From positions 1 through 64,000 of the forward strand of contig JASHOB010000019.1 of the NCBI GenBank assembly GCA_030041335.1: DNA of 64,000 nt, written 5' to 3'. The notes below the pieces were generated by a model that saw nothing but the letters and a program-made list of their open reading frames with translations, ran no database searches and was not told where the DNA came from. Position 1 is the stretch's first letter. Every line of letters begins with the position of its first letter. Source of the stretch: Alphaproteobacteria bacterium. GTDB taxonomy: Bacteria; Pseudomonadota; Alphaproteobacteria; ATCC43930; CGMCC-115725. A program made the translations under genes and the position numbers. Positions 1 to 64,000 of the stretch are shown here, piece after piece.

Positions 1-1
1 G

Positions 2-388
2 GTACGCTGGCATCGTGCAGGATTTCGCTACTATTGGCGCTGGAAGTCTCGCTCTCTGGGAGGTCGGCCTCCGATCAGTGGGGAGCTGCGGGCATTGATG
101 GGCCGCATGAGCCAAGAAAACCCGCTGTGGGATGCACCACGCATTCACGGTGAGTTGCTCAAGCTCTGCTTTGCGGCCGCCCTGTCGACCATGGGCAAGT
201 ACATGGCGAGGAGAGGTAACGGTCCGTCTGGTCAAAGTTGGATTACGTTTGTGTACAATCACGCCCCACAGATCCCGGACATGGGCGCCTCCTCTCGCTT
301 ATGCGGCGGCCAAGAGGGTTCTGACCTCGGGCCACGGGTCCATCCGATCCCGATTTCGGGAACGACCTTGGAGCGAGTTGGGTCCTGA
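2..388 (+). pseudogene. Remnant of a DDE integrase-type transposase, broken at both ends
   Basis: The frame starting at base 2 is open from the window edge and reads WHRAGFRYYWRWKSR, then ENPLWDAPRIHGELLKL, then KYMARR and NHAPQIPDM. From family knowledge these are the conserved blocks just ahead of the catalytic core of IS3/IS481-like transposases of the integrase (rve) fold. After about base 280 the resemblance stops and the frame continues into unrelated residues to a stop at 386-388. The DDE catalytic residues are therefore absent and the element cannot be active. The left part lies outside the window. No terminal inverted repeat was recognised. Confidence 0.6.
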
Positions 389-403
389 GGCACGTCAATT
401 CTG

Positions 404-1024
404 TCACTCCAAAGCCACCTCGATGACATTGCGGCGGAACGCGTCGTTGTCGCCGAGGCGGCGGTACCAGGCACCGACGGCGCCATGGCGATTGCCCTGC
501 CCCATCGCGAACCAGCGATGCGCCCAGATCGCGTTACCGATATCCGCGAGCGTCGGCGTATCGCCTTCGAGATAGGCCCGGTTCTGCAACCGCGCCTCCA
601 GGATCGCGAACGGCGGCGCGGTGCCCGCCGCGCGCCGCTCGATCTCGTCACGCGTGCGCTGCTCCGCGGGCAGGCGGTAAAGCAGAAAATAGAGCGGCGT
701 CAGCGCCGGCGCCATCACCGACAATTGCCAATCCATCCAGCGTTCGACCAGCACGCGCCGCGCAGGCACGACCGGATAGGCCGCGTGCGGCCCGTATTTG
801 TTACAGAGATAGCGGCAGATCGAATTCGATTCCCACATCACCAGCTCGCCGTCGAACACGGTCGGCACCAGACCGTTGGGATTGAGGGCGAGATAATCGG
901 GCTCGCGGTTGTGACCATGTTTGCCGCCGATATCCTCCCGCACAAAGGGCACGTCCAGCGTCGCGGCAGTCCATAGCACTTTCTGCACGTTCGACGATGT
1001 GGCCCGTCCGAGAATCCGCAGCAT
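404..1024 (-). CDS. Glutathione S-transferase family protein
   Basis: A 206-residue soluble protein with the two-domain GST plan. The N-terminal thioredoxin-like half carries RATSSNVQKV, where a Ser/Cys normally activates glutathione, then NPNGLVPTV with the cis-proline, then WESNSICRYL of the glutathione gamma-Glu binding site. The C-terminal helical half ends in TLADIGNAIWAHRW. Expected role: conjugation of, or a redox reaction with, glutathione in the cytoplasm; the substrate cannot be told. The ATG at 1024 is preferred over longer in-frame starts because GAGAAGGAC lies directly upstream and the family fold begins here. It stands alone between a transposase remnant and an empty stretch. 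Confidence 0.88.
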   Translation of the reverse strand: MLRILGRATSSNVQKVLWTAATLDVPFVREDIGGKHGHNREPDYLALNPNGLVPTVFDGELVMWESNSICRYLCNKYGPHAAYPVVPARRVLVERWMDWQLSVMAPALTPLYFLLYRLPAEQRTRDEIERRAAGTAPPFAILEARLQNRAYLEGDTPTLADIGNAIWAHRWFAMGQGNRHGAVGAWYRRLGDNDAFRRNVIEVALE

Positions 1025-1543
1025 GTCCTTCTCCCGCCGTTCCGCCCAAATTCGCCGACCGCAGGGATCGAGGCAAGGGGGGCAAGCCATGCGGTTCTGG
1101 TGAAAAGCGCTCGATCGCCGCGCCGCTAGGCGCGACCCGTGGCTGACCCCAGTAGCGGTCAATCTCAGGACGTTGTTCACTCGATCCGGTTGGCGGCACC
1201 GAGGGCTTCCGTGGTCTCTTTGCAAAAATTCAAAGTGTCCCGCATCAAGTGGCCAAATGTGAGTGCCGCGTCCGTAATGTCCTGTGGGTGAAAGCTCGTG
1301 TTTGTGGGTCCGTCTCGGTCTTTAAATGACGTATTCGAATTTGACACGGTTGGCGTCTCCGATGGGTCACTCCACGGTGGCGGACTATCTAGAAAAGCAT
1401 GGATCCAATCCTATTGAAGTGTAAACATTCCATCGCAGGCATTCTGGCAGGCGCCTAAAGAAGGACGGAAGTCGTGATCGCTCTCGGCCGTCCAACGGTT
1501 CCGGCCCGCGCGATCCCTTATAACGCCCTCGTCCTCAGTTGGA
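1025..1543. other. 519-base stretch with no supported gene
   Basis: Only short frames without recognisable protein character occur here on either strand. It holds the upstream region of the GST gene and the downstream end of the TetR gene. I see no RNA gene, repeat or terminator. Given the transposase remnant to the left, decayed accessory DNA is plausible but not shown. Confidence 0.5.
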
Positions 1544-2182
1544 CTAACGAAGCAGGGGCGAGAGAACTTCGGAAAGCGAGACTTCCCAAGGGGCGTCTTC
1601 GATCTTCTCATCTAATCCAAACAGTCTGCGCAGGCGAAGCTCAGCGGTGGCAAAACTCAACAAAGTTCTGGCCGTTCCCGCCGTGTCGTGAGGCTTTGCC
1701 CGCCCCGACGCTACCGCTGCGGCGAGATAGTCAGCCAGCCTCTTTTCCGAGGGCGCAATGGCGGTCACATGCAGAGTTGGACCGAGGTCGGGCTGACGTT
1801 CGGCCTCGGCGATGACGAGACGCTGGAAGCGCACGATTTCGGGCGAAGAGACCAACGCCCGCACACGTTCCAGATAAGCGCGCACACCGTTGCGAGGCTC
1901 AGGCGGCAGCTCTTTCGGCGCAGGGAGCAGGTTCACGAATTGAGCGCAGGCGAACGCGATCGTCTCGCGAAACAAGGCTTCCTTCGAGCCAAAGTGGTCG
2001 TAGACCGTGCGTTTAGTGGTGCCTGCCTGCTCGGCGATACGATCGATGGTGGCCAGGGCATAGCCTTCCCGGAAGAAGACAGATTTGGCGGCGCGCAGGA
2101 TATCCTCGCGGCGCCGGCGCGAGGCGACGCTGCGCCCCCAGCGAGGGGCAAAGGCGGGGCCCGAAGGACGGGTGATAGTCAT
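1544..2182 (-). CDS. TetR/AcrR family transcriptional regulator
   Basis: A 212-residue regulator. Residues of about 20-65 form the TetR DNA-binding domain: RRREDILRAAKSVFFREGY followed by TIDRIAEQAGTTKRTVYDHF and GSKEALF, the typical helix-turn-helix and the helix after it. The C-terminal part would be the ligand-binding dimerisation domain and gives no clue to the inducer. The ATG at 2182 is used; a TTG at 2209 in the same frame would add nine residues that do not belong to the fold. The gene is divergent from a SnoaL-NmrA pair and an inverted repeat lies between them, so it probably represses itself and that pair. Confidence 0.9.
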   Translation of the reverse strand: MTITRPSGPAFAPRWGRSVASRRRREDILRAAKSVFFREGYALATIDRIAEQAGTTKRTVYDHFGSKEALFRETIAFACAQFVNLLPAPKELPPEPRNGVRAYLERVRALVSSPEIVRFQRLVIAEAERQPDLGPTLHVTAIAPSEKRLADYLAAAVASGRAKPHDTAGTARTLLSFATAELRLRRLFGLDEKIEDAPWEVSLSEVLSPLLR

Positions 2183-2203
2183 CGCCGCATCGTGATGAAA
2201 CTC

Positions 2204-2236
2204 TTGCAAAAGTCAACTATACCATATAGTATAGTT
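2204..2236 (+). promoter_or_regulatory. Promoter with a TetR-type operator over its -10 region
   Basis: Bases 2215-2236 form an inverted repeat with perfect 8-base arms AACTATAC and GTATAGTT around a 6-base centre. A plus-strand promoter fits the same bases: -35 TTGCAA at 2204-2209, a 17-base spacer, and -10 TAGTAT at 2227-2232. A repressor bound to the repeat would cover the -10 box. The site lies between the divergent TetR gene and the SnoaL-NmrA pair, the usual position of a TetR operator. Symmetry and position are seen; binding is inferred. Confidence 0.65.
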
Positions 2237-2277
2237 TGTTGGCGGCATAAGCCGTGTTTTCCAGCTGAGGATCGCCC

Positions 2278-2742
2278 ATGGCCGACGATGCGGTACGTGA
2301 TGAGACCCTGCGCTTGATGGGCGCTTATCAGACGCTCATCGCTCAGAAGAAGTGGGACGCCTGGATCGACCTGTGGGCTGAAGATGGCGTGCTTGAGTTC
2401 CCGTATGCTCCGAAAGGACGCAAGGCCCGCTACGCAGGTAAGGCGGAGATAAAGGCCTACATGAGCGGAACGGCTGGCAAGGTCGCCATCGACGAGATCG
2501 CTGATTTGCGGGTGATTCCGGCGCAGGATCCGCGGATTGCGGTGGTGGAGGTCAGTGTCAAGGGCCGCGCGCCCAACACGGGCGCTCGTTATGACCAGAG
2601 CTACGTCACCGTTTTCGAGACGCAAGACGGCAAACTCAAACGCTACCGCGAATACTGGAATCCTTTGATCTCGATCGACGCCCAGGGCGGAGACCGCATC
2701 GCGTGGGAAAGCAGTTTCGGCTCGCCCGAGGCGAAGACGTGA
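2278..2742 (+). CDS. SnoaL-like (NTF2-fold) protein
   Basis: A 154-residue protein with the short alpha+beta cone of the SnoaL/NTF2-like superfamily. It opens with a helix (LRLMGAYQTLIAQKKWDAW), then LWAEDGVLEFPY typical of this fold, and closes with a strand ending KRYREYWNPL. Members are small isomerases, hydratases or ligand-binding proteins; nothing here identifies the substrate. The ATG at 2278 follows the TetR-controlled promoter by about 45 bases. Its stop overlaps the GTG start of the next gene by four bases, so the two are co-transcribed and probably translationally coupled. Confidence 0.8.
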   Translation: MADDAVRDETLRLMGAYQTLIAQKKWDAWIDLWAEDGVLEFPYAPKGRKARYAGKAEIKAYMSGTAGKVAIDEIADLRVIPAQDPRIAVVEVSVKGRAPNTGARYDQSYVTVFETQDGKLKRYREYWNPLISIDAQGGDRIAWESSFGSPEAKT

Positions 2743-3602
2743 GCGCCCCCATTCTCATCCTCGGCGGAAGCGGCAAGACGGGCCGCCGCCTCGCAAAGCA
2801 ACTTCGGAAACAAGGCGCGGTCGTCCGGATCGCCGCCCGTCGGATCGAGGGGCCTGAGTCTGCACGCTTCGACTGGTCGGACACTGCAACCTGGGACGGC
2901 GCCTACAAGGGCGCCCGAGCCGCTTACCTCGTGCCTCCGCCGCGGGGCGGCGACGCCTCCGCTGCAATGATCGCCTTCGTCAAGCAAGCGCTCGACGCGG
3001 GTGTCAAACGCTTTGTGCTTCTCAGCGCTTCATTGCTCCCGGCGGGCGGGCCGGGCGCCGGGCGGGTGCACCAATGGCTGTCGGAGAGCGCACCCGAATG
3101 GGCTGTGCTGCGGCCGAGTTGGTTCATGCAGAACTTCACTGAAGGCGTGCACTTGGATACGATCCGTGACGAATCCGCAATCTATTCCGCCGCCGGCGAT
3201 GGTCGTGTGGGCTTCGTCAGCGCCGAGGACATCGCGGCCTGCGCAGCCTCGGTGCTCACCGTCGACCGTGCGCCCAATGCCGACTTCGTGCTGACGGGTC
3301 CAGAGGCGCTTTCCTACGACAACGTGGCTGCAAGGGTCTCGGGCGTCGCCGGCCGCGCCATCGCCCATCAGCGCATCGACGCGAAGGCGCTCGCTAAGCG
3401 CTACGAAGCAAAGGGACTGCCGGCCCAAGCCGCCATGGTGCTGGCCGCGATGGATGGCATGATCTCTGCCGGCGCCGAGGACCGCACCACCGGCGCAGTG
3501 CGTTTGCTCACCGGGCGCGACCCGGTGAATTTTGAAGCCTTCGCTTTGGCCGAAGGCGTGGTGTGGCAGCGATACCCGGCTGGGAGGCTTGGAGTAGGCT
3601 AG
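2739..3602 (+). CDS. NmrA-like NAD(P)-binding oxidoreductase
   Basis: A 287-residue Rossmann-fold protein of the NmrA/atypical short-chain dehydrogenase group. The cofactor loop GGSGKTGRRLAKQL is at residues of about 8-21. Further on are VKRFVLLSASLLP and WAVLRPSWFMQNF, both typical of the NmrA-like family that includes NAD(P)H:quinone oxidoreductases. The usual SDR YxxxK pair is not seen, as expected for this group. The start is the GTG at 2739, giving a GTGA overlap with the preceding gene; an earlier GTG at 2703 would run far into it. Regulation is presumably shared with the SnoaL gene through the TetR operator. Confidence 0.85.
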   Translation: MSAPILILGGSGKTGRRLAKQLRKQGAVVRIAARRIEGPESARFDWSDTATWDGAYKGARAAYLVPPPRGGDASAAMIAFVKQALDAGVKRFVLLSASLLPAGGPGAGRVHQWLSESAPEWAVLRPSWFMQNFTEGVHLDTIRDESAIYSAAGDGRVGFVSAEDIAACAASVLTVDRAPNADFVLTGPEALSYDNVAARVSGVAGRAIAHQRIDAKALAKRYEAKGLPAQAAMVLAAMDGMISAGAEDRTTGAVRLLTGRDPVNFEAFALAEGVVWQRYPAGRLGVG

Positions 3603-3985
3603 CCGCGCCTGAGTGGCGGGGTGAATATCCAGCGGTCAAGCGACGTGCCGTTTACGCTGCTGTGACGCTCATAAGCAAGGGAAACGCGTAATCGGAATCG
3701 TTGGCGCGTTCATCCGGTTTGCACGCGCCGCCCATTTTAGTTAGGCGCGGAGCGGTGGCCTCAAGTGCCGTGGCGACTGCCAACGCAGCGCAAATTCTCG
3801 CGCACGACCAGCACCGTGTCCTCGATCCGTCAGAAATCCACGCTCTTGATTTCTAAGGACAAACTCGACCATCCCCGTTCGGGACGACAACACACAGGAC
3901 GCCTTCCCGGCACCGACGCCGACCGTAGTTCGGTTTATGTCGTGGAAGGGCTTTGAGCTGATTTTGCAGAGCTGGATTCCACAGA
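3603..3985. other. 383-base stretch with no supported gene
   Basis: There are only short frames here. None has recognisable domains or a good ribosome binding site. It continues into the decayed acetyltransferase to the right, which suggests degraded accessory DNA. Confidence 0.5.
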
Positions 3986-4330
3986 ATGCGAACCGGTACT
4001 GCTGACGTGGGTTTAGCCGTGCGCCGTAAGCCTTCCCTAAGATTCCTGGGCGCCGTCGGGCTGCATAATAGGGATGCCACCGAGCCCAAAGTGGGAATTT
4101 GGATTAACGAGTCGCCGCGTGGGTTTGAGGCAGTTGCCACGATTGTGGCTTTGGTCGCCAACGAGCTCGACAAGCAGCAGCATTGTTCCGGTGTCGAACA
4201 GAATCCGCCAAGTCGCCGCTTGCCGAAAATATCGGCGGTGGAATTATTGGAACCCGGCAATTGCGAAAGACCGCTGGCGTGGAGCATCTACGAGATTGTC
4301 TTTCGAATTTCGACCCCAATCTCGAACTGA
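3986..4330 (+). pseudogene. Decayed GNAT family N-acetyltransferase
   Basis: One frame contains FLGAVGLHNRD followed by EPKVGIWINE and GFEAVATIVALVANELDK, then QNPPSRRLPKISAVE and YEIVFRIS. These match, in order, the pattern of RimJ/RimL-like acetyltransferases: beta strand with G-x-H, the GIW strand, the GxGxGxEA acetyl-CoA loop, and the late block with N-x-x-SRRIPEKLG. The acetyl-CoA loop is shortened (only G-F-EA is left) and the N-terminal third is missing, with stops in neighbouring frames. The product would not be functional. The assignment rests on my reading of the motif order, so it is moderate. Confidence 0.45.
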
Positions 4331-4727
4331 AGGAACTTCGTCCTGACCATGGTCAATGACTGCACGGATCATCACGCAGCGTTGGAGATGACGACTATCC
4401 ACATGAATACTTGCCATTTCGGTCCGAGAAAGCCGATGTTGCAATGCTCACGTTACTTGACCGCTGTTCGAAAGGTGCAAACAAATAGTGTTAAAGTAGT
4501 TGCTCCAAGGATGAATCCACGTGCCTGATTCTCGTCCAGTGTTCGACCGTGCTCGCCAACGGATCGAGCGCTCCGCAAATCGTCGGCAGGCGCGGTTTGG
4601 CTGCCTCCGCCGTTGCAGTCGGATCTGCGCGTGCCGATGGCGTCCGCGCAGACGGTGTCCGCCGAGCGCGCGTTGCGGCTGTGCAACGGTCACGGTCGAG
4701 CGCTTTGCAGCCCCACATCCCGCCTTG
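4331..4727. other. 397-base stretch with no supported gene
   Basis: No frame with family character is present on either strand. It lies between the acetyltransferase remnant and a tRNA-like fragment. Confidence 0.45.
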
Positions 4728-4770
4728 ACAGGGTCGGGGTCACAGGTTCAATCCCTATTCGAACCCCACC
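4728..4770 (+). other. Possible 3' tRNA fragment
   Basis: The stretch contains GGTTCAATCC, like a T-arm loop, flanked by ACAGG and CCTAT, which pair at four of five positions. A seven-base strand and CCA-like bases follow. No matching 5' half (acceptor strand, D arm, anticodon arm) is visible upstream. It could be a tRNA 3' end left behind by an integrative element, or chance similarity. Confidence 0.22.
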
Positions 4771-4786
4771 TCGCGCGGCGTCTCGT

Positions 4787-5278
4787 ATGATCGAAGACAA
4801 GCCTCAATTCAGTTCACCCGCCTGTGCCATGCATGAGGCGGAGGATGCTTACATGGGCTATGCGACGCCGGCGGAACTGGCGGCGTTTCTCAACGAACTG
4901 CTCGAAGCCGAGCGTGCTGGCTCGCGCGTCACGCTCGAATCGGCACGCGAAGCAGGGAGCGGCGCTGTCGCCGACCTAATGACGGCGATCCAGCGCGACG
5001 AGGCGCGCTGGTGCGCCATGCTGTTGAGTCACATCGAGCGACTGGGAGCCAAGCCGACGGCGACGACGGGTGCATTCTATGGCAAGGCAATGGCGATTGC
5101 GGCGATGAGCGATCGCATCGCTTTTCTCAATCGCGGCCAAGGCTGGGTAGTAAAGAAGCTCCGCGGGATGTTGCCGAAGGTGCGTGACGACAAACTCCAT
5201 GCCGATCTCAAGGCGATGCTCGAGGCCCATGTCGCCAACATCGCGCTCGCGGATCGGATCTTGGCCGAGACGCGTTAA
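4787..5278 (+). CDS. DUF6306 domain protein
   Basis: A 163-residue, mostly helical protein. From family memory the block ELAAFLNELLEAERAG, then LMTAIQRDEARWCAML, then GAFYGKAMAI and LNRGQGWVVKKLR, belongs to DUF6306. The E-E-R and D-E-x-x-W pattern over paired long helices resembles a ferritin-like bundle, but metal binding is not established and no function should be assumed. The ATG at 4787 is used because upstream codons in this frame read through the tRNA-like fragment. Its TAA stop overlaps the stop of the convergent monooxygenase gene within the four bases TTAA. Confidence 0.75.
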   Translation: MIEDKPQFSSPACAMHEAEDAYMGYATPAELAAFLNELLEAERAGSRVTLESAREAGSGAVADLMTAIQRDEARWCAMLLSHIERLGAKPTATTGAFYGKAMAIAAMSDRIAFLNRGQGWVVKKLRGMLPKVRDDKLHADLKAMLEAHVANIALADRILAETR

Positions 5279-6303
5279 CCGGCTGCCCGCGTCGCTTCGC
5301 TGGCGAAATGTGGCATGACGTCGTTGACGAACCAGCCGAGCGAGGCCGCGCTTTCCTCGAACGTCAAATCGCCATAGGCGAAGCGCGCCAGAAAGTAATT
5401 GGCGCCGCAATCGTTGACCAGCTTCTCGATTTCGGCGCGCACCTGCGCCGGCGTGCCGGCCATGATCAGGCGCTGCCGGCCGGGTCCCGACACATCCTGC
5501 ATCGGCACCATAGGCACAAATTTGCGCCACAGCTGGACGAAGCTGCGATACCAGCCGTCATAACCGAACTGGGCGCGCTCTCTCGCCCGCGCCTCGTTGT
5601 CGTCGAGGTAGAGATGCGCGCCGACCGCGAGCTTCGGCATTTTCTTGCCGCTGGCGCCATGGGCCTCGGTCCAGATCCTTTTGTAGAGGTCGGTCATCGG
5701 CTTGGTGTTGTTGGCCGGGCGGTTGAAGGCGCAGGAGATGTTGGCCTTGGCACAGAGCGCGACGCCCTCGGCCGTGCCCGGCGCCTGCCATAGCGGCGGG
5801 TGCGGTCGTTGCAGTGGTCTCATGACGAAGGGCACATCGTGGCATTGGAAATATTTGCCGTCGAAATTCACGACCCCCTTGGTCAAGGCCTGCTCGACGA
5901 CGGCCCAGGCTTCGCGGTTGATGGCCCGACTTTCGAGATGGTCGACGCCGAAATAGCCGATCTCGAACGGTGAAATGCCGCGCCCGGTGCCGACTTCGAG
6001 ACGACCGTGGCTGAGTTGGTCGAGCATGCAGATCTCCTCCGCCAGCCGCAGCGGGTGATAGGTCGTCATCACATAGACCAGGGTGGCGAGGCGCAGCCGC
6101 GTCGTCAGGCGCGACGCAGCGGCGAGAAATAGATTGGGCGACGGCGCCAGGCCGAGCGGCGTGAAATGATGCTCGGTCAGGTGGTAGGCGTAGAAGCCCG
6201 CCTCGTCGTAGCGCTGGATCAGCTTCAATCGATCGTCGAACGTGTCGTGATGCGGCCGGTTCTGTTGGTCGAGATGATCGACCGCTCCGAATGCGATATC
6301 CAT
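5275..6303 (-). CDS. Luciferase-like (LLM class) flavin-dependent monooxygenase
   Basis: A 342-residue TIM-barrel protein of the bacterial luciferase-like family, which uses reduced FMN or F420 to oxidise small substrates. Visible family blocks are YDEAGFYAYHLTEHHF, SRLTTRLRLATLVYV, HPLRLAEEICMLDQLSHGRL and VGTGRGISPFEIGYFGV. The ATG at 6303 is supported by position: it lies 13 bases after the stop of the upstream SDR gene, and it is the last of three closely spaced minus-strand genes. The pairing with two SDRs suggests a small oxidative catabolic route, with substrate unknown. Confidence 0.87.
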   Translation of the reverse strand: MDIAFGAVDHLDQQNRPHHDTFDDRLKLIQRYDEAGFYAYHLTEHHFTPLGLAPSPNLFLAAASRLTTRLRLATLVYVMTTYHPLRLAEEICMLDQLSHGRLEVGTGRGISPFEIGYFGVDHLESRAINREAWAVVEQALTKGVVNFDGKYFQCHDVPFVMRPLQRPHPPLWQAPGTAEGVALCAKANISCAFNRPANNTKPMTDLYKRIWTEAHGASGKKMPKLAVGAHLYLDDNEARARERAQFGYDGWYRSFVQLWRKFVPMVPMQDVSGPGRQRLIMAGTPAQVRAEIEKLVNDCGANYFLARFAYGDLTFEESAASLGWFVNDVMPHFASEATRAAG

Positions 6304-6316
6304 TGTTGGTCTCTCG

Positions 6317-7129
6317 TTATTGCGGTTGGCGCGGGACCCGCATGGTGAGGGCGCCGCCGTCCACAGGAATCACGGTGCCATTGATGAAACTGGCGGCCGG
6401 CGAGGCGAGGAGCAGTACGACGCCTTTGAGCTCATCGGTCCGGCCCAAACGATTCTGCGGAATGATCCCGGCAAAGCGCTTCGCCACTTCGGGGAAGCGG
6501 TCGAGCGCGCCATCGCCGATATGGGTATAGACCGGCCCCGGCGCGATGACATTGACCATGATGTTGTACTGGGCCAATTGCCGCCCCGCCATCCGCCCCA
6601 AATGCTGGATCGCCGCTTTCGACATGGAATAGGCGTACGAGGTCAGCTCCGACGCCAACCCCGCGATCGACGAAACGATGATGATGCGGCCGTATTTGTT
6701 GGTAATCATGCGCTGCGCGGCGAGCTGCACGGTGTGAACCACACCGTGCTGATTAATGGCGATGACATCGAGATATTTCTGCAGCGGCAGACGCTCGATC
6801 ATGCCCTCCGGCTGGACGATGCCAAAGCCGCCGCTGATACCAGCATTGGCGACGGCGATATCAAGCTTGCCCCACTTTGCGATGGTGGCGTCGAATGCTT
6901 GCTCGAGCCCCGCGCGATCGGCGACGTCGGCAACGAGACCTTCGACGTCGCGTCCGGCCTGCCGCAGCCGCGCGACCTGGGGATCGAGCGTCTGAGCATG
7001 GCGGCTGGTGAGCATCACCCTGGCGCCGCTGTCGGCGAGAATTTCCGCGCACGCCAAGCCGATGCCGCTCGCAGCGCCGGTGACCAGTGCGACTTGACCC
7101 GTCAGGTCGAACATCTCATTGGCATCCAT
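6317..7129 (-). CDS. Short-chain dehydrogenase/reductase (SDR), copy 2
   Basis: A 270-residue classical SDR. It has the cofactor loop TGAASGIG near residue 15, NAG (VANAGISGG), the catalytic Ser in VSSIAG, and YSMSK for the Tyr-Lys pair. The C-terminus has the usual FINGTVIPVDGG. Cytoplasmic NAD(P)-dependent oxidation or reduction of an alcohol/ketone is expected. The ATG at 7129 is chosen because AGAGGG lies eight bases upstream; the GTG at 7138 would sit directly on that site. It is clearly paralogous to the SDR just upstream: same MFDL start, same APGP and LLLASPA blocks. Confidence 0.9.
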   Translation of the reverse strand: MDANEMFDLTGQVALVTGAASGIGLACAEILADSGARVMLTSRHAQTLDPQVARLRQAGRDVEGLVADVADRAGLEQAFDATIAKWGKLDIAVANAGISGGFGIVQPEGMIERLPLQKYLDVIAINQHGVVHTVQLAAQRMITNKYGRIIIVSSIAGLASELTSYAYSMSKAAIQHLGRMAGRQLAQYNIMVNVIAPGPVYTHIGDGALDRFPEVAKRFAGIIPQNRLGRTDELKGVVLLLASPAASFINGTVIPVDGGALTMRVPRQPQ

Positions 7130-7141
7130 CGTCCGCACCCT

Positions 7142-7942
7142 CTAGAACAGCCGCATGTGCGAGCTTCCGCCGTCGATCACGATCACGCTGCCCGTGATGA
7201 AGCTCGACGCCGGCGACGCGAGCAGCAGCGCCAAGCCCTTCATCTCCTCGGGCTCGGCCATGCGATTGAGCGGCACCGTCCGCGCAAACCGCTCGATCGC
7301 ATCCGGGTTTTCGTGAAGATAGCCGCCGCCGATATTGGTGATGAACGGTCCCGGCGCGATCGCATTGACCAGCACATTGTGCGGACCGAGCTGCCGCGCG
7401 AGCGGCGCCACCAGGTGCGCGATCGCCGCCTTCGACATGCCGTAGGAATAAGACGTGCCTTCGGCGAAAAGCCCGGCCACCGACGCCGTCAGAATGATGC
7501 GCCCGTACCGGCGCGGAATCATGTGCTGCGCCGCGAACTTCGCGGTGGCGAAGGCGCCATTCTGATTGATGGCGATGACCCGGTGATAGGCTTCGAGCGA
7601 CATTGCCTCGATGCCGCCGGCAGGTGTGAAAATCCCGGCGCCGCCACCCACGCCGGCATTGGCGAAGCAGACGTCGAGCCGTCCGTATTTTTTCGCGACA
7701 TCGCCGATTGCGGCTTCGAGTTGGTCAAACTGCGCGACATCGACGACGGCGCCCTCGACCGACCAGCCGAGCGCGCCCATCCGCGCCACCTCGCGGGACA
7801 GCGCCGCGGCGCTGGCGTCGAGGATGGTGACGGCGCAGCCATGCTCGGCGATCACTTCCGCCATGGCGAGTCCGATGCCGGACGCGCCGCCGGTGACGAC
7901 ACCGACGCGACCGGCCAGGTCGAACATTTGATTGGCTTTCAC
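7142..7942 (-). CDS. Short-chain dehydrogenase/reductase (SDR), copy 1
   Basis: A 266-residue classical SDR, first gene of the minus-strand operon SDR-SDR-monooxygenase. The cofactor loop is TGGASGIG, followed by ANAGVGGGAG, Ser in TASVAG, and YSYGMSK with the Tyr-Lys pair. The start is the GTG at 7942 with GGGAGG five bases ahead; the frame upstream of it is low-complexity arginine-rich and not SDR. Immediately upstream of the ribosome binding site is a perfect 36-base palindrome, which may govern this operon. Tandem duplication with the next gene is evident. Confidence 0.9.
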   Translation of the reverse strand: MKANQMFDLAGRVGVVTGGASGIGLAMAEVIAEHGCAVTILDASAAALSREVARMGALGWSVEGAVVDVAQFDQLEAAIGDVAKKYGRLDVCFANAGVGGGAGIFTPAGGIEAMSLEAYHRVIAINQNGAFATAKFAAQHMIPRRYGRIILTASVAGLFAEGTSYSYGMSKAAIAHLVAPLARQLGPHNVLVNAIAPGPFITNIGGGYLHENPDAIERFARTVPLNRMAEPEEMKGLALLLASPASSFITGSVIVIDGGSSHMRLF

Positions 7943-7952
7943 CCGGACCTCC

Positions 7953-7988
7953 CTTTCGCCCGCGCATCCTAGGATGCGCGGGCGAAAG
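7953..7988. repeat. Perfect 36-base palindrome beside the SDR ribosome binding site
   Basis: Bases 7953-7988 equal their own reverse complement at every position, with half-site CTTTCGCCCGCGCATCCT. It lies in the divergent space between the SDR operon and the HAD gene, two bases from the GGGAGG that serves the SDR start. In RNA it would be a very stable GC-rich hairpin ending beside the ribosome binding site; in DNA it could be a dimeric operator or form a cruciform. It has no T-run on either side, so it is not a classical intrinsic terminator. Confidence 0.8.
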
Positions 7989-8169
7989 CGTCGAGGGCGC
8001 GACGCCGTCGGGCTCGCGGATGAGCAGAGCCAAGGACGCGGCGCCGCGCCGCCATGCCGCGGCAACGAGCCACCGCGATCGCGGCGACCACGCAAGCGTT
8101 GCCGACAGACGCGATACCTTGGCTGTCAAATTCCTTGCGGTGCGCGCTGCGCTGAAACATCTTCGCGGC

Positions 8170-8730
8170 ATGGCCGAAGGCGCGATCCGAGAGCCGGTGC
8201 TCTGTGTCGATCTCGACGGCACGCTGTCCAAGGGCGACAGCACCGTCCGTCAAGGCTGGCGGCTGGTGCTGACGAGGCCCTGGCTCGCGCCGGCGATTGC
8301 CTGTTGGACCCGGAAGGGACGCGCGCGCCTCAAGCATGAGCTGGCGCGGCGCGTGCCATATGACGGGGTGTCGTGGCGGTATAACCGGGCGCTGATCGCC
8401 TGGCTGCGCGAGCGGCGTGCAGATGGCAGGCGGTTGGTGCTTGCCTCGGGCTCGGACCGTCGGGTCGTCGCCGAGGTTGCTCGGCATCTCGACCTGTTCG
8501 ACGAATTTCTTGCCAGTGACGGCGAGACGAACTTTGCCGGGGCGAGCAAGGCCGCCGGCCTCGCCGCGCGCTTCGGCGCCTTCGACTATGTCGGCAACAG
8601 CCGCAAAGATGTGGCGGTGTGGCGCAGGGCGCGCGACTGTTATCTCGTTGCCAATAATACCGCGCTCAGATCGTGGCTCGCTCGTCGGATCAATTTCACG
8701 CGCATTTTCCCCGGCGATTGGACGTATTGA
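8170..8730 (+). CDS. HAD superfamily phosphatase, like the N-terminal domain of UbiA-type fusion proteins
   Basis: A 186-residue HAD protein. Motif I is DLDGTLS near residue 14, where the first Asp is the nucleophile. Motif II is LVLASGSD, and motif III/IV is FDYVGNSRKD. The segment from VLCVDLDGTL to DYVGNSR resembles the HAD domain fused to UbiA prenyltransferases in many bacteria, but here the membrane prenyltransferase part is absent and the protein ends in WLARRINFTRIFPG. The ATG at 8170 is chosen as the last start before the domain; a start at 8020 would add an unstructured arginine-rich lead. A transporter operon begins 57 bases downstream. Confidence 0.75.
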   Translation: MAEGAIREPVLCVDLDGTLSKGDSTVRQGWRLVLTRPWLAPAIACWTRKGRARLKHELARRVPYDGVSWRYNRALIAWLRERRADGRRLVLASGSDRRVVAEVARHLDLFDEFLASDGETNFAGASKAAGLAARFGAFDYVGNSRKDVAVWRRARDCYLVANNTALRSWLARRINFTRIFPGDWTY

Positions 8731-8787
8731 GGTCTATCAACTCGAAACAACCGAGGCTATAAGCGGCCGATTGTTGGGGGGCAGCAC

Positions 8788-9654
8788 GTGCTCGATCTGT
8801 TGGCGAATGCGACTGTGGCTGGGCTTCTGCTCGGCGGTTTCTATGCCGCCGTGACCGTTGGTCTATCGATCGCCTTTGGCTATCTCGACATCGTCAACAT
8901 CGCTCATCCTGGGTTCATGATGCTCGGCGCCTTCGCCGCCTGGTTCGCCACTGACGCCTGGCAACTCGATCCGATACTCGCGGGCACCTTGTTCGCGCCG
9001 ATTTTCTTCGTCGCCGGAGCCGCGCTTTACCGGGTCTATCATGTCAGCTTCGAGCGCCGCGGCGATATTGGCTTGCGCGGTCTGGCCTTTTTCTTTGGCG
9101 TGCTGTTTCTCGCCGAAGTCGTTCTCCTCTTGCTCTTCGGCGCCGATTATCGCGGCCTCAACCTTCCTTATCTCGAAACCATGATCACCGCCGGGCCGGT
9201 TTCGGTGCCGCTGCGCATGGTGTTGCCATTTCTGGTCTCGCTCGCACTATTCGCCGCTCTGCAATGGATGTTCGACCACACGTTCTTCGGCCGCGCGATT
9301 AAAGCGGTGTCGCAAGACCCGGTCGCGCTGCGGTTGATGGCCGCCGACCCGGTGCGGGTGAAAGAAGTCGCTTTCGGCATTGCGATTGCGACCGCGAGTA
9401 TCGCGGGCGCGCTCTTGATCACCATCGCCCCGGTCGAGCCGTCAATGGGCCGCGACTATATCGGCCGCATCTTTGCGATCGTGGTGCTGGGCGGTCTCGG
9501 CAGCCTGACCGGCACGCTGCTAGCGGCATTGGCGCTCGGCGTCGCCGAAAGCCTGACCGCGACCCTCTATGGCCCTTCCTGGTCGCCGGCTGTGGCATTT
9601 GGCGCGCTGCTGATTGCGTTGGTCGTACGGCCGACCGGCCTCTTGGGGCGCTGA
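8788..9654 (+). CDS. livH: Branched-chain amino-acid-type ABC transporter permease, LivH family
   Basis: A 288-residue integral membrane protein with about eight hydrophobic helices. The N-terminal block GLLLGGFYAAVTVGLSIAFG and the C-terminal IFAIVVLGGLGSLTGTLLAA are hallmarks of LivH-type permeases. It forms the inner-membrane channel together with LivM for amino acids or amides. The GTG at 8788 has GGGGGG about six bases upstream. It is the first of four transporter genes packed with two-base gaps or overlaps. The solute is not determined, since no periplasmic binding protein is encoded nearby. Confidence 0.9.
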   Translation: MLDLLANATVAGLLLGGFYAAVTVGLSIAFGYLDIVNIAHPGFMMLGAFAAWFATDAWQLDPILAGTLFAPIFFVAGAALYRVYHVSFERRGDIGLRGLAFFFGVLFLAEVVLLLLFGADYRGLNLPYLETMITAGPVSVPLRMVLPFLVSLALFAALQWMFDHTFFGRAIKAVSQDPVALRLMAADPVRVKEVAFGIAIATASIAGALLITIAPVEPSMGRDYIGRIFAIVVLGGLGSLTGTLLAALALGVAESLTATLYGPSWSPAVAFGALLIALVVRPTGLLGR

Positions 9655-9655
9655 G

Positions 9656-10594
9656 TTGCGGCGCCGGGGAATATTTTTTGGCATTGGCGCCGTTGCCATG
9701 CTCATCGGCGGCTACGCCGCGACCGTCGCCATCGCCAACGACTATTATTTCTACGCCGGTTATATCGTGCTGCAATATGTCGTGCTTGCCACGGCGTGGA
9801 ACATCCTGGGCGGCTACGCCGGTTACGTGAATTTCGGTTCGGCCGGATTCTACGCTGTCGGCGCCTATACCGCGGCGATTCTCTGTTTGGCTCTCGGTGC
9901 GCCGCTGCCGGTAATGATTCTGGGCGGCGGCCTTGCCGCCGGCGTGATCGGCCTCGCGGCCGGCTATCTCGCCCTGCGGATCAAAGACGTCTACTTTGCC
10001 ATCGCAACGCTGGCGCTGGCGGTGGTTGTCCAAACCATCGTCGACAATTGGGACTATGTTGGCGGCACGCGCGGCATCTACGTTTTGCATCCGCACCACG
10101 CCATCGGCTTCAGCAATTATCCGCGGCTGCTGTTCTTCACGATGCTGGTGCTGGCGGTGGGCTCGGTGGTGGTGGCGCGCAGCGTTGAGCATTCGCGGTT
10201 CGGCCGCGGTCTGGCAGCGATACGCGACGATGAGCATGCCGCCGAAAGCGCCGGCGTTCCAACGCTGCGTCTCAAGCTGATGGCGGCGACACTGAGCGGC
10301 ATACTCATGGGGGCGGCCGGCGCGCCCTTTCCCTACTTTGTCAGCCACCTCGAGCCGAGCTCGACCTTCAGCCTTGCCGTCGCCGTCAACGCCATCGCCA
10401 TGCCGATGATCGGCGGGGCGACCAGCTGGGCGGGTCCGGTGATTGGCGCGCTGGTGCTCGGCGGCGCACAGCAAATCGCGACTGTCACGATCTCCTCGGT
10501 GCTGAACCTGTTGATCGTGGGCCTATTGCTGATCGGCTTCGTCATCTTCGCGCCCGAAGGTATTGTCGGCCTGGCACGACGGCTATTGCGATGA
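9656..10594 (+). CDS. livM: Branched-chain amino-acid-type ABC transporter permease, LivM family
   Basis: A 312-residue membrane permease. LATAWNILGGYAGYVNFGSAGFYAVGAYT is reduced in family terms to the block NILGGYAGYVNFG; the later RAIRDDE-like block GLAAIRDDEHAAESAG and the ending FVIFAPEGIVGLARR are also typical. The start is the TTG at 9656, one base past the livH stop, with GGGGCG upstream. The ATG at 9698 would cut into the first membrane helix. It pairs with LivH to form the translocation path. Its stop overlaps the next start as ATGA. Confidence 0.9.
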   Translation: MRRRGIFFGIGAVAMLIGGYAATVAIANDYYFYAGYIVLQYVVLATAWNILGGYAGYVNFGSAGFYAVGAYTAAILCLALGAPLPVMILGGGLAAGVIGLAAGYLALRIKDVYFAIATLALAVVVQTIVDNWDYVGGTRGIYVLHPHHAIGFSNYPRLLFFTMLVLAVGSVVVARSVEHSRFGRGLAAIRDDEHAAESAGVPTLRLKLMAATLSGILMGAAGAPFPYFVSHLEPSSTFSLAVAVNAIAMPMIGGATSWAGPVIGALVLGGAQQIATVTISSVLNLLIVGLLLIGFVIFAPEGIVGLARRLLR

Positions 10595-11295
10595 CCGCGC
10601 CGCTGCTCCGCGTCGCAAATCTGAGCAAACGGTTTGGCGGCTTTGTCGCGCTCAACGACGTGTCGCTCGAGGTCGCCGACGGCGAACGATTGGGCGTCAT
10701 CGGCCCGAACGGCGCCGGCAAATCGACGCTGGTCAATTGTGTCGCCGGTCTGTTGCGCCCGGATGCGGGGCGAGTGGTGTTCGGGGATAAAGACATTACC
10801 GCCCTCCCCGCGCATCGGCGTGCCCGGCTCGGCATCGCCCGCAGCTTTCAACTGCCGCGTCCGTTCCGCAGCATGACGCTCGAAGAGAATTTGGCGATTT
10901 CGCGCGACTATGCGGCGCGCGAAGCGACCGACGCGCGAGCGCTTTTGAGCCAGCTCGGCCTCGGCGCCAAAGTCCAATCGCTGCCTCGGGATCTCACGCA
11001 GATCGAGTTGCGCAAACTGGAATTGGCGCGGGCGCTGGCGGCGCGGCCCCGCCTGGTTATCGCCGACGAAGTGATGGCGGGGTTGTCGCACGGCGAGGTG
11101 GACGAGATGATGGGCGTGCTGCTCGCCCTTAACCAGGGCGGCATCACCATTATGATGATCGAGCACATTATGCGCGCCGTGATGCGCTTCTCGCAGCGCA
11201 TTATCGTGCTCGATGCCGGGCGCAAGATCGCGGACGGCGCGCCAGTGGAGATCGTGCGCAACGAGGCGGTCGAGCGTGCCTATCTCGGCGCCTAG
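10591..11295 (+). CDS. livG: ABC transporter ATP-binding protein, LivG family
   Basis: A 234-residue ATPase. Walker A is GPNGAGKST near residue 41. Walker B is LVIADEVMAGL near residue 155, with the switch His in MIEHIM. The ABC signature is degenerate: LTQIELRKLE stands where LSxGQxxxLE is expected. Variants of this kind occur among LivG proteins, so ATPase function is still likely, but the departure is notable. It works with LivF at the cytoplasmic face of LivHM. The ATG at 10591 overlaps the livM stop by four bases. Confidence 0.88.
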   Translation: MTAPLLRVANLSKRFGGFVALNDVSLEVADGERLGVIGPNGAGKSTLVNCVAGLLRPDAGRVVFGDKDITALPAHRRARLGIARSFQLPRPFRSMTLEENLAISRDYAAREATDARALLSQLGLGAKVQSLPRDLTQIELRKLELARALAARPRLVIADEVMAGLSHGEVDEMMGVLLALNQGGITIMMIEHIMRAVMRFSQRIIVLDAGRKIADGAPVEIVRNEAVERAYLGA

Positions 11296-12016
11296 GCTGA
11301 TCGTCGACGGGCTCAGCGCCGGTTATGGCGCGGTGCGCGCGCTCGACCAAGTATCGCTGTCGCTCGAACCGGGCGAGACGGTCGCTTTGCTCGGCACCAG
11401 CGGCAACGGCAAGAGCACGCTCATCAACACCATCATGGGACTGGTGCCGCCGCGCTCGGGAACCATATTCCTCGAAGAAAACGGCGTCCGCACGCCGTTG
11501 GCGGGCCGGCGCACCGAGTCGATCGCGGATCTGGGCCTGGCGCTGGTGCCGGAAGGCCGCCGGCTGTTCCCTAGGCTCACCGTCGAGGAAAATCTGTCGC
11601 TCGGCGCCTATCGCGGCGCGGCACGAGGGCAACGCCACGAACGGCTGGCCGAATGTTTCGATGCTTTTCCGGCGTTGAAACAGCGCCGCCGCCAGCTCGC
11701 GGGCAGCATGAGCGGCGGCGAACAGCAAATGCTGGCGTTGGCCCGCGCGCTGATGTCGGCGCCGCGCATCCTGTTGATCGACGAGCCATCGGTTGGCCTC
11801 GCACCCATCCTGGTGAGCCGTTTGATCGACACGATCGCCGCGATGAAGGCGCGTTACCGGCTCTCGGTGCTGATGGCCGAACAGAATTTTCACCAAGCGG
11901 TACGGATCGCCGACCGCGGCTATGTCCTGGTCCAAGGTCGGGTCGCGTTCGTGGGCCGCACCGCAGACGAGCTCCGGAACAGTGCGTTGGTGAAAACTTA
12001 CTATCTCGGCACTTAG
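11276..12016 (+). CDS. livF: ABC transporter ATP-binding protein, LivF family
   Basis: A 246-residue ATPase. It has Walker A GTSGNGKST, the LivF-type LVPEGRRLFPRLTVEENL, signature MSGGEQQMLALARAL, Walker B ILLIDEPSVGL and the His-loop region VLMAEQN, where Glu-Gln replaces His as in many LivF proteins. The start is the GTG at 11276, giving a 20-base overlap with livG and a GAGG site upstream. This is the last gene of the transporter operon. Its stop overlaps that of the convergent DUF3237 gene. Confidence 0.9.
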   Translation: MPISAPRLIVDGLSAGYGAVRALDQVSLSLEPGETVALLGTSGNGKSTLINTIMGLVPPRSGTIFLEENGVRTPLAGRRTESIADLGLALVPEGRRLFPRLTVEENLSLGAYRGAARGQRHERLAECFDAFPALKQRRRQLAGSMSGGEQQMLALARALMSAPRILLIDEPSVGLAPILVSRLIDTIAAMKARYRLSVLMAEQNFHQAVRIADRGYVLVQGRVAFVGRTADELRNSALVKTYYLGT

Positions 12017-12474
12017 AATACTCTGAAGAATTTGAGCGCGACCGCGTTGGGCAGGCGCTCGCCGGTGCACACGAAGACGCTGCGGTTGAGCCAGTCGTGC
12101 GCTGGTGAGGCGCTCGAAAAGCTGGGCGTCGCACGGAAGTACACCTGCGCCGGATCGACCTTATCGCCCGCCAGAAGCTTTGCATTGATGTCGGGCGGCG
12201 CATGACGCAGGCCGCGATTGACCACCGCAATCCGCACCCCGTCCTCGGCACGAATGACATAACGGGCCTCGAGTTCGCTTGCACCGTCGGCGCGAACGAT
12301 CTGCCAATCGGCACCACCGGCCAACACCTCGCCGCGCAGGCGGGGTCCGTCGACGATGCCGCCCAAGATCGGCACCATCCGCTGACGACCTCGCGGCGTC
12401 TCACCCATGTCGACGGCTGGCGCCACTTCTACCCGCGCCTCGAACACGAACTCAAGTTGCGGCGCTTGGACCAA
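12013..12474 (-). CDS. DUF3237 family protein
   Basis: A 153-residue protein. The family signature is visible as GRQRMVPILGGIVDGPRL in pieces: GxxxxVPIxGG, then GEVLAGGADWQIVRADG, RYVIRAEDGVRIAVVNRG, and FRATPSFSSASPAHDWLNRS near the end. These conserved blocks define the family, whose function is not known; a beta-barrel fold is predicted for it. The start is a TTG at 12474 with a strong GGGGAGG five bases ahead and no ATG in this frame nearby. The stop overlaps the stop of convergent livF. Confidence 0.82.
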   Translation of the reverse strand: MVQAPQLEFVFEARVEVAPAVDMGETPRGRQRMVPILGGIVDGPRLRGEVLAGGADWQIVRADGASELEARYVIRAEDGVRIAVVNRGLRHAPPDINAKLLAGDKVDPAQVYFRATPSFSSASPAHDWLNRSVFVCTGERLPNAVALKFFRVF

Positions 12475-12525
12475 TTTTGCCTCCCCAATATGATGGCGAC
12501 CAAATCTAGACGGAAAGACGGCCTA

Positions 12526-13350
12526 ATGAAATTCATTGAGGTCAAAGGTGCGCGCGTGCCGGCCTTGGGGTTCGGGACCTGGCCCTTGAGCGGTGCCGCG
12601 TGCAGCCGCGCGGTGGCCGCAGCGATCGCGGTCGGCTACCGCCATATCGACACCGCACAGCTTTACGGCAACGAGGCCGAGGTTGGCGCCGGCATCAGCC
12701 AGTCGGGCCTGGCGCGCGATGAGCTTTGGATTACGACCAAGTTGTCGCGCGACCACCTGACCGCCAACGCGGTGGCGCGCAGCACCGAGGACAGTCTGAG
12801 AAGGCTCGGCCTCGACCAGATCGATCTGCTGTTGATCCACTGGCCGAGTCGCACGGTGCCGCTGGCCGAGACGCTCGAAGCCATGACCAGGCTGCGCCAA
12901 TCCGGCAAGACGCGTTTCATCGGCGTGAGTAATTTCACCACGAAGCTGCTCGACGAGGCCGCCACCCGTGCCGATATCGTCTGCGACCAGGTCGAATATC
13001 ATCCGTTTCTGACACAGCGTGCGATCCTGGGCGCCGTCAAAAGGCACGGGCTTTTCCTCACCGCCTACTCCCCGGTGGCGCGCGGTCGGGTACCCCGCGA
13101 CCCGACGCTGCAGGCGATCGGCCGAAAATATGGTAAGTCGGCTGCGCAGGTGGCGCTTCGCTGGTTGCTCGATCAGGACAAGGTCGCGGCGATTCCGAAG
13201 GCCGGCAGCCTTGCCCATATGCAGGCCAATCTTGCCATTTTCGATTTTGACCTTGCGCCTGAGGATCGCGCCGCCATCGACGCGCTCGGCGGCGATCGCC
13301 GCATCGTCGACATCGCCGGCTGGTCCCCGGACTGGGACCGACCGAATTAG
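12526..13350 (+). CDS. Aldo/keto reductase, diketogluconate reductase-like
   Basis: A 274-residue TIM-barrel NADPH-dependent reductase. The catalytic tetrad is visible: Asp and Tyr in HIDTAQLYGNE, Lys in WITTKLSRD and His in LLIHWPSR. The ending KYGKSAAQVALRWLLDQ then VAAIPKAGS is the usual NADPH-binding block, with Lys for the 2'-phosphate. It resembles 2,5-diketo-D-gluconate reductases (DkgB-like), though these enzymes accept many aldehydes. The ATG at 12526 is favoured because it opens right at the first strand; upstream codons overlap the divergent DUF3237 gene. Confidence 0.9.
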   Translation: MKFIEVKGARVPALGFGTWPLSGAACSRAVAAAIAVGYRHIDTAQLYGNEAEVGAGISQSGLARDELWITTKLSRDHLTANAVARSTEDSLRRLGLDQIDLLLIHWPSRTVPLAETLEAMTRLRQSGKTRFIGVSNFTTKLLDEAATRADIVCDQVEYHPFLTQRAILGAVKRHGLFLTAYSPVARGRVPRDPTLQAIGRKYGKSAAQVALRWLLDQDKVAAIPKAGSLAHMQANLAIFDFDLAPEDRAAIDALGGDRRIVDIAGWSPDWDRPN

Positions 13351-13356
13351 CCCGGA

Positions 13357-14412
13357 TCAGTGACGGTGATGGTCGCGTTCGCCACCCGCGGCAAGACGGA
13401 TTTTGCCGCGATGTTCAAGAGCATGCGCCGTCTTCGCCTTGCGATTGTCCCCGCCCTTGGCGTGCCGCGTCGCATGCCGCGCCGCGGTTTTTCGCGCGGG
13501 TTTGGTTTTGACGGCCGTCTTGGTCTTGGCGGCTGCCCTGGTTTTCGCGGCCGCCTGGTTGCCGGTTGGCGGCGGGGTCGGCGGCGTGATCTGGGCCTGG
13601 GTGATGTGGAAATAGCCGGTGGCGTGCGGCTCATGGTGCCAGATGCTCGCGGCGACGTGCGGGCCATAGCGGTTGATGCGGTTATAGGCGGCGGTATCGA
13701 CTTCGATGGCGCCGTTCGACCAGTCGGCGTGCGCCCAACCCCACAGCGGCGCCACCACACCGTAGCCAACACTAAAGCCGACGCCGGTTTGGATATCGGC
13801 GCCACTGACGTCAAAGCCCGGCGGCGGCTCAATGAACATCGGCGGATAATCGGGATAGGTCCAAGCGCCAAAGACCAAGGCCGGATTGTAAACCGGGATG
13901 TAAAGCACGGCCGGATCGGCCGGCGCGATGGCGACCGCGCCGCCGGTGTCGTGCACCGTCAGGCGCGGAGAGGATTTAAGCTTGCCGTCGGCGATCGCCT
14001 CACGGCGCAACTTCTGGACCGCTGCAGCGACTCTCGCAGGGGCGGCGGCCACCATCGCGCCAAGCTCTTTCATCCAGTCCCGACGCTCTCCCATCATGCC
14101 CAGGATGACGGGGAACGGCACCAGTGCCTTGACGCTCGGATCCCACGGCCGCGGCTCCAGCGCCGCGGCCAGCGCATCACCCTTAAGCTTTTGATTGTGC
14201 GCCTCGGCAAGCCACGCACCCGCCTCCACCACTTCGTCGGGATAGGTTGCTGCCATCAATAAGGGGGTCAGGAGCGCGTCGGGATAAAGCGCCACAGGCG
14301 CGACCGTCGCCTCAATCTGGCCGACCGGCGGTACCGCTTCGGCCCGCGCCACAGCCGGTGTCACAGCAGCGATCGCGCAGAACACGATCAGGATCGTTAG
14401 CCATCGAGTCAT
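13357..14412 (-). CDS. DUF3300 exported protein with lysine/alanine-rich tail
   Basis: A 351-residue protein. A signal peptide is clear (basic start, hydrophobic TILIVFCAIAAVTPAVA, cleavage after ARA). The DUF3300 domain follows: VAPVALYPDALLTPLLMAAT, WDPSVKALVPFPVIL and VLYIPVYNPALVFG, then a tryptophan-rich part. From about residue 280 the chain turns into AAAKTRAAAKTKTAVKTK-like repeats rich in Lys, Ala and His, ending HHRH. That tail resembles histone H1-like linkers and may bind DNA, acidic envelope polymers or metal. Function is unknown. The convergent aldo/keto reductase ends six bases away. Confidence 0.85.
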   Translation of the reverse strand: MTRWLTILIVFCAIAAVTPAVARAEAVPPVGQIEATVAPVALYPDALLTPLLMAATYPDEVVEAGAWLAEAHNQKLKGDALAAALEPRPWDPSVKALVPFPVILGMMGERRDWMKELGAMVAAAPARVAAAVQKLRREAIADGKLKSSPRLTVHDTGGAVAIAPADPAVLYIPVYNPALVFGAWTYPDYPPMFIEPPPGFDVSGADIQTGVGFSVGYGVVAPLWGWAHADWSNGAIEVDTAAYNRINRYGPHVAASIWHHEPHATGYFHITQAQITPPTPPPTGNQAAAKTRAAAKTKTAVKTKPARKTAARHATRHAKGGDNRKAKTAHALEHRGKIRLAAGGERDHHRH

Positions 14413-14872
14413 GGTTACTCAGTCATTTGCTCTTGAGCCATGATAGCGTAGTAGTCAGGCTGCGCAAATTTGTTCTGCCCATAGACACGATCCCGGTGCG
14501 ATTTTCGTTCTCGATTTCAATACAGCGTTTCGGGCGATTTCAGCATCGGTCCGGCTGTTGCCGTCCCGGACCGAACGGTTTTGGCCGGCAGAGCCGAGGG
14601 TGGAGCGACACGTCTCTCAGCCGCGATCGCTTGCGACCATGGACTTCAGTCGCCATCGAAACTGTCACTGGCACAAAACTCGTCGCCGATCACTGTCGCA
14701 GCCGCTCTGATCGGCCCAAAGCGCGGCATCTCTTGGTGATCAGCCAGCAATAACCGCCACGCGACGGGCGCCAAGGGCTGGCGGCCGCCGACACCCTGTG
14801 GGCGGCGGCGCTACCCACGGTCAGCGGCGGCGGCCGAGCAGCGCCGCGCAGGAGCCGGCCCCAAACGCGCTC
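14413..14872. other. 460-base intergenic stretch with no supported gene
   Basis: This holds the upstream region of the DUF3300 gene and the downstream end of a small minus-strand gene. Frames here are short and without family character. I see no RNA gene or clear hairpin with a T-run. Confidence 0.5.
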
Positions 14873-15217
14873 TCAATGATTGACGCGGTGGAGCAGCGCA
14901 TCGCCGAGACCGGTATCGTAGCGCAGCCCTTCCACCGTCAGCAGCGCCTCGATGGGAAAGGCGGAACGGATCAGGCCCTTGCGCTCTAACGCCACCCAGA
15001 CCGCGGGATTGAACAGGCCGGTCGCGTCGCGCGCTGCCACAGCGGCGTCGCCAAGATGGAAGTGATCTCCGTGCGGTTGCGGCAAATTGGCAACCCGTAC
15101 TGTGCCTGGCTCGGCGCCAGGTCGCCCGTGCTCCGGCAATTGTGCCAGCGCCTGCAGCAGCGTGAGCGTGCGCAATTGCAGCGGATTGAGGCGAAGCGGA
15201 TTGGTTTTGGGCGGCAC
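14873..15217 (-). CDS. Small conserved-looking protein of unknown function
   Basis: A 114-residue protein that I cannot assign to a named family. It starts PPKTNPLRLNPLQLRTLTLLQALAQ, which reads like a helical bundle or winged-helix-type lead, then has NLPQPHGDHFHLGDAAVAARDATGLFNPAVWVALERKGL, a His-rich turn followed by a likely helix-turn. The composition is even and codon use fits the neighbours, so it is probably real. The GTG at 15217 is the first start in frame but has no strong ribosome binding site. It lies 57 bases after an XRE regulator on the same strand and may be its partner. Confidence 0.5.
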   Translation of the reverse strand: MPPKTNPLRLNPLQLRTLTLLQALAQLPEHGRPGAEPGTVRVANLPQPHGDHFHLGDAAVAARDATGLFNPAVWVALERKGLIRSAFPIEALLTVEGLRYDTGLGDALLHRVNH

Positions 15218-15274
15218 GGCGCCCGGTTCTACCCCGCGGCGCCAAGCCGCGCCAGAGGTGCGCGCGGGTGCGCT

Positions 15275-15718
15275 TTAGTGCGGCTGCTCGGTGTCGAGCT
15301 CGCGATGACCGAGTTTGGAAATAAGCCGCAAGATATCGCCTTGGATTTGCTTGTCCTTGATTCCGTAGAAGCCGCGGATCAACGACATTACCTCGCGCCG
15401 GTCGAAGGTTTCGCTAACCTCGCCCTCGGCCCCGGTTTGGAAATCGTGCGCGAGATTGGCAGCCACAAGACCGTCAGGGTAACCCTCGAAGAAAAAGCCC
15501 GGCGACACCGCCAGCGCCTGCGCCACGTCGTAGAGCCGGCTCGCGGAAATCCGGATGTCGCCCGATTCGTATTTTTGCACCGCCTGGAAGGAGACGCCAA
15601 TCTTGCTGGCAAGCGCACCTTGGCTTAGCCCCAATTGAATGCGGCGCAGTCGCATGCGCCCACCGACATAGACATCGATCGGATGCGGTGAATCGTCTTC
15701 ACGCTTTGCCATGGCCAC
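15275..15718 (-). CDS. XRE family helix-turn-helix regulator
   Basis: A 147-residue regulator of the type widespread in alphaproteobacteria. The N-terminal block GGRMRLRRIQLGLSQGALAS, then IGVSFQAVQKYESGDIRIS and ASRLYDVAQALAV, is the Cro/CI helix-turn-helix; in relatives the third block reads KYERGxNRxxxSRL. PGFFFEGY follows it as in the family. The C-terminal half, about 60 residues, is helical and may mediate dimerisation. The GTG at 15718 is preferred, with GAGG eight bases ahead; an ATG two codons later would be further from it. Targets are unknown; the small gene downstream is a candidate. Confidence 0.85.
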   Translation of the reverse strand: MAMAKREDDSPHPIDVYVGGRMRLRRIQLGLSQGALASKIGVSFQAVQKYESGDIRISASRLYDVAQALAVSPGFFFEGYPDGLVAANLAHDFQTGAEGEVSETFDRREVMSLIRGFYGIKDKQIQGDILRLISKLGHRELDTEQPH

Positions 15719-15850
15719 GGCTCACACCTCGTCGCCGCTAGAGTTCGATGGGCGCTCGGGCGTCAGCGAGCAACCCTTCCCTGACAACCATTGGCGGTGG
15801 CATTAAGCTCCCGAATGTGATGTCCCGAACACGTTTTTTCTTTTTTTACA

Positions 15851-15914
15851 GTCGCCGGGAACGAGTGAGAGGGTAGTTTGTTTCCCCCATTTCTGAAAAT
15901 GGGGCCCTGGCGAC
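15851..15914 (+). promoter_or_regulatory. Structured leader upstream of the DUF442 gene
   Basis: Bases 15851-15859 (GTCGCCGGG) pair with 15905-15914 with a single bulged T. Inside, 15885-15892 (CCCCATTT) pairs perfectly with 15897-15904 around a CTGA loop. A run of T-rich sequence precedes it at about 15833-15848. The fold ends 54 bases before the DUF442 start codon, so it could act as an RNA leader or protein site. It is not an intrinsic terminator in either direction because no T-run follows it. Confidence 0.4.
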
Positions 15915-15968
15915 GTGACTTCGCCAATGCTAGAACCGCCATCCGCCTCCGGAGAGGAGAAATCGCGC

Positions 15969-16406
15969 ATGCAGGGACCGGTCCGCATCAACGATCAGTT
16001 AAGCGTCGCAGGCCAAATCACGCCTGCGGAAGTGACGACGCTGGTGAACCAGGGGTTCTGGACGATCATCAACAATCGTCCCGACAATGAAGAGCCCGGC
16101 CAGCCCGCCGCTGCCACGGTTGAGGCCGAGGCCAAACGCCAAGGGCTGCAATATCTCTATCAGCCGGTGACGACCGCGACGATTTCCAAGGCGGATGTCA
16201 CCGCGTTCCACAATGCCCTGCAGCGCGCGCCAAAGCCCGTACTCGCGCATTGCCGCAGTGGCACGCGCTGCTATCTGCTATGGGGCCTGTCGCAGGTCCT
16301 GTTCGACAATGCGAGCCCGCTCGCCATCGTCGCCGAGGCCAGCCATAAGGGCTACGATCTCCGGGTCCTGCCGCAGCTGGCGGAAAGGATGCAGGCGGAG
16401 CGATAG
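15969..16406 (+). CDS. DUF442/TIGR01244 family sulfurtransferase or phosphatase
   Basis: A 145-residue protein with the beta-lactamase-hydrolase-like phosphatase fold. It has INDQLSVAGQITPAEV and GFWTIINNRPDNEEPGQP at the front and the active-site P-loop HCRSGTRC near residue 95, where Cys is the nucleophile. The family is related to dual-specificity phosphatases and appears in sulfide oxidation and persulfide metabolism as a sulfurtransferase; which role applies here is not evident. The ATG at 15969 has GGAGAGGAG upstream. No transposed partner genes (SQR, PDO) are adjacent. Confidence 0.87.
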   Translation: MQGPVRINDQLSVAGQITPAEVTTLVNQGFWTIINNRPDNEEPGQPAAATVEAEAKRQGLQYLYQPVTTATISKADVTAFHNALQRAPKPVLAHCRSGTRCYLLWGLSQVLFDNASPLAIVAEASHKGYDLRVLPQLAERMQAER

Positions 16407-16506
16407 AAATAAGCGGCACTTGCCGGCGTGACATCGGCAACGCCGAGAGGCGCGAACAGCAGGTTTTCGAACCGACCTCGTCCGCCGCGGCCACTATGCC
16501 GTCGCG

Positions 16507-16800
16507 CTAGGCCGCCGCTTTTTTCCGCGCGGCGAGAATGCGGCGCTTTAGTTGCTTTGCCGCGATCGTGAGGTGGCGGTCTGGCGTGTCGATGAGATAG
16601 GCATCGATACCGCCATTATGCTCGATGGTGCGGATGGCGTTGACGGAAAGGCGCAACCGCACCGGCCCGCGCAACACGTCCGACAGCAGCGACACGGTCT
16701 GAAGGTTGGGCAGGAACCGCCGTTTCGTCTTGTTGTTGGCATGGCTGACCGAGTGGCCCACCAATGCGCCCTTACCCGTGATACTGCATCGCCTCGACAT
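16507..16800 (-). CDS. rpmB: 50S ribosomal protein L28
   Basis: A 97-residue basic protein of the large ribosomal subunit. Opening [28 protein letters not shown] is in family terms the L28 signature, here seen as CxITGK followed by GHxVSHAxNKTKRRFxPNLQ. The end [18 protein letters not shown] is the usual basic tail. Length is normal for alphaproteobacterial L28. The ATG at 16800 has AGGA seven bases upstream; a GTG two codons earlier is less well placed. It is monocistronic here, as often in this group. Confidence 0.97.
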
Positions 16801-16990
16801 ATTCACATCCTTCTTGGGAAGGCGGGTTTCTAAGGCAGCGACCCCGGCGGCGTCAAGTCAAGGGACGGGAGATCGGGCGACCGACGACGTTGCCCCGCCC
16901 CGGGGACATGATCAGCGACGATCGAGAGGCAATCGGCGGCAATTAGTGCCGCCGCCTTCCCGTTATGATAGCAAAGACCAAAGGGTTCAA

Positions 16991-17440
16991 ATGCAGCGCA
17001 TACAATCACGGCAAGAACCGCATAGGCGATTTCTAGGTAAAATTGCAAAAATGGCGAGGCAGTTTGTGTCCGCCCGCGCCAAGGGGCAGGATCGGACGGC
17101 GGCATGGGTGATGCTGGCGATCGCAGCGCAGACGCTGGTGGCTTGCAATGTGCTGCAAAACGTGCGGCCCGGCATCATTCGCAACACCGGGCTCGGCGAC
17201 AGCTGCGCCGACTACATGCGGCTGTCGTACCCGGGTGCCAGGATCGACGTAAGGGTCCAGCATGTCGAGGTCGCCAACACCCCAAGGGGCGGTCTCGGTC
17301 TCATGATCGTCGATGTCCAGGGTGTGCGCCCCGACATTCCCGCGAGCGGCGGGTTCCTGGCCAATGAAGTCGCCGCTCGTTGCCGCTTCGAAAGTGGGAT
17401 CCTGACGCAGTTCCGTTGGACGAAAGGGCCATTTCGGTGA
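16991..17440 (+). CDS. Putative small lipoprotein of unknown function
   Basis: A 149-residue protein with no family I recognise. A hydrophobic segment AAWVMLAIAAQTLVAC, ending in the lipobox-like LVAC followed by Asn, suggests export and lipid attachment, after a basic lead. The mature part contains two further Cys (DSCADYMRLSYPGA and AARCRFESG), which could form a disulfide in the periplasm, and a strand pattern VRVQHVEV / GLMIVDVQGV. The ATG at 16991 has AAGGG upstream; ATG 17051 gives a more normal signal length and may be the real start. Confidence 0.55.
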   Translation: MQRIQSRQEPHRRFLGKIAKMARQFVSARAKGQDRTAAWVMLAIAAQTLVACNVLQNVRPGIIRNTGLGDSCADYMRLSYPGARIDVRVQHVEVANTPRGGLGLMIVDVQGVRPDIPASGGFLANEVAARCRFESGILTQFRWTKGPFR

Positions 17441-17520
17441 GGGTGTGTTCGTTGCTTGGCCCGAGGAGCGCGAAGCGATCCGTCCACGCCCCGGGCCTGC
17501 CAAAGGGCGCATCGCGGGCG

Positions 17521-18510
17521 CTATTCCCGGGCAAAGGCATTGAGCGCCTGGCGGGCCGCGGCCGCGGGCGTCAGTTTTCCGGCAGCGACCTTGACCTCAA
17601 GGCCACGCAAAGCGCGCGCCGCGCCTTTGTCGGCGTGAAACCGCTCGATCAACCCGTCGCCGATCTCCCGCCACAACGCCGCCTGCGCCTGGCCCGCGCG
17701 CCGCGCCACGAAACCGCCATTGGCGCGGGCTCTATCGAGGCGCTGCAGCGCGATTGTCCAGACCCGATCCAGTCCCTTGCCCGTAAGCGCAGAGACCGAC
17801 ACTGCCTCGACCCAATCGCCGCCCTCGCCCGGTGAAAAGAGCCGGAGCGCATGGCGATAATCTGCGACCGCACGACGCGCCGCCGGCGCCAGATCGCCAT
17901 CGTCCTTGGTGACGACGACCAAATCGGCCAGCTCGACGATGCCCCTCTTGATGCCTTGCAGTTCGTCGCCACCGCCCGGCGCGATCAATAACAGGAACAG
18001 ATCGACCATGTCGGCGACCGTGGTCTCGGACTGGCCGACGCCGACCGTTTCGACGATGACAATGTCGAAGCCGGCAGCCTCCGCAACCAGTATTGCTTCG
18101 CCGGTGCGGCGTGCGACGCCGCCAAGAGTGCCGCCGGCGGGCGACGGTCGAATAAACGCGGCGGCGGCTTGCGCCAGTTTCGGCATGCGCGTCTTGTCGC
18201 CGAGGATCGAGCCACCGGCCTGCTTCGACGAGGGGTCGACCGCCAGCACGGCGACGCGGTGTCCGGCTGCGATCAGCATCAGCCCGAACGCCTCGATAAA
18301 AGTCGATTTGCCGACGCCCGGCGCTCCGGAAATGCCAAGGCGTGTGGCGCCGCCGGCACCGGGCAGCAGCCGCGCCAACAGGCATTCCGCGGCATCGCGA
18401 TCATCGGCACGGGTCGACTCCACCAAAGTGATGGCGCGGGCGAGCGCGGTGCGCTCGCCACGCAACACCGCGTCGGCCAGCACTAAGGGATCAACACGAC
18501 GCGGTGGCAT
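17521..18510 (-). CDS. meaB: MeaB/ArgK-type GTPase, methylmalonyl-CoA mutase chaperone
   Basis: A 329-residue G3E P-loop GTPase. It has Walker A GAPGVGKSTF near residue 60, VLAVDPSSKQAGGSILGDKTRM typical of MeaB, the switch II Glu-Thr in VIVETVGVGQSE, and the base-specificity loop VVTKDD. MeaB loads and protects the adenosylcobalamin cofactor of methylmalonyl-CoA mutase. No mutase gene is in the window. The ATG at 18510 gives the family length with AGGTGA upstream; longer in-frame starts add an unrelated N-terminus. Confidence 0.93.
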   Translation of the reverse strand: MPPRRVDPLVLADAVLRGERTALARAITLVESTRADDRDAAECLLARLLPGAGGATRLGISGAPGVGKSTFIEAFGLMLIAAGHRVAVLAVDPSSKQAGGSILGDKTRMPKLAQAAAAFIRPSPAGGTLGGVARRTGEAILVAEAAGFDIVIVETVGVGQSETTVADMVDLFLLLIAPGGGDELQGIKRGIVELADLVVVTKDDGDLAPAARRAVADYRHALRLFSPGEGGDWVEAVSVSALTGKGLDRVWTIALQRLDRARANGGFVARRAGQAQAALWREIGDGLIERFHADKGAARALRGLEVKVAAGKLTPAAAARQALNAFARE

Positions 18511-18678
18511 GGGCTCGATATCACCTTGAAGCGGCTCGTCGCGCGACAGCGGCAGTGATGTTCCGGAGCGCTTGCCGCCGCCGACCATGGCGCCGCAAAA
18601 AAGCCGGCGCAGCGACACCGCTGGCCGATAGCAAACGCGCCGCCGAAACGCGAGCCCGGAACATTTTCCGCCCCTCTC

Positions 18679-20571
18679 TCAGTTTCCGAAGAGGCTTTTC
18701 AATGCGCCGCCGATACCCTGCCCCACTTTGCCGACGCCGTTGGCGGCGCCGCCAATGACTTTGACCGGGGCGGTGACGATGCCCTTGGCAATGCCGGCGA
18801 CGTCCGGCTGGAAGCTGAGATGATCCCAACGGCCGCTGACGATTACCGGCACGGTGACAATTCCCGCCATGATCTTCGGTTCGACGTGGTAGTTGAGCGT
18901 GCGCTGCGGCAGATTAACCGTGCCGGTTCCGTGTGCCTCGACCGCGCCGATGGTGGCTACGAGATTGCTGCTGCTCATGATGCCGTTGCGAATCGTGTTG
19001 CTGGCGCTGGCACGGTCGATTGCCGTGGCGCCTCTGCCGGTTGCAAACGCGGCGGCGGTGTTCATCAGCATCCCGGCGAGATCGATGCCGCCAAGGGAGC
19101 CATGCGCGAGGCGAAACGATGACGCGCCGGACAGGGTCGAGACCAAATCCCGTTGGCTGTTGCCGTGCGCCGTGCCCGACAGCGTGAAGCTTGCCGAACC
19201 GCTAATCGAACTGCCGCCGCCGGCATCGCGGAGCAACGGACCGATATCGACGGCGGAGATCGAACCGTCGACCGTCATCGCCGCGATGTCCCTGGAGCAA
19301 TCGAGACCGATGGTGCCCTTGGCGCTGCCGCGATAGAGCGCCACGTTGCCGATACTGAGCCTTAGCTTGCCGTCGTCGAGATTGAGCTTGGCGGCCGCCG
19401 CGCCCATTTGCAGCTGGCGATATCTGACGCTCGATGCATCGATGGTGAGTTCGGCGTCGAACTGGCGCAGCAGGCGCGGATCGAGGGTCGCGGTGCTCCA
19501 TCCTGGCGTCGACGGACCGAGATAGGGATTGAAATCCAACCTGTCGATCCGCAGCGTGCCGGCGATCCTGGGTTTGTTGCCCGCGCTGAGCGTGACGGTG
19601 CCCGTGGCGCGGGTTGTGTCGAGCGAAAAAGTCGCATTGGAGAATTCGGCCGAGCCGGCCACCGCACGAACGGCACCGCTGACCGCAAGCGCGCCGAAGC
19701 CGCGCTTCGGCAGGTCGATATCGAGGGCTGACCATGTCGCCAGATCGCGCACCGACGGTACGGCGAGATCGGCGTTGCCGTCGAGCACCAGAGCGCCAAG
19801 CCCGCCAGTCTCCCCGCTGGCGACCTCGCCAGCGAATTTGACGGTGAGCGGTGCCGATTGCAATGCCGCGACGACATGGCTTTTGCCCGCGGGACGCAAC
19901 AGCGCGCCGCCGTGGTCGAGCGTCATCGAGAATCTAATCTTTTGCCCCCGCCACATCGCGTCGCCCTCTGCGGCGAGAGACACACCGAGGTGCGGTGCCG
20001 AGAGCGTCGCTGCGATTCGTTGCAGCTCGTAGCGCCGATCGTTGCGGCGATCGACAACGACAATATCGCCATCCGCGATCGCGACATACTCGGCGCCGAG
20101 GCGCGACAACGCCGCGAGCGCGGCCATCGCCGGGGGCGGGGCGGTCACCGCCGCTGGCGCCGCCGCCCGATCGGCAGCAGCGGATTCGCCCGACCGCCGG
20201 TTGGGCGGGCTCGGCGCCGCGAGTTCGAAAACAATTGCCGGCGCCACCAGCGCCAGCCGCTCGATTTCAATCCGCCGCGACAAGAGCGGCAGCAATTTGA
20301 CCGCGATATCAAGCTCTTTGATCCTTACCGTTGCCGAGGATTGCGCCCATGGGCTCCCGGTAATCGTCACGTCGCTCGCCGCGAGCTTGAACGTGGGAAA
20401 AAATTGCAACGAGAGCGGGCCTTTGACCGTCAATTTGTGGCCGGTGGCGTCGCCTAGTTGCCTTAGAACCTGCGCCTTGATGACGTCTGCCGGCAAGAGA
20501 AGCGACACCAGGGCGATCGCCACAATCGGCACCGCGACAATGACGGCCACAATGCTTGCCAGGCGTTTCAT
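18679..20571 (-). CDS. AsmA family protein
   Basis: A 630-residue protein with one N-terminal membrane anchor (IVAVIVAVPIVAIALVSLLL) and a long periplasmic beta-rich body. The first block after the anchor, ATGHKLTVKGPLSLQFFPTF then LAASDVTI, is typical of AsmA. The C-terminal AsmA_2-like part has GxxxIDLAGMLMNTAAAF and LRYHVEPKIM-like LNYHVEPKIMAG. AsmA-like proteins belong to the bridge-type lipid transfer group acting between the inner and outer membranes. The ATG at 20571 follows GGGAAGG and places the anchor at the very N-terminus. Confidence 0.88.
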   Translation of the reverse strand: MKRLASIVAVIVAVPIVAIALVSLLLPADVIKAQVLRQLGDATGHKLTVKGPLSLQFFPTFKLAASDVTITGSPWAQSSATVRIKELDIAVKLLPLLSRRIEIERLALVAPAIVFELAAPSPPNRRSGESAAADRAAAPAAVTAPPPAMAALAALSRLGAEYVAIADGDIVVVDRRNDRRYELQRIAATLSAPHLGVSLAAEGDAMWRGQKIRFSMTLDHGGALLRPAGKSHVVAALQSAPLTVKFAGEVASGETGGLGALVLDGNADLAVPSVRDLATWSALDIDLPKRGFGALAVSGAVRAVAGSAEFSNATFSLDTTRATGTVTLSAGNKPRIAGTLRIDRLDFNPYLGPSTPGWSTATLDPRLLRQFDAELTIDASSVRYRQLQMGAAAAKLNLDDGKLRLSIGNVALYRGSAKGTIGLDCSRDIAAMTVDGSISAVDIGPLLRDAGGGSSISGSASFTLSGTAHGNSQRDLVSTLSGASSFRLAHGSLGGIDLAGMLMNTAAAFATGRGATAIDRASASNTIRNGIMSSSNLVATIGAVEAHGTGTVNLPQRTLNYHVEPKIMAGIVTVPVIVSGRWDHLSFQPDVAGIAKGIVTAPVKVIGGAANGVGKVGQGIGGALKSLFGN

Positions 20572-20724
20572 CACGAGCCTTCCCGGTTGCCGGCTTGCGT
20601 CATTGTAACGCATGGAGTGTGCGGCATGCGAGGCAGGCCGGGAATTGCCATGCCGCCACGCCCGTTGAATGGACAGATCGACGTTTTCCGCGCAAGATAA
20701 CGGCGGTGTGGAAAGGAACGCGTA

Positions 20725-21702
20725 ATGGCCGAAGAAGAGATCGATTGGGAAATTCCGGAAGCGGCGCAACCGAAGCCAAGCGAATTCGCGTTCGATCTGG
20801 ACCATGCGCTAAGCTCAGTCGTCGGCATCCAAGCGACCATCCCGGACGACGCGTTCACCGCACAGACGCTCGGTACCCAGCGCAGCGGCAGCGGCGTCAT
20901 CATCCGCGACAGCGGTCTCATCGTGACCATCGGCTACCTCATTACCGAGGCCGAGACGGTTTGGATCACGACCGCCGACGGCCGCGCGACGCCGGGCACG
21001 GTCGCCGCCTACGATCAAGAAACCGGCTTCGGCTTGATCCAGGCACTGGGCCGGCTTGGCACGCCGGCCATCGCCATCGGGCAATCCTCAGCCCTTGAGA
21101 ACGGTGCGCCGCTGGTGGTGGCCGCCGGCGCTCGACGCCATTCCGTGAGCGCGCATTTGATCGCGCGCCAAGAATTTCCAGGCAGTTGGGAATATCTTCT
21201 CGACGAGGCCCTGTTCACGGCGCCCTTGCATCCGTTCTGGGGCGGCGCCGCGGCGATCGATCATGCCGGCAAGCTGGTCGGCGTCGGCTCGCTTCATGTC
21301 CAGCAATCAGTGCCCGGCGGCTCGCCGCGCGACATCAACATGATCGTGCCGATCGATCTCCTGACCCCGATCCTCGACGAGCTGTTGACGTACGGCCGGC
21401 CCAATCATCCACCACGGCCGTGGATCGGCGCCTATAGCGGCGAGACCGAAGGACGGGTCGTCATCGCCGGTGTGTTGCCGCAGGGCCCGGCAATGCAAGC
21501 CGGGGTGCGTGTCGGCGATATCGTCTGGGCGGTACGCGACGAAGCAATCAGCAGTCTTGCCGATTTTTATCGCAAATTGTGGAAGTCGGGCAGCGCCGGT
21601 ACGGAAATCCCGATCGAGCTGGTTCGCGACGGGCGCACGGTCTGGGTTCGCGTGAAGTCACGCGACCGTGGTTCCATGTTGAAGAAGAAATCGCTGCAGT
21701 AG
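20725..21702 (+). CDS. HtrA/DegP-like protein with PDZ domain, apparently lacking the catalytic triad
   Basis: A 325-residue protein with a trypsin-like S1C domain (about 25-225) and a PDZ domain (about 235-315, with GVLPQGPAMQAGVRVGDIVWAV). Aligning by eye to HtrA, GSGVIIRDSGLIVTIGYLI has Tyr71 where TNNHV has the catalytic His; DQETGFGLI has Gly101 where DxxTDLALL has Asp; and PFWGG has Trp172 where GNSGG has the Ser nucleophile. All three positions are replaced, so proteolysis is unlikely. No signal peptide is seen, so it is probably cytoplasmic. A peptide-binding or scaffold role is an inference. The ATG at 20725 has AAGGA seven bases upstream. Confidence 0.85.
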   Translation: MAEEEIDWEIPEAAQPKPSEFAFDLDHALSSVVGIQATIPDDAFTAQTLGTQRSGSGVIIRDSGLIVTIGYLITEAETVWITTADGRATPGTVAAYDQETGFGLIQALGRLGTPAIAIGQSSALENGAPLVVAAGARRHSVSAHLIARQEFPGSWEYLLDEALFTAPLHPFWGGAAAIDHAGKLVGVGSLHVQQSVPGGSPRDINMIVPIDLLTPILDELLTYGRPNHPPRPWIGAYSGETEGRVVIAGVLPQGPAMQAGVRVGDIVWAVRDEAISSLADFYRKLWKSGSAGTEIPIELVRDGRTVWVRVKSRDRGSMLKKKSLQ

Positions 21703-22013
21703 AATTTTATCCCCTCATCCGCGGCGCTCGTCCGCGCGATCGGCGCCAAAGATCGGCACCGATGCGGATGCCCCCGATCCCGCTGGACGCATAAAGCTTT
21801 GCTGCCGTTCGCGCCTGCTCATGCCGGGACTGCAATAGAGCTATCCCGCGTTATTCCCGCTGTTGTGGCAATTATGCCATAGGCTTGGCAAGCGAATTGC
21901 AAAATTCGCGGCAAGCGGCGGCCACTGCGGCTTCTCCCGGTGACTGTCGAGGTGCTGCCCATGCTTTACGCATGAGCGCGCAATTCGCGTTTTCTTATGT
22001 GGGGAGTTTTCAT

Positions 22014-23408
22014 ATGCCTCATGTCTTCGCACGGTCGCTGCTGTTTTTGGTCGGCGCGGCCATGGCGGCCTATGCCGTCGGCGTGTTGCCGGCACGTGCT
22101 CAAACCAATCCGCCAGCCGCCACCGCGGCGCCCGCACCAGCGACGGCGCCTGCACCAGCGACGGCCCCCGCACCAGGGGCGGCGCCGGCTCCAGCGGCAG
22201 CGCCCGCCGCACCGAAATCATGGTGGGATGCCGTCAACCTTTCCGGCTATTTGCAAGCCGGCATCACCGGCAATCCCGACGGGCCCTCGAGCGGCCTCAA
22301 TTTCGGCAGGCTGTTCGACGACAAATCGAACCAGGTCCTGTACAACCAAGGCTCGCTGATCTTTGAGCGTCCGGTCGATACGTCCGACGGGTTTGATTGG
22401 GGCTTCCGCTTCTGGGGCATGCAGGGCACCGATGCGCGTTACACACATTTCCTTGGCGAGGCCGATCGCTGGACGACGTCGCGCGTCCAATATGACGTGG
22501 TGGAGGCCGACGTCACTTTTCACCTGCCCGTGGTGACAGCGGGCGGCGCCGAGCTCAAGATCGGGCAGTTCCCGACGCTGCTCGGCGCGGAAACCATCGA
22601 CCCGCGCACCAATTATTTTTATTCGCACTCTTACATTTTCAATTTCGGCCTGCCATTGAAGGATACCGGCGCAATGCTGGTGACCCATGTCAGCCCGTTG
22701 ATCGACATCTACACCGGCGTGATCACCGGCGTGAACACCTCGATCGGTTATCCGGGCGGCGACAATAATGGTGCGATCGCGTTCGAAGGCGGCATCGGTT
22801 TCAACATTTCCGATGCGCTGACGGTTCTCGCCAGCACCAATATTGGCCCCGAGGATTCCTGTGGCGTGCCGGGTGCGCTCTATAGCTGCAACAGCACCGA
22901 GCGCGTATACGGCGACTTGGTCGCGACGTGGAAGATCAACCCGAAGCTGACCGCCATCGGCGAGCTCAATATCGTCCGTGACGGCGGGCCGTTCCTCAGC
23001 CCGGCCGGGCGTCCCTATTCGCCGACCGCGGGCGGCGCCGCCGGCTATTTGATCTATCAATGGACCGATCAGATTTCGTTCGCGGGCCGCGCCGAAATCT
23101 TCCGCGACGCCAACGGCTTCTTCGTCTTGGCCTACCCCGGCAGCAATCTCGATTTCATCAATTGCGAATCGGGCCTCAATGTCTGCAGGACTTTCGGCCC
23201 GGGCGTGCCCTCGACCTATAGCGAGTTCACCATCGGCCTCAATTACAAACCGCCGATAACGGGACCCTTCAAAGGCTTCGTGATCCGGCCGGAGTTCCGC
23301 TTCGACGGACAGCTGTCCGGCCCTGCCGCCTTTAACATGAACAAGGAAGGTATCGGCAGCAAGAGCACGCAAGAGACGCTGGCGGTGGACTTCATCCTGC
23401 CGTTCTAA
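22014..23408 (+). CDS. Outer-membrane beta-barrel porin (BBP2-like)
   Basis: A 464-residue protein. It has a signal peptide (SLLFLVGAAMAAYAVGVLPARA) followed by a 40-residue Ala-Pro linker and then a barrel domain of alternating strands. Recognisable blocks are VNLSGYLQAGITGN, WGFRFWGMQGTDARYTHF, LKIGQFPTLLGAETID and NYFYSHSYIFNFGLPLKDTG, as in BBP2/OprP-like porins. The C-terminus ends in LAVDFILPF with the terminal Phe used by the BAM machine. It probably forms a diffusion channel for small solutes. The ATG at 22014 has GGGGAG seven bases upstream. Confidence 0.88.
   Translation: MPHVFARSLLFLVGAAMAAYAVGVLPARAQTNPPAATAAPAPATAPAPATAPAPGAAPAPAAAPAAPKSWWDAVNLSGYLQAGITGNPDGPSSGLNFGRLFDDKSNQVLYNQGSLIFERPVDTSDGFDWGFRFWGMQGTDARYTHFLGEADRWTTSRVQYDVVEADVTFHLPVVTAGGAELKIGQFPTLLGAETIDPRTNYFYSHSYIFNFGLPLKDTGAMLVTHVSPLIDIYTGVITGVNTSIGYPGGDNNGAIAFEGGIGFNISDALTVLASTNIGPEDSCGVPGALYSCNSTERVYGDLVATWKINPKLTAIGELNIVRDGGPFLSPAGRPYSPTAGGAAGYLIYQWTDQISFAGRAEIFRDANGFFVLAYPGSNLDFINCESGLNVCRTFGPGVPSTYSEFTIGLNYKPPITGPFKGFVIRPEFRFDGQLSGPAAFNMNKEGIGSKSTQETLAVDFILPF
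22128..22199 (+). repeat. Four 18-base tandem units coding an Ala-Pro linker in the porin
   Basis: Units at 22128, 22146, 22164 and 22182 each encode a six-residue APAPxx step (APAPAT, APAPAT, APAPGA, APAPAA). The first two units differ by one base. This makes a flexible spacer between the signal peptide and the barrel, and is a place where copy number could vary by slippage. Confidence 0.8.
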
Positions 23409-23424
23409 CCGCACGCACGCGCGG

Positions 23425-23455
23425 ACTCCCCGGCGTCAGATTCTAGCCGGGGAGT
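23425..23455 (+). terminator. Stem-loop after the porin gene
   Basis: Bases 23425-23434 (ACTCCCCGGC) pair perfectly with 23446-23455 around an 11-base loop, starting 17 bases after the porin stop. No T-run follows, so it may be a factor-dependent stop or an mRNA-stabilising hairpin instead of a classical terminator. Confidence 0.5.
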
Positions 23456-23489
23456 ACCGCCGCCGCATCGGCCGCAGCACCGGCATCGG

Positions 23490-24131
23490 TCACACCGCCG
23501 CCAGCGCCGCGACAATCGGCGCAAATTCGATCCGGCCCCGGCGCAGATCGTGGCCCGCCCCGGCAATCGGGATCAGCCAGGTCGGTGCCGGTATGGTGGC
23601 GATGGCCTCTTGCAATTCGCCAAGCGCGCCGAATGGATCGGCATCGCCATGCACAAAGATCGCCGACCTCGCCAGGTTGGGGAAGTGCGCGGTTCGCATC
23701 TGGTCGGGTCTGGCCGGCGGATGGAGCGGATAGGACAGCAGCAACAGGCCGGCGGCGATCGCGGGCGCCTCGGCCGCCAGGATCGAGGCCTGCCGCCCGC
23801 CATAGGAATGGCCGCCGAGATAAACCGGTCCCGCAACCAGGCGACGCAAATGGCCGACGGCAGCGCCGAGGCTGGCGCGGTCGGCAGCCGCGGTCATGCG
23901 CTGGGGCGGACCCGTCGCACGTCTGCGGCGAAAGGCCAAATCGCAGCGCAAGACCGTGACGCCGGCCGCGGCGAAGGCGGCCGCCGTCGCACTCAACAGC
24001 GGCGCGCGGCAGTTGCCGCCGGCGCCGTGGGTGAGCACCAGTCCCCGCCCGTCGGCGCGCCCGGGGCGATGGAGAAAGCCGCTCACCTCGCTCTCGGCAA
24101 CGGCCGCTATCCTGGTCTCATCCCGATCCAT
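23490..24131 (-). CDS. Alpha/beta hydrolase, KANL3/Tex30 type
   Basis: A 213-residue hydrolase. It has the front block [16 protein letters not shown] (oxyanion hole region), the nucleophile elbow [11 protein letters not shown] with Ser near residue 109, an Asp in [10 protein letters not shown] and a His in IAGAGHDL, in the right order for the triad. The short length and lack of a lid resemble the KANL3/Tex30 group of dienelactone-hydrolase-like proteins. Substrate is unknown. The ATG at 24131 is 82 bases from the start of divergent lepA. The gene runs convergently towards the porin stem-loop. Confidence 0.85.
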
Positions 24132-24213
24132 GGCGGTGCCATCCTACGCCGGGCGGCCGGGAACCGCGATTGCGCCTCGGGCCAACGCACCCTATGTTCC
24201 GCGCAACGCCCCC

Positions 24214-26016
<1,803 letters not shown>

Positions 26017-26084
26017 CGCATGAGGGCGGCGATCGACCGTTGATCTCGATCGCGGCGGCGCCCTAAACTCGATCCCGGGAGCGC

Positions 26085-26417
26085 ATGATGATCATTGCAC
26101 GGGCAATCGGTTTGTTGCTGTTGCTGATAGCCACGGTCGCGTTCGTGCGTGATCTGCTTAACTGGTACGATAGCGGCGCCCTGGCGTTGCTCTCGGGTGA
26201 CCAGCTATGGCTGAGCCTGAGCCCCGCGGGCTATCAATCCGCGCAGAACTGGGCGGACGACCATCTCCCGCTGTTCTCGAAACCGGTCATGGCGACCATT
26301 CTGGCGCTGCCCGTCTTCCTCTCCGCCGGCGTGCTCGGCGTGTTCCTGCTGGTGGTGTCGCGCAGCAAGCACAAATCTCGCCGCTCGGGCAGGAATTGGC
26401 GGGGGGCGTACAGCTAG
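26085..26417 (+). CDS. Small two-helix membrane protein of unknown function
   Basis: A 110-residue protein. It has an N-terminal hydrophobic helix (IARAIGLLLLLIATVAFV) and a second one (MATILALPVFLSAGVLGVFLLVV) joined by a polar loop with WLSLSPAGYQSAQNW, and ends in a basic tail RSKHKSRRSGRNWRGAY. Similar short proteins occur in alphaproteobacteria without a known role. Two ATGs in tandem (26085, 26088) follow GGGAG. An imperfect GC-rich stem (26023-26064) lies between lepA and this gene. Confidence 0.65.
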   Translation: MMIIARAIGLLLLLIATVAFVRDLLNWYDSGALALLSGDQLWLSLSPAGYQSAQNWADDHLPLFSKPVMATILALPVFLSAGVLGVFLLVVSRSKHKSRRSGRNWRGAYS

Positions 26418-26651
26418 CGGAACAGGGCGCTTCGCGCCGCCTGCGCCCGACATCGCCCCGGCACTTTGCCGCGGCCGGACGCACGGGAGCGTTCTGGCCG
26501 GGATGCCGTCCGTTTCATCCGCCCTTTCGGCCGCGCGCCGCTTCCGCGTCAGCATCACGGCACGATACGCCGCCCGAGAGCCGCGCAACCGGACGCGATG
26601 CTGGTGCCGGCGCCACCATGCCCGCGGTCGCCAGGCCCGGCACGACCGCCG

Positions 26652-27158
26652 CTAGCGCCGCCTTGCGGCCTTCTTCGCCGGCTTCGCTTTGGCCTTCACC
26701 TTGGGTTTTGCCTTGGGTTTTGCCTTGGGTTTTGCCTTGGCCTTGGGCGCCGCCTTGCGCGCCGGTCTTGCCCGCGCCGGGGCCGGCTGAGCATGACGCT
26801 GGCTTAGCCCAAAGCGGTTGCCGAGCGGATCGGTGAATTGTGCCAAAATGGTTTCCGCGCCCGGGGCGCCGCCGATATTGGTCTTGGGCATCGCCACCGT
26901 GCCGCCCGCTTCGACCGCCTTCGCCAGGGCGGCGTCGACATCGTCGACCTCGACATAGAAGGTGACGTGACTCGAGCCAAAGGCGCCGGGCGCGCCGATG
27001 CCGCCCTGAATGCCATAATCCCGGGCACCGGTATTGACCATGCCGTAATTCATTGGATTGCTGGTATCGATCGCCCAATCGAACACTTCGGCAAAAAATC
27101 TCTGCAGTCGCTCCGCCTCGGGCGAGATAATCTCAAAATGGACCACGCGGTTTGGCAT
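26652..27158 (-). CDS. VOC (glyoxalase/bleomycin-resistance) fold protein with lysine-rich tail
   Basis: A 168-residue protein. Residues of about 1-120 form a VOC domain: VVHFEIISPEAERLQRFFAEVF, DYGIQGGIG, VTFYVEVDDVDAALAKAVEAGG and TDPLGNRFGL. The family includes lyases, dioxygenases and antibiotic-binding proteins. After RFGLSQRH the chain becomes a 45-residue AKPK-type tail, ending KKAARRR. The tail is unusual for VOC proteins and may bind nucleic acid or polyanions. The ATG at 27158 is chosen: GGAGG is eight bases ahead, while the ATG at 27173 overlaps that site. Confidence 0.8.
   Translation of the reverse strand: MPNRVVHFEIISPEAERLQRFFAEVFDWAIDTSNPMNYGMVNTGARDYGIQGGIGAPGAFGSSHVTFYVEVDDVDAALAKAVEAGGTVAMPKTNIGGAPGAETILAQFTDPLGNRFGLSQRHAQPAPARARPARKAAPKAKAKPKAKPKAKPKVKAKAKPAKKAARRR
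26701..26736 (-). repeat. Three perfect 12-base tandem units in the VOC gene tail
   Basis: TTGGGTTTTGCC is repeated three times without change at 26701, 26713 and 26725, with decayed copies on both sides. Read on the minus strand it codes A-K-P-K steps. Exact identity points to recent slippage expansion. Confidence 0.85.
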
Positions 27159-27245
27159 CGGTTCGTCCTCCATCGTTCGCCGCGATTGCCAACGACCATA
27201 GTATACGTCAGGCTTGCATAAGGCCGCTCGCGATTTCTCAGCATC

Positions 27246-27953
27246 ATGGTACTTTCCCTGCTTCCACGGCCATCACCCAATCATGACGGACGGCGGTTTG
27301 GTCCGCCGGACATGCTGATACTGCATTACACCGGCATGCCAAGCGCCGCAGCGGCGCTCGACCGGCTGTGCGATCCGGCGGCACGGGTCAGTGCCCATTA
27401 TGTGGTCGAGGAAGACGGCAAGATTTGGCAATTGGTGCCGGAAGAGCGCCGCGCCTGGCATGCGGGCGAGTCCGGATGGTTGGACCGGCGCGACATCAAC
27501 GCCCATTCGATCGGCGTCGAGATCGTCAACCCCGGACATGAGTTTGGCTACCGGGCGTTCCCCGCCGAACAGATCCGCGCCGTCGCGGAATTATGTCGTG
27601 ACATCGTGACGCGCTGGCGCGTTCCCCCGCGTTTCGTGCTCGGCCACGCCGACGTGGCGCCGCATCGCAAACAGGATCCTGGCGAGCACTTTCCCTGGGA
27701 GCGTCTCGCGCGGGCCGGGGTCGGCCTCTGGCCCGATTTTTCCATGCTGCCGCAAACCGCGCCCGAGAGCGCCGCCGCGATTCAGGTCGCCCTCGCCGCG
27801 TTCGGCTACGACCTCGCGGTCACCGGGACGCTGGACCAGCGCACGGTGCAGGTGCTGATCGCTTTTCAGCGCCACTTCCGGCCGCAAAATTGCGACGGTG
27901 TCGCCGATGAAGAAACGCGCCAGCGCATCGCTTTGGTCGCGGCCGCGGTTTGA
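27246..27953 (+). CDS. N-acetylmuramoyl-L-alanine amidase with peptidoglycan-binding domain, AmiD type
   Basis: A 235-residue Amidase_2 enzyme. Zinc ligands are visible as His in MLILHYTGM and as His and Asp in VLGHADVAPHRKQDPG. The block SAHYVVEEDGKIWQLV with AWHAG and NAHSIGVEIVN is typical. Residues of about 165-235 match a PG_binding_1 domain (IQVALAAFGYDL, TVQVLIAFQRHFRP). It cleaves the amide between MurNAc and L-Ala, likely in cell-wall turnover. No clear signal peptide is present, so a cytoplasmic recycling role (AmpD-like) remains possible. Confidence 0.88.
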   Translation: MVLSLLPRPSPNHDGRRFGPPDMLILHYTGMPSAAAALDRLCDPAARVSAHYVVEEDGKIWQLVPEERRAWHAGESGWLDRRDINAHSIGVEIVNPGHEFGYRAFPAEQIRAVAELCRDIVTRWRVPPRFVLGHADVAPHRKQDPGEHFPWERLARAGVGLWPDFSMLPQTAPESAAAIQVALAAFGYDLAVTGTLDQRTVQVLIAFQRHFRPQNCDGVADEETRQRIALVAAAV

Positions 27954-27984
27954 CATCGAGGCGGCGCTGATCTTTATATGTCGG

Positions 27985-28380
27985 CGCCAGATGGCCGGAT
28001 GGCCGCGCTTCGCAGGGATGAGCGGGGTGAGGAAAGTCCGGGCTCCACGGAGACACGGTGCCGGCTAACGGCCGGCGGGGGCGACCCCAGGGACAGTGCC
28101 ACAGAAACACACCGCCCAACGCCGCTTTCGGGCGGCGCGGCAAGGGTGAAATGGTGCGGTAAGAGCGCACCGCGCCGCCGGCAACGGCGACGGCAGGGTA
28201 AACCCCACCGGGAGCAAGACCAAGTAGGGATGGCCGGCCTGCCGCGAGGCGAGGCCGGATGCGTTTCCGCATCGCCATCCGGGTCGGTCGCGCGAGACGC
28301 TTGGCAACAAGCGCCCCAGAGGAATGGCCATCCCCCGCCACTCGGCGGGGACAGAACCCGGCTTACAGGCCATCTGGCGA
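27985..28380 (+). ncRNA. rnpB: RNase P RNA, bacterial class A
   Basis: The ends pair: CGCCAGATGGCC at 27985 with GGCCATCTGGCG at 28368, making stem P1. Between them lie the conserved GAGGAAAGTCCGGGCTCC near 28030 (CR-I), the ACAGAAA core near 28100, GGTAAACCCC near 28200 and the ACAGAACCCGGCTTA end near 28351. These are hallmarks of RNase P RNA, the ribozyme that trims tRNA 5' leaders. The length of about 395 bases is normal. It lies directly upstream of the mraZ promoter region. Confidence 0.97.
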
Positions 28381-28469
28381 TTTCTCCATTAATTCACGAT
28401 TTGTTCTTTCAATCGATGATCAATTACCTGGGTTTCTCGGACAAGTTAACCGTATTACATTGAATCAGT

Positions 28470-28500
28470 TTGACGACCCATTAAATCCCATGATATCCCA
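28470..28500 (+). promoter_or_regulatory. dcw promoter with three MraZ-type boxes
   Basis: ACCCA at 28476-28480, TCCCA at 28486-28490 and TCCCA at 28496-28500 are spaced by exactly five bases. On the other strand this reads TGGGN-N5-TGGGN-N5-TGGGN, the operator known for MraZ in Escherichia coli. A candidate -35 TTGACG lies at 28470-28475 and a -10-like GATATC at 28492-28497, so the boxes overlap the promoter. MraZ would repress its own operon here. Box pattern is seen; promoter use is inferred. Confidence 0.72.
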
Positions 28501-28605
28501 GACAGTCACAATCGCCGAGGCGCCGCGAGGCGGTGAACATGCCGGCGCGGCAGCGACGGGTTGCGACGGGCGAGCCGGTGCAGGGTCAGGTGCCGAGAGC
28601 GAGCG

Positions 28606-29073
28606 GTGGCACTATTCGTATCAACCTTCACCAATAAAATCGACCGCAAGGGACGCGTGTCGGTGCCGGCACCATTTCGCCAAATATTGGCAGGAAAGGG
28701 CTCCGAGACCGTGGTGCTGTACCCTCATCCGAAGCATCCCGCAATCGAAGGCAGCGGCATGGACTGGCTCGAGGATTATGCCGCACGGGTCGCACAACTG
28801 CCGGAATACGACGAAGACCGCGATGCGCTTCAGTGGCTTTTCAGCCAGGTCAGCCAATTCGTGCCTGACAATGAAGGCCGCATCATTCTGCCGGAGAACT
28901 TGATCGAGCGCGCCGGCCTCGGCGAAAACGCCGTCTTTGTCGGCGCCGGGGCGAAGTTCGAAATCTGGGAGCCCGGCCGCTACGCCGATCAGTTGAGCCA
29001 GCAGCAGGCGCGCATGCGGGAGCGGAACCTGACCGTCCCGCCACTGGCGCGCCGCCCGGGGCTGTTGTCATGA
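28606..29073 (+). CDS. mraZ: Transcriptional regulator MraZ
   Basis: A 155-residue protein with the two AbrB-like repeats of MraZ. The first is FTNKIDRKGRVSVPAPFR; the second is VPDNEGRIILPENLIERAGLG followed by VFVGAGAKFEIWEP. It forms a ring that binds TGGGN repeats ahead of its own gene, and such repeats lie about 110 bases upstream. It is the first gene of the dcw operon. The start is a GTG at 28606, the only one matching the family N-terminus; its stop overlaps the rsmH start as ATGA. Confidence 0.95.
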   Translation: MALFVSTFTNKIDRKGRVSVPAPFRQILAGKGSETVVLYPHPKHPAIEGSGMDWLEDYAARVAQLPEYDEDRDALQWLFSQVSQFVPDNEGRIILPENLIERAGLGENAVFVGAGAKFEIWEPGRYADQLSQQQARMRERNLTVPPLARRPGLLS

Positions 29074-30002
29074 CCGGCCACGAAACCGTCCTTTTGGCCG
29101 CCACGGTGACGCTGTTGGCGCCACGCGACGGCGCCACCTATCTCGACGGCACGTTCGGCGGCGGCGGCTTGACCGCGGCGCTCTTGGCCGCCGCCTCGTG
29201 TCGTGTCGTCGGTGTTGACCGTGATCCGCAAGCGATCGCCGCGGGTGCCGACCTGGCGCGACGCTACCCTCAACGCCTGATCCTGGTCAGAGATCGCTTC
29301 AGCGCGATGCAACAGCTATTGGCGGGGCATGGTATCGGCGCCGTCGACGGCATCGCCTTCGATCTCGGCGTCTCCTCGATGCAGATCGACCAGGCGGAGC
29401 GGGGGTTTTCGTTCCGCTTCGACGGTCCCTTGGATATGCGGATGGAAGGCGACGGGACGAGCGCCGAAGAACTGGTGAACACGCTGCCCGAGCGCCGCCT
29501 GGCCGAGCTCATTCAACGCTATGGCGAAGAGCGGCATGCGCGCCGGGTCGCGCGCGCCATCGTCGCCGCGCGCCCGCTTCGCCGCACCGCGGAGTTGGCG
29601 GCCATCGTGCGGAAAACCGTTCCTTACCATGGCTCGGGGCTCGACCCTGCCACCCGCACCTTCCAGGCGCTGCGCATGGAAGTGAACGACGAACTCGGCG
29701 AACTGGAGCGGGGGCTGGCAGCGGCCGAGCGATTGTTGGTGCCCGGGGGCCGCCTCGTGGTGATCGCGTTTCATTCGCTCGAAGACCGTTGCGTCAAGAA
29801 TTTTCTCGGTGCGCGCAGCCTGCCTCTCGCTGTGTCGCGCCATCGTCCCGCCGTGCCGCAGCCGCTGCCGAGCTTTCGCCTCCTCACTCGGCGCCCGCTG
29901 CGGCCCGGCGCGGACGAGATCGCGCGCAATCCGCGCGCGCGCTCGGCCCGATTGCGTGCCGCCGAGCGCACGGCGGCGCCGGTCTGGGGAAACGCCGCAT
30001 GA
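29070..30002 (+). CDS. rsmH: 16S rRNA (cytosine-1402-N4)-methyltransferase RsmH
   Basis: A 310-residue SAM-dependent methyltransferase (MraW). It has GxFGGGG-like DGTFGGGGLTAALL for the SAM-binding loop, VVGVDRDPQAI, FDLGVSSMQIDQAERGFSF, and the late ATRTFQALRMEVNDEL and VVIAFHSLEDRCVKNF. It methylates N4 of C1402 in the ribosomal P site. The start at 29070 overlaps the mraZ stop by four bases; it is usually the second gene in the cluster, as here. Confidence 0.97.
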   Translation: MTGHETVLLAATVTLLAPRDGATYLDGTFGGGGLTAALLAAASCRVVGVDRDPQAIAAGADLARRYPQRLILVRDRFSAMQQLLAGHGIGAVDGIAFDLGVSSMQIDQAERGFSFRFDGPLDMRMEGDGTSAEELVNTLPERRLAELIQRYGEERHARRVARAIVAARPLRRTAELAAIVRKTVPYHGSGLDPATRTFQALRMEVNDELGELERGLAAAERLLVPGGRLVVIAFHSLEDRCVKNFLGARSLPLAVSRHRPAVPQPLPSFRLLTRRPLRPGADEIARNPRARSARLRAAERTAAPVWGNAA

Positions 30003-30361
30003 TCCGCGTCAGCACATTGATCTGGGTGCTGCTGGTGGCGCTGAGCGGCTACGCCATGTTCCAGGTCAAGAGCGAGGTCGGGCGACTCGATCAGCGGCTC
30101 GCCACGGTCAATCGAATGATCGCCGATGACCGCGAGGAAATACGCACCCTCAACGTCGAATGGGCGACGTTGACCCAGCCGGATCGGCTCGACGCCCTGA
30201 GCCAGCACGTGCTGCAGCTCGAACCGATCCGTACCTACGTCCTCGGCTCGCTCGATCAGCCGCCGTTGCGCGATGATGTCGCGGGCCCCCATCCCAGCAC
30301 CCCGCCCGCGGCGCCGGGGAGCTCGGAGCTCGCCGAAGTCCCGCTCAAGGCAAGGCAATGA
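29999..30361 (+). CDS. ftsL: Cell division protein FtsL
   Basis: A 120-residue bitopic protein. A single membrane helix (VSTLIWVLLVALSGYAMFQV) is followed by a short coiled-coil segment VGRLDQRLATVNRMIADDREEIRTLNVEW and the conserved ATLTQPDRLDALSQ. It links FtsQ and FtsB with FtsWI in the division complex. Identity comes mainly from size, topology and position between rsmH and ftsI, since the family is poorly conserved. The ATG overlaps the rsmH stop and its own stop overlaps the ftsI start, both as ATGA. A Pro-rich tail follows the coil. Confidence 0.9.
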   Translation: MIRVSTLIWVLLVALSGYAMFQVKSEVGRLDQRLATVNRMIADDREEIRTLNVEWATLTQPDRLDALSQHVLQLEPIRTYVLGSLDQPPLRDDVAGPHPSTPPAAPGSSELAEVPLKARQ

Positions 30362-32103
30362 CCGAGACCAGCAAGGCCGACGACAATCCGTGCCGGCCCC
30401 GGCACTTCAAGCCGCTGCTGTGCGCCCCGGCGCCCATGAGCGGGCCGGGCCGCACCGCGCTCGAGATCTGCCACACCAGGCTGCTGGTGACGGGCGCGCT
30501 ATTCATCGTCGCTTTTTTGACGATTGGTGCGCAGCTTATCGACGTGATGGAGCTGAGATCGCCGGACAAGGCCACCGCGCGCAACCATGCTGGCGAGCAT
30601 GCGCTGCCGGGTCGCGCCGACATCGTCGACCGCCATGGCGTGCTGTTGGCGACGACGCTGGTGATGCCTTCGCTCTATGCCAATCCTAAACAGATCCTCG
30701 ACAAGGAAAGGGTCGCCGCCGAGCTCGCGCAAATTTTTCCGGAACTCTCCGCCGCCAAGCTGGCCGAGAGTTTCAACCGGCCCAATCTCAGCTTCGTCTG
30801 GATCAAGCATGATCTGACTCCGCGTCAGCAGATGGCGGTCAACGCGCTGGGCGAACACGCGCTGCAATTCCTCAATGAGGATCGCCGCGTCTACCCCAAG
30901 GGCAATCTCTTCGCCCACGTGGTCGGCTTCGTCGACAGCGACGGCAAAGGCATGGCCGGCATCGAAGCCGGTCTCGACAAGCGGCTCAAGACCGATCCGA
31001 CGCCCGTGCGGCTTTCGGCCGACGCGCGCGTTCAATTCATTTTGCGCAACGAAATTCTGCATCAAATGACGGCCTTCGGCGCCAAACGCGGGTTCGGTCT
31101 CGTCATGAATGTGCGCAGCGGTGAAGTCCTCGCCCTGGCCTCGCTGCCCGATTTCGACCCGAACGACCTCACGGCAGCGAGCACCGATCAGCTTTACAAT
31201 CATGCCACTTTCGGCGTCTATGAAATGGGCTCGGTGTTCAAGATCTTTAACACGGCGATGCTGCTGTCGAGTGGCCTCGCAAACCTGAGCACCAAGTTCG
31301 ACGCCACCAACCCGATCAAGATTGGCCGCTTCACCATTCACGACGATCACCCGCAGCGGCGCTGGCTGTCGGTGGCGGAAGTATTTCAGTATTCGTCCAA
31401 TATCGGCTCGGCCAAAGAAGCGGTGACGGCCGGCGTGCCCCGTCAGGAGGATTTTCTCGGCAAGCTCGGGCTCTTGAATACGCCGCATTTCGAGCTCCCC
31501 GAAGTGGCGGCGCCGCACATTCCCTCGCCGTGGCACGAGATCAACCTGATGACCGTCGCGTTCGGGCACGGCATCTCAGTCTCGCTGCTGCAGATGGCGA
31601 CGGCGGTCAGCGCCGTGGTCAATGGCGGACTGCTTTATCGCCCGACCCTGATCGCGAGAGCGAGCGAGCCGCAGGGCGAGCGCGTGCTCACCCCCGCGAT
31701 CTCGGACGAGATGCGGCGGCTGTTGCGGCTGGTGGTCACCAGCGGCACCGGCAAGTTCGCGGCCGCGCCCGGTTACCTCGTCGGCGGCAAGACCGGCACC
31801 GCCGAAGAGGTGCAAAATAAGGGCTATGCGCGCAAGCAGCTGCTCTCTTCGTTCGTCGGCGTATTCCCGATCAACGATCCGAAATACGTCATCATTATCA
31901 GCATCGACCAGCCGCATGGCACGCACGCTTCCTATGGCTACGCCACCGCGGGCTGGGTGGCGGCGCCGGGCGTCAGCCGTATCATCGAGCGCATGGCGCC
32001 GCTGGTGGGCATTCATCCGATCGACGAAGATGCGCCCGATATCCGTCGTGCCTTGATGATCGAAACTCCCGTCCCCGAGGGACGAAAACTTGCGGCTGAG
32101 TGA
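30358..32103 (+). CDS. ftsI: Peptidoglycan transpeptidase FtsI (PBP3)
   Basis: A 581-residue class B penicillin-binding protein. It has an N-terminal membrane helix (LLVTGALFIVAFLTIGAQLI), a dimerisation-like region with RADIVDRHGVLLATT, and a transpeptidase domain. The active-site SxxK is SVFK near residue 292, SxN is SSN in FQYSSNIG and KTG is in GGKTGTAEE. It cross-links septal peptidoglycan together with FtsW. Its start overlaps ftsL by four bases and its end overlaps murE by 14. Confidence 0.97.
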   Translation: MTETSKADDNPCRPRHFKPLLCAPAPMSGPGRTALEICHTRLLVTGALFIVAFLTIGAQLIDVMELRSPDKATARNHAGEHALPGRADIVDRHGVLLATTLVMPSLYANPKQILDKERVAAELAQIFPELSAAKLAESFNRPNLSFVWIKHDLTPRQQMAVNALGEHALQFLNEDRRVYPKGNLFAHVVGFVDSDGKGMAGIEAGLDKRLKTDPTPVRLSADARVQFILRNEILHQMTAFGAKRGFGLVMNVRSGEVLALASLPDFDPNDLTAASTDQLYNHATFGVYEMGSVFKIFNTAMLLSSGLANLSTKFDATNPIKIGRFTIHDDHPQRRWLSVAEVFQYSSNIGSAKEAVTAGVPRQEDFLGKLGLLNTPHFELPEVAAPHIPSPWHEINLMTVAFGHGISVSLLQMATAVSAVVNGGLLYRPTLIARASEPQGERVLTPAISDEMRRLLRLVVTSGTGKFAAAPGYLVGGKTGTAEEVQNKGYARKQLLSSFVGVFPINDPKYVIIISIDQPHGTHASYGYATAGWVAAPGVSRIIERMAPLVGIHPIDEDAPDIRRALMIETPVPEGRKLAAE

Positions 32104-33574
32104 GCTGATGAAGGGGCAAGACAGCACCGCGACGATTGCGCCGCCGGGCGACCCTGAGATTCGTGGTCTGAGCTTGGATTCACGGCGCGTCGAGCCAGGC
32201 TTTCTGTTTGCTGCCGTGCCCGGCACCCGCACCGATGGCCGTCGCTTCATCGCCGACGCGGTGGCAAAGGGCGCGGTTGCCGTCCTGACCGCCGACCCCG
32301 AAAGCTGCCAAGCCCTGACCCGGCGCGAGCCGCCCGTCACCATCGTCGGCGACGCCAATCCGCGCCGCCGCATCGCGTGCATCGCGGCCCGCTTTTATCG
32401 CCCCCAGCCGGAAACGGTCGCGGCCGTCACCGGCACCAACGGCAAGACCTCGGTCGCCGTCTTTACCCGCCAGCTCTGGCAAGGGCTCGGCCGGCCGGCG
32501 GCGAGTCTGGGCACGATCGGCATTGTCGCCCCGGGTTTCTCCCGCCCCGGTTCGCTCACCACCCCCGACCCGGTGACGCTCCATTCCGAGCTCAACGCCC
32601 TGGCGCAGAGCGGCATCGACCATGTCGCCATCGAAGCCTCGAGCCACGGGCTTGATCAGTTTCGGCTCGACGGGCTGCGACCAAAGGCCGCTGCATTCAC
32701 CAACCTGTCGCGCGATCATCTCGACTATCACCGCGACATGGCAGACTATCGTGCGGCCAAGACGCGACTTTTCACCGATCTCTTGCCGAGGGACGGCGCG
32801 GCGGTCCTCAATCTCGACGACGAGACCGCGAGCGGGTTGGCGCCGCAGTGCGCGCGGCGCGGCCAGCGGGTGATCGGCTTCGGCCGCAACCAGCGCGCCG
32901 ACCTGCGCCTCATTGCGGCACGGCCGAATGTTATGGGTCAGGAATTGTCGCTTGCCGTTTTCGGTCAAACGCACGACGTCGCTTTGCCGCTCATCGGCGA
33001 GTTTCAGGCGATGAACGTGCTGGCGGCATTGGGTCTCGTGCTCGCCACCGGAGCCGAGCTCGGACCGACGCTTGCGCTCTTCCCATCGCTCGCGGGCGCA
33101 CCGGGCAGGATGGAACGGGTCGGCACGCATCCCTCGGGCGCGCCCGTTCTGGTTGACTACGCCCATACTCCCGATGCGCTCGGAAACGCGCTCAGCGCGC
33201 TGCGCGGCCATGTCACGGGCCGCATCGTCGCGGTGTTCGGTGCCGGCGGCGATCGCGACGCCGGCAAACGCCCGCAAATGGGTGCCGTTGCCAGGCGCCT
33301 GGCCGACATCGTCATCGTCACCGACGACAATCCGCGCAGCGAGAACGCGGCCCAGATCCGCCGCGCGATTCTCGAGACCTGCCCGGGCGGCATCGAAATC
33401 GGCGACCGTGCCGAGGCGGTGCGGCGCGGCCTGGCGATGCTCCGGGCCGGCGATGCCCTGTTGGTGGCCGGCAAAGGACACGAGACGGGGCAGATCATCG
33501 GCGCCAGGACGCTGCCGTTCTCCGACAGCGCGGTCGTGCGCGCCGCACTCGGCACATTGGGAAGCGCGGCATGA
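32090..33574 (+). CDS. murE: UDP-MurNAc-L-Ala-D-Glu:meso-diaminopimelate ligase
   Basis: A 494-residue Mur ligase. Early SLDSRRVEPGFLF binds UDP; GTNGKTSVAVF is the ATP loop; SHGLDQFRLDG and FTNLSRDHLDYH follow; the substrate motif is DNPRSE, where DNPR selects meso-diaminopimelate over lysine. It adds the third residue of the stem peptide in the cytoplasm. A TTG at 32090 with GAGG upstream is taken as start; an ATG at 32108 is possible. The stop overlaps the murF start as ATGA. Confidence 0.97.
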   Translation: MRLSELMKGQDSTATIAPPGDPEIRGLSLDSRRVEPGFLFAAVPGTRTDGRRFIADAVAKGAVAVLTADPESCQALTRREPPVTIVGDANPRRRIACIAARFYRPQPETVAAVTGTNGKTSVAVFTRQLWQGLGRPAASLGTIGIVAPGFSRPGSLTTPDPVTLHSELNALAQSGIDHVAIEASSHGLDQFRLDGLRPKAAAFTNLSRDHLDYHRDMADYRAAKTRLFTDLLPRDGAAVLNLDDETASGLAPQCARRGQRVIGFGRNQRADLRLIAARPNVMGQELSLAVFGQTHDVALPLIGEFQAMNVLAALGLVLATGAELGPTLALFPSLAGAPGRMERVGTHPSGAPVLVDYAHTPDALGNALSALRGHVTGRIVAVFGAGGDRDAGKRPQMGAVARRLADIVIVTDDNPRSENAAQIRRAILETCPGGIEIGDRAEAVRRGLAMLRAGDALLVAGKGHETGQIIGARTLPFSDSAVVRAALGTLGSAA

Positions 33575-34980
33575 CGCTTCTCTGGACCTCTGCCGAAGCC
33601 GAAAGCGCGACGCGCGGATACAGCACACGACCGTGGCAGGCATCGGGTGTGTCGATCGACAGCCGCAGCATCGAGCGCGGCGACCTCTTCGTCGCCCTGG
33701 CCGGTCCGCGTTTTGATGGTCACGATTTCTTGGCCGACGCAATCGCTCATGGAGCTAGCGCGGCCATGGTGCATCGCCGCCCTCCCGGTAGTGACAATGA
33801 GCTGCCTCTCCTCATTGTCGATGACACCATGGCCGCGCTGGGCGATCTGGGCGCCGCGGCGCGAAAACGCAGCGGCGCCCAGATCGTAGCCATCACCGGG
33901 AGTGTCGGAAAGACCGGCACCAAGGATGCGTTGCGTCAAGCCCTCGAGCCGCTCGGTGCGACCCATGCTTCGGCCGGCAGCCTGAACAATCACTGGGGCG
34001 TGCCGCTATCCTTGGCGCGCCTGCCGAAAGACGCGCGTTTTGGCGTGTTTGAGCTCGGCATGAACCATGCCGGCGAGATCGCGGCCCTGTCGCGCCTGGT
34101 GCGGCCGGAGGTGGCCCTCGTCACCACCATCGAGCCGGTGCATCTCGGTTTTTTTCCTTCGGTCGCAGCGATCGCCGATGCCAAAGCGGAGATATTCTTC
34201 GGCATGGAGCCGCACGGCATCGCCGTATTGAACCGCGACAATGAATGGTTCGACCGGCTCGAGACCATCGCGCGCGCGGTCGGCCTGGAGCGCATCGTGG
34301 GTTTTGGCGCGGATCGCGACGCTACGATACGTCTCATCGATTGCGATCTCGAAGCGACCGCCAGCGCCGTCACCGTCGCGATCGAGGGCGAGACCATCGA
34401 CTATTGCGTCGCGATGCCGGGCCGGCATTGGGTGATGAACTCGCTCGGCGTCCTGGGCGCGGTCTACGCGCTTGACGGCGACGTGGTCGCCGCGGCATCC
34501 GCCTTCGCGCGCATGAAACCGATGGACGGTCGTGGTCGCCGCCACCGCATCGGGGTCAAGGACGGGCAGGCCGAACTCATTGACGAAAGTTACAATGCCA
34601 GCCCGGCTTCGGTGGGCGCGGCCATCGCGGTGCTCGGCGCGAGCAAGCCCGGCCCGGCCGGACGCCGCATCGCGGTTCTCGGCGATATGCTCGAGCTGGG
34701 TGATCGCGCCGCCGAGCTCCACGCCGCATTGCTCGAGCCGTTGCGCGGGGCGGCAATCGACCTGGTCTTCACCGTCGGCGATCGGATGATGGCGCTCGAT
34801 CGCGTCTTGCCAAAGAAGATGCGCGGCGGCCACGACGCCACCGCGGCGGCGATGGCGGAACGCTTGGTGGCGTTGCTGCGCGCCGGCGATGTCGTCTCGG
34901 TCAAGGGCTCGCACGGCATCGGCATGAATCAAATCGTGACGCGGCTTACCGCGGTGCCCGCTTTAGTGGTCAAGAGTTGA
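33571..34980 (+). CDS. murF: UDP-MurNAc-tripeptide:D-Ala-D-Ala ligase
   Basis: A 469-residue Mur ligase. It begins with the MurF-type [20 protein letters not shown] in parts, has the ATP loop [14 protein letters not shown], then [12 protein letters not shown] and [20 protein letters not shown], which is typical of MurF, and [15 protein letters not shown] late. It completes the UDP-MurNAc-pentapeptide with D-Ala-D-Ala, using the product of the ddl gene further along the same operon. Four-base overlap with murE; four bases before mraY. Confidence 0.97.
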
Positions 34981-34984
34981 GCCG

Positions 34985-36073
34985 ATGTTTTATGCGATAT
35001 TGCCGCGCTTTTCCGAATTCTTCACACCCTTCAACCTGTTCCGCTATCTCACGTTCCGATCCGGCGGCGCGTTGGTGACCGCCCTCGTCATCAGCTTCTG
35101 GGCGGGGCCCCGGATCATCGCCTGGCTCAAAGCGACTCAGATTGACGGCCAGCCGATCCGCAGCGATGGACCGGAGGATCATCTCACCCGCAAACGCGGC
35201 ACCCCGACCATGGGCGGATTTCTGATCTTGCTGGCGCTGATCGTGTCAACGTTGTTGTGGGTCGACCTCGCCAACGTCTATGTCTGGATCGTTCTCCTGG
35301 TGACCATGGCGTGCGGCGGCATTGGCTTCATCGACGATTACGAGAAGCTGACCAAGCGCTCGTCGCGCGGCTTATCGAGCCGCATGAAGCTCCTGCTGCA
35401 GCTGCTGATCGGCGGCGTCGCGGCGGTCGCGGTGATGCTGGCGGCACCGCAGCCGCTCGCCGGCATGCTCGCCGTACCATTCTTCAAGAACTTCATGATC
35501 GATCTGGGTTGGCTCTTCGTCCCGTTCGGCATGATCGTGGTCGCGGGTTTTTCCAACGCGGTCAATCTGACCGACGGGCTCGATGGTCTGGCGATTGTGC
35601 CCTCGATGATCGCGGCCGGCGTCTTTGCGTTGATTGCCTATCTGGTCGGCAATTTGATCTTTTCCAATTATCTGCAGATCCATCACGTCCCGGGCGCGGG
35701 CGAACTCGGCATTTTCTGCGCCGCCCTGGTCGGCGCCGGCCTGGGTTTTCTTTGGTTCAATGCGCCGCCCGCGATGGTGTTCATGGGCGACACCGGCTCG
35801 CTTGCGATCGGCGGCGCGCTCGGCGCCATCAGCCTCGTCACCAAGCATGAGCTGGTGCTGGTGATTGTCGGCGGGCTGTTCGTTCTAGAGACGGTGTCGG
35901 TCATCGTCCAGGTGGCGAGCTTCAAGCTGACGGGGCGCCGCGTCTTCATGATGGCACCGCTGCATCATCATTTTGAGAAAAAGGGCTGGCAGGAGCCGAC
36001 CATTGTCATCCGCTTCTGGATTATCGCCTCGATCCTGGCGATCGGCGGCTTGTCGACGTTGAAACTGCGATGA
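34985..36073 (+). CDS. mraY: Phospho-MurNAc-pentapeptide transferase MraY
   Basis: A 362-residue integral membrane enzyme with about ten helices. Key blocks are [16 protein letters not shown] with the catalytic Asp pair, [13 protein letters not shown], and [14 protein letters not shown], then [12 protein letters not shown], the His-rich loop. It moves phospho-MurNAc-pentapeptide to undecaprenyl phosphate to make lipid I. Only four bases separate it from murF. Its stop overlaps the murD start as ATGA. Confidence 0.98.
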
Positions 36074-37458
36074 TTACGGTCGAGAGCTTCAAGGGTGAAA
36101 CGGTGGCGGTGATGGGTTTGGCGCGGTCAGGCCTGGTCGCGGCGCAGTCGCTGGCGGCCGGCGGCGCCGAGGTGCTCGCCTGGGACGACGCACCGAGCCG
36201 CCGCGACGCCGCGCGCGCCGGCGGCATCCGCGTGGTCGATCTGACCCGGACCCGGTTCGCCGCGATCAAGACATTGGTGCTGTCGCCCGGCATTCCTCAT
36301 ACCTGGCCGGAGCCCAACCCCGTCGCCGTCGCGGCCAAGGCCGCCGGCACGCCGATCATCGGCGATATCGAGCTGTTGGCACGGGCGATGCCCGCGGCAT
36401 GCTATGTCGGCGTCACCGGCACCAACGGAAAATCGACCACCACGGCGCTGATCGGCCACATCCTGATGACGGCCGGCCGCAAGGTGCAGGTCGGCGGAAA
36501 TCTCGGCACGGCGGCCCTGGCCCTGGCTCCGCTCGGGGCCGACGGCTTTTACGTGCTGGAGCTTTCCTCCTATCAGCTCGAGCTGATCCGCGAGACCCAC
36601 TTCGACGTCGCCGTGTGGCTCAACTTGACGCCCGATCATCTCGACCGCCATGGCGGCATGGCGGGCTATATCGCCGCCAAGCGCCGCATCTTCGCAGCCG
36701 TGCGCGGCGCGCCGACGGCGGTCATCGGCATCGATGACGAGCCGTCTCGTGCCGAGGCCGCAGCGGTGTCGCGCGAGAGTGCTTGGCGATTGACCCGAAT
36801 CTCGGTTATCAGCCGTGTCACGGGAGGCGTGTTCGTTGAAGACGGACAGTTGATCGATGATACAGGGCGAAGCGCCGATAAAGTGATGGATCTACGTGAG
36901 GTGCCGCGGCTTCGAGGCCGGCACAATTGGCAGAATGCGGTCGCCGCCTACGCGGCGACGCGGGCTTTGGGCGTCGCCCGCGCCGACATCGTCGCCGGCA
37001 TCGCCGGTTTTCCGGGCTTGCCGCATCGTCAGGAGCCGGTGGCGACGGTCGACGGTATCCGCTTTATCAACGATTCCAAAGCGACCAACGCCGAGGCCGC
37101 CGCCACGGCGCTCGCCGCTTACGACGAAGAGCGGCTCTATTGGATCGCCGGCGGAGTGCCGAAGGCCGGCGGCATTGCCGCGCTCACGGGCTTCTTTCCG
37201 CGCATCTGCCGCGCCTTCCTGATTGGCGAGGCGGCACCGGGATTCGCCGCAACGCTCGGCCGTACGGTGCCGCATGAGATTGCCGGCACGCTCGATCGCG
37301 CCGTCGCCGGCGCCTTTGCCGCCGCCAAGGAAGCCGGCGGCGACGCCGTCGTGCTCTTGTCGCCCGCGTGTGCGTCATTCGACCAGTTCAGCGATTTCGA
37401 GGCGCGCGGCGAGGCGTTTCGCGCCCTGGTGCAGGCGTTGCCGGGGGGACGGTCGTGA
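36070..37458 (+). CDS. murD: UDP-MurNAc-L-alanine:D-glutamate ligase
   Basis: A 462-residue Mur ligase. The N-terminal Rossmann-like part has [19 protein letters not shown]. The ATP loop is [14 protein letters not shown], followed by [10 protein letters not shown] and [14 protein letters not shown], all MurD-typical; [12 protein letters not shown] is the late substrate block. It adds D-Glu, the second residue of the stem peptide. Overlaps mraY at the start (ATGA) and ftsW at the end (GTGA). Confidence 0.97.
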
Positions 37459-38573
37459 AATTCGCGCGCACCGACCAAAGCGCGATGGCGCAGTGGTGGT
37501 GGACGGTCGATCGTTGGACCTTGGTGGCGCTCTTCGTCCTGATCGGCCTTGGCGCCTTGATGATCATGGCGTCGTCGCCGGCGGTCGCGATCCGTATCCA
37601 TGCGTCGAGCGCGCAATATTTCGTGCACCACTACATGGTCGAACTGCCGGTCGCGCTGGCGGTGATGTTTGGCGTGTCGCTCTTGAGTCCGCGCGACCTC
37701 CGCCGCCTGGCGCTGATCGTGTTCGTGGTCTTTATGGTCGGGCTCGCCTATACGCTGGTCGGCGGCACCGAGATCAAGGGGGCGCGGCGCTGGCTCAGCT
37801 TGCCCTTCATCTCGCTGCAGCCGTCGGAATTCGTCAAGCCCTGCTTCGCCGTGCTCGCGGCCTGGCTCTTCGCGCAGCACAAGCTGACACCGAAATTTCC
37901 CGGCCATTGGATCGCGATTCTGGCATTGTTCGGCATCGTCGCGCTGCTGATCAAACAGCCCGATCTCGGCATGGCGGTGGTCGTGATCGCGGTGTTCTTT
38001 ATCCAATTCTTTCTCGCCGGCCTCAACCTGTTCTGGATCGTCGCCTTCGTGGCGGCGGCGGGCGGCGGCCTGGTGGGCGCCTATTTCGCCCTGCCCCATG
38101 TCGCCAGCCGCGTCGACCGCTTTCTCGACCCGACCACGTCCAATTCCTACCAGATCGATCGTGCCATGGATGCGTTCATGAACGGCGGCCTGTGGGGGCG
38201 CGGTCCGGGCGAAGGCACGATGAAACAATTCCTGCCCGACGCCCATGCCGATTTCGTGTTCGCCGTCGCCGGCGAGGAATTGGGATTGCTGGTCTGCCTC
38301 CTCATCGTGGCGCTGTTCGGCTTCATCGTGTTGCGCGGCTTTTCGCGGCTACTGCAGGAGAACAATCTTTTTGTCGTGCTCGCCGCCACCGGCTTGTTCG
38401 TGCAATTCGGGCTTCAGGCGGTGATCAACATGGCCTCTTCCCTGGAGCTGATGCCGACCAAGGGGATGACCCTGCCCTTCATATCCTATGGCGGTTCGTC
38501 GCTGGTGGCGCTCGGCCTGACCATGGGCATGACGCTGGCTTTGACGCGTCGGCGCTACGGGGTCGACACTTGA
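37455..38573 (+). CDS. ftsW: Septal peptidoglycan glycosyltransferase FtsW
   Basis: A 372-residue SEDS-family membrane protein. About ten helices can be drawn. SEDS blocks seen are GGTEIKGARRWLSLPFISLQPSEF in parts (GARRW, QPSEFVK), LIKQPDLGMAVV, the middle AxxGGLWGRGPGEGTMKQFLPDAHADFVFA block, and LPFISYGGSSL near the end. It polymerises lipid II at the septum with FtsI. The GTG at 37455 overlaps the murD stop and has GGGGGGA upstream. An ATG at 37485 is a less likely alternative start. Confidence 0.96.
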   Translation: MKFARTDQSAMAQWWWTVDRWTLVALFVLIGLGALMIMASSPAVAIRIHASSAQYFVHHYMVELPVALAVMFGVSLLSPRDLRRLALIVFVVFMVGLAYTLVGGTEIKGARRWLSLPFISLQPSEFVKPCFAVLAAWLFAQHKLTPKFPGHWIAILALFGIVALLIKQPDLGMAVVVIAVFFIQFFLAGLNLFWIVAFVAAAGGGLVGAYFALPHVASRVDRFLDPTTSNSYQIDRAMDAFMNGGLWGRGPGEGTMKQFLPDAHADFVFAVAGEELGLLVCLLIVALFGFIVLRGFSRLLQENNLFVVLAATGLFVQFGLQAVINMASSLELMPTKGMTLPFISYGGSSLVALGLTMGMTLALTRRRYGVDT

Positions 38574-39703
38574 GCGGACGGAAGCTGATCGCGCTCGCCG
38601 CCGGCGGCACCGGTGGACATCTGTTCCCCGCACAGGCGTTGGCGCGAGAGCTGGTGACGCTCGGCTACCGCGTCGCCCTCATTACCGATCGGCGCGGCCA
38701 GGCCTTCGGCGACAGAATCGGCGTCGAACTGCATCGCATCCGCGCCGGCCGGATCGAAGCGGGCTTGAAAGGCAAGATCGTCGCGGTCGCCGAAATGGCG
38801 CTGGGAACGCTGGGCGCACAACGTCTCCTGAAGCGCCTCGGCCCTGCTTGCGCCGTCGGGTTTGGCGGCTATCCCTCGGTCCCGACCATGATCGCGGCGT
38901 CGCGGCTTGAGGTGCCGACGCTGATCCATGAGCAGAACGCCTTGTTGGGACGGGCCAATCGCCTCCTGGCGCCGCGGGTGCGGCGGATCGCCACCTCCTT
39001 TGCGCACACGGGCGGCATCGCCAAGAGCCATCTTGCCAAGGTCGTGGTCACCGGCAATCCGGTACGGCCTGCCATCGCCCTGATGCGCGGGGTCGGCTAT
39101 CCGGCGCTGAACCATGACACCCCGTTCCGGATTCTGGTGCTGGGCGGGAGCCAGGGCGCCCGCATCATGAGCGCGGTCGTGCCCCAAGGGCTGGCGCTGC
39201 TCGACCCGGCGCTGCGCCACCGTCTCGAGGTGGCGCAACAGGCGCGGCCCGAAGATTTGGAGGCGGTGCGGCAGACCTATCTCGATGCCGGGATCAAAGC
39301 GGAGAGCGCCAGCTTTTTCGACGACGTGCCGGCCCGGCTGGCAAGCGCACATCTCGTTATCTCGCGCGCCGGCGCCTCGAGCGTCGCCGAGATTGCGACC
39401 GTCGGCCGTCCCGCCATCTTGGTGCCATTCGCCGCCGCCGCGGAGGATCATCAGACCCTCAATGCGCGTGCGCTCGCCGCCGAAGGCGCCGCCTGGGTGA
39501 TGACGGAGCGCGAATTCATGGCCGCAGCGCTGGCGGCCCGCCTCGCCGGCTTGATCGCCGATGCGCCGCGCCTGACCGCGGCCGCCGTCGCCGCCGCGGC
39601 GCTGGGACGGCCTGAGGCGGCACAGGAGCTCGGCAATCTCGTCGATCGCCTGGCTGGCGGCGCCAACGGCAATCACGCACCGGTCGAGCGGAGGGCGGCA
39701 TGA
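38570..39703 (+). CDS. murG: Undecaprenyl-PP-MurNAc-pentapeptide GlcNAc transferase MurG
   Basis: A 377-residue GT-B glycosyltransferase. Its first glycine loop is [16 protein letters not shown], the acceptor-side block is [14 protein letters not shown], and the donor-site part has [33 protein letters not shown] and [10 protein letters not shown]. It makes lipid II from lipid I at the inner face of the membrane. The start is a TTG overlapping the ftsW stop (TTGA). The frame is open far upstream through ftsW, but that upstream part has no protein-like character. Stop overlaps murC. Confidence 0.97.
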
Positions 39704-41139
39704 AAGCTTTGCCCCTCGACATCGGCACCATTCACTTCGTCGGCATCGGCGGCATCGGCATGAGCGGCATCGCCGAGATCTTGCACAATATGGGCTATCG
39801 CGTGCAGGGCAGCGACATTGCCGAGAGCGCCAATGTGCGGCGCTTGAGGAGCCTCGGCATCCGCGTCGACATCGGCCACGCTGCCGAGAATCTGGTCGCC
39901 GCGCAGGCCGTCGTGGTGTCTTCGGCGGTGAAGCCCGACAACCCCGAAATCGTGGCGGCGCGCGCGCGAATGATCCCGGTGGTACGCCGCGCCGAGATGC
40001 TTGGCGAGCTGATGCGCCTCAAATGGTCGATTGCCATCGCCGGCACCCATGGCAAGACCACCACCACGTCGCTGATCGGCGCCTTGCTCGACGAAGCCGG
40101 CTTCGACCCGACCGTCATCAATGGCGGCATCATCAACGCCTATGGCACCAATGCGCGTTTGGGCGAGGGCGACTGGATGGTGGTCGAGGCCGACGAAAGC
40201 GACGGCACCTTCACCAAGTTGCATGCCTCGATCGCGGTCGTCACCAACATCGATCCCGAGCATCTCGATCATTACGGCGATTTCGAAGCGCTGCTGCGTG
40301 GCTTCGAGAGCTTCATTGCCAACATCCCGTTCTACGGTTTTGTCGCCCTGTGCATCGACCATCCGGTGGTGCAGACGATGATCGCGAAATTGTCGGAGCG
40401 GCGAATCGTGACTTATGGCCTGTCGCCGCAGGCCGACATTCGCGCCGTCAATGTCGATCTCGGTCGCGATGGCGCCCGCTATGATGTGGTCATCGCCGAG
40501 CGCGGCCGCGGCACCAGCCGAACGCTGACAGGCGTCTATCTCCCGATGTTTGGCGTGCACAATGTCCAGAATTCGCTGGCCGCCATCGCCGTCGCCGAGG
40601 AATTGCATCTCGGTGATGCGGTGGTGCTCAAAGCCTTGGCGCGCTTCGCCGGCGTCAAACGGCGCTTCACCAAGGTCGGCGAGGGAATGGGCGTGACCGT
40701 GATCGACGATTACGCCCACCATCCCGTCGAGATCGCCGCGGTGCTGACGGCGGCGCGCAGCACCACCGCCGGTCGCGTCATCGCCGTGGTGCAGCCGCAT
40801 CGCTACACCCGTGTCGCCAACCTGTTTGAGCAGTTCTGCACCTGCTTCAACGATGCCGATGTCGTTCTGGTCGCCGACATCTATCCCGCCGGCGAGACGC
40901 CGATCGCAGGCGTCAACCGCGACGCCCTGGTCGCGGGCCTGCGCGCGCACGGCCACCGCCATGCCGATCCTCTCAACGCGCCCGAGGATCTGGCAACCAC
41001 GATCTCCGATCTGGCCGAACCGGGCGATTTTGTCGTCTGTCTCGGCGCCGGGTCGATCACCAACTGGGCGCAGTCGCTGCCGGCCGAGCTCGATGCCGTA
41101 GCGGCGGCGCGTCGCGATGCCTCGGGGGCGGCGGCATGA
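39700..41139 (+). CDS. murC: UDP-MurNAc:L-alanine ligase
   Basis: A 479-residue Mur ligase. It opens with [18 protein letters not shown] and [13 protein letters not shown], both MurC signatures, has the ATP loop [13 protein letters not shown], then [14 protein letters not shown], and late [13 protein letters not shown] and VQPHRYTRV. It adds the first stem residue, L-Ala, to UDP-MurNAc. Four-base overlaps on both sides tie it to murG and murB. Confidence 0.98.
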
Positions 41140-42077
41140 TCGCGGCAGGTAGAGAGACGGCACGCCTGATCGAACGCTTGCCGCCGGTGCGAGGCCGCGT
41201 CACCGAGAATGCGCCACTGGCGCCGCTGACCTGGTTCCGCGTCGGCGGCCCGGCTGAAGTGCTGTTCCGTCCGGCCGATCCGCAAGATCTCGCTGCTTTC
41301 ATCGCCGCCAAGCCCGGCGACGTTGCGGTGACGGTGGTCGGGGTCGCCTCCAATCTCCTGATCCGGGACGGCGGCATCGCCGGGATCGTGGTGCGATTGG
41401 GGCGTGGCTTCGGCGATATCGCGGTCGAGGGCGCGGATATTGTCGCCGGCGCCGGCGCGCTCGATCGCAATGTCGCGCTCAGCGCGCAGGAGGCCGCGAT
41501 CAGCGGCCTCGAATTTCTCTATGGAATTCCCGGTACCATTGGCGGCGGCCTGCGCATGAATGGCGGTGCCTATGGCGGCGAGTTCAAGGATGTGGTGGTC
41601 GAGGCGCAGGCGATCGATCCCGCGGGAACGCTGCAGCGGCTGACGCCGGCCCAACTCGGTTTCTCCTATCGCCACTGCAGCCTGCCGGAGAACTGGATTT
41701 TCGTGGGCGCGCGCCTGCGCGGCCGGGCCGGCGACCCAAGCGTGATCGGCAAGCGCATGGCCGAGATTGCGGCGGCACGGGCCGCGTCGCAGCCGATCCG
41801 TGCCCGCACCGGCGGCTCCACCTTCATCAATCCGAGCGGCCATCAAGCCTGGGAGCTGATCGCCGGCGCGGGCTGCCGCGGCTTGTCGCGCGGTGGCGCC
41901 CAAGTGTCGGAGAAACATGCCAATTTTCTCATCAATGCCGGCAACGCTACCGCGGCCGACCTCGAGGGGCTCGGCGAGGAGGTGCGGCGCCGGGTTCATG
42001 CCCAGTTCGGCATCACGCTCGACTGGGAAATCCGCCGCATCGGCAAGGCGCTCGCGACGCTTGAAGGTGTGACATGA
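41136..42077 (+). CDS. murB: UDP-N-acetylenolpyruvoylglucosamine reductase
   Basis: A 313-residue FAD enzyme. FAD-binding parts are [15 protein letters not shown] and [21 protein letters not shown]; the late block [21 protein letters not shown] with [10 protein letters not shown] carries the catalytic Ser region and His-Ala-Asn typical of MurB. It reduces enolpyruvyl-UDP-GlcNAc to UDP-MurNAc. Four-base overlaps with murC and ddl. Confidence 0.97.
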
Positions 42078-42994
42078 GCCGGGTGGCGGTCCTCAAAGGC
42101 GGCTGGTCGGTGGAGCGCGCGGTCTCGCTGGTGAGCGGCCGCGAATGCGCGAAGGCGCTGCGCGCGCTCGGTCATGAGGTAATCGAGATCGACGTAACGC
42201 GCGACCTGGCGGCGCTCGCCGCCGCCCTCACCCCCCGGCCCGATGCGATCTTCAACGCGCTCCACGGCAAGGGCGGCGAGGACGGCACCATCCAAGGCGT
42301 GCTCGAACTCCTGCGCATCCCCTACACCCATTCGGGCGTCATCGCCTCCGCGCTCGCCATGCACAAGCCCTCGGCCAAGGCGGTGTTTGCCGCCGCTGGC
42401 TTGCCCCTCGCCGAAAGCCGGGTCGTGCCGCGCAGCGAGCTGGCCGGCGGCGACGTGCTGCCGCGGCCCTTTGTGGTCAAGCCGCTCGATGAAGGCTCGA
42501 GCGTCGGCGTGCGCATCGTGCGCCCCGGCGACAACCGCTGGATGGAAGAAGCCCGGCACTGGCAATTTGGCGACGCGGCGCTGGTCGAAGCCTATGTTCC
42601 CGGCCGCGAGATCACGGTCGCGGTGATGGGTGAGCGCGCTCTCGGGGTTCTGGAGATCCGGCCCAGAAACGCCGAGATGTACGATTACGACGCAAAATAT
42701 GCGCCCGGCGGCAGCGATCATCTGATGCCGGCCCCGATCCATCCGGCTGCCTATGACGAGGCGCTCAGTATCGGCCTTTCCGCCCATCGCGCGCTTCATT
42801 GCCGGGGCGTCAGCCGCTCCGATCTGCGCTACGACGATACCGGCGGTGAGCCGGGGCGCATGGTGCTCTTGGAGCTCAACACGCAGCCGGGCATGACGCC
42901 GACCTCGCTCGTGCCGGACATCGCGCGTCACGCCGGCATCGATTTCACCACGCTGGTCGGTTGGATGGTGGAGAACGCGTCATGCGACTCGTGA
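42074..42994 (+). CDS. ddl: D-alanine:D-alanine ligase
   Basis: A 306-residue ATP-grasp enzyme, DdlB length. It has VLKGGWSVERAVSLVSGRE, where Glu binds the first D-Ala, then HGKGGEDGTIQGVLELL, YTHSGVIASALAMHKPSAK, VKPLDEGSSVGV and the late LLELNTQPGMTPTSLVP, a metal-binding block. It makes the D-Ala-D-Ala used by murF in this same operon. The start overlaps murB (ATGA) and the end overlaps ftsQ by 13 bases. Confidence 0.97.
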   Translation: MSRVAVLKGGWSVERAVSLVSGRECAKALRALGHEVIEIDVTRDLAALAAALTPRPDAIFNALHGKGGEDGTIQGVLELLRIPYTHSGVIASALAMHKPSAKAVFAAAGLPLAESRVVPRSELAGGDVLPRPFVVKPLDEGSSVGVRIVRPGDNRWMEEARHWQFGDAALVEAYVPGREITVAVMGERALGVLEIRPRNAEMYDYDAKYAPGGSDHLMPAPIHPAAYDEALSIGLSAHRALHCRGVSRSDLRYDDTGGEPGRMVLLELNTQPGMTPTSLVPDIARHAGIDFTTLVGWMVENASCDS

Positions 42995-43767
42995 TGCACC
43001 GTCTCTCTTTCGCCCTCGTCCTGGTGTTGATCGCAACCGCCGGCGCCGCAATCGCGCGGCATGGCATACCGACGACAGTGCCGGCGCTCGAGCAGCGTTT
43101 GCTCGTGCTCAGCGGCGAAATCGGCTTCCGCGTCAATGCCGTCGAGGTCGAGGGGCGCGAACGCGCCAGCGCCCAGGACGTGTTGAAGGCACTGGGGGTG
43201 CGACGCGGCACGCCGATCTTCGCCGTCGATCCGGCGGCCGCCAAGTTGCGGCTCGAGCAGGTGCCGTGGGTGCGCTCCGCCTCGGTCTATCGCCGCCTGC
43301 CCGACACGCTCTTCATCACAATGAGCGAGCAGCACCCGCTCGCGTTTTGGCAACGCCGCGGCAGCCTTGTCCTGATCGATCGCGATGGCCGGCCGATCGC
43401 CGAGCGCAACCTCAGCGCCTACGGGCGACTGCCGGTGCTGGTCGGCGACGACGCGCCGGCCAACGCCGCAGCGATCATCAAAATGATGATCAGCGAACCG
43501 AAACTCGCCGAACAGGTCGCCGCCGCCGTGCGCATCGGCGGGCGGCGCTGGAACGTCGAATTCAAGAATGGCGTCTTTGTGGCGTTGCCGGAGCAGGATG
43601 CCGCGGGTGCGTGGCACCGTCTCGCGACCATCGAAAAAAACCACCGGGTGCTCGAGCGCCGCGTCGAGCTCGTCGATCTGCGCTTGCCGGATCGCGTCTA
43701 TCTGCGCTTGCCGTCGGACTTGGCGCCCAAACCACCCAAGCTCGGGCATCGGGAGAATCCGGTATGA
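42982..43767 (+). CDS. ftsQ: Cell division protein FtsQ
   Basis: A 261-residue bitopic protein. A short cytoplasmic lead precedes a membrane helix (LSFALVLVLIATAGAAIA). A POTRA domain follows: IGFRVNAVEVEGRERASAQDVLKAL, PIFAVDPAAAKLRLEQVPWVRSASVYRRLPDTL and ITMSEQHPLAFWQ. The C-terminal FtsQ domain includes RDGRPI and NGVFVALPEQD. It recruits FtsB and FtsL to the divisome. The ATG at 42982 has GGAG eight bases ahead; the gene overlaps ddl by 13 bases and ftsA by four. Confidence 0.96.
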   Translation: MRLVMHRLSFALVLVLIATAGAAIARHGIPTTVPALEQRLLVLSGEIGFRVNAVEVEGRERASAQDVLKALGVRRGTPIFAVDPAAAKLRLEQVPWVRSASVYRRLPDTLFITMSEQHPLAFWQRRGSLVLIDRDGRPIAERNLSAYGRLPVLVGDDAPANAAAIIKMMISEPKLAEQVAAAVRIGGRRWNVEFKNGVFVALPEQDAAGAWHRLATIEKNHRVLERRVELVDLRLPDRVYLRLPSDLAPKPPKLGHRENPV

Positions 43768-45005
43768 CGCTTGCACGCCGCTCGATGGTCGGCATCGTCG
43801 ATATCGGCACCTCGAAAGTGTGCTGCTTCATCGCGCGTCGCGACGCCGACGGGCCAAAAGTCATCGGCATCGGCCATCAATTGTCGCGGGGCGTGCGCAA
43901 CGGCGTCATCGTCGACCTCGAAGCGACGTCGCAGTCGGTCATCACCGCGATTCACGCCGCCGAAGAGATGGCGGGCGAGCTGCTGCAGAGCGTTGTCGTC
44001 AATCTTTCCGGCGGCTTCCATGCCTCGCGCATCGTCCAGAGCGAGATCAATCTCAATGGCCGCCAGGTCGACGACAGCGACCTGAAGCGGGTTCTCAATC
44101 TCGGTTACCACACCAAGGAAGCGCCTGGCCGCGAGGTGATCCACGCGATCCCCGTCGGTTTTTCCATCGACGGCAGCCGCGGCATCCGCGATCCGCGCGG
44201 CATGTCGGGGGTGAAACTGGCCGTCAACATGCATGCGGTGGCGGCCGATTCCGGCGTCTTGCGCAACATCAACACCTGTCTCGGCCGGTGTCATCTCGAT
44301 GTCGAGGCCTTCGTTGCCAGCCCCTATGCCGCCGGGCTGGCCGCCCTGGTCGAGGACGAAACCAAAATCGGCGTGACGCTGATCGACATGGGCGGCGGCA
44401 CGACCACGATCAGCGTGTTCTACGACAGCAACCTCGTTTTTGCCGACAGTGTTCCGATCGGCGGCAATCACGTCACCAACGACATTGTGCGCGGCCTGTC
44501 CACGCCACTCACTCATGCGGAACGCATGAAGACGCTGCACGGCTGCTGCATCACCTCCTCGACCGATGAGCGCGAGATGATCGCGGTGCCGCAAATCGGC
44601 GAGGAGGAGGACACACAATCGAACCACGTGCCCAAATCCTATCTGGTGGGGATTATCGCGCCGCGGCTCGAAGAGACTTTCGATATGGTCCGGGACCGGC
44701 TCGACCAGAGCGGCTTCGACAAATTGTCGGGCCGGCGGGTGGTCCTGACCGGAGGCGCTTGCCAGTTGGCCGGCGTGCGCGAACTCGCCGCCATCATCCT
44801 CGACAAGCAGGTGCGCCTCGGCACGCCGTTGCGGGTCGCGGGCCTGGCGCCGGCGACAAGCGGTCCCGCCTTTGCCACCTCGGCGGGGCTCGTCCATTTC
44901 GCTTTTTCCGAACGGGCCGAAACGCCGCATCCGATTCGCAGTTCCATCGGACTGCTGGATTGGCGCGGATTTGGTCTGTGGCGGTGGCTCAGGGAGAACA
45001 TTTGA
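43764..45005 (+). CDS. ftsA: Cell division protein FtsA
   Basis: A 413-residue actin-like ATPase. It has VGIVDIGTSKVCCFIARR (phosphate 1), the FtsA-specific SHS2 insert with ALV-like LLQSVVVNLSGGFHASR, LIDMGGGTTTISVF (phosphate 2) and VVLTGGACQLAGVRELA. The end GFGLWRWLRENI is an amphipathic helix for membrane attachment. It anchors FtsZ filaments to the inner membrane. The start overlaps ftsQ (ATGA). An 18-base gap with a strong GGAGGG leads into ftsZ. Confidence 0.97.
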   Translation: MTLARRSMVGIVDIGTSKVCCFIARRDADGPKVIGIGHQLSRGVRNGVIVDLEATSQSVITAIHAAEEMAGELLQSVVVNLSGGFHASRIVQSEINLNGRQVDDSDLKRVLNLGYHTKEAPGREVIHAIPVGFSIDGSRGIRDPRGMSGVKLAVNMHAVAADSGVLRNINTCLGRCHLDVEAFVASPYAAGLAALVEDETKIGVTLIDMGGGTTTISVFYDSNLVFADSVPIGGNHVTNDIVRGLSTPLTHAERMKTLHGCCITSSTDEREMIAVPQIGEEEDTQSNHVPKSYLVGIIAPRLEETFDMVRDRLDQSGFDKLSGRRVVLTGGACQLAGVRELAAIILDKQVRLGTPLRVAGLAPATSGPAFATSAGLVHFAFSERAETPHPIRSSIGLLDWRGFGLWRWLRENI

Positions 45006-45023
45006 ATTGCATCGGAGGGTAGC

Positions 45024-46514
45024 ATGACCATCAGTCTCACCGTTCCCCAAGAAGACAATGAATTGAAACCCCGTATCACCGTGATTGGCGTCGGCGGCGC
45101 CGGCGGCAACGCCGTCAACAACATGATCCGATCGAATTTGGTGGGGTGTGATTTCGTCGTCTGCAACACCGATGCCCAAGCGATGCAGCAATCGCTGGCG
45201 GAACGCCGGATTCAGCTCGGGGTTCAGACCACGCGCGGGCTCGGCGCCGGCTCCCGCCCCGAAGTCGGCCGCAGCGCCGCCGAGGAAGCGCTCGACGAAA
45301 TCATGACCGCAATCGAGGGCGCCAACATGGTGTTTATCACCGCCGGCATGGGCGGCGGCACCGGCACGGGCGCCGCCCCCGTGATCGCCCGCGCCACCCG
45401 CGAGGCCGGCATCCTGACCGTGGGCGTCGTCACCAAACCGTTCCAGTTCGAAGGCTCGAAGCGGATGAAGATCGCCGAACAGGGCATTCAGGAACTCCAA
45501 GGTTTCGTCGACACGTTGATCATCATTCCCAATCAGAATCTGTTCCGCGTCGCCAACGAGCGCACCACCTTCGTCGACGCCTTCAAGATGGCGGACGACG
45601 TCTTGTACTCCGGCGTTCGCGGCGTCACCGATCTGATGGTCATGCCCGGCCTCATCAATCTCGACTTTGCCGACGTCCGCGCGGTGATGAGTGAAATGGG
45701 CAAGGCGATGATGGGCACCGGCGAAGCCGAAGGCGACCGCCGTGCCGTCGATGCGGCCGAAGCCGCGATCTCCAATCCGCTCTTGGACGACGTCTCGATG
45801 AAGGGTGCCCGGGGCATTCTCATCAACGTCACGGGCGGGCTCGACATGACGCTGTTCGAGTTCGATGAGGCCGCTAACCGCATCCGCGAGGAAGTCGACC
45901 CCGACGCCAACATCATCGTCGGCTCGACCCTTGACGAGACGCTGACGGGCAAGATGCGCATCTCGGTGGTGGCGACCGGCATCGACGCGATCGCGGTGAC
46001 GTCGCGCCGGCCGGTGATCCAGCTGGTCACCGAGAATGAGCCGGGGTCGCGGCCTCCGGCACCCGCAGAGGAACCGACGCCCGCCGCCGCCGCGGTGGCG
46101 CCAATGCCAGAACCCGAGGCGGCCCGCTCCGCCTCGATCGAACGCGAAGCCGCCAAACGCGAGGCGTTCGTGGCACCACCTCCCTCCGAAGTGCCGGGCG
46201 GCCGGCCCGCTTATATCACCCAGCCAGCCGTCACGCCCGATCCGGCGTCCGCGGCGGCAACGGCAAACCCCATCCGTCAGCCGCAGCGGCCGCGGACCCA
46301 GCGGCCGCAAAGCCTGTTCGAGCGCGTCAAGAGCGTCGGGCGCCCGCGCGGCCCGGCCGAGCCCGAGCTCTCGGCCTGGAACCAGCAAACCCCGGCCCCA
46401 CAACGGGGCGCGCCGCCGCGTCTCGGTTCGGTCGACCAGGCCGACCGCATTCTCCCGGCCAAGGAGGAGGAACTCTTGGACATCCCGGCGTTCCTGCGTC
46501 GTCAAGCCAACTAG
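45024..46514 (+). CDS. ftsZ: Cell division protein FtsZ
   Basis: A 496-residue tubulin-like GTPase. The N-terminal part has [13 protein letters not shown] and the tubulin signature [13 protein letters not shown]; the T7 loop region [11 protein letters not shown] is intact. After about residue 320 comes a long disordered linker rich in Pro and Ala, of the length usual in alphaproteobacteria. The conserved end [15 protein letters not shown] binds FtsA and other partners. ATG at 45024 with GGAGGG upstream. An intrinsic terminator follows 30 bases after the stop. Confidence 0.98.
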
Positions 46515-46544
46515 GCTGACGCGGGGCATCTGATTCGAGGCGCC

Positions 46545-46588
46545 GACGGCTCGGGAAACGCCCTTTCCCGAGCCGTCAAATTTTTTTC
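46545..46588 (+). terminator. Intrinsic terminator after ftsZ
   Basis: A perfect 12-base stem (46545-46556 with 46566-46577) encloses a nine-base loop and is followed by AAA and seven T (46581-46587). It is the clearest rho-independent terminator in the window and marks the end of the dcw transcript. An AT-rich stretch follows, which could hold a separate lpxC promoter. Confidence 0.9.
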
Positions 46589-46708
46589 TAACCTATTGTT
46601 CTCCATAGATAAAATCGGACACAATTTGTTACAAAGTTTGATTTGTTCCGATCCCCGAAACTTTCTAGCGTGCGTTCGCACAAGATCAAGAGAGGGTCCG
46701 GGGGACCA

Positions 46709-47632
46709 ATGTTGCTCACCGGGTTCGTCCCGCAAAAGACTCTGAAAAATTCGATCTGTTGCCGTGGTACCGCGCTTCACAGCGGGCAGCCGGTGACACT
46801 GACCTTTCATCCCGCTGCGGCCGATGCCGGTATTGTGTTTCGCCGTAGCGACCGGAACGGCGCGGCGTTGCCCGCCGACTGGCGCTATGTGCGCGAATCC
46901 GCACTGTGCACGACGGTGGATGACGGCGACGGGCTGTCGGTGGCCACCATCGAGCATGTGATGGCCGCGCTCGCCGGTCTCGAGATCGACAATGTCGTCA
47001 TCGAATTGGATGGACCGGAAGCGCCGGTGATGGACGGCAGCGCCGCTCCTTTCATTTTCCTCCTGGAGTGCGCCGGAATCGTGACGCAGCATGCGCCGCG
47101 CCGCGCCATCGAAGTGCTGAAGCCGGTGCGAGTCGGCGACGGCGAAAAATCGGCGGCGCTGCTGCCGGGCGATAGTCTGACCATCAACCTGACCATCGAC
47201 TTCGCCGCTAGAGCGATCCGACGCCAGACCATGCGCTGGCAGTTCGATCCCGAGAGTTTCAGAAGAGAGATCGCGCCGGCCCGTACTTTTGGCTTTCTTG
47301 AAGAGATCGATGCGTTGCGCGCCGCCGGCTTGGCGCGGGGCGGCGGCATGGATAATGCCATCGTCATCGGCGACGGCCGGGTGCTGAACCGCGATGGCTT
47401 GCGGTTTCCCGACGAATTCGTGCGACACAAGGTGCTCGACGCTGTCGGCGACCTCTATCTCGCCGGCGCACCGATCATTGGCACTTTTACCGGGTTCCGC
47501 TCGGGCCACGCCGTTAATCGGCAATTGCTCGAGGCGTTGTTCGCCGAGCGCTCGGCGTTCCGCCTGGTGCCGATGCAAAGCATCGATGATTGTGGTGCCG
47601 AATGGCAGGATCAGTTGCGCGCCAGCGCCTGA
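46709..47632 (+). CDS. lpxC: UDP-3-O-acyl-N-acetylglucosamine deacetylase LpxC
   Basis: A 307-residue zinc enzyme for the first committed step of lipid A synthesis. The zinc ligands are His in STIEHVMAAL-like ATIEHVMAALAGLEIDN, and His and Asp in RHKVLDAVGDLYL; the catalytic His is in FRSGHAVN. DGSAAPFIFLLECAG and TFGFLEEIDALRAAGLARGG are further signatures. The ATG at 46709 follows GGGGACCA. It lies behind the dcw terminator, so it is probably transcribed on its own or by read-through. Confidence 0.97.
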   Translation: MLLTGFVPQKTLKNSICCRGTALHSGQPVTLTFHPAAADAGIVFRRSDRNGAALPADWRYVRESALCTTVDDGDGLSVATIEHVMAALAGLEIDNVVIELDGPEAPVMDGSAAPFIFLLECAGIVTQHAPRRAIEVLKPVRVGDGEKSAALLPGDSLTINLTIDFAARAIRRQTMRWQFDPESFRREIAPARTFGFLEEIDALRAAGLARGGGMDNAIVIGDGRVLNRDGLRFPDEFVRHKVLDAVGDLYLAGAPIIGTFTGFRSGHAVNRQLLEALFAERSAFRLVPMQSIDDCGAEWQDQLRASA

Positions 47633-47689
47633 TCCCGGCGATTTTCCGGGCCACCGACTTTCTGCTATAACAACGGCTCGAGAACCGGT

Positions 47690-48508
47690 ATGAGCGCGGA
47701 TCGATCGATGAAGCACTCTGTCTTTTGTGGCGCGATGGCCATCGCCGCTGCGCTCGTGCTGAGCGGTTGCAGTCAGAAGAAGGACACCTATGTCGAGCTG
47801 CCGGTGGACAGGCTCTACAACAATGCGATGAATTCGCTGGCGGCGGAGGACTGGGAAAAGGCGGCCCAGCAATTCGAGGAAGTCGATCGTCAGCACCCCT
47901 ATTCGGTCTGGGCGACCAAGGCGCAGCTGATGGCGGCTTACGCCCTCTACCAGGACAGCAAGTACGACCAATCGATCGTTGCGGCGGACCGTTTCATCCA
48001 GCTCCACCCCGGCAACCGCGACGTCGCCTACGCTTATTATCTGAAGGCGCTCGACTACTATGTGCAAATCGCCGATGTCGGTCGCGATCAGGCGGTGACC
48101 CAACAGGCGTTGGTGGCACTGGGCGAAGTGGTAAGACGCTTTCCCGATTCGCGCTATGGCCGTGACGCGGCGCTCAAAATGCAGCTGGCAACCGATCATC
48201 TCGCCGGGAAGGAAATGGAGATCGGCCGCTACTACGAAAAGCAGCGCTACTATCTGGCGGCGATCAACCGCTACCGCCGGGTGGTTGATCTCTTTCAGAC
48301 CACGACGCACGTCCCCGAAGCGTTGGAGCGTCTGACGGAATGCTATACGGCCCTGGGCCTGCACCAGGAAGCGCAGAAGACCGCCGCGGTCTTGGGCTAC
48401 AATTATCCCGGCAGCAAATGGTATCAGCGCGCCTATTCCCTGGTGACCGGCACATCCACGGCCACCGCGAGTTCCGGTTGGTTCGGCGACGTGGCCGACA
48501 TTTTCTGA
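47690..48508 (+). CDS. bamD: Outer-membrane assembly lipoprotein BamD
   Basis: A 272-residue lipoprotein. The signal MAIAAALVLSGC has the lipobox LSGC, placing the mature protein at the inner face of the outer membrane. TPR-like repeats follow: LYNNAMNSLAAEDWEKAAQQFEEV, PYSVWATKAQLMAAYALYQ, YDQSIVAADRFIQLHPGNRDVAYAYYLKAL and GRYYEKQRYYLAAINRYRRVV. With BamA it inserts barrel proteins such as the porin found here. ATG at 47690 is used; ATG 47708 would give a tidier signal peptide. Confidence 0.95.
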   Translation: MSADRSMKHSVFCGAMAIAAALVLSGCSQKKDTYVELPVDRLYNNAMNSLAAEDWEKAAQQFEEVDRQHPYSVWATKAQLMAAYALYQDSKYDQSIVAADRFIQLHPGNRDVAYAYYLKALDYYVQIADVGRDQAVTQQALVALGEVVRRFPDSRYGRDAALKMQLATDHLAGKEMEIGRYYEKQRYYLAAINRYRRVVDLFQTTTHVPEALERLTECYTALGLHQEAQKTAAVLGYNYPGSKWYQRAYSLVTGTSTATASSGWFGDVADIF

Positions 48509-48556
48509 TTCCCGGGCTTCTGGCTTAGGACGCAGGCCCGCTTTATCATTCCGGGC

Positions 48557-52923
<4,367 letters not shown>

Positions 52924-52935
52924 CTTCGCGCGAAG

Positions 52936-53391
52936 CTATTCCTTGCAGTAGCGATACTCGCCATCGTGTTGCTTGACCTGGCTTTCGGCATACTGACGGA
53001 AACCCTCACCCGACATTGTGTCGGCGGTGGCGAGAAACTGGACGGCAACCGCACAAACTTGGCCGATATTTTGTACCCCGGTGCGCAACGCCGCATCGTT
53101 GGCGAGATGTGTCATGAAGGCATCGAGCTTCGCCTGGGCGTTGCGGCCAGAACGACGAAAATGCGCTTTCATTGCTTCTTGAAACTCGATCAGTTGAACA
53201 CGATTGCGCAAGGCAAATCGATCATAGGTCGGGTTGCGACAAGTATCGCTCATCACCATGACTTCGGCGCTGTAGCGCAACGCCTGATCGGCGACCGCCT
53301 CCGACCGACGAAAACAATCCGACGACCTCGCGTCGGCAAGCGACCCGCCACAAAATATCAACAGCGCAAGCGCCGCCGTAGCACTACGCAT
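52936..53391 (-). CDS. Small exported protein of unknown function
   Basis: A 151-residue protein. A signal peptide is clear: RSATAALALLIFCGG, cleavage likely after ADA. The mature part is helical with five Cys (SSDCFRR, SDTCRN, GQVCAVA, YRYCKE and one in the signal), which suggests disulfides in the periplasm. It ends EYRYCKE. I know no named family. It is the gene just before TerC on the same strand (12-base gap), so a shared transcript is likely. The ATG at 53391 is 85 bases from the DedA stop. Confidence 0.7.
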   Translation of the reverse strand: MRSATAALALLIFCGGSLADARSSDCFRRSEAVADQALRYSAEVMVMSDTCRNPTYDRFALRNRVQLIEFQEAMKAHFRRSGRNAQAKLDAFMTHLANDAALRTGVQNIGQVCAVAVQFLATADTMSGEGFRQYAESQVKQHDGEYRYCKE

Positions 53392-53476
53392 GCGTCCCTC
53401 TCCGCTCGTCTCAATCGCAGTGAGTTAGGCTTAAACCAATGCGCCTCGTCGATCAAGATTTGATGCGAATCGCGCA

Positions 53477-54094
53477 TCATGCATCGAGTTTAGGCACATC
53501 CGGCGGCGCGACCGACGCCGCTTTTTCCGCGCGGCGCCGGCGCAGCCGTTGGTAGAGATAGGCGGTGACGAGAAGCACGGCCAATCCCGCGAGCATGGCC
53601 ACACTGAATTGTTGTGCATATTCGCCCAGCGCGCGATGCATCGCGCGGCCGGACAGATAACCGGCACTGACGAAGGCGACCGCCCAGATGAAAGCGGCGA
53701 TCAGGTTCAGAATCAGGAAACGCAGCCAGCCGACGCCGCTGATGCCGATGGCGAAGGAAGAGAAATTGCGTACACCATAGATGAAGCGGAAAGTCAGGAT
53801 GAAGCCGACATCGTAGCGCCGAAGGATCGCCAACGCCCGGTCGACACGGGCGCGCCAACGCGGGCGTCGCGCCAGCATTTGCAGGCCGACGGTACGGCCG
53901 ATCCAGAAATAGCACTGATCGCCGCCGAAGCTGCCGAGCCATGCGGCCAGAAGCAGCAGGACCGGGTTCAACAAACCCTGCGCGGCCGCGAAGCCGGCGA
54001 ACAAGACAAAGGATTCGCCCTCGATAAACGTCCAGGCAAAGGTCAGGAGATAAGGCCACGCGCCATGGCCCGTCAGAATTTGCTGCATCGTCAT
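53477..54094 (-). CDS. DedA family membrane protein
   Basis: A 205-residue inner-membrane protein. The DedA/SNARE-associated core has FIEGESFVLFAGF, FGGDQCYFWIGRTVG and the Arg-rich re-entrant part ILTFRFIYGVRNFSSFAIGISG. It has about five hydrophobic stretches and ends in a basic, then acidic tail. DedA proteins flip or recycle polyprenyl phosphate and phospholipids and support membrane potential. The ATG at 54094 follows GGAAGG. First of a possible minus-strand run DedA, secreted protein, TerC. Confidence 0.9.
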   Translation of the reverse strand: MTMQQILTGHGAWPYLLTFAWTFIEGESFVLFAGFAAAQGLLNPVLLLLAAWLGSFGGDQCYFWIGRTVGLQMLARRPRWRARVDRALAILRRYDVGFILTFRFIYGVRNFSSFAIGISGVGWLRFLILNLIAAFIWAVAFVSAGYLSGRAMHRALGEYAQQFSVAMLAGLAVLLVTAYLYQRLRRRRAEKAASVAPPDVPKLDA

Positions 54095-54221
54095 TAAACG
54101 CGTTTCCTTCCCCTGGGTGGGATCCTAAACGCTGCGACCGAGACGGGTCGAGTGCAGAATGTTGCGCCCCCGGGCCCCTGGTCGTGTATGCTTTAAGCGT
54201 CGTCATCATCCCGAGAGCATC

Positions 54222-55397
54222 ATGAGCAAGCTTCCGCTTTCGCGCTTCAAAGTCGTCGACCTGACCCGCGTGCGTGCCGGGCCGACCTGCGCCCGGCAAC
54301 TGGCGGATTGGGGAGCCGATGTCGTCAAGGTCGAGTCCGTCGGCGGTGACGATGGCCTGGGTGGCGGGCGCGAATCGCCCGATTTTCAGAATTTGCACCG
54401 CAACAAACGCAGCATCGCCCTCAATCTGAAAGCGCCCCGGGGAATCGAAATTCTGAAGCGTCTGGCCGCCGGCGCGGACGTGCTGGTGGAGAATTATCGA
54501 CCCGATGTGAAATATCGGTTAGGGATCGATTACGAAACTATGAAGGCGGTCAATCCACGGCTGATCTATGCCAGCATTTCCGGTTTCGGCGAAACCGGCC
54601 CCTATCGCGACCGACCGGGCTTCGACCAGATCGCGCAGGGCATGGGCGGGTTGATGTGGATCACCGGGCTGCCCGGACAGGGTCCGGTGCGTGCCGGCAT
54701 TCCGATCGCTGATCTGACCGCCGGCATCTTCGCGGCGATGGGCGTACTGATCGCGCTCTTGGAACGCGAGGAATCGGGCGAAGGCCAATGGGTGCAGTCG
54801 TCGCTGCTGGCGGCGCAGACGGCGATGCTGGATTTTCAGGCGGCACGCTGGTTGATCGGCAAGGAAGTGCCGCCGCAGGCCGGCAACAATCACCCGACCG
54901 GGATTCCGACCGGCGTGTTCAAGACCAAAGACGGCGCCATCAACATCGCGAGCGCCGGCCAGGCGATTTACTTGCGCTTGTGCCAAGCCTTAGGAGCGCC
55001 CGGCCTCGCCACCGATCCGCAGTTCAGCACGGCCTCCAATCGCCTGAAAAATCGCGATAGGCTCAACGCTTTGATCGAAGAAATCACGCTGACGAAGACA
55101 TCGGCGGATTGGATCGAGCTGCTGAACCGGGCGGGTGTGCCGTCCGGGCCCATCTACAAGATGGACGAGGTATTCGCCGATCCGCAGGTCAAGCATTTGG
55201 GGATGGCGCGTCGCGTGGTGTCGAAACGGCGCGGACCGATGGAAGTCCTGGGGCAGGCGGTAAGCTTGAGCCGCACGCCGTGGCAGTTGCGCGCGGCCAC
55301 GCCGGAACATGGCGAGCATACCGACGCGATCTTGGCCGAAGTCGGTTACACGGCCGAAGAAATCGCCGCGTTCCGTCAGGAAGGCATCGTTTCTTAA
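54222..55397 (+). CDS. CaiB/BaiF family (class III) CoA-transferase
   Basis: A 391-residue family III CoA-transferase. Family marks are VVDLTRVRAGPTCARQLADWGADVVKVE, NKRSIALNLKAPRG, VENYRPDVKYRLGIDYE, SGFGETGPYRDRPGFDQIAQGMGG and IPIADLTAG, where the Asp near 160 is the acyl-carrying residue. It moves CoA between organic acids; the acid is unknown. The ATG at 54222 has GAGAG ahead. An enoyl-CoA hydratase follows after 17 bases, so the pair probably activates and then hydrates an acid. Confidence 0.92.
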   Translation: MSKLPLSRFKVVDLTRVRAGPTCARQLADWGADVVKVESVGGDDGLGGGRESPDFQNLHRNKRSIALNLKAPRGIEILKRLAAGADVLVENYRPDVKYRLGIDYETMKAVNPRLIYASISGFGETGPYRDRPGFDQIAQGMGGLMWITGLPGQGPVRAGIPIADLTAGIFAAMGVLIALLEREESGEGQWVQSSLLAAQTAMLDFQAARWLIGKEVPPQAGNNHPTGIPTGVFKTKDGAINIASAGQAIYLRLCQALGAPGLATDPQFSTASNRLKNRDRLNALIEEITLTKTSADWIELLNRAGVPSGPIYKMDEVFADPQVKHLGMARRVVSKRRGPMEVLGQAVSLSRTPWQLRAATPEHGEHTDAILAEVGYTAEEIAAFRQEGIVS

Positions 55398-55414
55398 ATC
55401 CAGGAGTGGTTCTG

Positions 55415-56215
55415 ATGATTAAATCGCCGACGGAAAGATTGATTGCCGAAAAAGACGGCGCAATCGGCTGGCTGATCTTCAACAATCCGGCCCGCCGCAA
55501 TGCGCTGTCGGTCGACATGTGGGAAGGCATTCCAGTCGTCATCGAGCAATTCGAACAGCATCCCGATATTCGCGTCATCGTTCTCAAGGGCACGATCGAA
55601 GCCAAGGCCTTTATTTCGGGGGCCGACATATCCGAGTTCGAGAAACGCCGGGCCACCAACCGGGATGCCGCCGGTTACAACGAGACATCCGCCCGCGCTT
55701 TCGGCGCGGTTGAGCATTGCAAGAAGCCGACGATCGCGATGATCCAAGGCTATTGCCTCGGCGGCGGCCTTGCCTTCGCGAACATGTGCGATATGCGCCT
55801 TGCCGGCGAAAGCGCACGTTTTTCGATTCCCGCGGCGAAACTCGGTCTGGGCTACGGCTGGAGCGGCGTGAAGAAATTGGTCGACCTGGTCGGCCCGGCC
55901 TACGCCAAGGAGATTTTCCTAACCGCGCGCCAATTTAACGCGGCCGAAGCGCTCGGCATGGGCCTCATCAATCGCGTTCGGCCCGATGCCGAACTCGACG
56001 CCTACACCCGGTCCTATTGCGACATGATCGCCGAAAACGCGCCCCTCACCATCGCCGCGATCCGGGCCGCCGCCGCGGAGCTGGGACGCGCCGATGGCGC
56101 GATCGACACAAAACGCCTCGACGCAATGGTGGCGGCGTGCTTCGACAGCGATGACTACAAGGAAGGACGCAACGCCTTCCTCGAGAAGCGCAAGCCGCAA
56201 TTCAGGGGACGGTAG
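55415..56215 (+). CDS. Enoyl-CoA hydratase/isomerase family protein
   Basis: A 266-residue crotonase-fold enzyme. It has WLIFNNPARRNALSVDMW, the oxyanion-hole block AFISGADISEFEKR, then KPTIAMIQGYCLGGGLAFANMCDMRLA with the second oxyanion glycines, and FSIPAAKLGLGYGWSG. Usual Glu positions are not both evident, so the reaction could be hydration, isomerisation or cleavage. The ATG at 55415 has AGGAG eight bases upstream, a near-ideal site. Co-transcribed with the CoA-transferase. Confidence 0.92.
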   Translation: MIKSPTERLIAEKDGAIGWLIFNNPARRNALSVDMWEGIPVVIEQFEQHPDIRVIVLKGTIEAKAFISGADISEFEKRRATNRDAAGYNETSARAFGAVEHCKKPTIAMIQGYCLGGGLAFANMCDMRLAGESARFSIPAAKLGLGYGWSGVKKLVDLVGPAYAKEIFLTARQFNAAEALGMGLINRVRPDAELDAYTRSYCDMIAENAPLTIAAIRAAAAELGRADGAIDTKRLDAMVAACFDSDDYKEGRNAFLEKRKPQFRGR

Positions 56216-56358
56216 GGCCGCCGGATCGTGCCGGTGGCGGCGTCAGCCGCCCGCGCGCCCACCAGGCCAAAAGCGCCTGTCCTTGCCGAGGGGCGATCTC
56301 AAGTGACGAGAGAGGGGAGAGCCGCCACGCTCCCCCTCGGGTGAGGCGATCCCTTTAC

Positions 56359-57018
56359 CTACGCCGCCGCCGCTCCGTGCGGTAGCGCACAGGTCACGCC
56401 GGTGCCGGCAAGACCGCAATAGCCGTCGGGGTTCTTGCCCAGATACTGCTGGTGATAGTCCTCGGCATAGTAGAATGGCGGCGCCTCTGCAATTTCCGTG
56501 GTGATGCCCTCGCGGAAGCCGTCATCGGCGAGCGCCTTGCCGTAGGCCTTGAGAGAAGCCTCGGCTTTGGCGTTTTGCGCGGGCGTCGTGGTGTAGATCG
56601 CGGAGCGGTACTGGGTGCCGACATCATTGCCCTGGCGCATGCCTTGCGTCGGGTCGTGGCTCTCCCAAAAAATCTTCAACAGCGCGTCGTAGCTCACGAC
56701 CTTCGGATCGAACACCACCAGCACGACCTCGGCGTGACCGGTCATACCGGAGCAGACTTCCTCATAGGTCGGGTTGGGCGTGAAGCCGCCGGCGTAGCCC
56801 GCCGCCGTCGTGTAGACGCCCGGGGTCTCCCAAAAGAGACGCTCCGCACCCCAGAAGCAGCCCATGCCGAAAATCGCCGTTTCCAGCCCGGCCGGGAAAG
56901 GCGGCTTGAGAATGTGGTGGTTGACGAAATGCCGATTGCCAACCGGCATTTGACTCGAGCGTCCCGGCAGAGCCTGGTCCGGCGTCGGCATCTCCCGCTT
57001 CTTGCGCAGCATCCACAT
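56359..57018 (-). CDS. msrA: Peptide-methionine (S)-S-oxide reductase
   Basis: A 219-residue MsrA. The active-site block is [16 protein letters not shown], with Cys near residue 54. Other conserved blocks are [57 protein letters not shown] and [17 protein letters not shown], which carries a resolving Cys near the end. It repairs oxidised methionine in proteins. The N-terminus is somewhat longer than the core, as in related E. coli-type MsrA. ATG at 57018 with GGAGG upstream. Confidence 0.96.
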
Positions 57019-57107
57019 GGCGCACCTCCTGCCCCATAATGTAAGGAGTGTCGCCGGGGACCAGCAACCCCATTGACGCGAAGAGAACGGCTCGCGAGGT
57101 TCACCCG

Positions 57108-58118
57108 ATGCAAGTCATGGAAATGCGCGAGGCCTGGGGGATCGACCATATTGTCCCGGGGACGCGACCCGATCCGGGCCCGCCCGGAGCCGGAGAAGCA
57201 TTAGTCCGCTTCGAGGCCGCATCGCTCAACTATCGCGACCTGGTTATGGCTGAGCATGGCTATGGCCGCATGGGGAGCCTCCCCTTCATCCCCTTGTCGG
57301 ACGGTGCCGGACGGGTGATCGCGACCGGCGCCGGCGTGACGCGGTGCCAGGTTGGCGACCTAGTCTGTCCCATTTTTCTGCAGGGCTGGATCAGCGGACC
57401 GCTCCGCGAGGCCTATCGCGGCAGCACCTTGGGCGGCGATATCGACGGCGTGATGCGCGATTTTGCCGTGTTTCCCGAAACCGGTCTGGTAAAGGCGCCG
57501 CGCGATTGGACCGCCCTAGAGGCCGCTAGCCTGCCCTGTGCCGCGGTCACCGCTTGGAACGCGGTCATCGGCAACGGCACCAAGCCCGGCGACGTCGTCG
57601 TGACCCAAGGCACCGGTGGCGTTTCGCTGTTCGCACTGCAATTCGCGAAGCTCGCCGGCGCCACGGTCGTTATCACGTCGTCGAGCGACGACAAGCTCGC
57701 GCGCGCCCGGGCGATGGGCGCCGATATCGCCGTCAATTACCGTGCGCATCCCGAATGGGCGCGTCTGGTGCGCGAGCGTGTCGGCCGTGGTGCCGATCTG
57801 GTGATTGATGTCGGCGGCGCTGCGACGCTCGATCAAGCGATCAGGGCGACACGGGCCAGCGGCACCGTTGCGCTCATCGGCGTGGTTGGGGGCGGCACCG
57901 CGAAACTGGAGCTGGGTCGGGTCGTGACCCAGGCAATGCGGCTGGAGGCTGCAACTTGCGGCAGCCGCGAGATGTTCGAGGACATGGTCCGTGCCATCGA
58001 CCAGCATCGGCTCAAACCCGCGATCGACGATCGCGTCTTCGGTTTCGCCGAGGTCGCCGACGCGCTGCGCAGGCTGAGCCAGGGCGAGCATTTCGGCAAA
58101 ATCTGCCTCGCGTTCTAG
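57108..58118 (+). CDS. Medium-chain dehydrogenase, NAD(P)-dependent quinone-oxidoreductase type
   Basis: A 336-residue MDR protein. It has [19 protein letters not shown], the GroES-like part [24 protein letters not shown], the domain hinge [17 protein letters not shown] and the NAD(P) loop [20 protein letters not shown]. Zinc ligands of true alcohol dehydrogenases are not seen, in line with zinc-free quinone-oxidoreductase-like members. Substrate unknown. The ATG at 57108 has GAGG eight bases upstream. Divergent from msrA, convergent with trxA. Confidence 0.9.
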
Positions 58119-58295
58119 ACTGACCTTGTCGCGAGCGCATGGCGCCCGACCGCGATACAACCGCTTCTCGAACCGTGGTGAGCCACCTGCCATGGCAGGA
58201 AGACGCGCCATTTCTTGCGTCGAGCTCTCGACCTCCGCTCGCGACGCGCTTCAGTTTCACCAAGGATGAGGCAGGCCTTCGGGCTCGGGCCCTTT

Positions 58296-58622
58296 CTACA
58301 TGACCGACTGAACCCACTCCATCAGCTTGCTCTTGGGCAGGGCGCCGATCTTGATGCCTGCCACCTGGCCATTCTTGAACATGATCAGCGTCGGGATGCC
58401 GCGGACGCCGTATTTCATGGGGGTTTGCGGGTTCTCGTCGATATTGAGCTTAGCCACCGTGACCTTGCCCTTCATTTCACCGGCGATGTCATCGAGGAAC
58501 GGCGCGATCATCTTGCAAGGGCCGCACCATTCCGCCCAGAAGTCCACGAGTACCGGCCCCGGTGCCTTAAGGACGTCCTCGCTAAAGGACTCGTCGCTGA
58601 TTTTGGTCGTGTTGGCGCTCAT
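58296..58622 (-). CDS. trxA: Thioredoxin
   Basis: A 108-residue thioredoxin. The active site [14 protein letters not shown] lies near residues 30-43, cis-Pro is in GIPTLIMF, and the end [10 protein letters not shown] is typical of TrxA. It is the general disulfide reductant of the cytoplasm. ATG at 58622 with GGGAG upstream. It sits 52 bases after addA on the same strand, an order that is common in alphaproteobacteria. Confidence 0.97.
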
Positions 58623-58674
58623 GGTGGCTCCCTTTTGTCAGGTGCCAGACATTAGGGGAGTGTTTGAAGAAGCG

Positions 58675-61600
58675 TCAAGCGATGGCGCCCGCGCCAAAGC
58701 CATGGAGGGATGCGCCCGCCACCCTTGACAAGTGGAGGAGCGCCGGCGGGATCGGCATCAATATCGGGCCGTCGGTCCAGAGAATCGCGGCCTCGATTGC
58801 GTGTCGGGGATAGACCCTTTGGAGCGCGGCACGGTAGACCGCCAGTTGCCGCAGATAAGCGGGGGGAACGGATGCGGGATCGGCAGGCGCTGGCCGCAAG
58901 GTCTTGTAATCGACGATCAGCAGCCGATCCTCGAGCACGACGATGCGGTCGATTTGACCGGTAATGGCATGGTCATCCATCACCGCGACTATCGGTACCT
59001 CGGCGCGGGACCGGGGCCCGAATACGGCGGCAAAATCCGGCCGTTCCAGCACCGCCAGCGTCTCGACCAGGATCGATTCCTGTTCCGCAGCCGGCAGGCC
59101 GTGGACGCTGAAGCCCAGGTAGCGGCGTCCGGCCGCCGCCCGCGCCGCGGGGGCGAGCTCCGGCAAGGTTTGCAACAGGCGATGGACCAGGCGGCCGCGG
59201 CGGAAGCGGTCGCCCCCGGCGGCGGCCAAGGGCGATGGTGCCGGCGGCTCCGGCACAGCCGGGCGGGACGGCGCCAACGGCCGCGGCGGCGCCGGTTCGG
59301 GCATCGGCATTTGCCTTAGCCATGGCGGTTCCGGGATTTCGGGCGGCGATTGCCGTTCACTCGGTTTTGTCTCGGCGGCCGCGGCTCGCTGCGCCGATTC
59401 GAGCCGCAGCCCCACGCCTGCCCACCCCTCGGCGCCTTCGGCGCGGAACGCGAATGACTGGGTCCCGGGACAAGCCTCGAGACCGGCTTTGACCAGATCA
59501 TGCCAATTTCCGGGCGGTGCCGGTCGCTTCGTGTTGTAGCCGCAAACATAGAGTCTGTCTTCGGCGCGGGTCAGCGCGACATAGAGCAGGCGGCGATATT
59601 CCTCATCGCGCCGCTGCTCCGCCAGCCCCTTAGCCAACTCGAGCGCGGGCGCGCGGCCGTCCCGCCCGCTCCAGAGCGGCAGCCCTTCAGCCGTCCACAG
59701 AGTTTTGGATAGTTGCCCCGGCGCTTGCAGCGTGTCGGGCAGAATCACGATTGGCGCTTGCAGTCCTTTGGCACCGTGCACGGTCATGATCCGCACTTCA
59801 TCGCGGCCGCGCTGATCGAGATCGCGCTTGATCTCGGCCTCGCCAGCACTGAGCCAGGCGAGAAACCCTTGCAGCGAGGGAGCGTGAATCCGCTGGTAGG
59901 CAAGCGCCGCTGCGAGGAATTCGTCGAGCGGATCGGCGGCATCGGGCCCAAGCCGCCGCAGCATGGCCCGCCGCCCGCCCCGCGCGCCGAGCACCTGGGC
60001 AAAAAGCTCGTAAGGCGGAACGAAGTCGGCCTGCGCCAGCAACTCCGACAATTCGCCGGCGGCGCGTGCGAATTCGGTCCGCTCCTTCGCCCGCCGCCGC
60101 AGCTCGAACCAGAGCGAGCGCCCTGCGCGCGGCCGCGCCAGTTCATACAAGAGATCGTCGTCCCAATCGAAGATCGGCGACTTCAAAACCGTCGCCAGAG
60201 TCAACTCGTCCTCGGGCAAGAGCAGAAATCGGCCAAGTGCGATCAGATCCTCGACCGCGAGTTGCTCGCTTAAGCGCATGCGGTCGGCGCCCGCAACCGG
60301 CACCCCCAGTTCCTTCAGCGCACGGATCAATTCCGGCACGAATGCGTTGCGCCGTCGCACCAGCACCAGAATGTCGCCCGCCGACACGGAGCGGCCGCGC
60401 GCCTCGAGCACTTCGCCACCGTCCAACCAGGCCTTGATGCGGATTGCCAGCGCGCGGGCGAGCCGCGTCGACGGCGCACTCACCCGGCGACGATCCAGAG
60501 CCAAGTCCCATGCCGACTCGGCGCCCTCTTCTTCGGGATCGACGGGCGGCCACAATTCGACAAGACCTGCCATGCCGATGCGATGGGGCCGATGATCGAG
60601 GCGCGTGCCCTGCGGCACCACACCCGCGGCAGCGGCTTCACGCGCGAAAATCGCGTCGACCGCTTGCAGCACCGCCGGCGCCGAGCGGAAGGAAATATCG
60701 AGATCGATTTGTTGCAACGTCTTCTGCGCGGATCTTACCTTCGTCGCAAAATGCCCGCGCATGCGATCGAATTCGGCACGATCTGCGCCCTGGAAGCTGA
60801 AAATCGATTGTTTCACATCGCCGACGGCAAAGATGGTGCGATCGAGCGTGCGAGCGCCCTCACCGGTGAAAAACTCCTCCGCAAGCTCGGCGATGACCTG
60901 CCATTGTTCGGGATTAGTGTCCTGCGCCTCGTCGATCAGGATGTGATCGAGGCCGCCATCGAGCTTGAACAAAACCCAGGGCGCGACACCGTGCCGCCGC
61001 AGCAGGTCGCGCGTGATCAAAATCAGATCGTCGTAATCCAGCTGTGCGCGTTGCTGCTTCAAGCGGCGATAGCTGTGCAGCAAGGCGTCCGCCACGCGCA
61101 TCAACGCCGCCGTCGCCGCATAAACCGTGGCCGCGCGGCAGCGCGTCACTGCCGCCATCACCCGCGCGCCTTCCGCATCAAGGGTCACCGCCTCTTGCGG
61201 TTCGTCACGCAGAAAGTCTTTGGTGTAGATGATCTTGCGCGGCTCGTCTTGCCGGGTCAGATAGCAGGCCGCGTAGGCGTCAAATCGGGCGGCACGTTCG
61301 GCCGGTGCTTCGAGCCAGCCAACAATGGCTTCGCCGCGCTTCCGGTCGCTCGGCTTGACGCTGTCCATGAGAGAACGCGCTGCCGCCAGCACCATGCCGT
61401 CATCGAAATCGCGGCTCGCCTGGGCGACGATATTTTCGGGCGTATCGCCGGCGGCGACGCCGATCAGATCCCGCAGCCGCGCGAGCAGCCGTTCAACGCC
61501 ATCCGCTGAAAGGAGCTCGAGCTTCGCTCGCTGGTGTACGATTTCGCCGATCAGCTGGTCAAAGCCGCCTTCGCCGCTATGTGCGGCGATTTCGCCCAAG

Positions 61601-62049
61601 GCTGCCGCCAATTCGGGCTTGGCAAGAACCTCTGCCTGCGCCTGTTGCAACACTTCGGCCGCGCTGCGCTCGTCGAGCACCGTGAAATGCGGTGCAATGC
61701 CAGCCTCGATCGGAAAGCGCCGCAGCACCGATTGGCAGAATGCGTGGATTGTATCGATGCGCATGCCACCCGGCGTATCGAGGAGCCGGGCGAACAGGCG
61801 CCGCGCCGCGCTCAACAGCGCCGGTTTCGGTTTCGAACCCGTGAGTTCCTCGAGTTCCTGGGTGAGCCGAACGTCGTCGGCGATCGCCCATTCGCCGAGG
61901 CGCTGGCTCAAACGGATGGCCATTTCGGCGGCCGCCGCCTTGGTGAAGGTGAGGCAAAGGATCCGTTCGGGCGCATTGCCCTTAAGGAGCAGCGCCAGTA
62001 CGCGATCGGTTAGGACCTTGGTCTTGCCTGCGCCCGCCGAGGCCGCCAC
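58675..62049 (-). CDS. addA: Double-strand break repair helicase-nuclease AddA
   Basis: An 1124-residue UvrD-like helicase with a C-terminal RecB-type nuclease. Walker A is ASAGAGKTKVL; then come LTFTKAAAAEMA, the DEAQD box in ILIDEAQDTNPEQW, VGDVKQSIFSFQGA, and late TVHGAKGLQAPIVIL. The nuclease has GQIDRIVVLEDRLLIVDYKTL. With AddB it resects broken ends. The first normal start in frame is GTG 62049, but coding with the Q motif (HQRRAADSAASVWV) continues upstream to an ACG at 62113-62115, just after an in-frame TAA at 62122-62124. The true start is therefore in doubt, and addB is missing upstream. Confidence 0.93.
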   Translation of the reverse strand: MAASAGAGKTKVLTDRVLALLLKGNAPERILCLTFTKAAAAEMAIRLSQRLGEWAIADDVRLTQELEELTGSKPKPALLSAARRLFARLLDTPGGMRIDTIHAFCQSVLRRFPIEAGIAPHFTVLDERSAAEVLQQAQAEVLAKPELAAALGEIAAHSGEGGFDQLIGEIVHQRAKLELLSADGVERLLARLRDLIGVAAGDTPENIVAQASRDFDDGMVLAAARSLMDSVKPSDRKRGEAIVGWLEAPAERAARFDAYAACYLTRQDEPRKIIYTKDFLRDEPQEAVTLDAEGARVMAAVTRCRAATVYAATAALMRVADALLHSYRRLKQQRAQLDYDDLILITRDLLRRHGVAPWVLFKLDGGLDHILIDEAQDTNPEQWQVIAELAEEFFTGEGARTLDRTIFAVGDVKQSIFSFQGADRAEFDRMRGHFATKVRSAQKTLQQIDLDISFRSAPAVLQAVDAIFAREAAAAGVVPQGTRLDHRPHRIGMAGLVELWPPVDPEEEGAESAWDLALDRRRVSAPSTRLARALAIRIKAWLDGGEVLEARGRSVSAGDILVLVRRRNAFVPELIRALKELGVPVAGADRMRLSEQLAVEDLIALGRFLLLPEDELTLATVLKSPIFDWDDDLLYELARPRAGRSLWFELRRRAKERTEFARAAGELSELLAQADFVPPYELFAQVLGARGGRRAMLRRLGPDAADPLDEFLAAALAYQRIHAPSLQGFLAWLSAGEAEIKRDLDQRGRDEVRIMTVHGAKGLQAPIVILPDTLQAPGQLSKTLWTAEGLPLWSGRDGRAPALELAKGLAEQRRDEEYRRLLYVALTRAEDRLYVCGYNTKRPAPPGNWHDLVKAGLEACPGTQSFAFRAEGAEGWAGVGLRLESAQRAAAAETKPSERQSPPEIPEPPWLRQMPMPEPAPPRPLAPSRPAVPEPPAPSPLAAAGGDRFRRGRLVHRLLQTLPELAPAARAAAGRRYLGFSVHGLPAAEQESILVETLAVLERPDFAAVFGPRSRAEVPIVAVMDDHAITGQIDRIVVLEDRLLIVDYKTLRPAPADPASVPPAYLRQLAVYRAALQRVYPRHAIEAAILWTDGPILMPIPPALLHLSRVAGASLHGFGAGAIA

Positions 62050-62121
62050 CCAGACGGAGGCGGCGCTGTCGGCCGCCCGCCGCTGGTGCTCGTGGGGATC
62101 GGGAAGCGCTACCGTGGACGG

Positions 62122-63138
62122 TTACCCGCCGAGCTTGGCGAAGCCTGGCGCGACATGTCGGCAATTGTTGTGGAAGATGTCGAGCTTCTGTTCCTCCGAG
62201 AGGAATTTCATCGCCCCGATAATCGGCACCAGATCGTCGCTCTGCTTGCCGGTTTCGGGTCGAATGGCGCCGCCTGAACCGGGCGTCTCGGTGCCGAACA
62301 AGATGCGGCTGGGGGTGCGTTGTTTGATCGCCGCCTCGAGATAATCGATATCAAGCGCGCAGGTGTCGAAGAACAGGTTTTTGCTCAGGTCCTTCTGCGC
62401 CAGGTGATGGTCGGTCTTGATAAACCGGTCGAGCGCGCCGCCGCAATGACAGACCACGACCTTGAGCCCGGGAAAGCGCTTGAACACATCGCCGTGCGAC
62501 AGCAGCTGGGTCGCGAGGTACTGCTCCCAGACGAAACCGATCTGGTAGTTCTGAGGGATCGTCTTGAGGCGCGGATCGGTGCAATTGGTGCCGTGGACGA
62601 TGATCGGCAGACCATGTTTCTCGCAGTAGGCGTAGACCGGATCCCAGTACTTGTCATCCATGCCCGGCGAACTGCGGTCGCCGGCCGGGTCCGGCGTGAG
62701 ATAGCATCCGGTGAAGCCCAACTCGCGATGGCAGTATTCCAGCTCGGGCAGGCAATGGCTGAGATCGTCGGCCTTGGGGTTCTGCGGCAGCACCGCAGCG
62801 CCGCTGAACCGCGTCGGATGGGCGCTGACCTGCCGCGCGATCATGCGGTTGATGAAGCGGCACCAGCTGTCGAGCAGGTGCTTCTGCATCCAACCCAACA
62901 TCAGGAACGGGCGCGGGCCGATGAGCTGCGCGTCGATATTGTGATCGTCCATCATATCGACATGGCGCTTCAGCGCGGCCGCCCAGGCTTGCTCGTTCAT
63001 GCCGAAGCGCGGCAGGTCTTTGCGCGGATCGTCGTTCAGTGGCGTATTGCTGGCAAGCAACAGGCCAACTGCCGCGCTGCCGTTCACCGGCGCCGAGTAA
63101 TGGCCGTGAATGTCGAGAACCTTCTTGCCGTTGTACAT
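62122..63138 (-). CDS. Amidohydrolase, aminocarboxymuconate-semialdehyde-decarboxylase-like
   Basis: A 338-residue TIM-barrel metalloenzyme. Metal-site blocks are VLDIHGHYSAP (HxH near 11-13), PIIVHGTNC, VVVCHCGGALDRF and RILFGTETPG, with Glu in place of the more usual Asp. The ACMSD-type amidohydrolase_2 group contains decarboxylases and hydrolases of aromatic or keto acids; substrate unknown. ATG at 63138 with GGGGAG further upstream. Its TAA stop at 62122-62124 abuts the addA coding region in the same frame, with only two codons between the stop and the putative ACG. Confidence 0.87.
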   Translation of the reverse strand: MYNGKKVLDIHGHYSAPVNGSAAVGLLLASNTPLNDDPRKDLPRFGMNEQAWAAALKRHVDMMDDHNIDAQLIGPRPFLMLGWMQKHLLDSWCRFINRMIARQVSAHPTRFSGAAVLPQNPKADDLSHCLPELEYCHRELGFTGCYLTPDPAGDRSSPGMDDKYWDPVYAYCEKHGLPIIVHGTNCTDPRLKTIPQNYQIGFVWEQYLATQLLSHGDVFKRFPGLKVVVCHCGGALDRFIKTDHHLAQKDLSKNLFFDTCALDIDYLEAAIKQRTPSRILFGTETPGSGGAIRPETGKQSDDLVPIIGAMKFLSEEQKLDIFHNNCRHVAPGFAKLGG

Positions 63139-63221
63139 GTGCCTGCGCTCCCCGTTCTGGTCTGTCGGTGGCTTCTAGTATACAAGTCCGCGCCTTGTCG
63201 CGGTCAAATTACGCATCGCCT

Positions 63222-64000
63222 TCAGAATGCATTGCCGGCGCGCAGCCAAGCGACGTAGTCGGCCATCGCGTCGTCGACCGTGAACGCCGGCCGATAGCCC
63301 AAAGCAGTGACGCGGCTCAGATCGAGTGCCGGATTGGCGCCGCGATGGTCGGGGCCGTGTCCGTCTTTGAGCGTCACCACCGTGCCGGGAACCGCCTTTT
63401 GAGTGGCGGCGGCGAATTCGGCGCCGGTGGTCGCGCGACCGGAGCCAATGTTGTGGACGCTGTGCTCGAGCTTGGCGGCGGTGTGGACGAGGCGGATGCC
63501 TTCGGCACAATCCTTGACGTAGATGGCATCGAGCGCATCGGCCGCGAAATCGGCGACGCCCCGCGGTCGCGGCAGCGGCGCCGGCTGGCCTTTCACCGCG
63601 GCATGGGCGAGCCGGCTCGGCAGATTGTTCATTGAATGATAGAGCGGCCCCCAGACGTTGCCGATGCGCAGGCACGCGATCTCAATGCCGGTGCGGTCGC
63701 CATAATGCCGGCCAAGAACCTCAAAGGCCTTCTTGAACGCCTCCGTCGGGTGGGCGCCGCGCATCCGCAGGTCGAGATCCTCGCGGAAGGGGCCCTCGGA
63801 CACGCCGCCATAGATCGAGGACGAGCTGGCGATGGAGATGCGTTTGACGCCGGCGATGCGTCCCGCTTCCAACACATTGATAAGCCCGGACATATTCATC
63901 CGGTAATCCTCCGCCGGCGACAATTGGCCGAGCGGCGTCACCACCAGATGGACGATGCTGGTGATCTTGTGCTTGAGCGCCGCCTCGATGACCGCATGCG
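63222..64000 (-). CDS. NAD-dependent epimerase/dehydratase, N-terminal part beyond window
   Basis: The visible 259 residues are the C-terminal part of an extended SDR. Frame stays open to the window edge, so the start and the GxxGxxG loop lie outside. Seen blocks are SIVHLVVTPLG, MNMSGLINVLEAGRIAGVKRISIASSSSIYGG, IACLRIGNVWGP and VADFAADALDAIYVKDCAEG. Where YxxxK is expected the chain reads TEAFKKAFEV, so the Tyr may be replaced by Thr while Lys is kept. Substrate is probably a nucleotide sugar or similar. It is 83 bases upstream of the amidohydrolase on the same strand. Confidence 0.83.
   Translation of the reverse strand, partial: HAVIEAALKHKITSIVHLVVTPLGQLSPAEDYRMNMSGLINVLEAGRIAGVKRISIASSSSIYGGVSEGPFREDLDLRMRGAHPTEAFKKAFEVLGRHYGDRTGIEIACLRIGNVWGPLYHSMNNLPSRLAHAAVKGQPAPLPRPRGVADFAADALDAIYVKDCAEGIRLVHTAAKLEHSVHNIGSGRATTGAEFAAATQKAVPGTVVTLKDGHGPDHRGANPALDLSRVTALGYRPAFTVDDAMADYVAWLRAGNAF

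Follow-up and report, generated by a model that had tools for sequence, protein, structure and literature searches.

The HtrA/Deg proteases, among them DegS, DegP, DegQ and HhoA, make up MEROPS family S1C. A domain of this type that has lost catalysis and been kept for binding has been described in magnetotactic bacteria, in the protein MamO; there the HtrA-type trypsin domain keeps the His and Asp of the catalytic triad and has Thr in place of Ser, metal is bound by a di-histidine motif, and the protein has a transporter domain as well (PMC4794232). A survey from 2008 puts the number of inactive homologues at two among 247 trypsin-like proteins from 91 prokaryotic genomes (PMC2605481). No paper on the family described below was found among the matches listed from the open-licence PMC literature.

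The protein considered here is an HtrA-like pseudoprotease of 325 residues encoded in the window (the whole 64,000-nucleotide stretch of DNA that was analysed), its ORF being taken from a listing in which the first ATG, GTG or TTG serves as the start (Table 1). The original prediction, made from the DNA letters, was of an HtrA/DegP-like ORF with trypsin-like and PDZ domains, and both domains are indeed found above the Pfam cut-offs (Trypsin_2 with 52.4 bits against a cut-off of 27.6, PDZ_2 with 44.2 bits against 27); Pfam finds no third domain, as trypsin and PDZ families alone pass these cut-offs. All the NCBIfam HtrA models listed (DegS, DegP, DegQ and HhoA) score far below cut-off, the best reaching 81.7 against 416.2, and the nearest solved chains found by HMMER are those of DegS and DegP (DegS 5jd8, E 5.7e-18). 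A putative ribosome binding site stands shortly before the ATG, and there is no space for an export signal because just 8 open codons precede the ATG in the stop-to-stop frame of 333 codons, so that the original prediction stands on these two points as well. A scan for promoters and terminators between positions 20500 and 21950 found none. Fusion to other domains was considered for some family members with very long frames (for example L004, 639 codons; L105, 721; L107, 1210) and rejected: by eye their upstream parts are Arg-rich and read out of frame, and for that reason they are taken to be GC-rich open frames that contain no domains.

Table 1 Positions of the features discussed; coordinates without a locus prefix refer to the window.
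Feature	Position	Strand	Basis and comments
AAAGGA, putative ribosome binding site, 7 nt 5' of ATG	20712..20717	+	Read from sequence
HtrA-like pseudoprotease CDS, 325 aa, stop included	20725..21702	+	ORF; orthologues at 53-80% identity in 12 of 20 other genomes
Trypsin-like domain, residues 55-187	20887..21285	+	Pfam PF13365, E 1.3e-13; AlphaFold2 model vs HtrA protease domains
Tyr71 codon, catalytic His column	20935..20937	+	Alignments; Y 184, F 3 of 187
Gly101 codon, catalytic Asp column	21025..21027	+	Alignments; G 187 of 187
Trp155-Glu156-Tyr157, family signature	21187..21195	+	Each 187 of 187; in 12 canonical HtrAs Y/F/S, D/G/Q/E/T (Glu in 2), D/F/S/R
His169 codon, first Asn of canonical NPGNSGG	21229..21231	+	H 170 of 187; N in 12 of 12 canonical
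Trp172 codon, Asn column before catalytic Ser	21238..21240	+	W 175 of 187; N in 12 of 12 canonical
Gly173 codon, catalytic Ser column	21241..21243	+	Alignments; G 151, S 18, A 13, T 2, Q 2, N 1 of 187
Presumed carboxylate-loop segment (PPRPWIGAY region), PDZ start, residues 229-237	21409..21435	+	Mean entropy 1.14 bits
PDZ domain, residues 234-311	21424..21657	+	Pfam PF13180, E 2.5e-11
GGDEF-EAL gene downstream of distant member	L182:5814-7529	same as member	Pfam
GGDEF-EAL gene downstream of distant member	L191:2426-4150	- (same as member)	Pfam
GGDEF-EAL gene downstream of distant member	L195:2661-4541	- (same as member)	Clustering only
GGDEF-EAL gene downstream of distant member	L200:2713-4680	- (same as member)	Pfam
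GGDEF-EAL gene downstream of distant member	L186:1492-3126	- (same as member)	Pfam

A single-chain AlphaFold2 model built from 52 family sequences (mean pLDDT 91.4, pTM 0.88) has DegP, DegQ and DegS chains as its best Foldseek matches (DegP entry 3mh6, E 9e-22). With VIA-align, plant Deg1 is superimposed on the model with Z of 24.9 and an rmsd of 5.7 over 284 aligned residues, as against an rmsd of 2.3-2.6 over 175-179 residues for chains comprising the protease domain only (6z0e: Z 21.9, rmsd 2.3, 175 aligned); since these fit more closely than the full Deg1 chain, it would be the relative orientation of the domains, more than the domain itself, that differs. MamO is absent from the fold matches listed for either program, from which no exclusion follows. 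Taken together, model and sequence matches suggest that the window protein is an HtrA homologue by descent, in which a Trypsin_2 domain of predicted chymotrypsin-like fold and a C-terminal PDZ domain would be set in the HtrA-type arrangement. The likeness to the HtrA/Deg proteases thus extends to the order of the domains, the sequence match to DegS and the predicted fold, whereas the triad, the oxyanion Gly and any signal or anchor are missing, and the cleft has new, near-fixed residues of its own.

The triad columns were assigned from HMMER alignments to three solved chains (DegS 5jd8, DegS 3gcn and the DegP-like 22kg) and from a MAFFT alignment with 13 HtrA-like homologues, 12 of which have an intact triad. 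Both methods place Tyr71 in the catalytic His column, Gly101 in the Asp column and Gly173 in the Ser column, with Trp172 in the Asn column that precedes the catalytic Ser and Phe171 in that of the oxyanion Gly; the Ser column is fixed at Gly173 because H169-P-F-W-G173-G aligns without a gap to N-x-G-N-S-G. All three triad positions had originally been predicted to be substituted, by Tyr71, Gly101 and Trp172, and this is correct as to the loss of all three and as to the first two residues, but for the Ser it is Gly173, not Trp172, that should be read. What one would look for in an active enzyme is accordingly missing, both the His-Asp-Ser triad itself and the oxyanion Gly of G-N-S-G-G, which is replaced by Phe171. 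The window protein and MamO are alike in having an HtrA-type trypsin domain without catalysis (here judged from the residues), and they differ in that the window protein has lost all three residues (now Tyr71, Gly101 and Gly173), has a PDZ domain, has no transporter domain and is predicted to be cytoplasmic.

The same substitutions recur throughout the family. Counts refer to 187 distinct sequences, the window protein included, after removal of the window's own copy (L001) and of L021, a canonical HtrA with His at 71 that had been grouped by score with the more distant members; 15 of the 85 matches from the class-wide genome spread lie outside the triad counts, and the comparison set consists of 12 canonical (active-type) HtrAs only. 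The residues at positions 71, 101 and 173 are YGG in 151 members, YGS in 18, YGA in 11, FGA in two, YGQ in two, and YGT, FGT and YGN in one each, and in the 88 rows of the close group (87 distinct proteins, the window protein and its copy L001 both being counted) Tyr71, Gly101 and Trp172 are all present without exception. In the canonical set, by comparison, His, Asp, the oxyanion Gly, Asn and Ser occupy their columns in 12 of 12, the oxyanion Gly being found in only one of the 187 members. The loss of the triad is thus no recent event, the substitutions at 71 and 101 being shared across the aligned family. The original prediction had named an intact triad elsewhere in the chain, or a triad in all orthologues, as findings that would speak against it, and had proposed a search of orthologues for the same substitutions: His occurs nowhere in columns 66-76 of the 187 members, none of them carries the triad, and Tyr or Phe at 71 is combined with Gly at 101 in every one. 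It must be remembered, however, that Ser173 is present in 18 members (in none of these together with His71 or Asp101), which speaks against any strict claim that the family has no Ser there.

Besides losing these residues, the family has fixed others. Among the residues found in more than 90% of members and in at most one canonical HtrA are Gly70, Tyr71, Glu75, Gly101, Gly103, Trp155, Tyr157, Phe164, His169, Trp172, Gly188, Ser189, Leu190, Asn205 and Met206. The near-fixed polar or aromatic residues of the cleft segments are Tyr71 (184 of 187), Glu75 (186), Asp97 (184), Glu156 (187), His169 (170) and Trp172 (175); Asp97 is also Asp in all 12 canonical HtrAs and Glu156 is shared by two of them, while His169 is replaced by Y, I, N, F, V or R in 17 members. 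In one locus (L060, ~4927-5724, +) a second, different HtrA-like frame lies just upstream of the family member; it scores 29 bits to the query and is also without the triad, with Ala, Gly and Ala in place of its residues.

The strongest conservation of the family lies in the former active-site cleft: over the 187 members the mean entropy is 0.92 bits in the cleft segments, as against 1.98 bits for the rest of the protease domain. In a rotation test of these segments the observed placement was alone, out of 202 rotations, in having so low an entropy, a result that is partly circular and to be taken as descriptive because the segments, although drawn from the known fold, were chosen after the invariant columns had been seen. 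Judging from the fold, the near-fixed residues would neighbour one another in space. Within the PDZ domain the mean entropy is 2.01 bits over residues 238-312 and 1.14 bits over residues 229-237, which we take to be the carboxylate-loop segment of HtrA PDZ structures. The original prediction emphasised the PDZ ligand groove; conservation is strongest in the cleft instead, with this segment not far behind.

In the pairs compared, the gene is under purifying selection. In 16 of 17 chosen pairs dN/dS (NG86) is 0.088-0.339, the exception being a paralogue pair at 45% identity with a value of 0.527 and dS near 1, and no internal stop was seen among the matches listed in the class and phylum spreads, down to 32% identity.

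In a tree from which the five key columns had been left out, the family forms a branch separate from the 12 canonical HtrAs with 100/100 support, in a calculation made without L165 and L168 and in which the bootstrap had not settled; a quick tree agrees on the split and flags L165 as a long branch. Signals were sought by a crude hydrophobicity scan, which flagged a stretch near the start in 26 of 193 member frames (duplicates still included) and left 167 unflagged; one of these flags, that of L116, is probably false, since the likely start comes after the hydrophobic stretch. The corresponding figure for canonical HtrAs is 10 of 12 with a stretch above 1.6 upstream of the core, including three of the four in the window's own genome (exceptions: L017, 1.41, and the own-genome L022, 0.74), but this makes a rough comparison because 60 aa were scanned for the family and the whole upstream frame for the canonical proteins. 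Signal-bearing rows lie mostly near the family base, in a poorly resolved part of the tree, whereas the window protein falls in a large, almost signal-less group with a single signal-like exception, L189. The signal-peptide-like N-terminus of L189 might be a regain, a retained signal or the product of a wrong start. This distribution suggests that catalysis was lost in an exported ancestor and that the signal was lost afterwards in one lineage, although the order is one that we infer. The window protein is predicted, from its N-terminus, to be cytoplasmic, and the idea of a cytoplasmic, non-proteolytic HtrA homologue with which the analysis began is upheld to the extent that the anatomy allows, there being no triad in any of the 187 members and no space for a signal in this one.

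As to distribution, a close copy (at least 53% identity) is present in 13 of the 21 genomes searched, the window's own counted, and a second, more distant copy (40-45% identity) in six; the own genome has in addition four other HtrA matches, at no more than 34% identity to the window protein. A scan of genomes collected at species level confirmed 299 loci; the best 80 were used, and their sources take in Rhizobium, Bosea, Devosia, Mesorhizobium, Methylocapsa and Acetobacteraceae. Across the class, 65 of 289 genomes match at E<=1e-40 (own included), 20 of the 65 with two copies; across the phylum, 35 of 398 match at E<=1e-30 (own included), two of them lying outside the class. Matches that cover 91-97% of the query at 52-59% identity are also present in 26 plasmid records, from Rhizobium, Neorhizobium, Azospirillum, Phyllobacterium and Pararhizobium. 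Six of these have an annotated gene under the match, called ‘S1C family serine protease’ in five cases and ‘signal protein PDZ’ in one; by sequence match these proteins are close relatives, and the aligned family itself is without the triad. A complete, reduced genome of the class, 1.2 Mb in size (G113, locus L165), keeps one signal-bearing copy, in a 13-kb stretch of 31% GC; the same stretch contains two similar genes that look peroxiredoxin-like by eye. The family gene is, on the other hand, missing from two near-complete genomes of the window's own family (G004 and G006), and this absence, together with the patchy distribution, implies that the pseudoprotease is not generally essential.

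Gene context assigns no function to the window lineage. Around the pseudoprotease gene in the window lie genes for AsmA, a BBP2 porin, an alpha/beta hydrolase and MeaB, and among 81 close-group contexts (80 loci and the window) the largest neighbour clusters are found in 16, the two largest being in the same 16 loci, those with titles being Rhizobium or ‘Rhizobiales’; smaller clusters also recur, for example a transporter-like gene about 1 kb downstream in nine loci. Elsewhere in the window are a glyoxalase-like protein whose long C-terminal tail is rich in Lys, Ala and Pro (26652-27173, -) and a stand-alone BLH_phosphatase gene, encoding a beta-lactamase-hydrolase-like phosphatase domain (15915-16406, +). 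Among the more distant members, with 46 contexts compared, the most frequent neighbour cluster occurs in six. A GGDEF-EAL gene on the same strand is the next gene in four of these 46 and the second gene in one (L186, where it sits behind an M17 aminopeptidase gene), four family-level group codes being represented. Not one of the 81 close contexts gave such a gene in a crude motif search; this says little, however, since three of the five known cases escaped the search too. These neighbours offer a weak lead connecting part of the family, not the window lineage, to cyclic-di-GMP signalling. In L189 the downstream gene (1090-3477, -) combines Sel1 repeats with an MlaA domain, and in L183, L185 and L187 the next gene encodes a small exported-looking protein, MlaC-like by eye, followed by a Sel1-like gene; for that lineage a link to Mla lipid transport is possible. 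Finally, in a Mesorhizobium MAG (L085) a canonical, triad-bearing HtrA gene (~11600-12400, +) lies just downstream of the pseudoprotease gene.

The explanation that we would favour, and to which we give about an even chance of being right, is that of a cytoplasmic HtrA-family pseudoprotease which uses its rebuilt cleft and its PDZ domain to bind peptide or protein ends, so that it would serve as a scaffold, a sensor or a holding chaperone. An ancestral and probably exported HtrA would have lost the entire triad; the old substrate cleft would have been rebuilt around Tyr71, Trp155-Glu156-Tyr157, His169 and Trp172 and then held under strong selection; and one lineage, to which the window protein would belong, would have dropped the export signal. 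The rebuilt cleft and the carboxylate-loop groove of the PDZ domain might then keep a peptide, or a partner's C-terminus, bound without cutting it. The order of these events, the binding role, the ligand and the oligomeric state are all things that we infer. The argument for binding is that catalysis is excluded on the anatomy while the cleft and the PDZ carboxylate loop remain constrained, and that the same dead yet preserved version recurs in many related bacteria, so that it probably binds rather than cuts; a scaffold centred on the PDZ domain fits poorly, most of that domain being less conserved than the cleft.

A conserved cleft is, however, equally compatible with a new catalytic site. 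The rebuilt cleft could have become an active or cofactor-binding site in which Tyr71, His169, Glu156, Asp97 and Trp172 bind or transform a small molecule, a metal or a modified residue in the cytoplasm, the PDZ domain recruiting a partner. The near-fixation of its polar and aromatic residues in the 187 members would suit this, and MamO shows a dead HtrA domain that gained metal binding (PMC4794232). Set against this is the replacement of His169 in 17 of the 187, which argues against a single universal chemistry through that residue, and on the whole we think such a site unlikely. The protein could also combine with an active HtrA as its regulatory subunit, like the dead partners in other protease pairs. 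Its HtrA fold, the four other HtrA matches in its own genome and the adjoining canonical gene in L085 are all in keeping with this, and active HtrAs would be present in the same compartment as the signal-bearing members. The L085 pairing is a single case, however, the four HtrAs of the own genome are at most 34% identical to the window protein, and the latter has no export signal, unlike 10 of the 12 canonical HtrAs in the rough comparison of hydrophobic stretches; we consider this role quite improbable. Continued proteolysis through a relocated or unusual active site, for which Ser173 in 18 of the 187 members might be cited, is very improbable indeed, given that Gly173 is found in the window protein as in 150 other members, that none has a His in columns 66-76 and that the oxyanion Gly is replaced in 186. 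That a protease gene is decaying here and has survived by chance, as the lost catalytic residues and its absence from several relatives might suggest, can hardly be credited in view of the intact frames, the dN/dS values and substitutions of the same class at 71 and 101 in all 187 members, and it is rejected here just as it was in the original prediction.

In at least five publicly available plasmid records this pseudoprotease is called a ‘serine protease’ although nothing in its anatomy suggests cutting, and the near-fixed cleft residues are direct targets for mutation. A broader interpretation may be put forward tentatively, as one that we would doubt rather sooner than believe: in an old and widespread alphaproteobacterial family (class according to record titles), the HtrA cleft may have been turned into a different functional site, with an invariant Trp-Glu-Tyr motif and with Tyr and Trp at or beside the catalytic positions, and the module moved from the envelope to the cytoplasm, there to bind or modify a widely shared ligand. 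Should binding of a cytoplasmic ligand prove true, this would be another reused HtrA beside MamO, arrived at by a different set of changes, and an example of an envelope quality-control module that has moved inside the cell.
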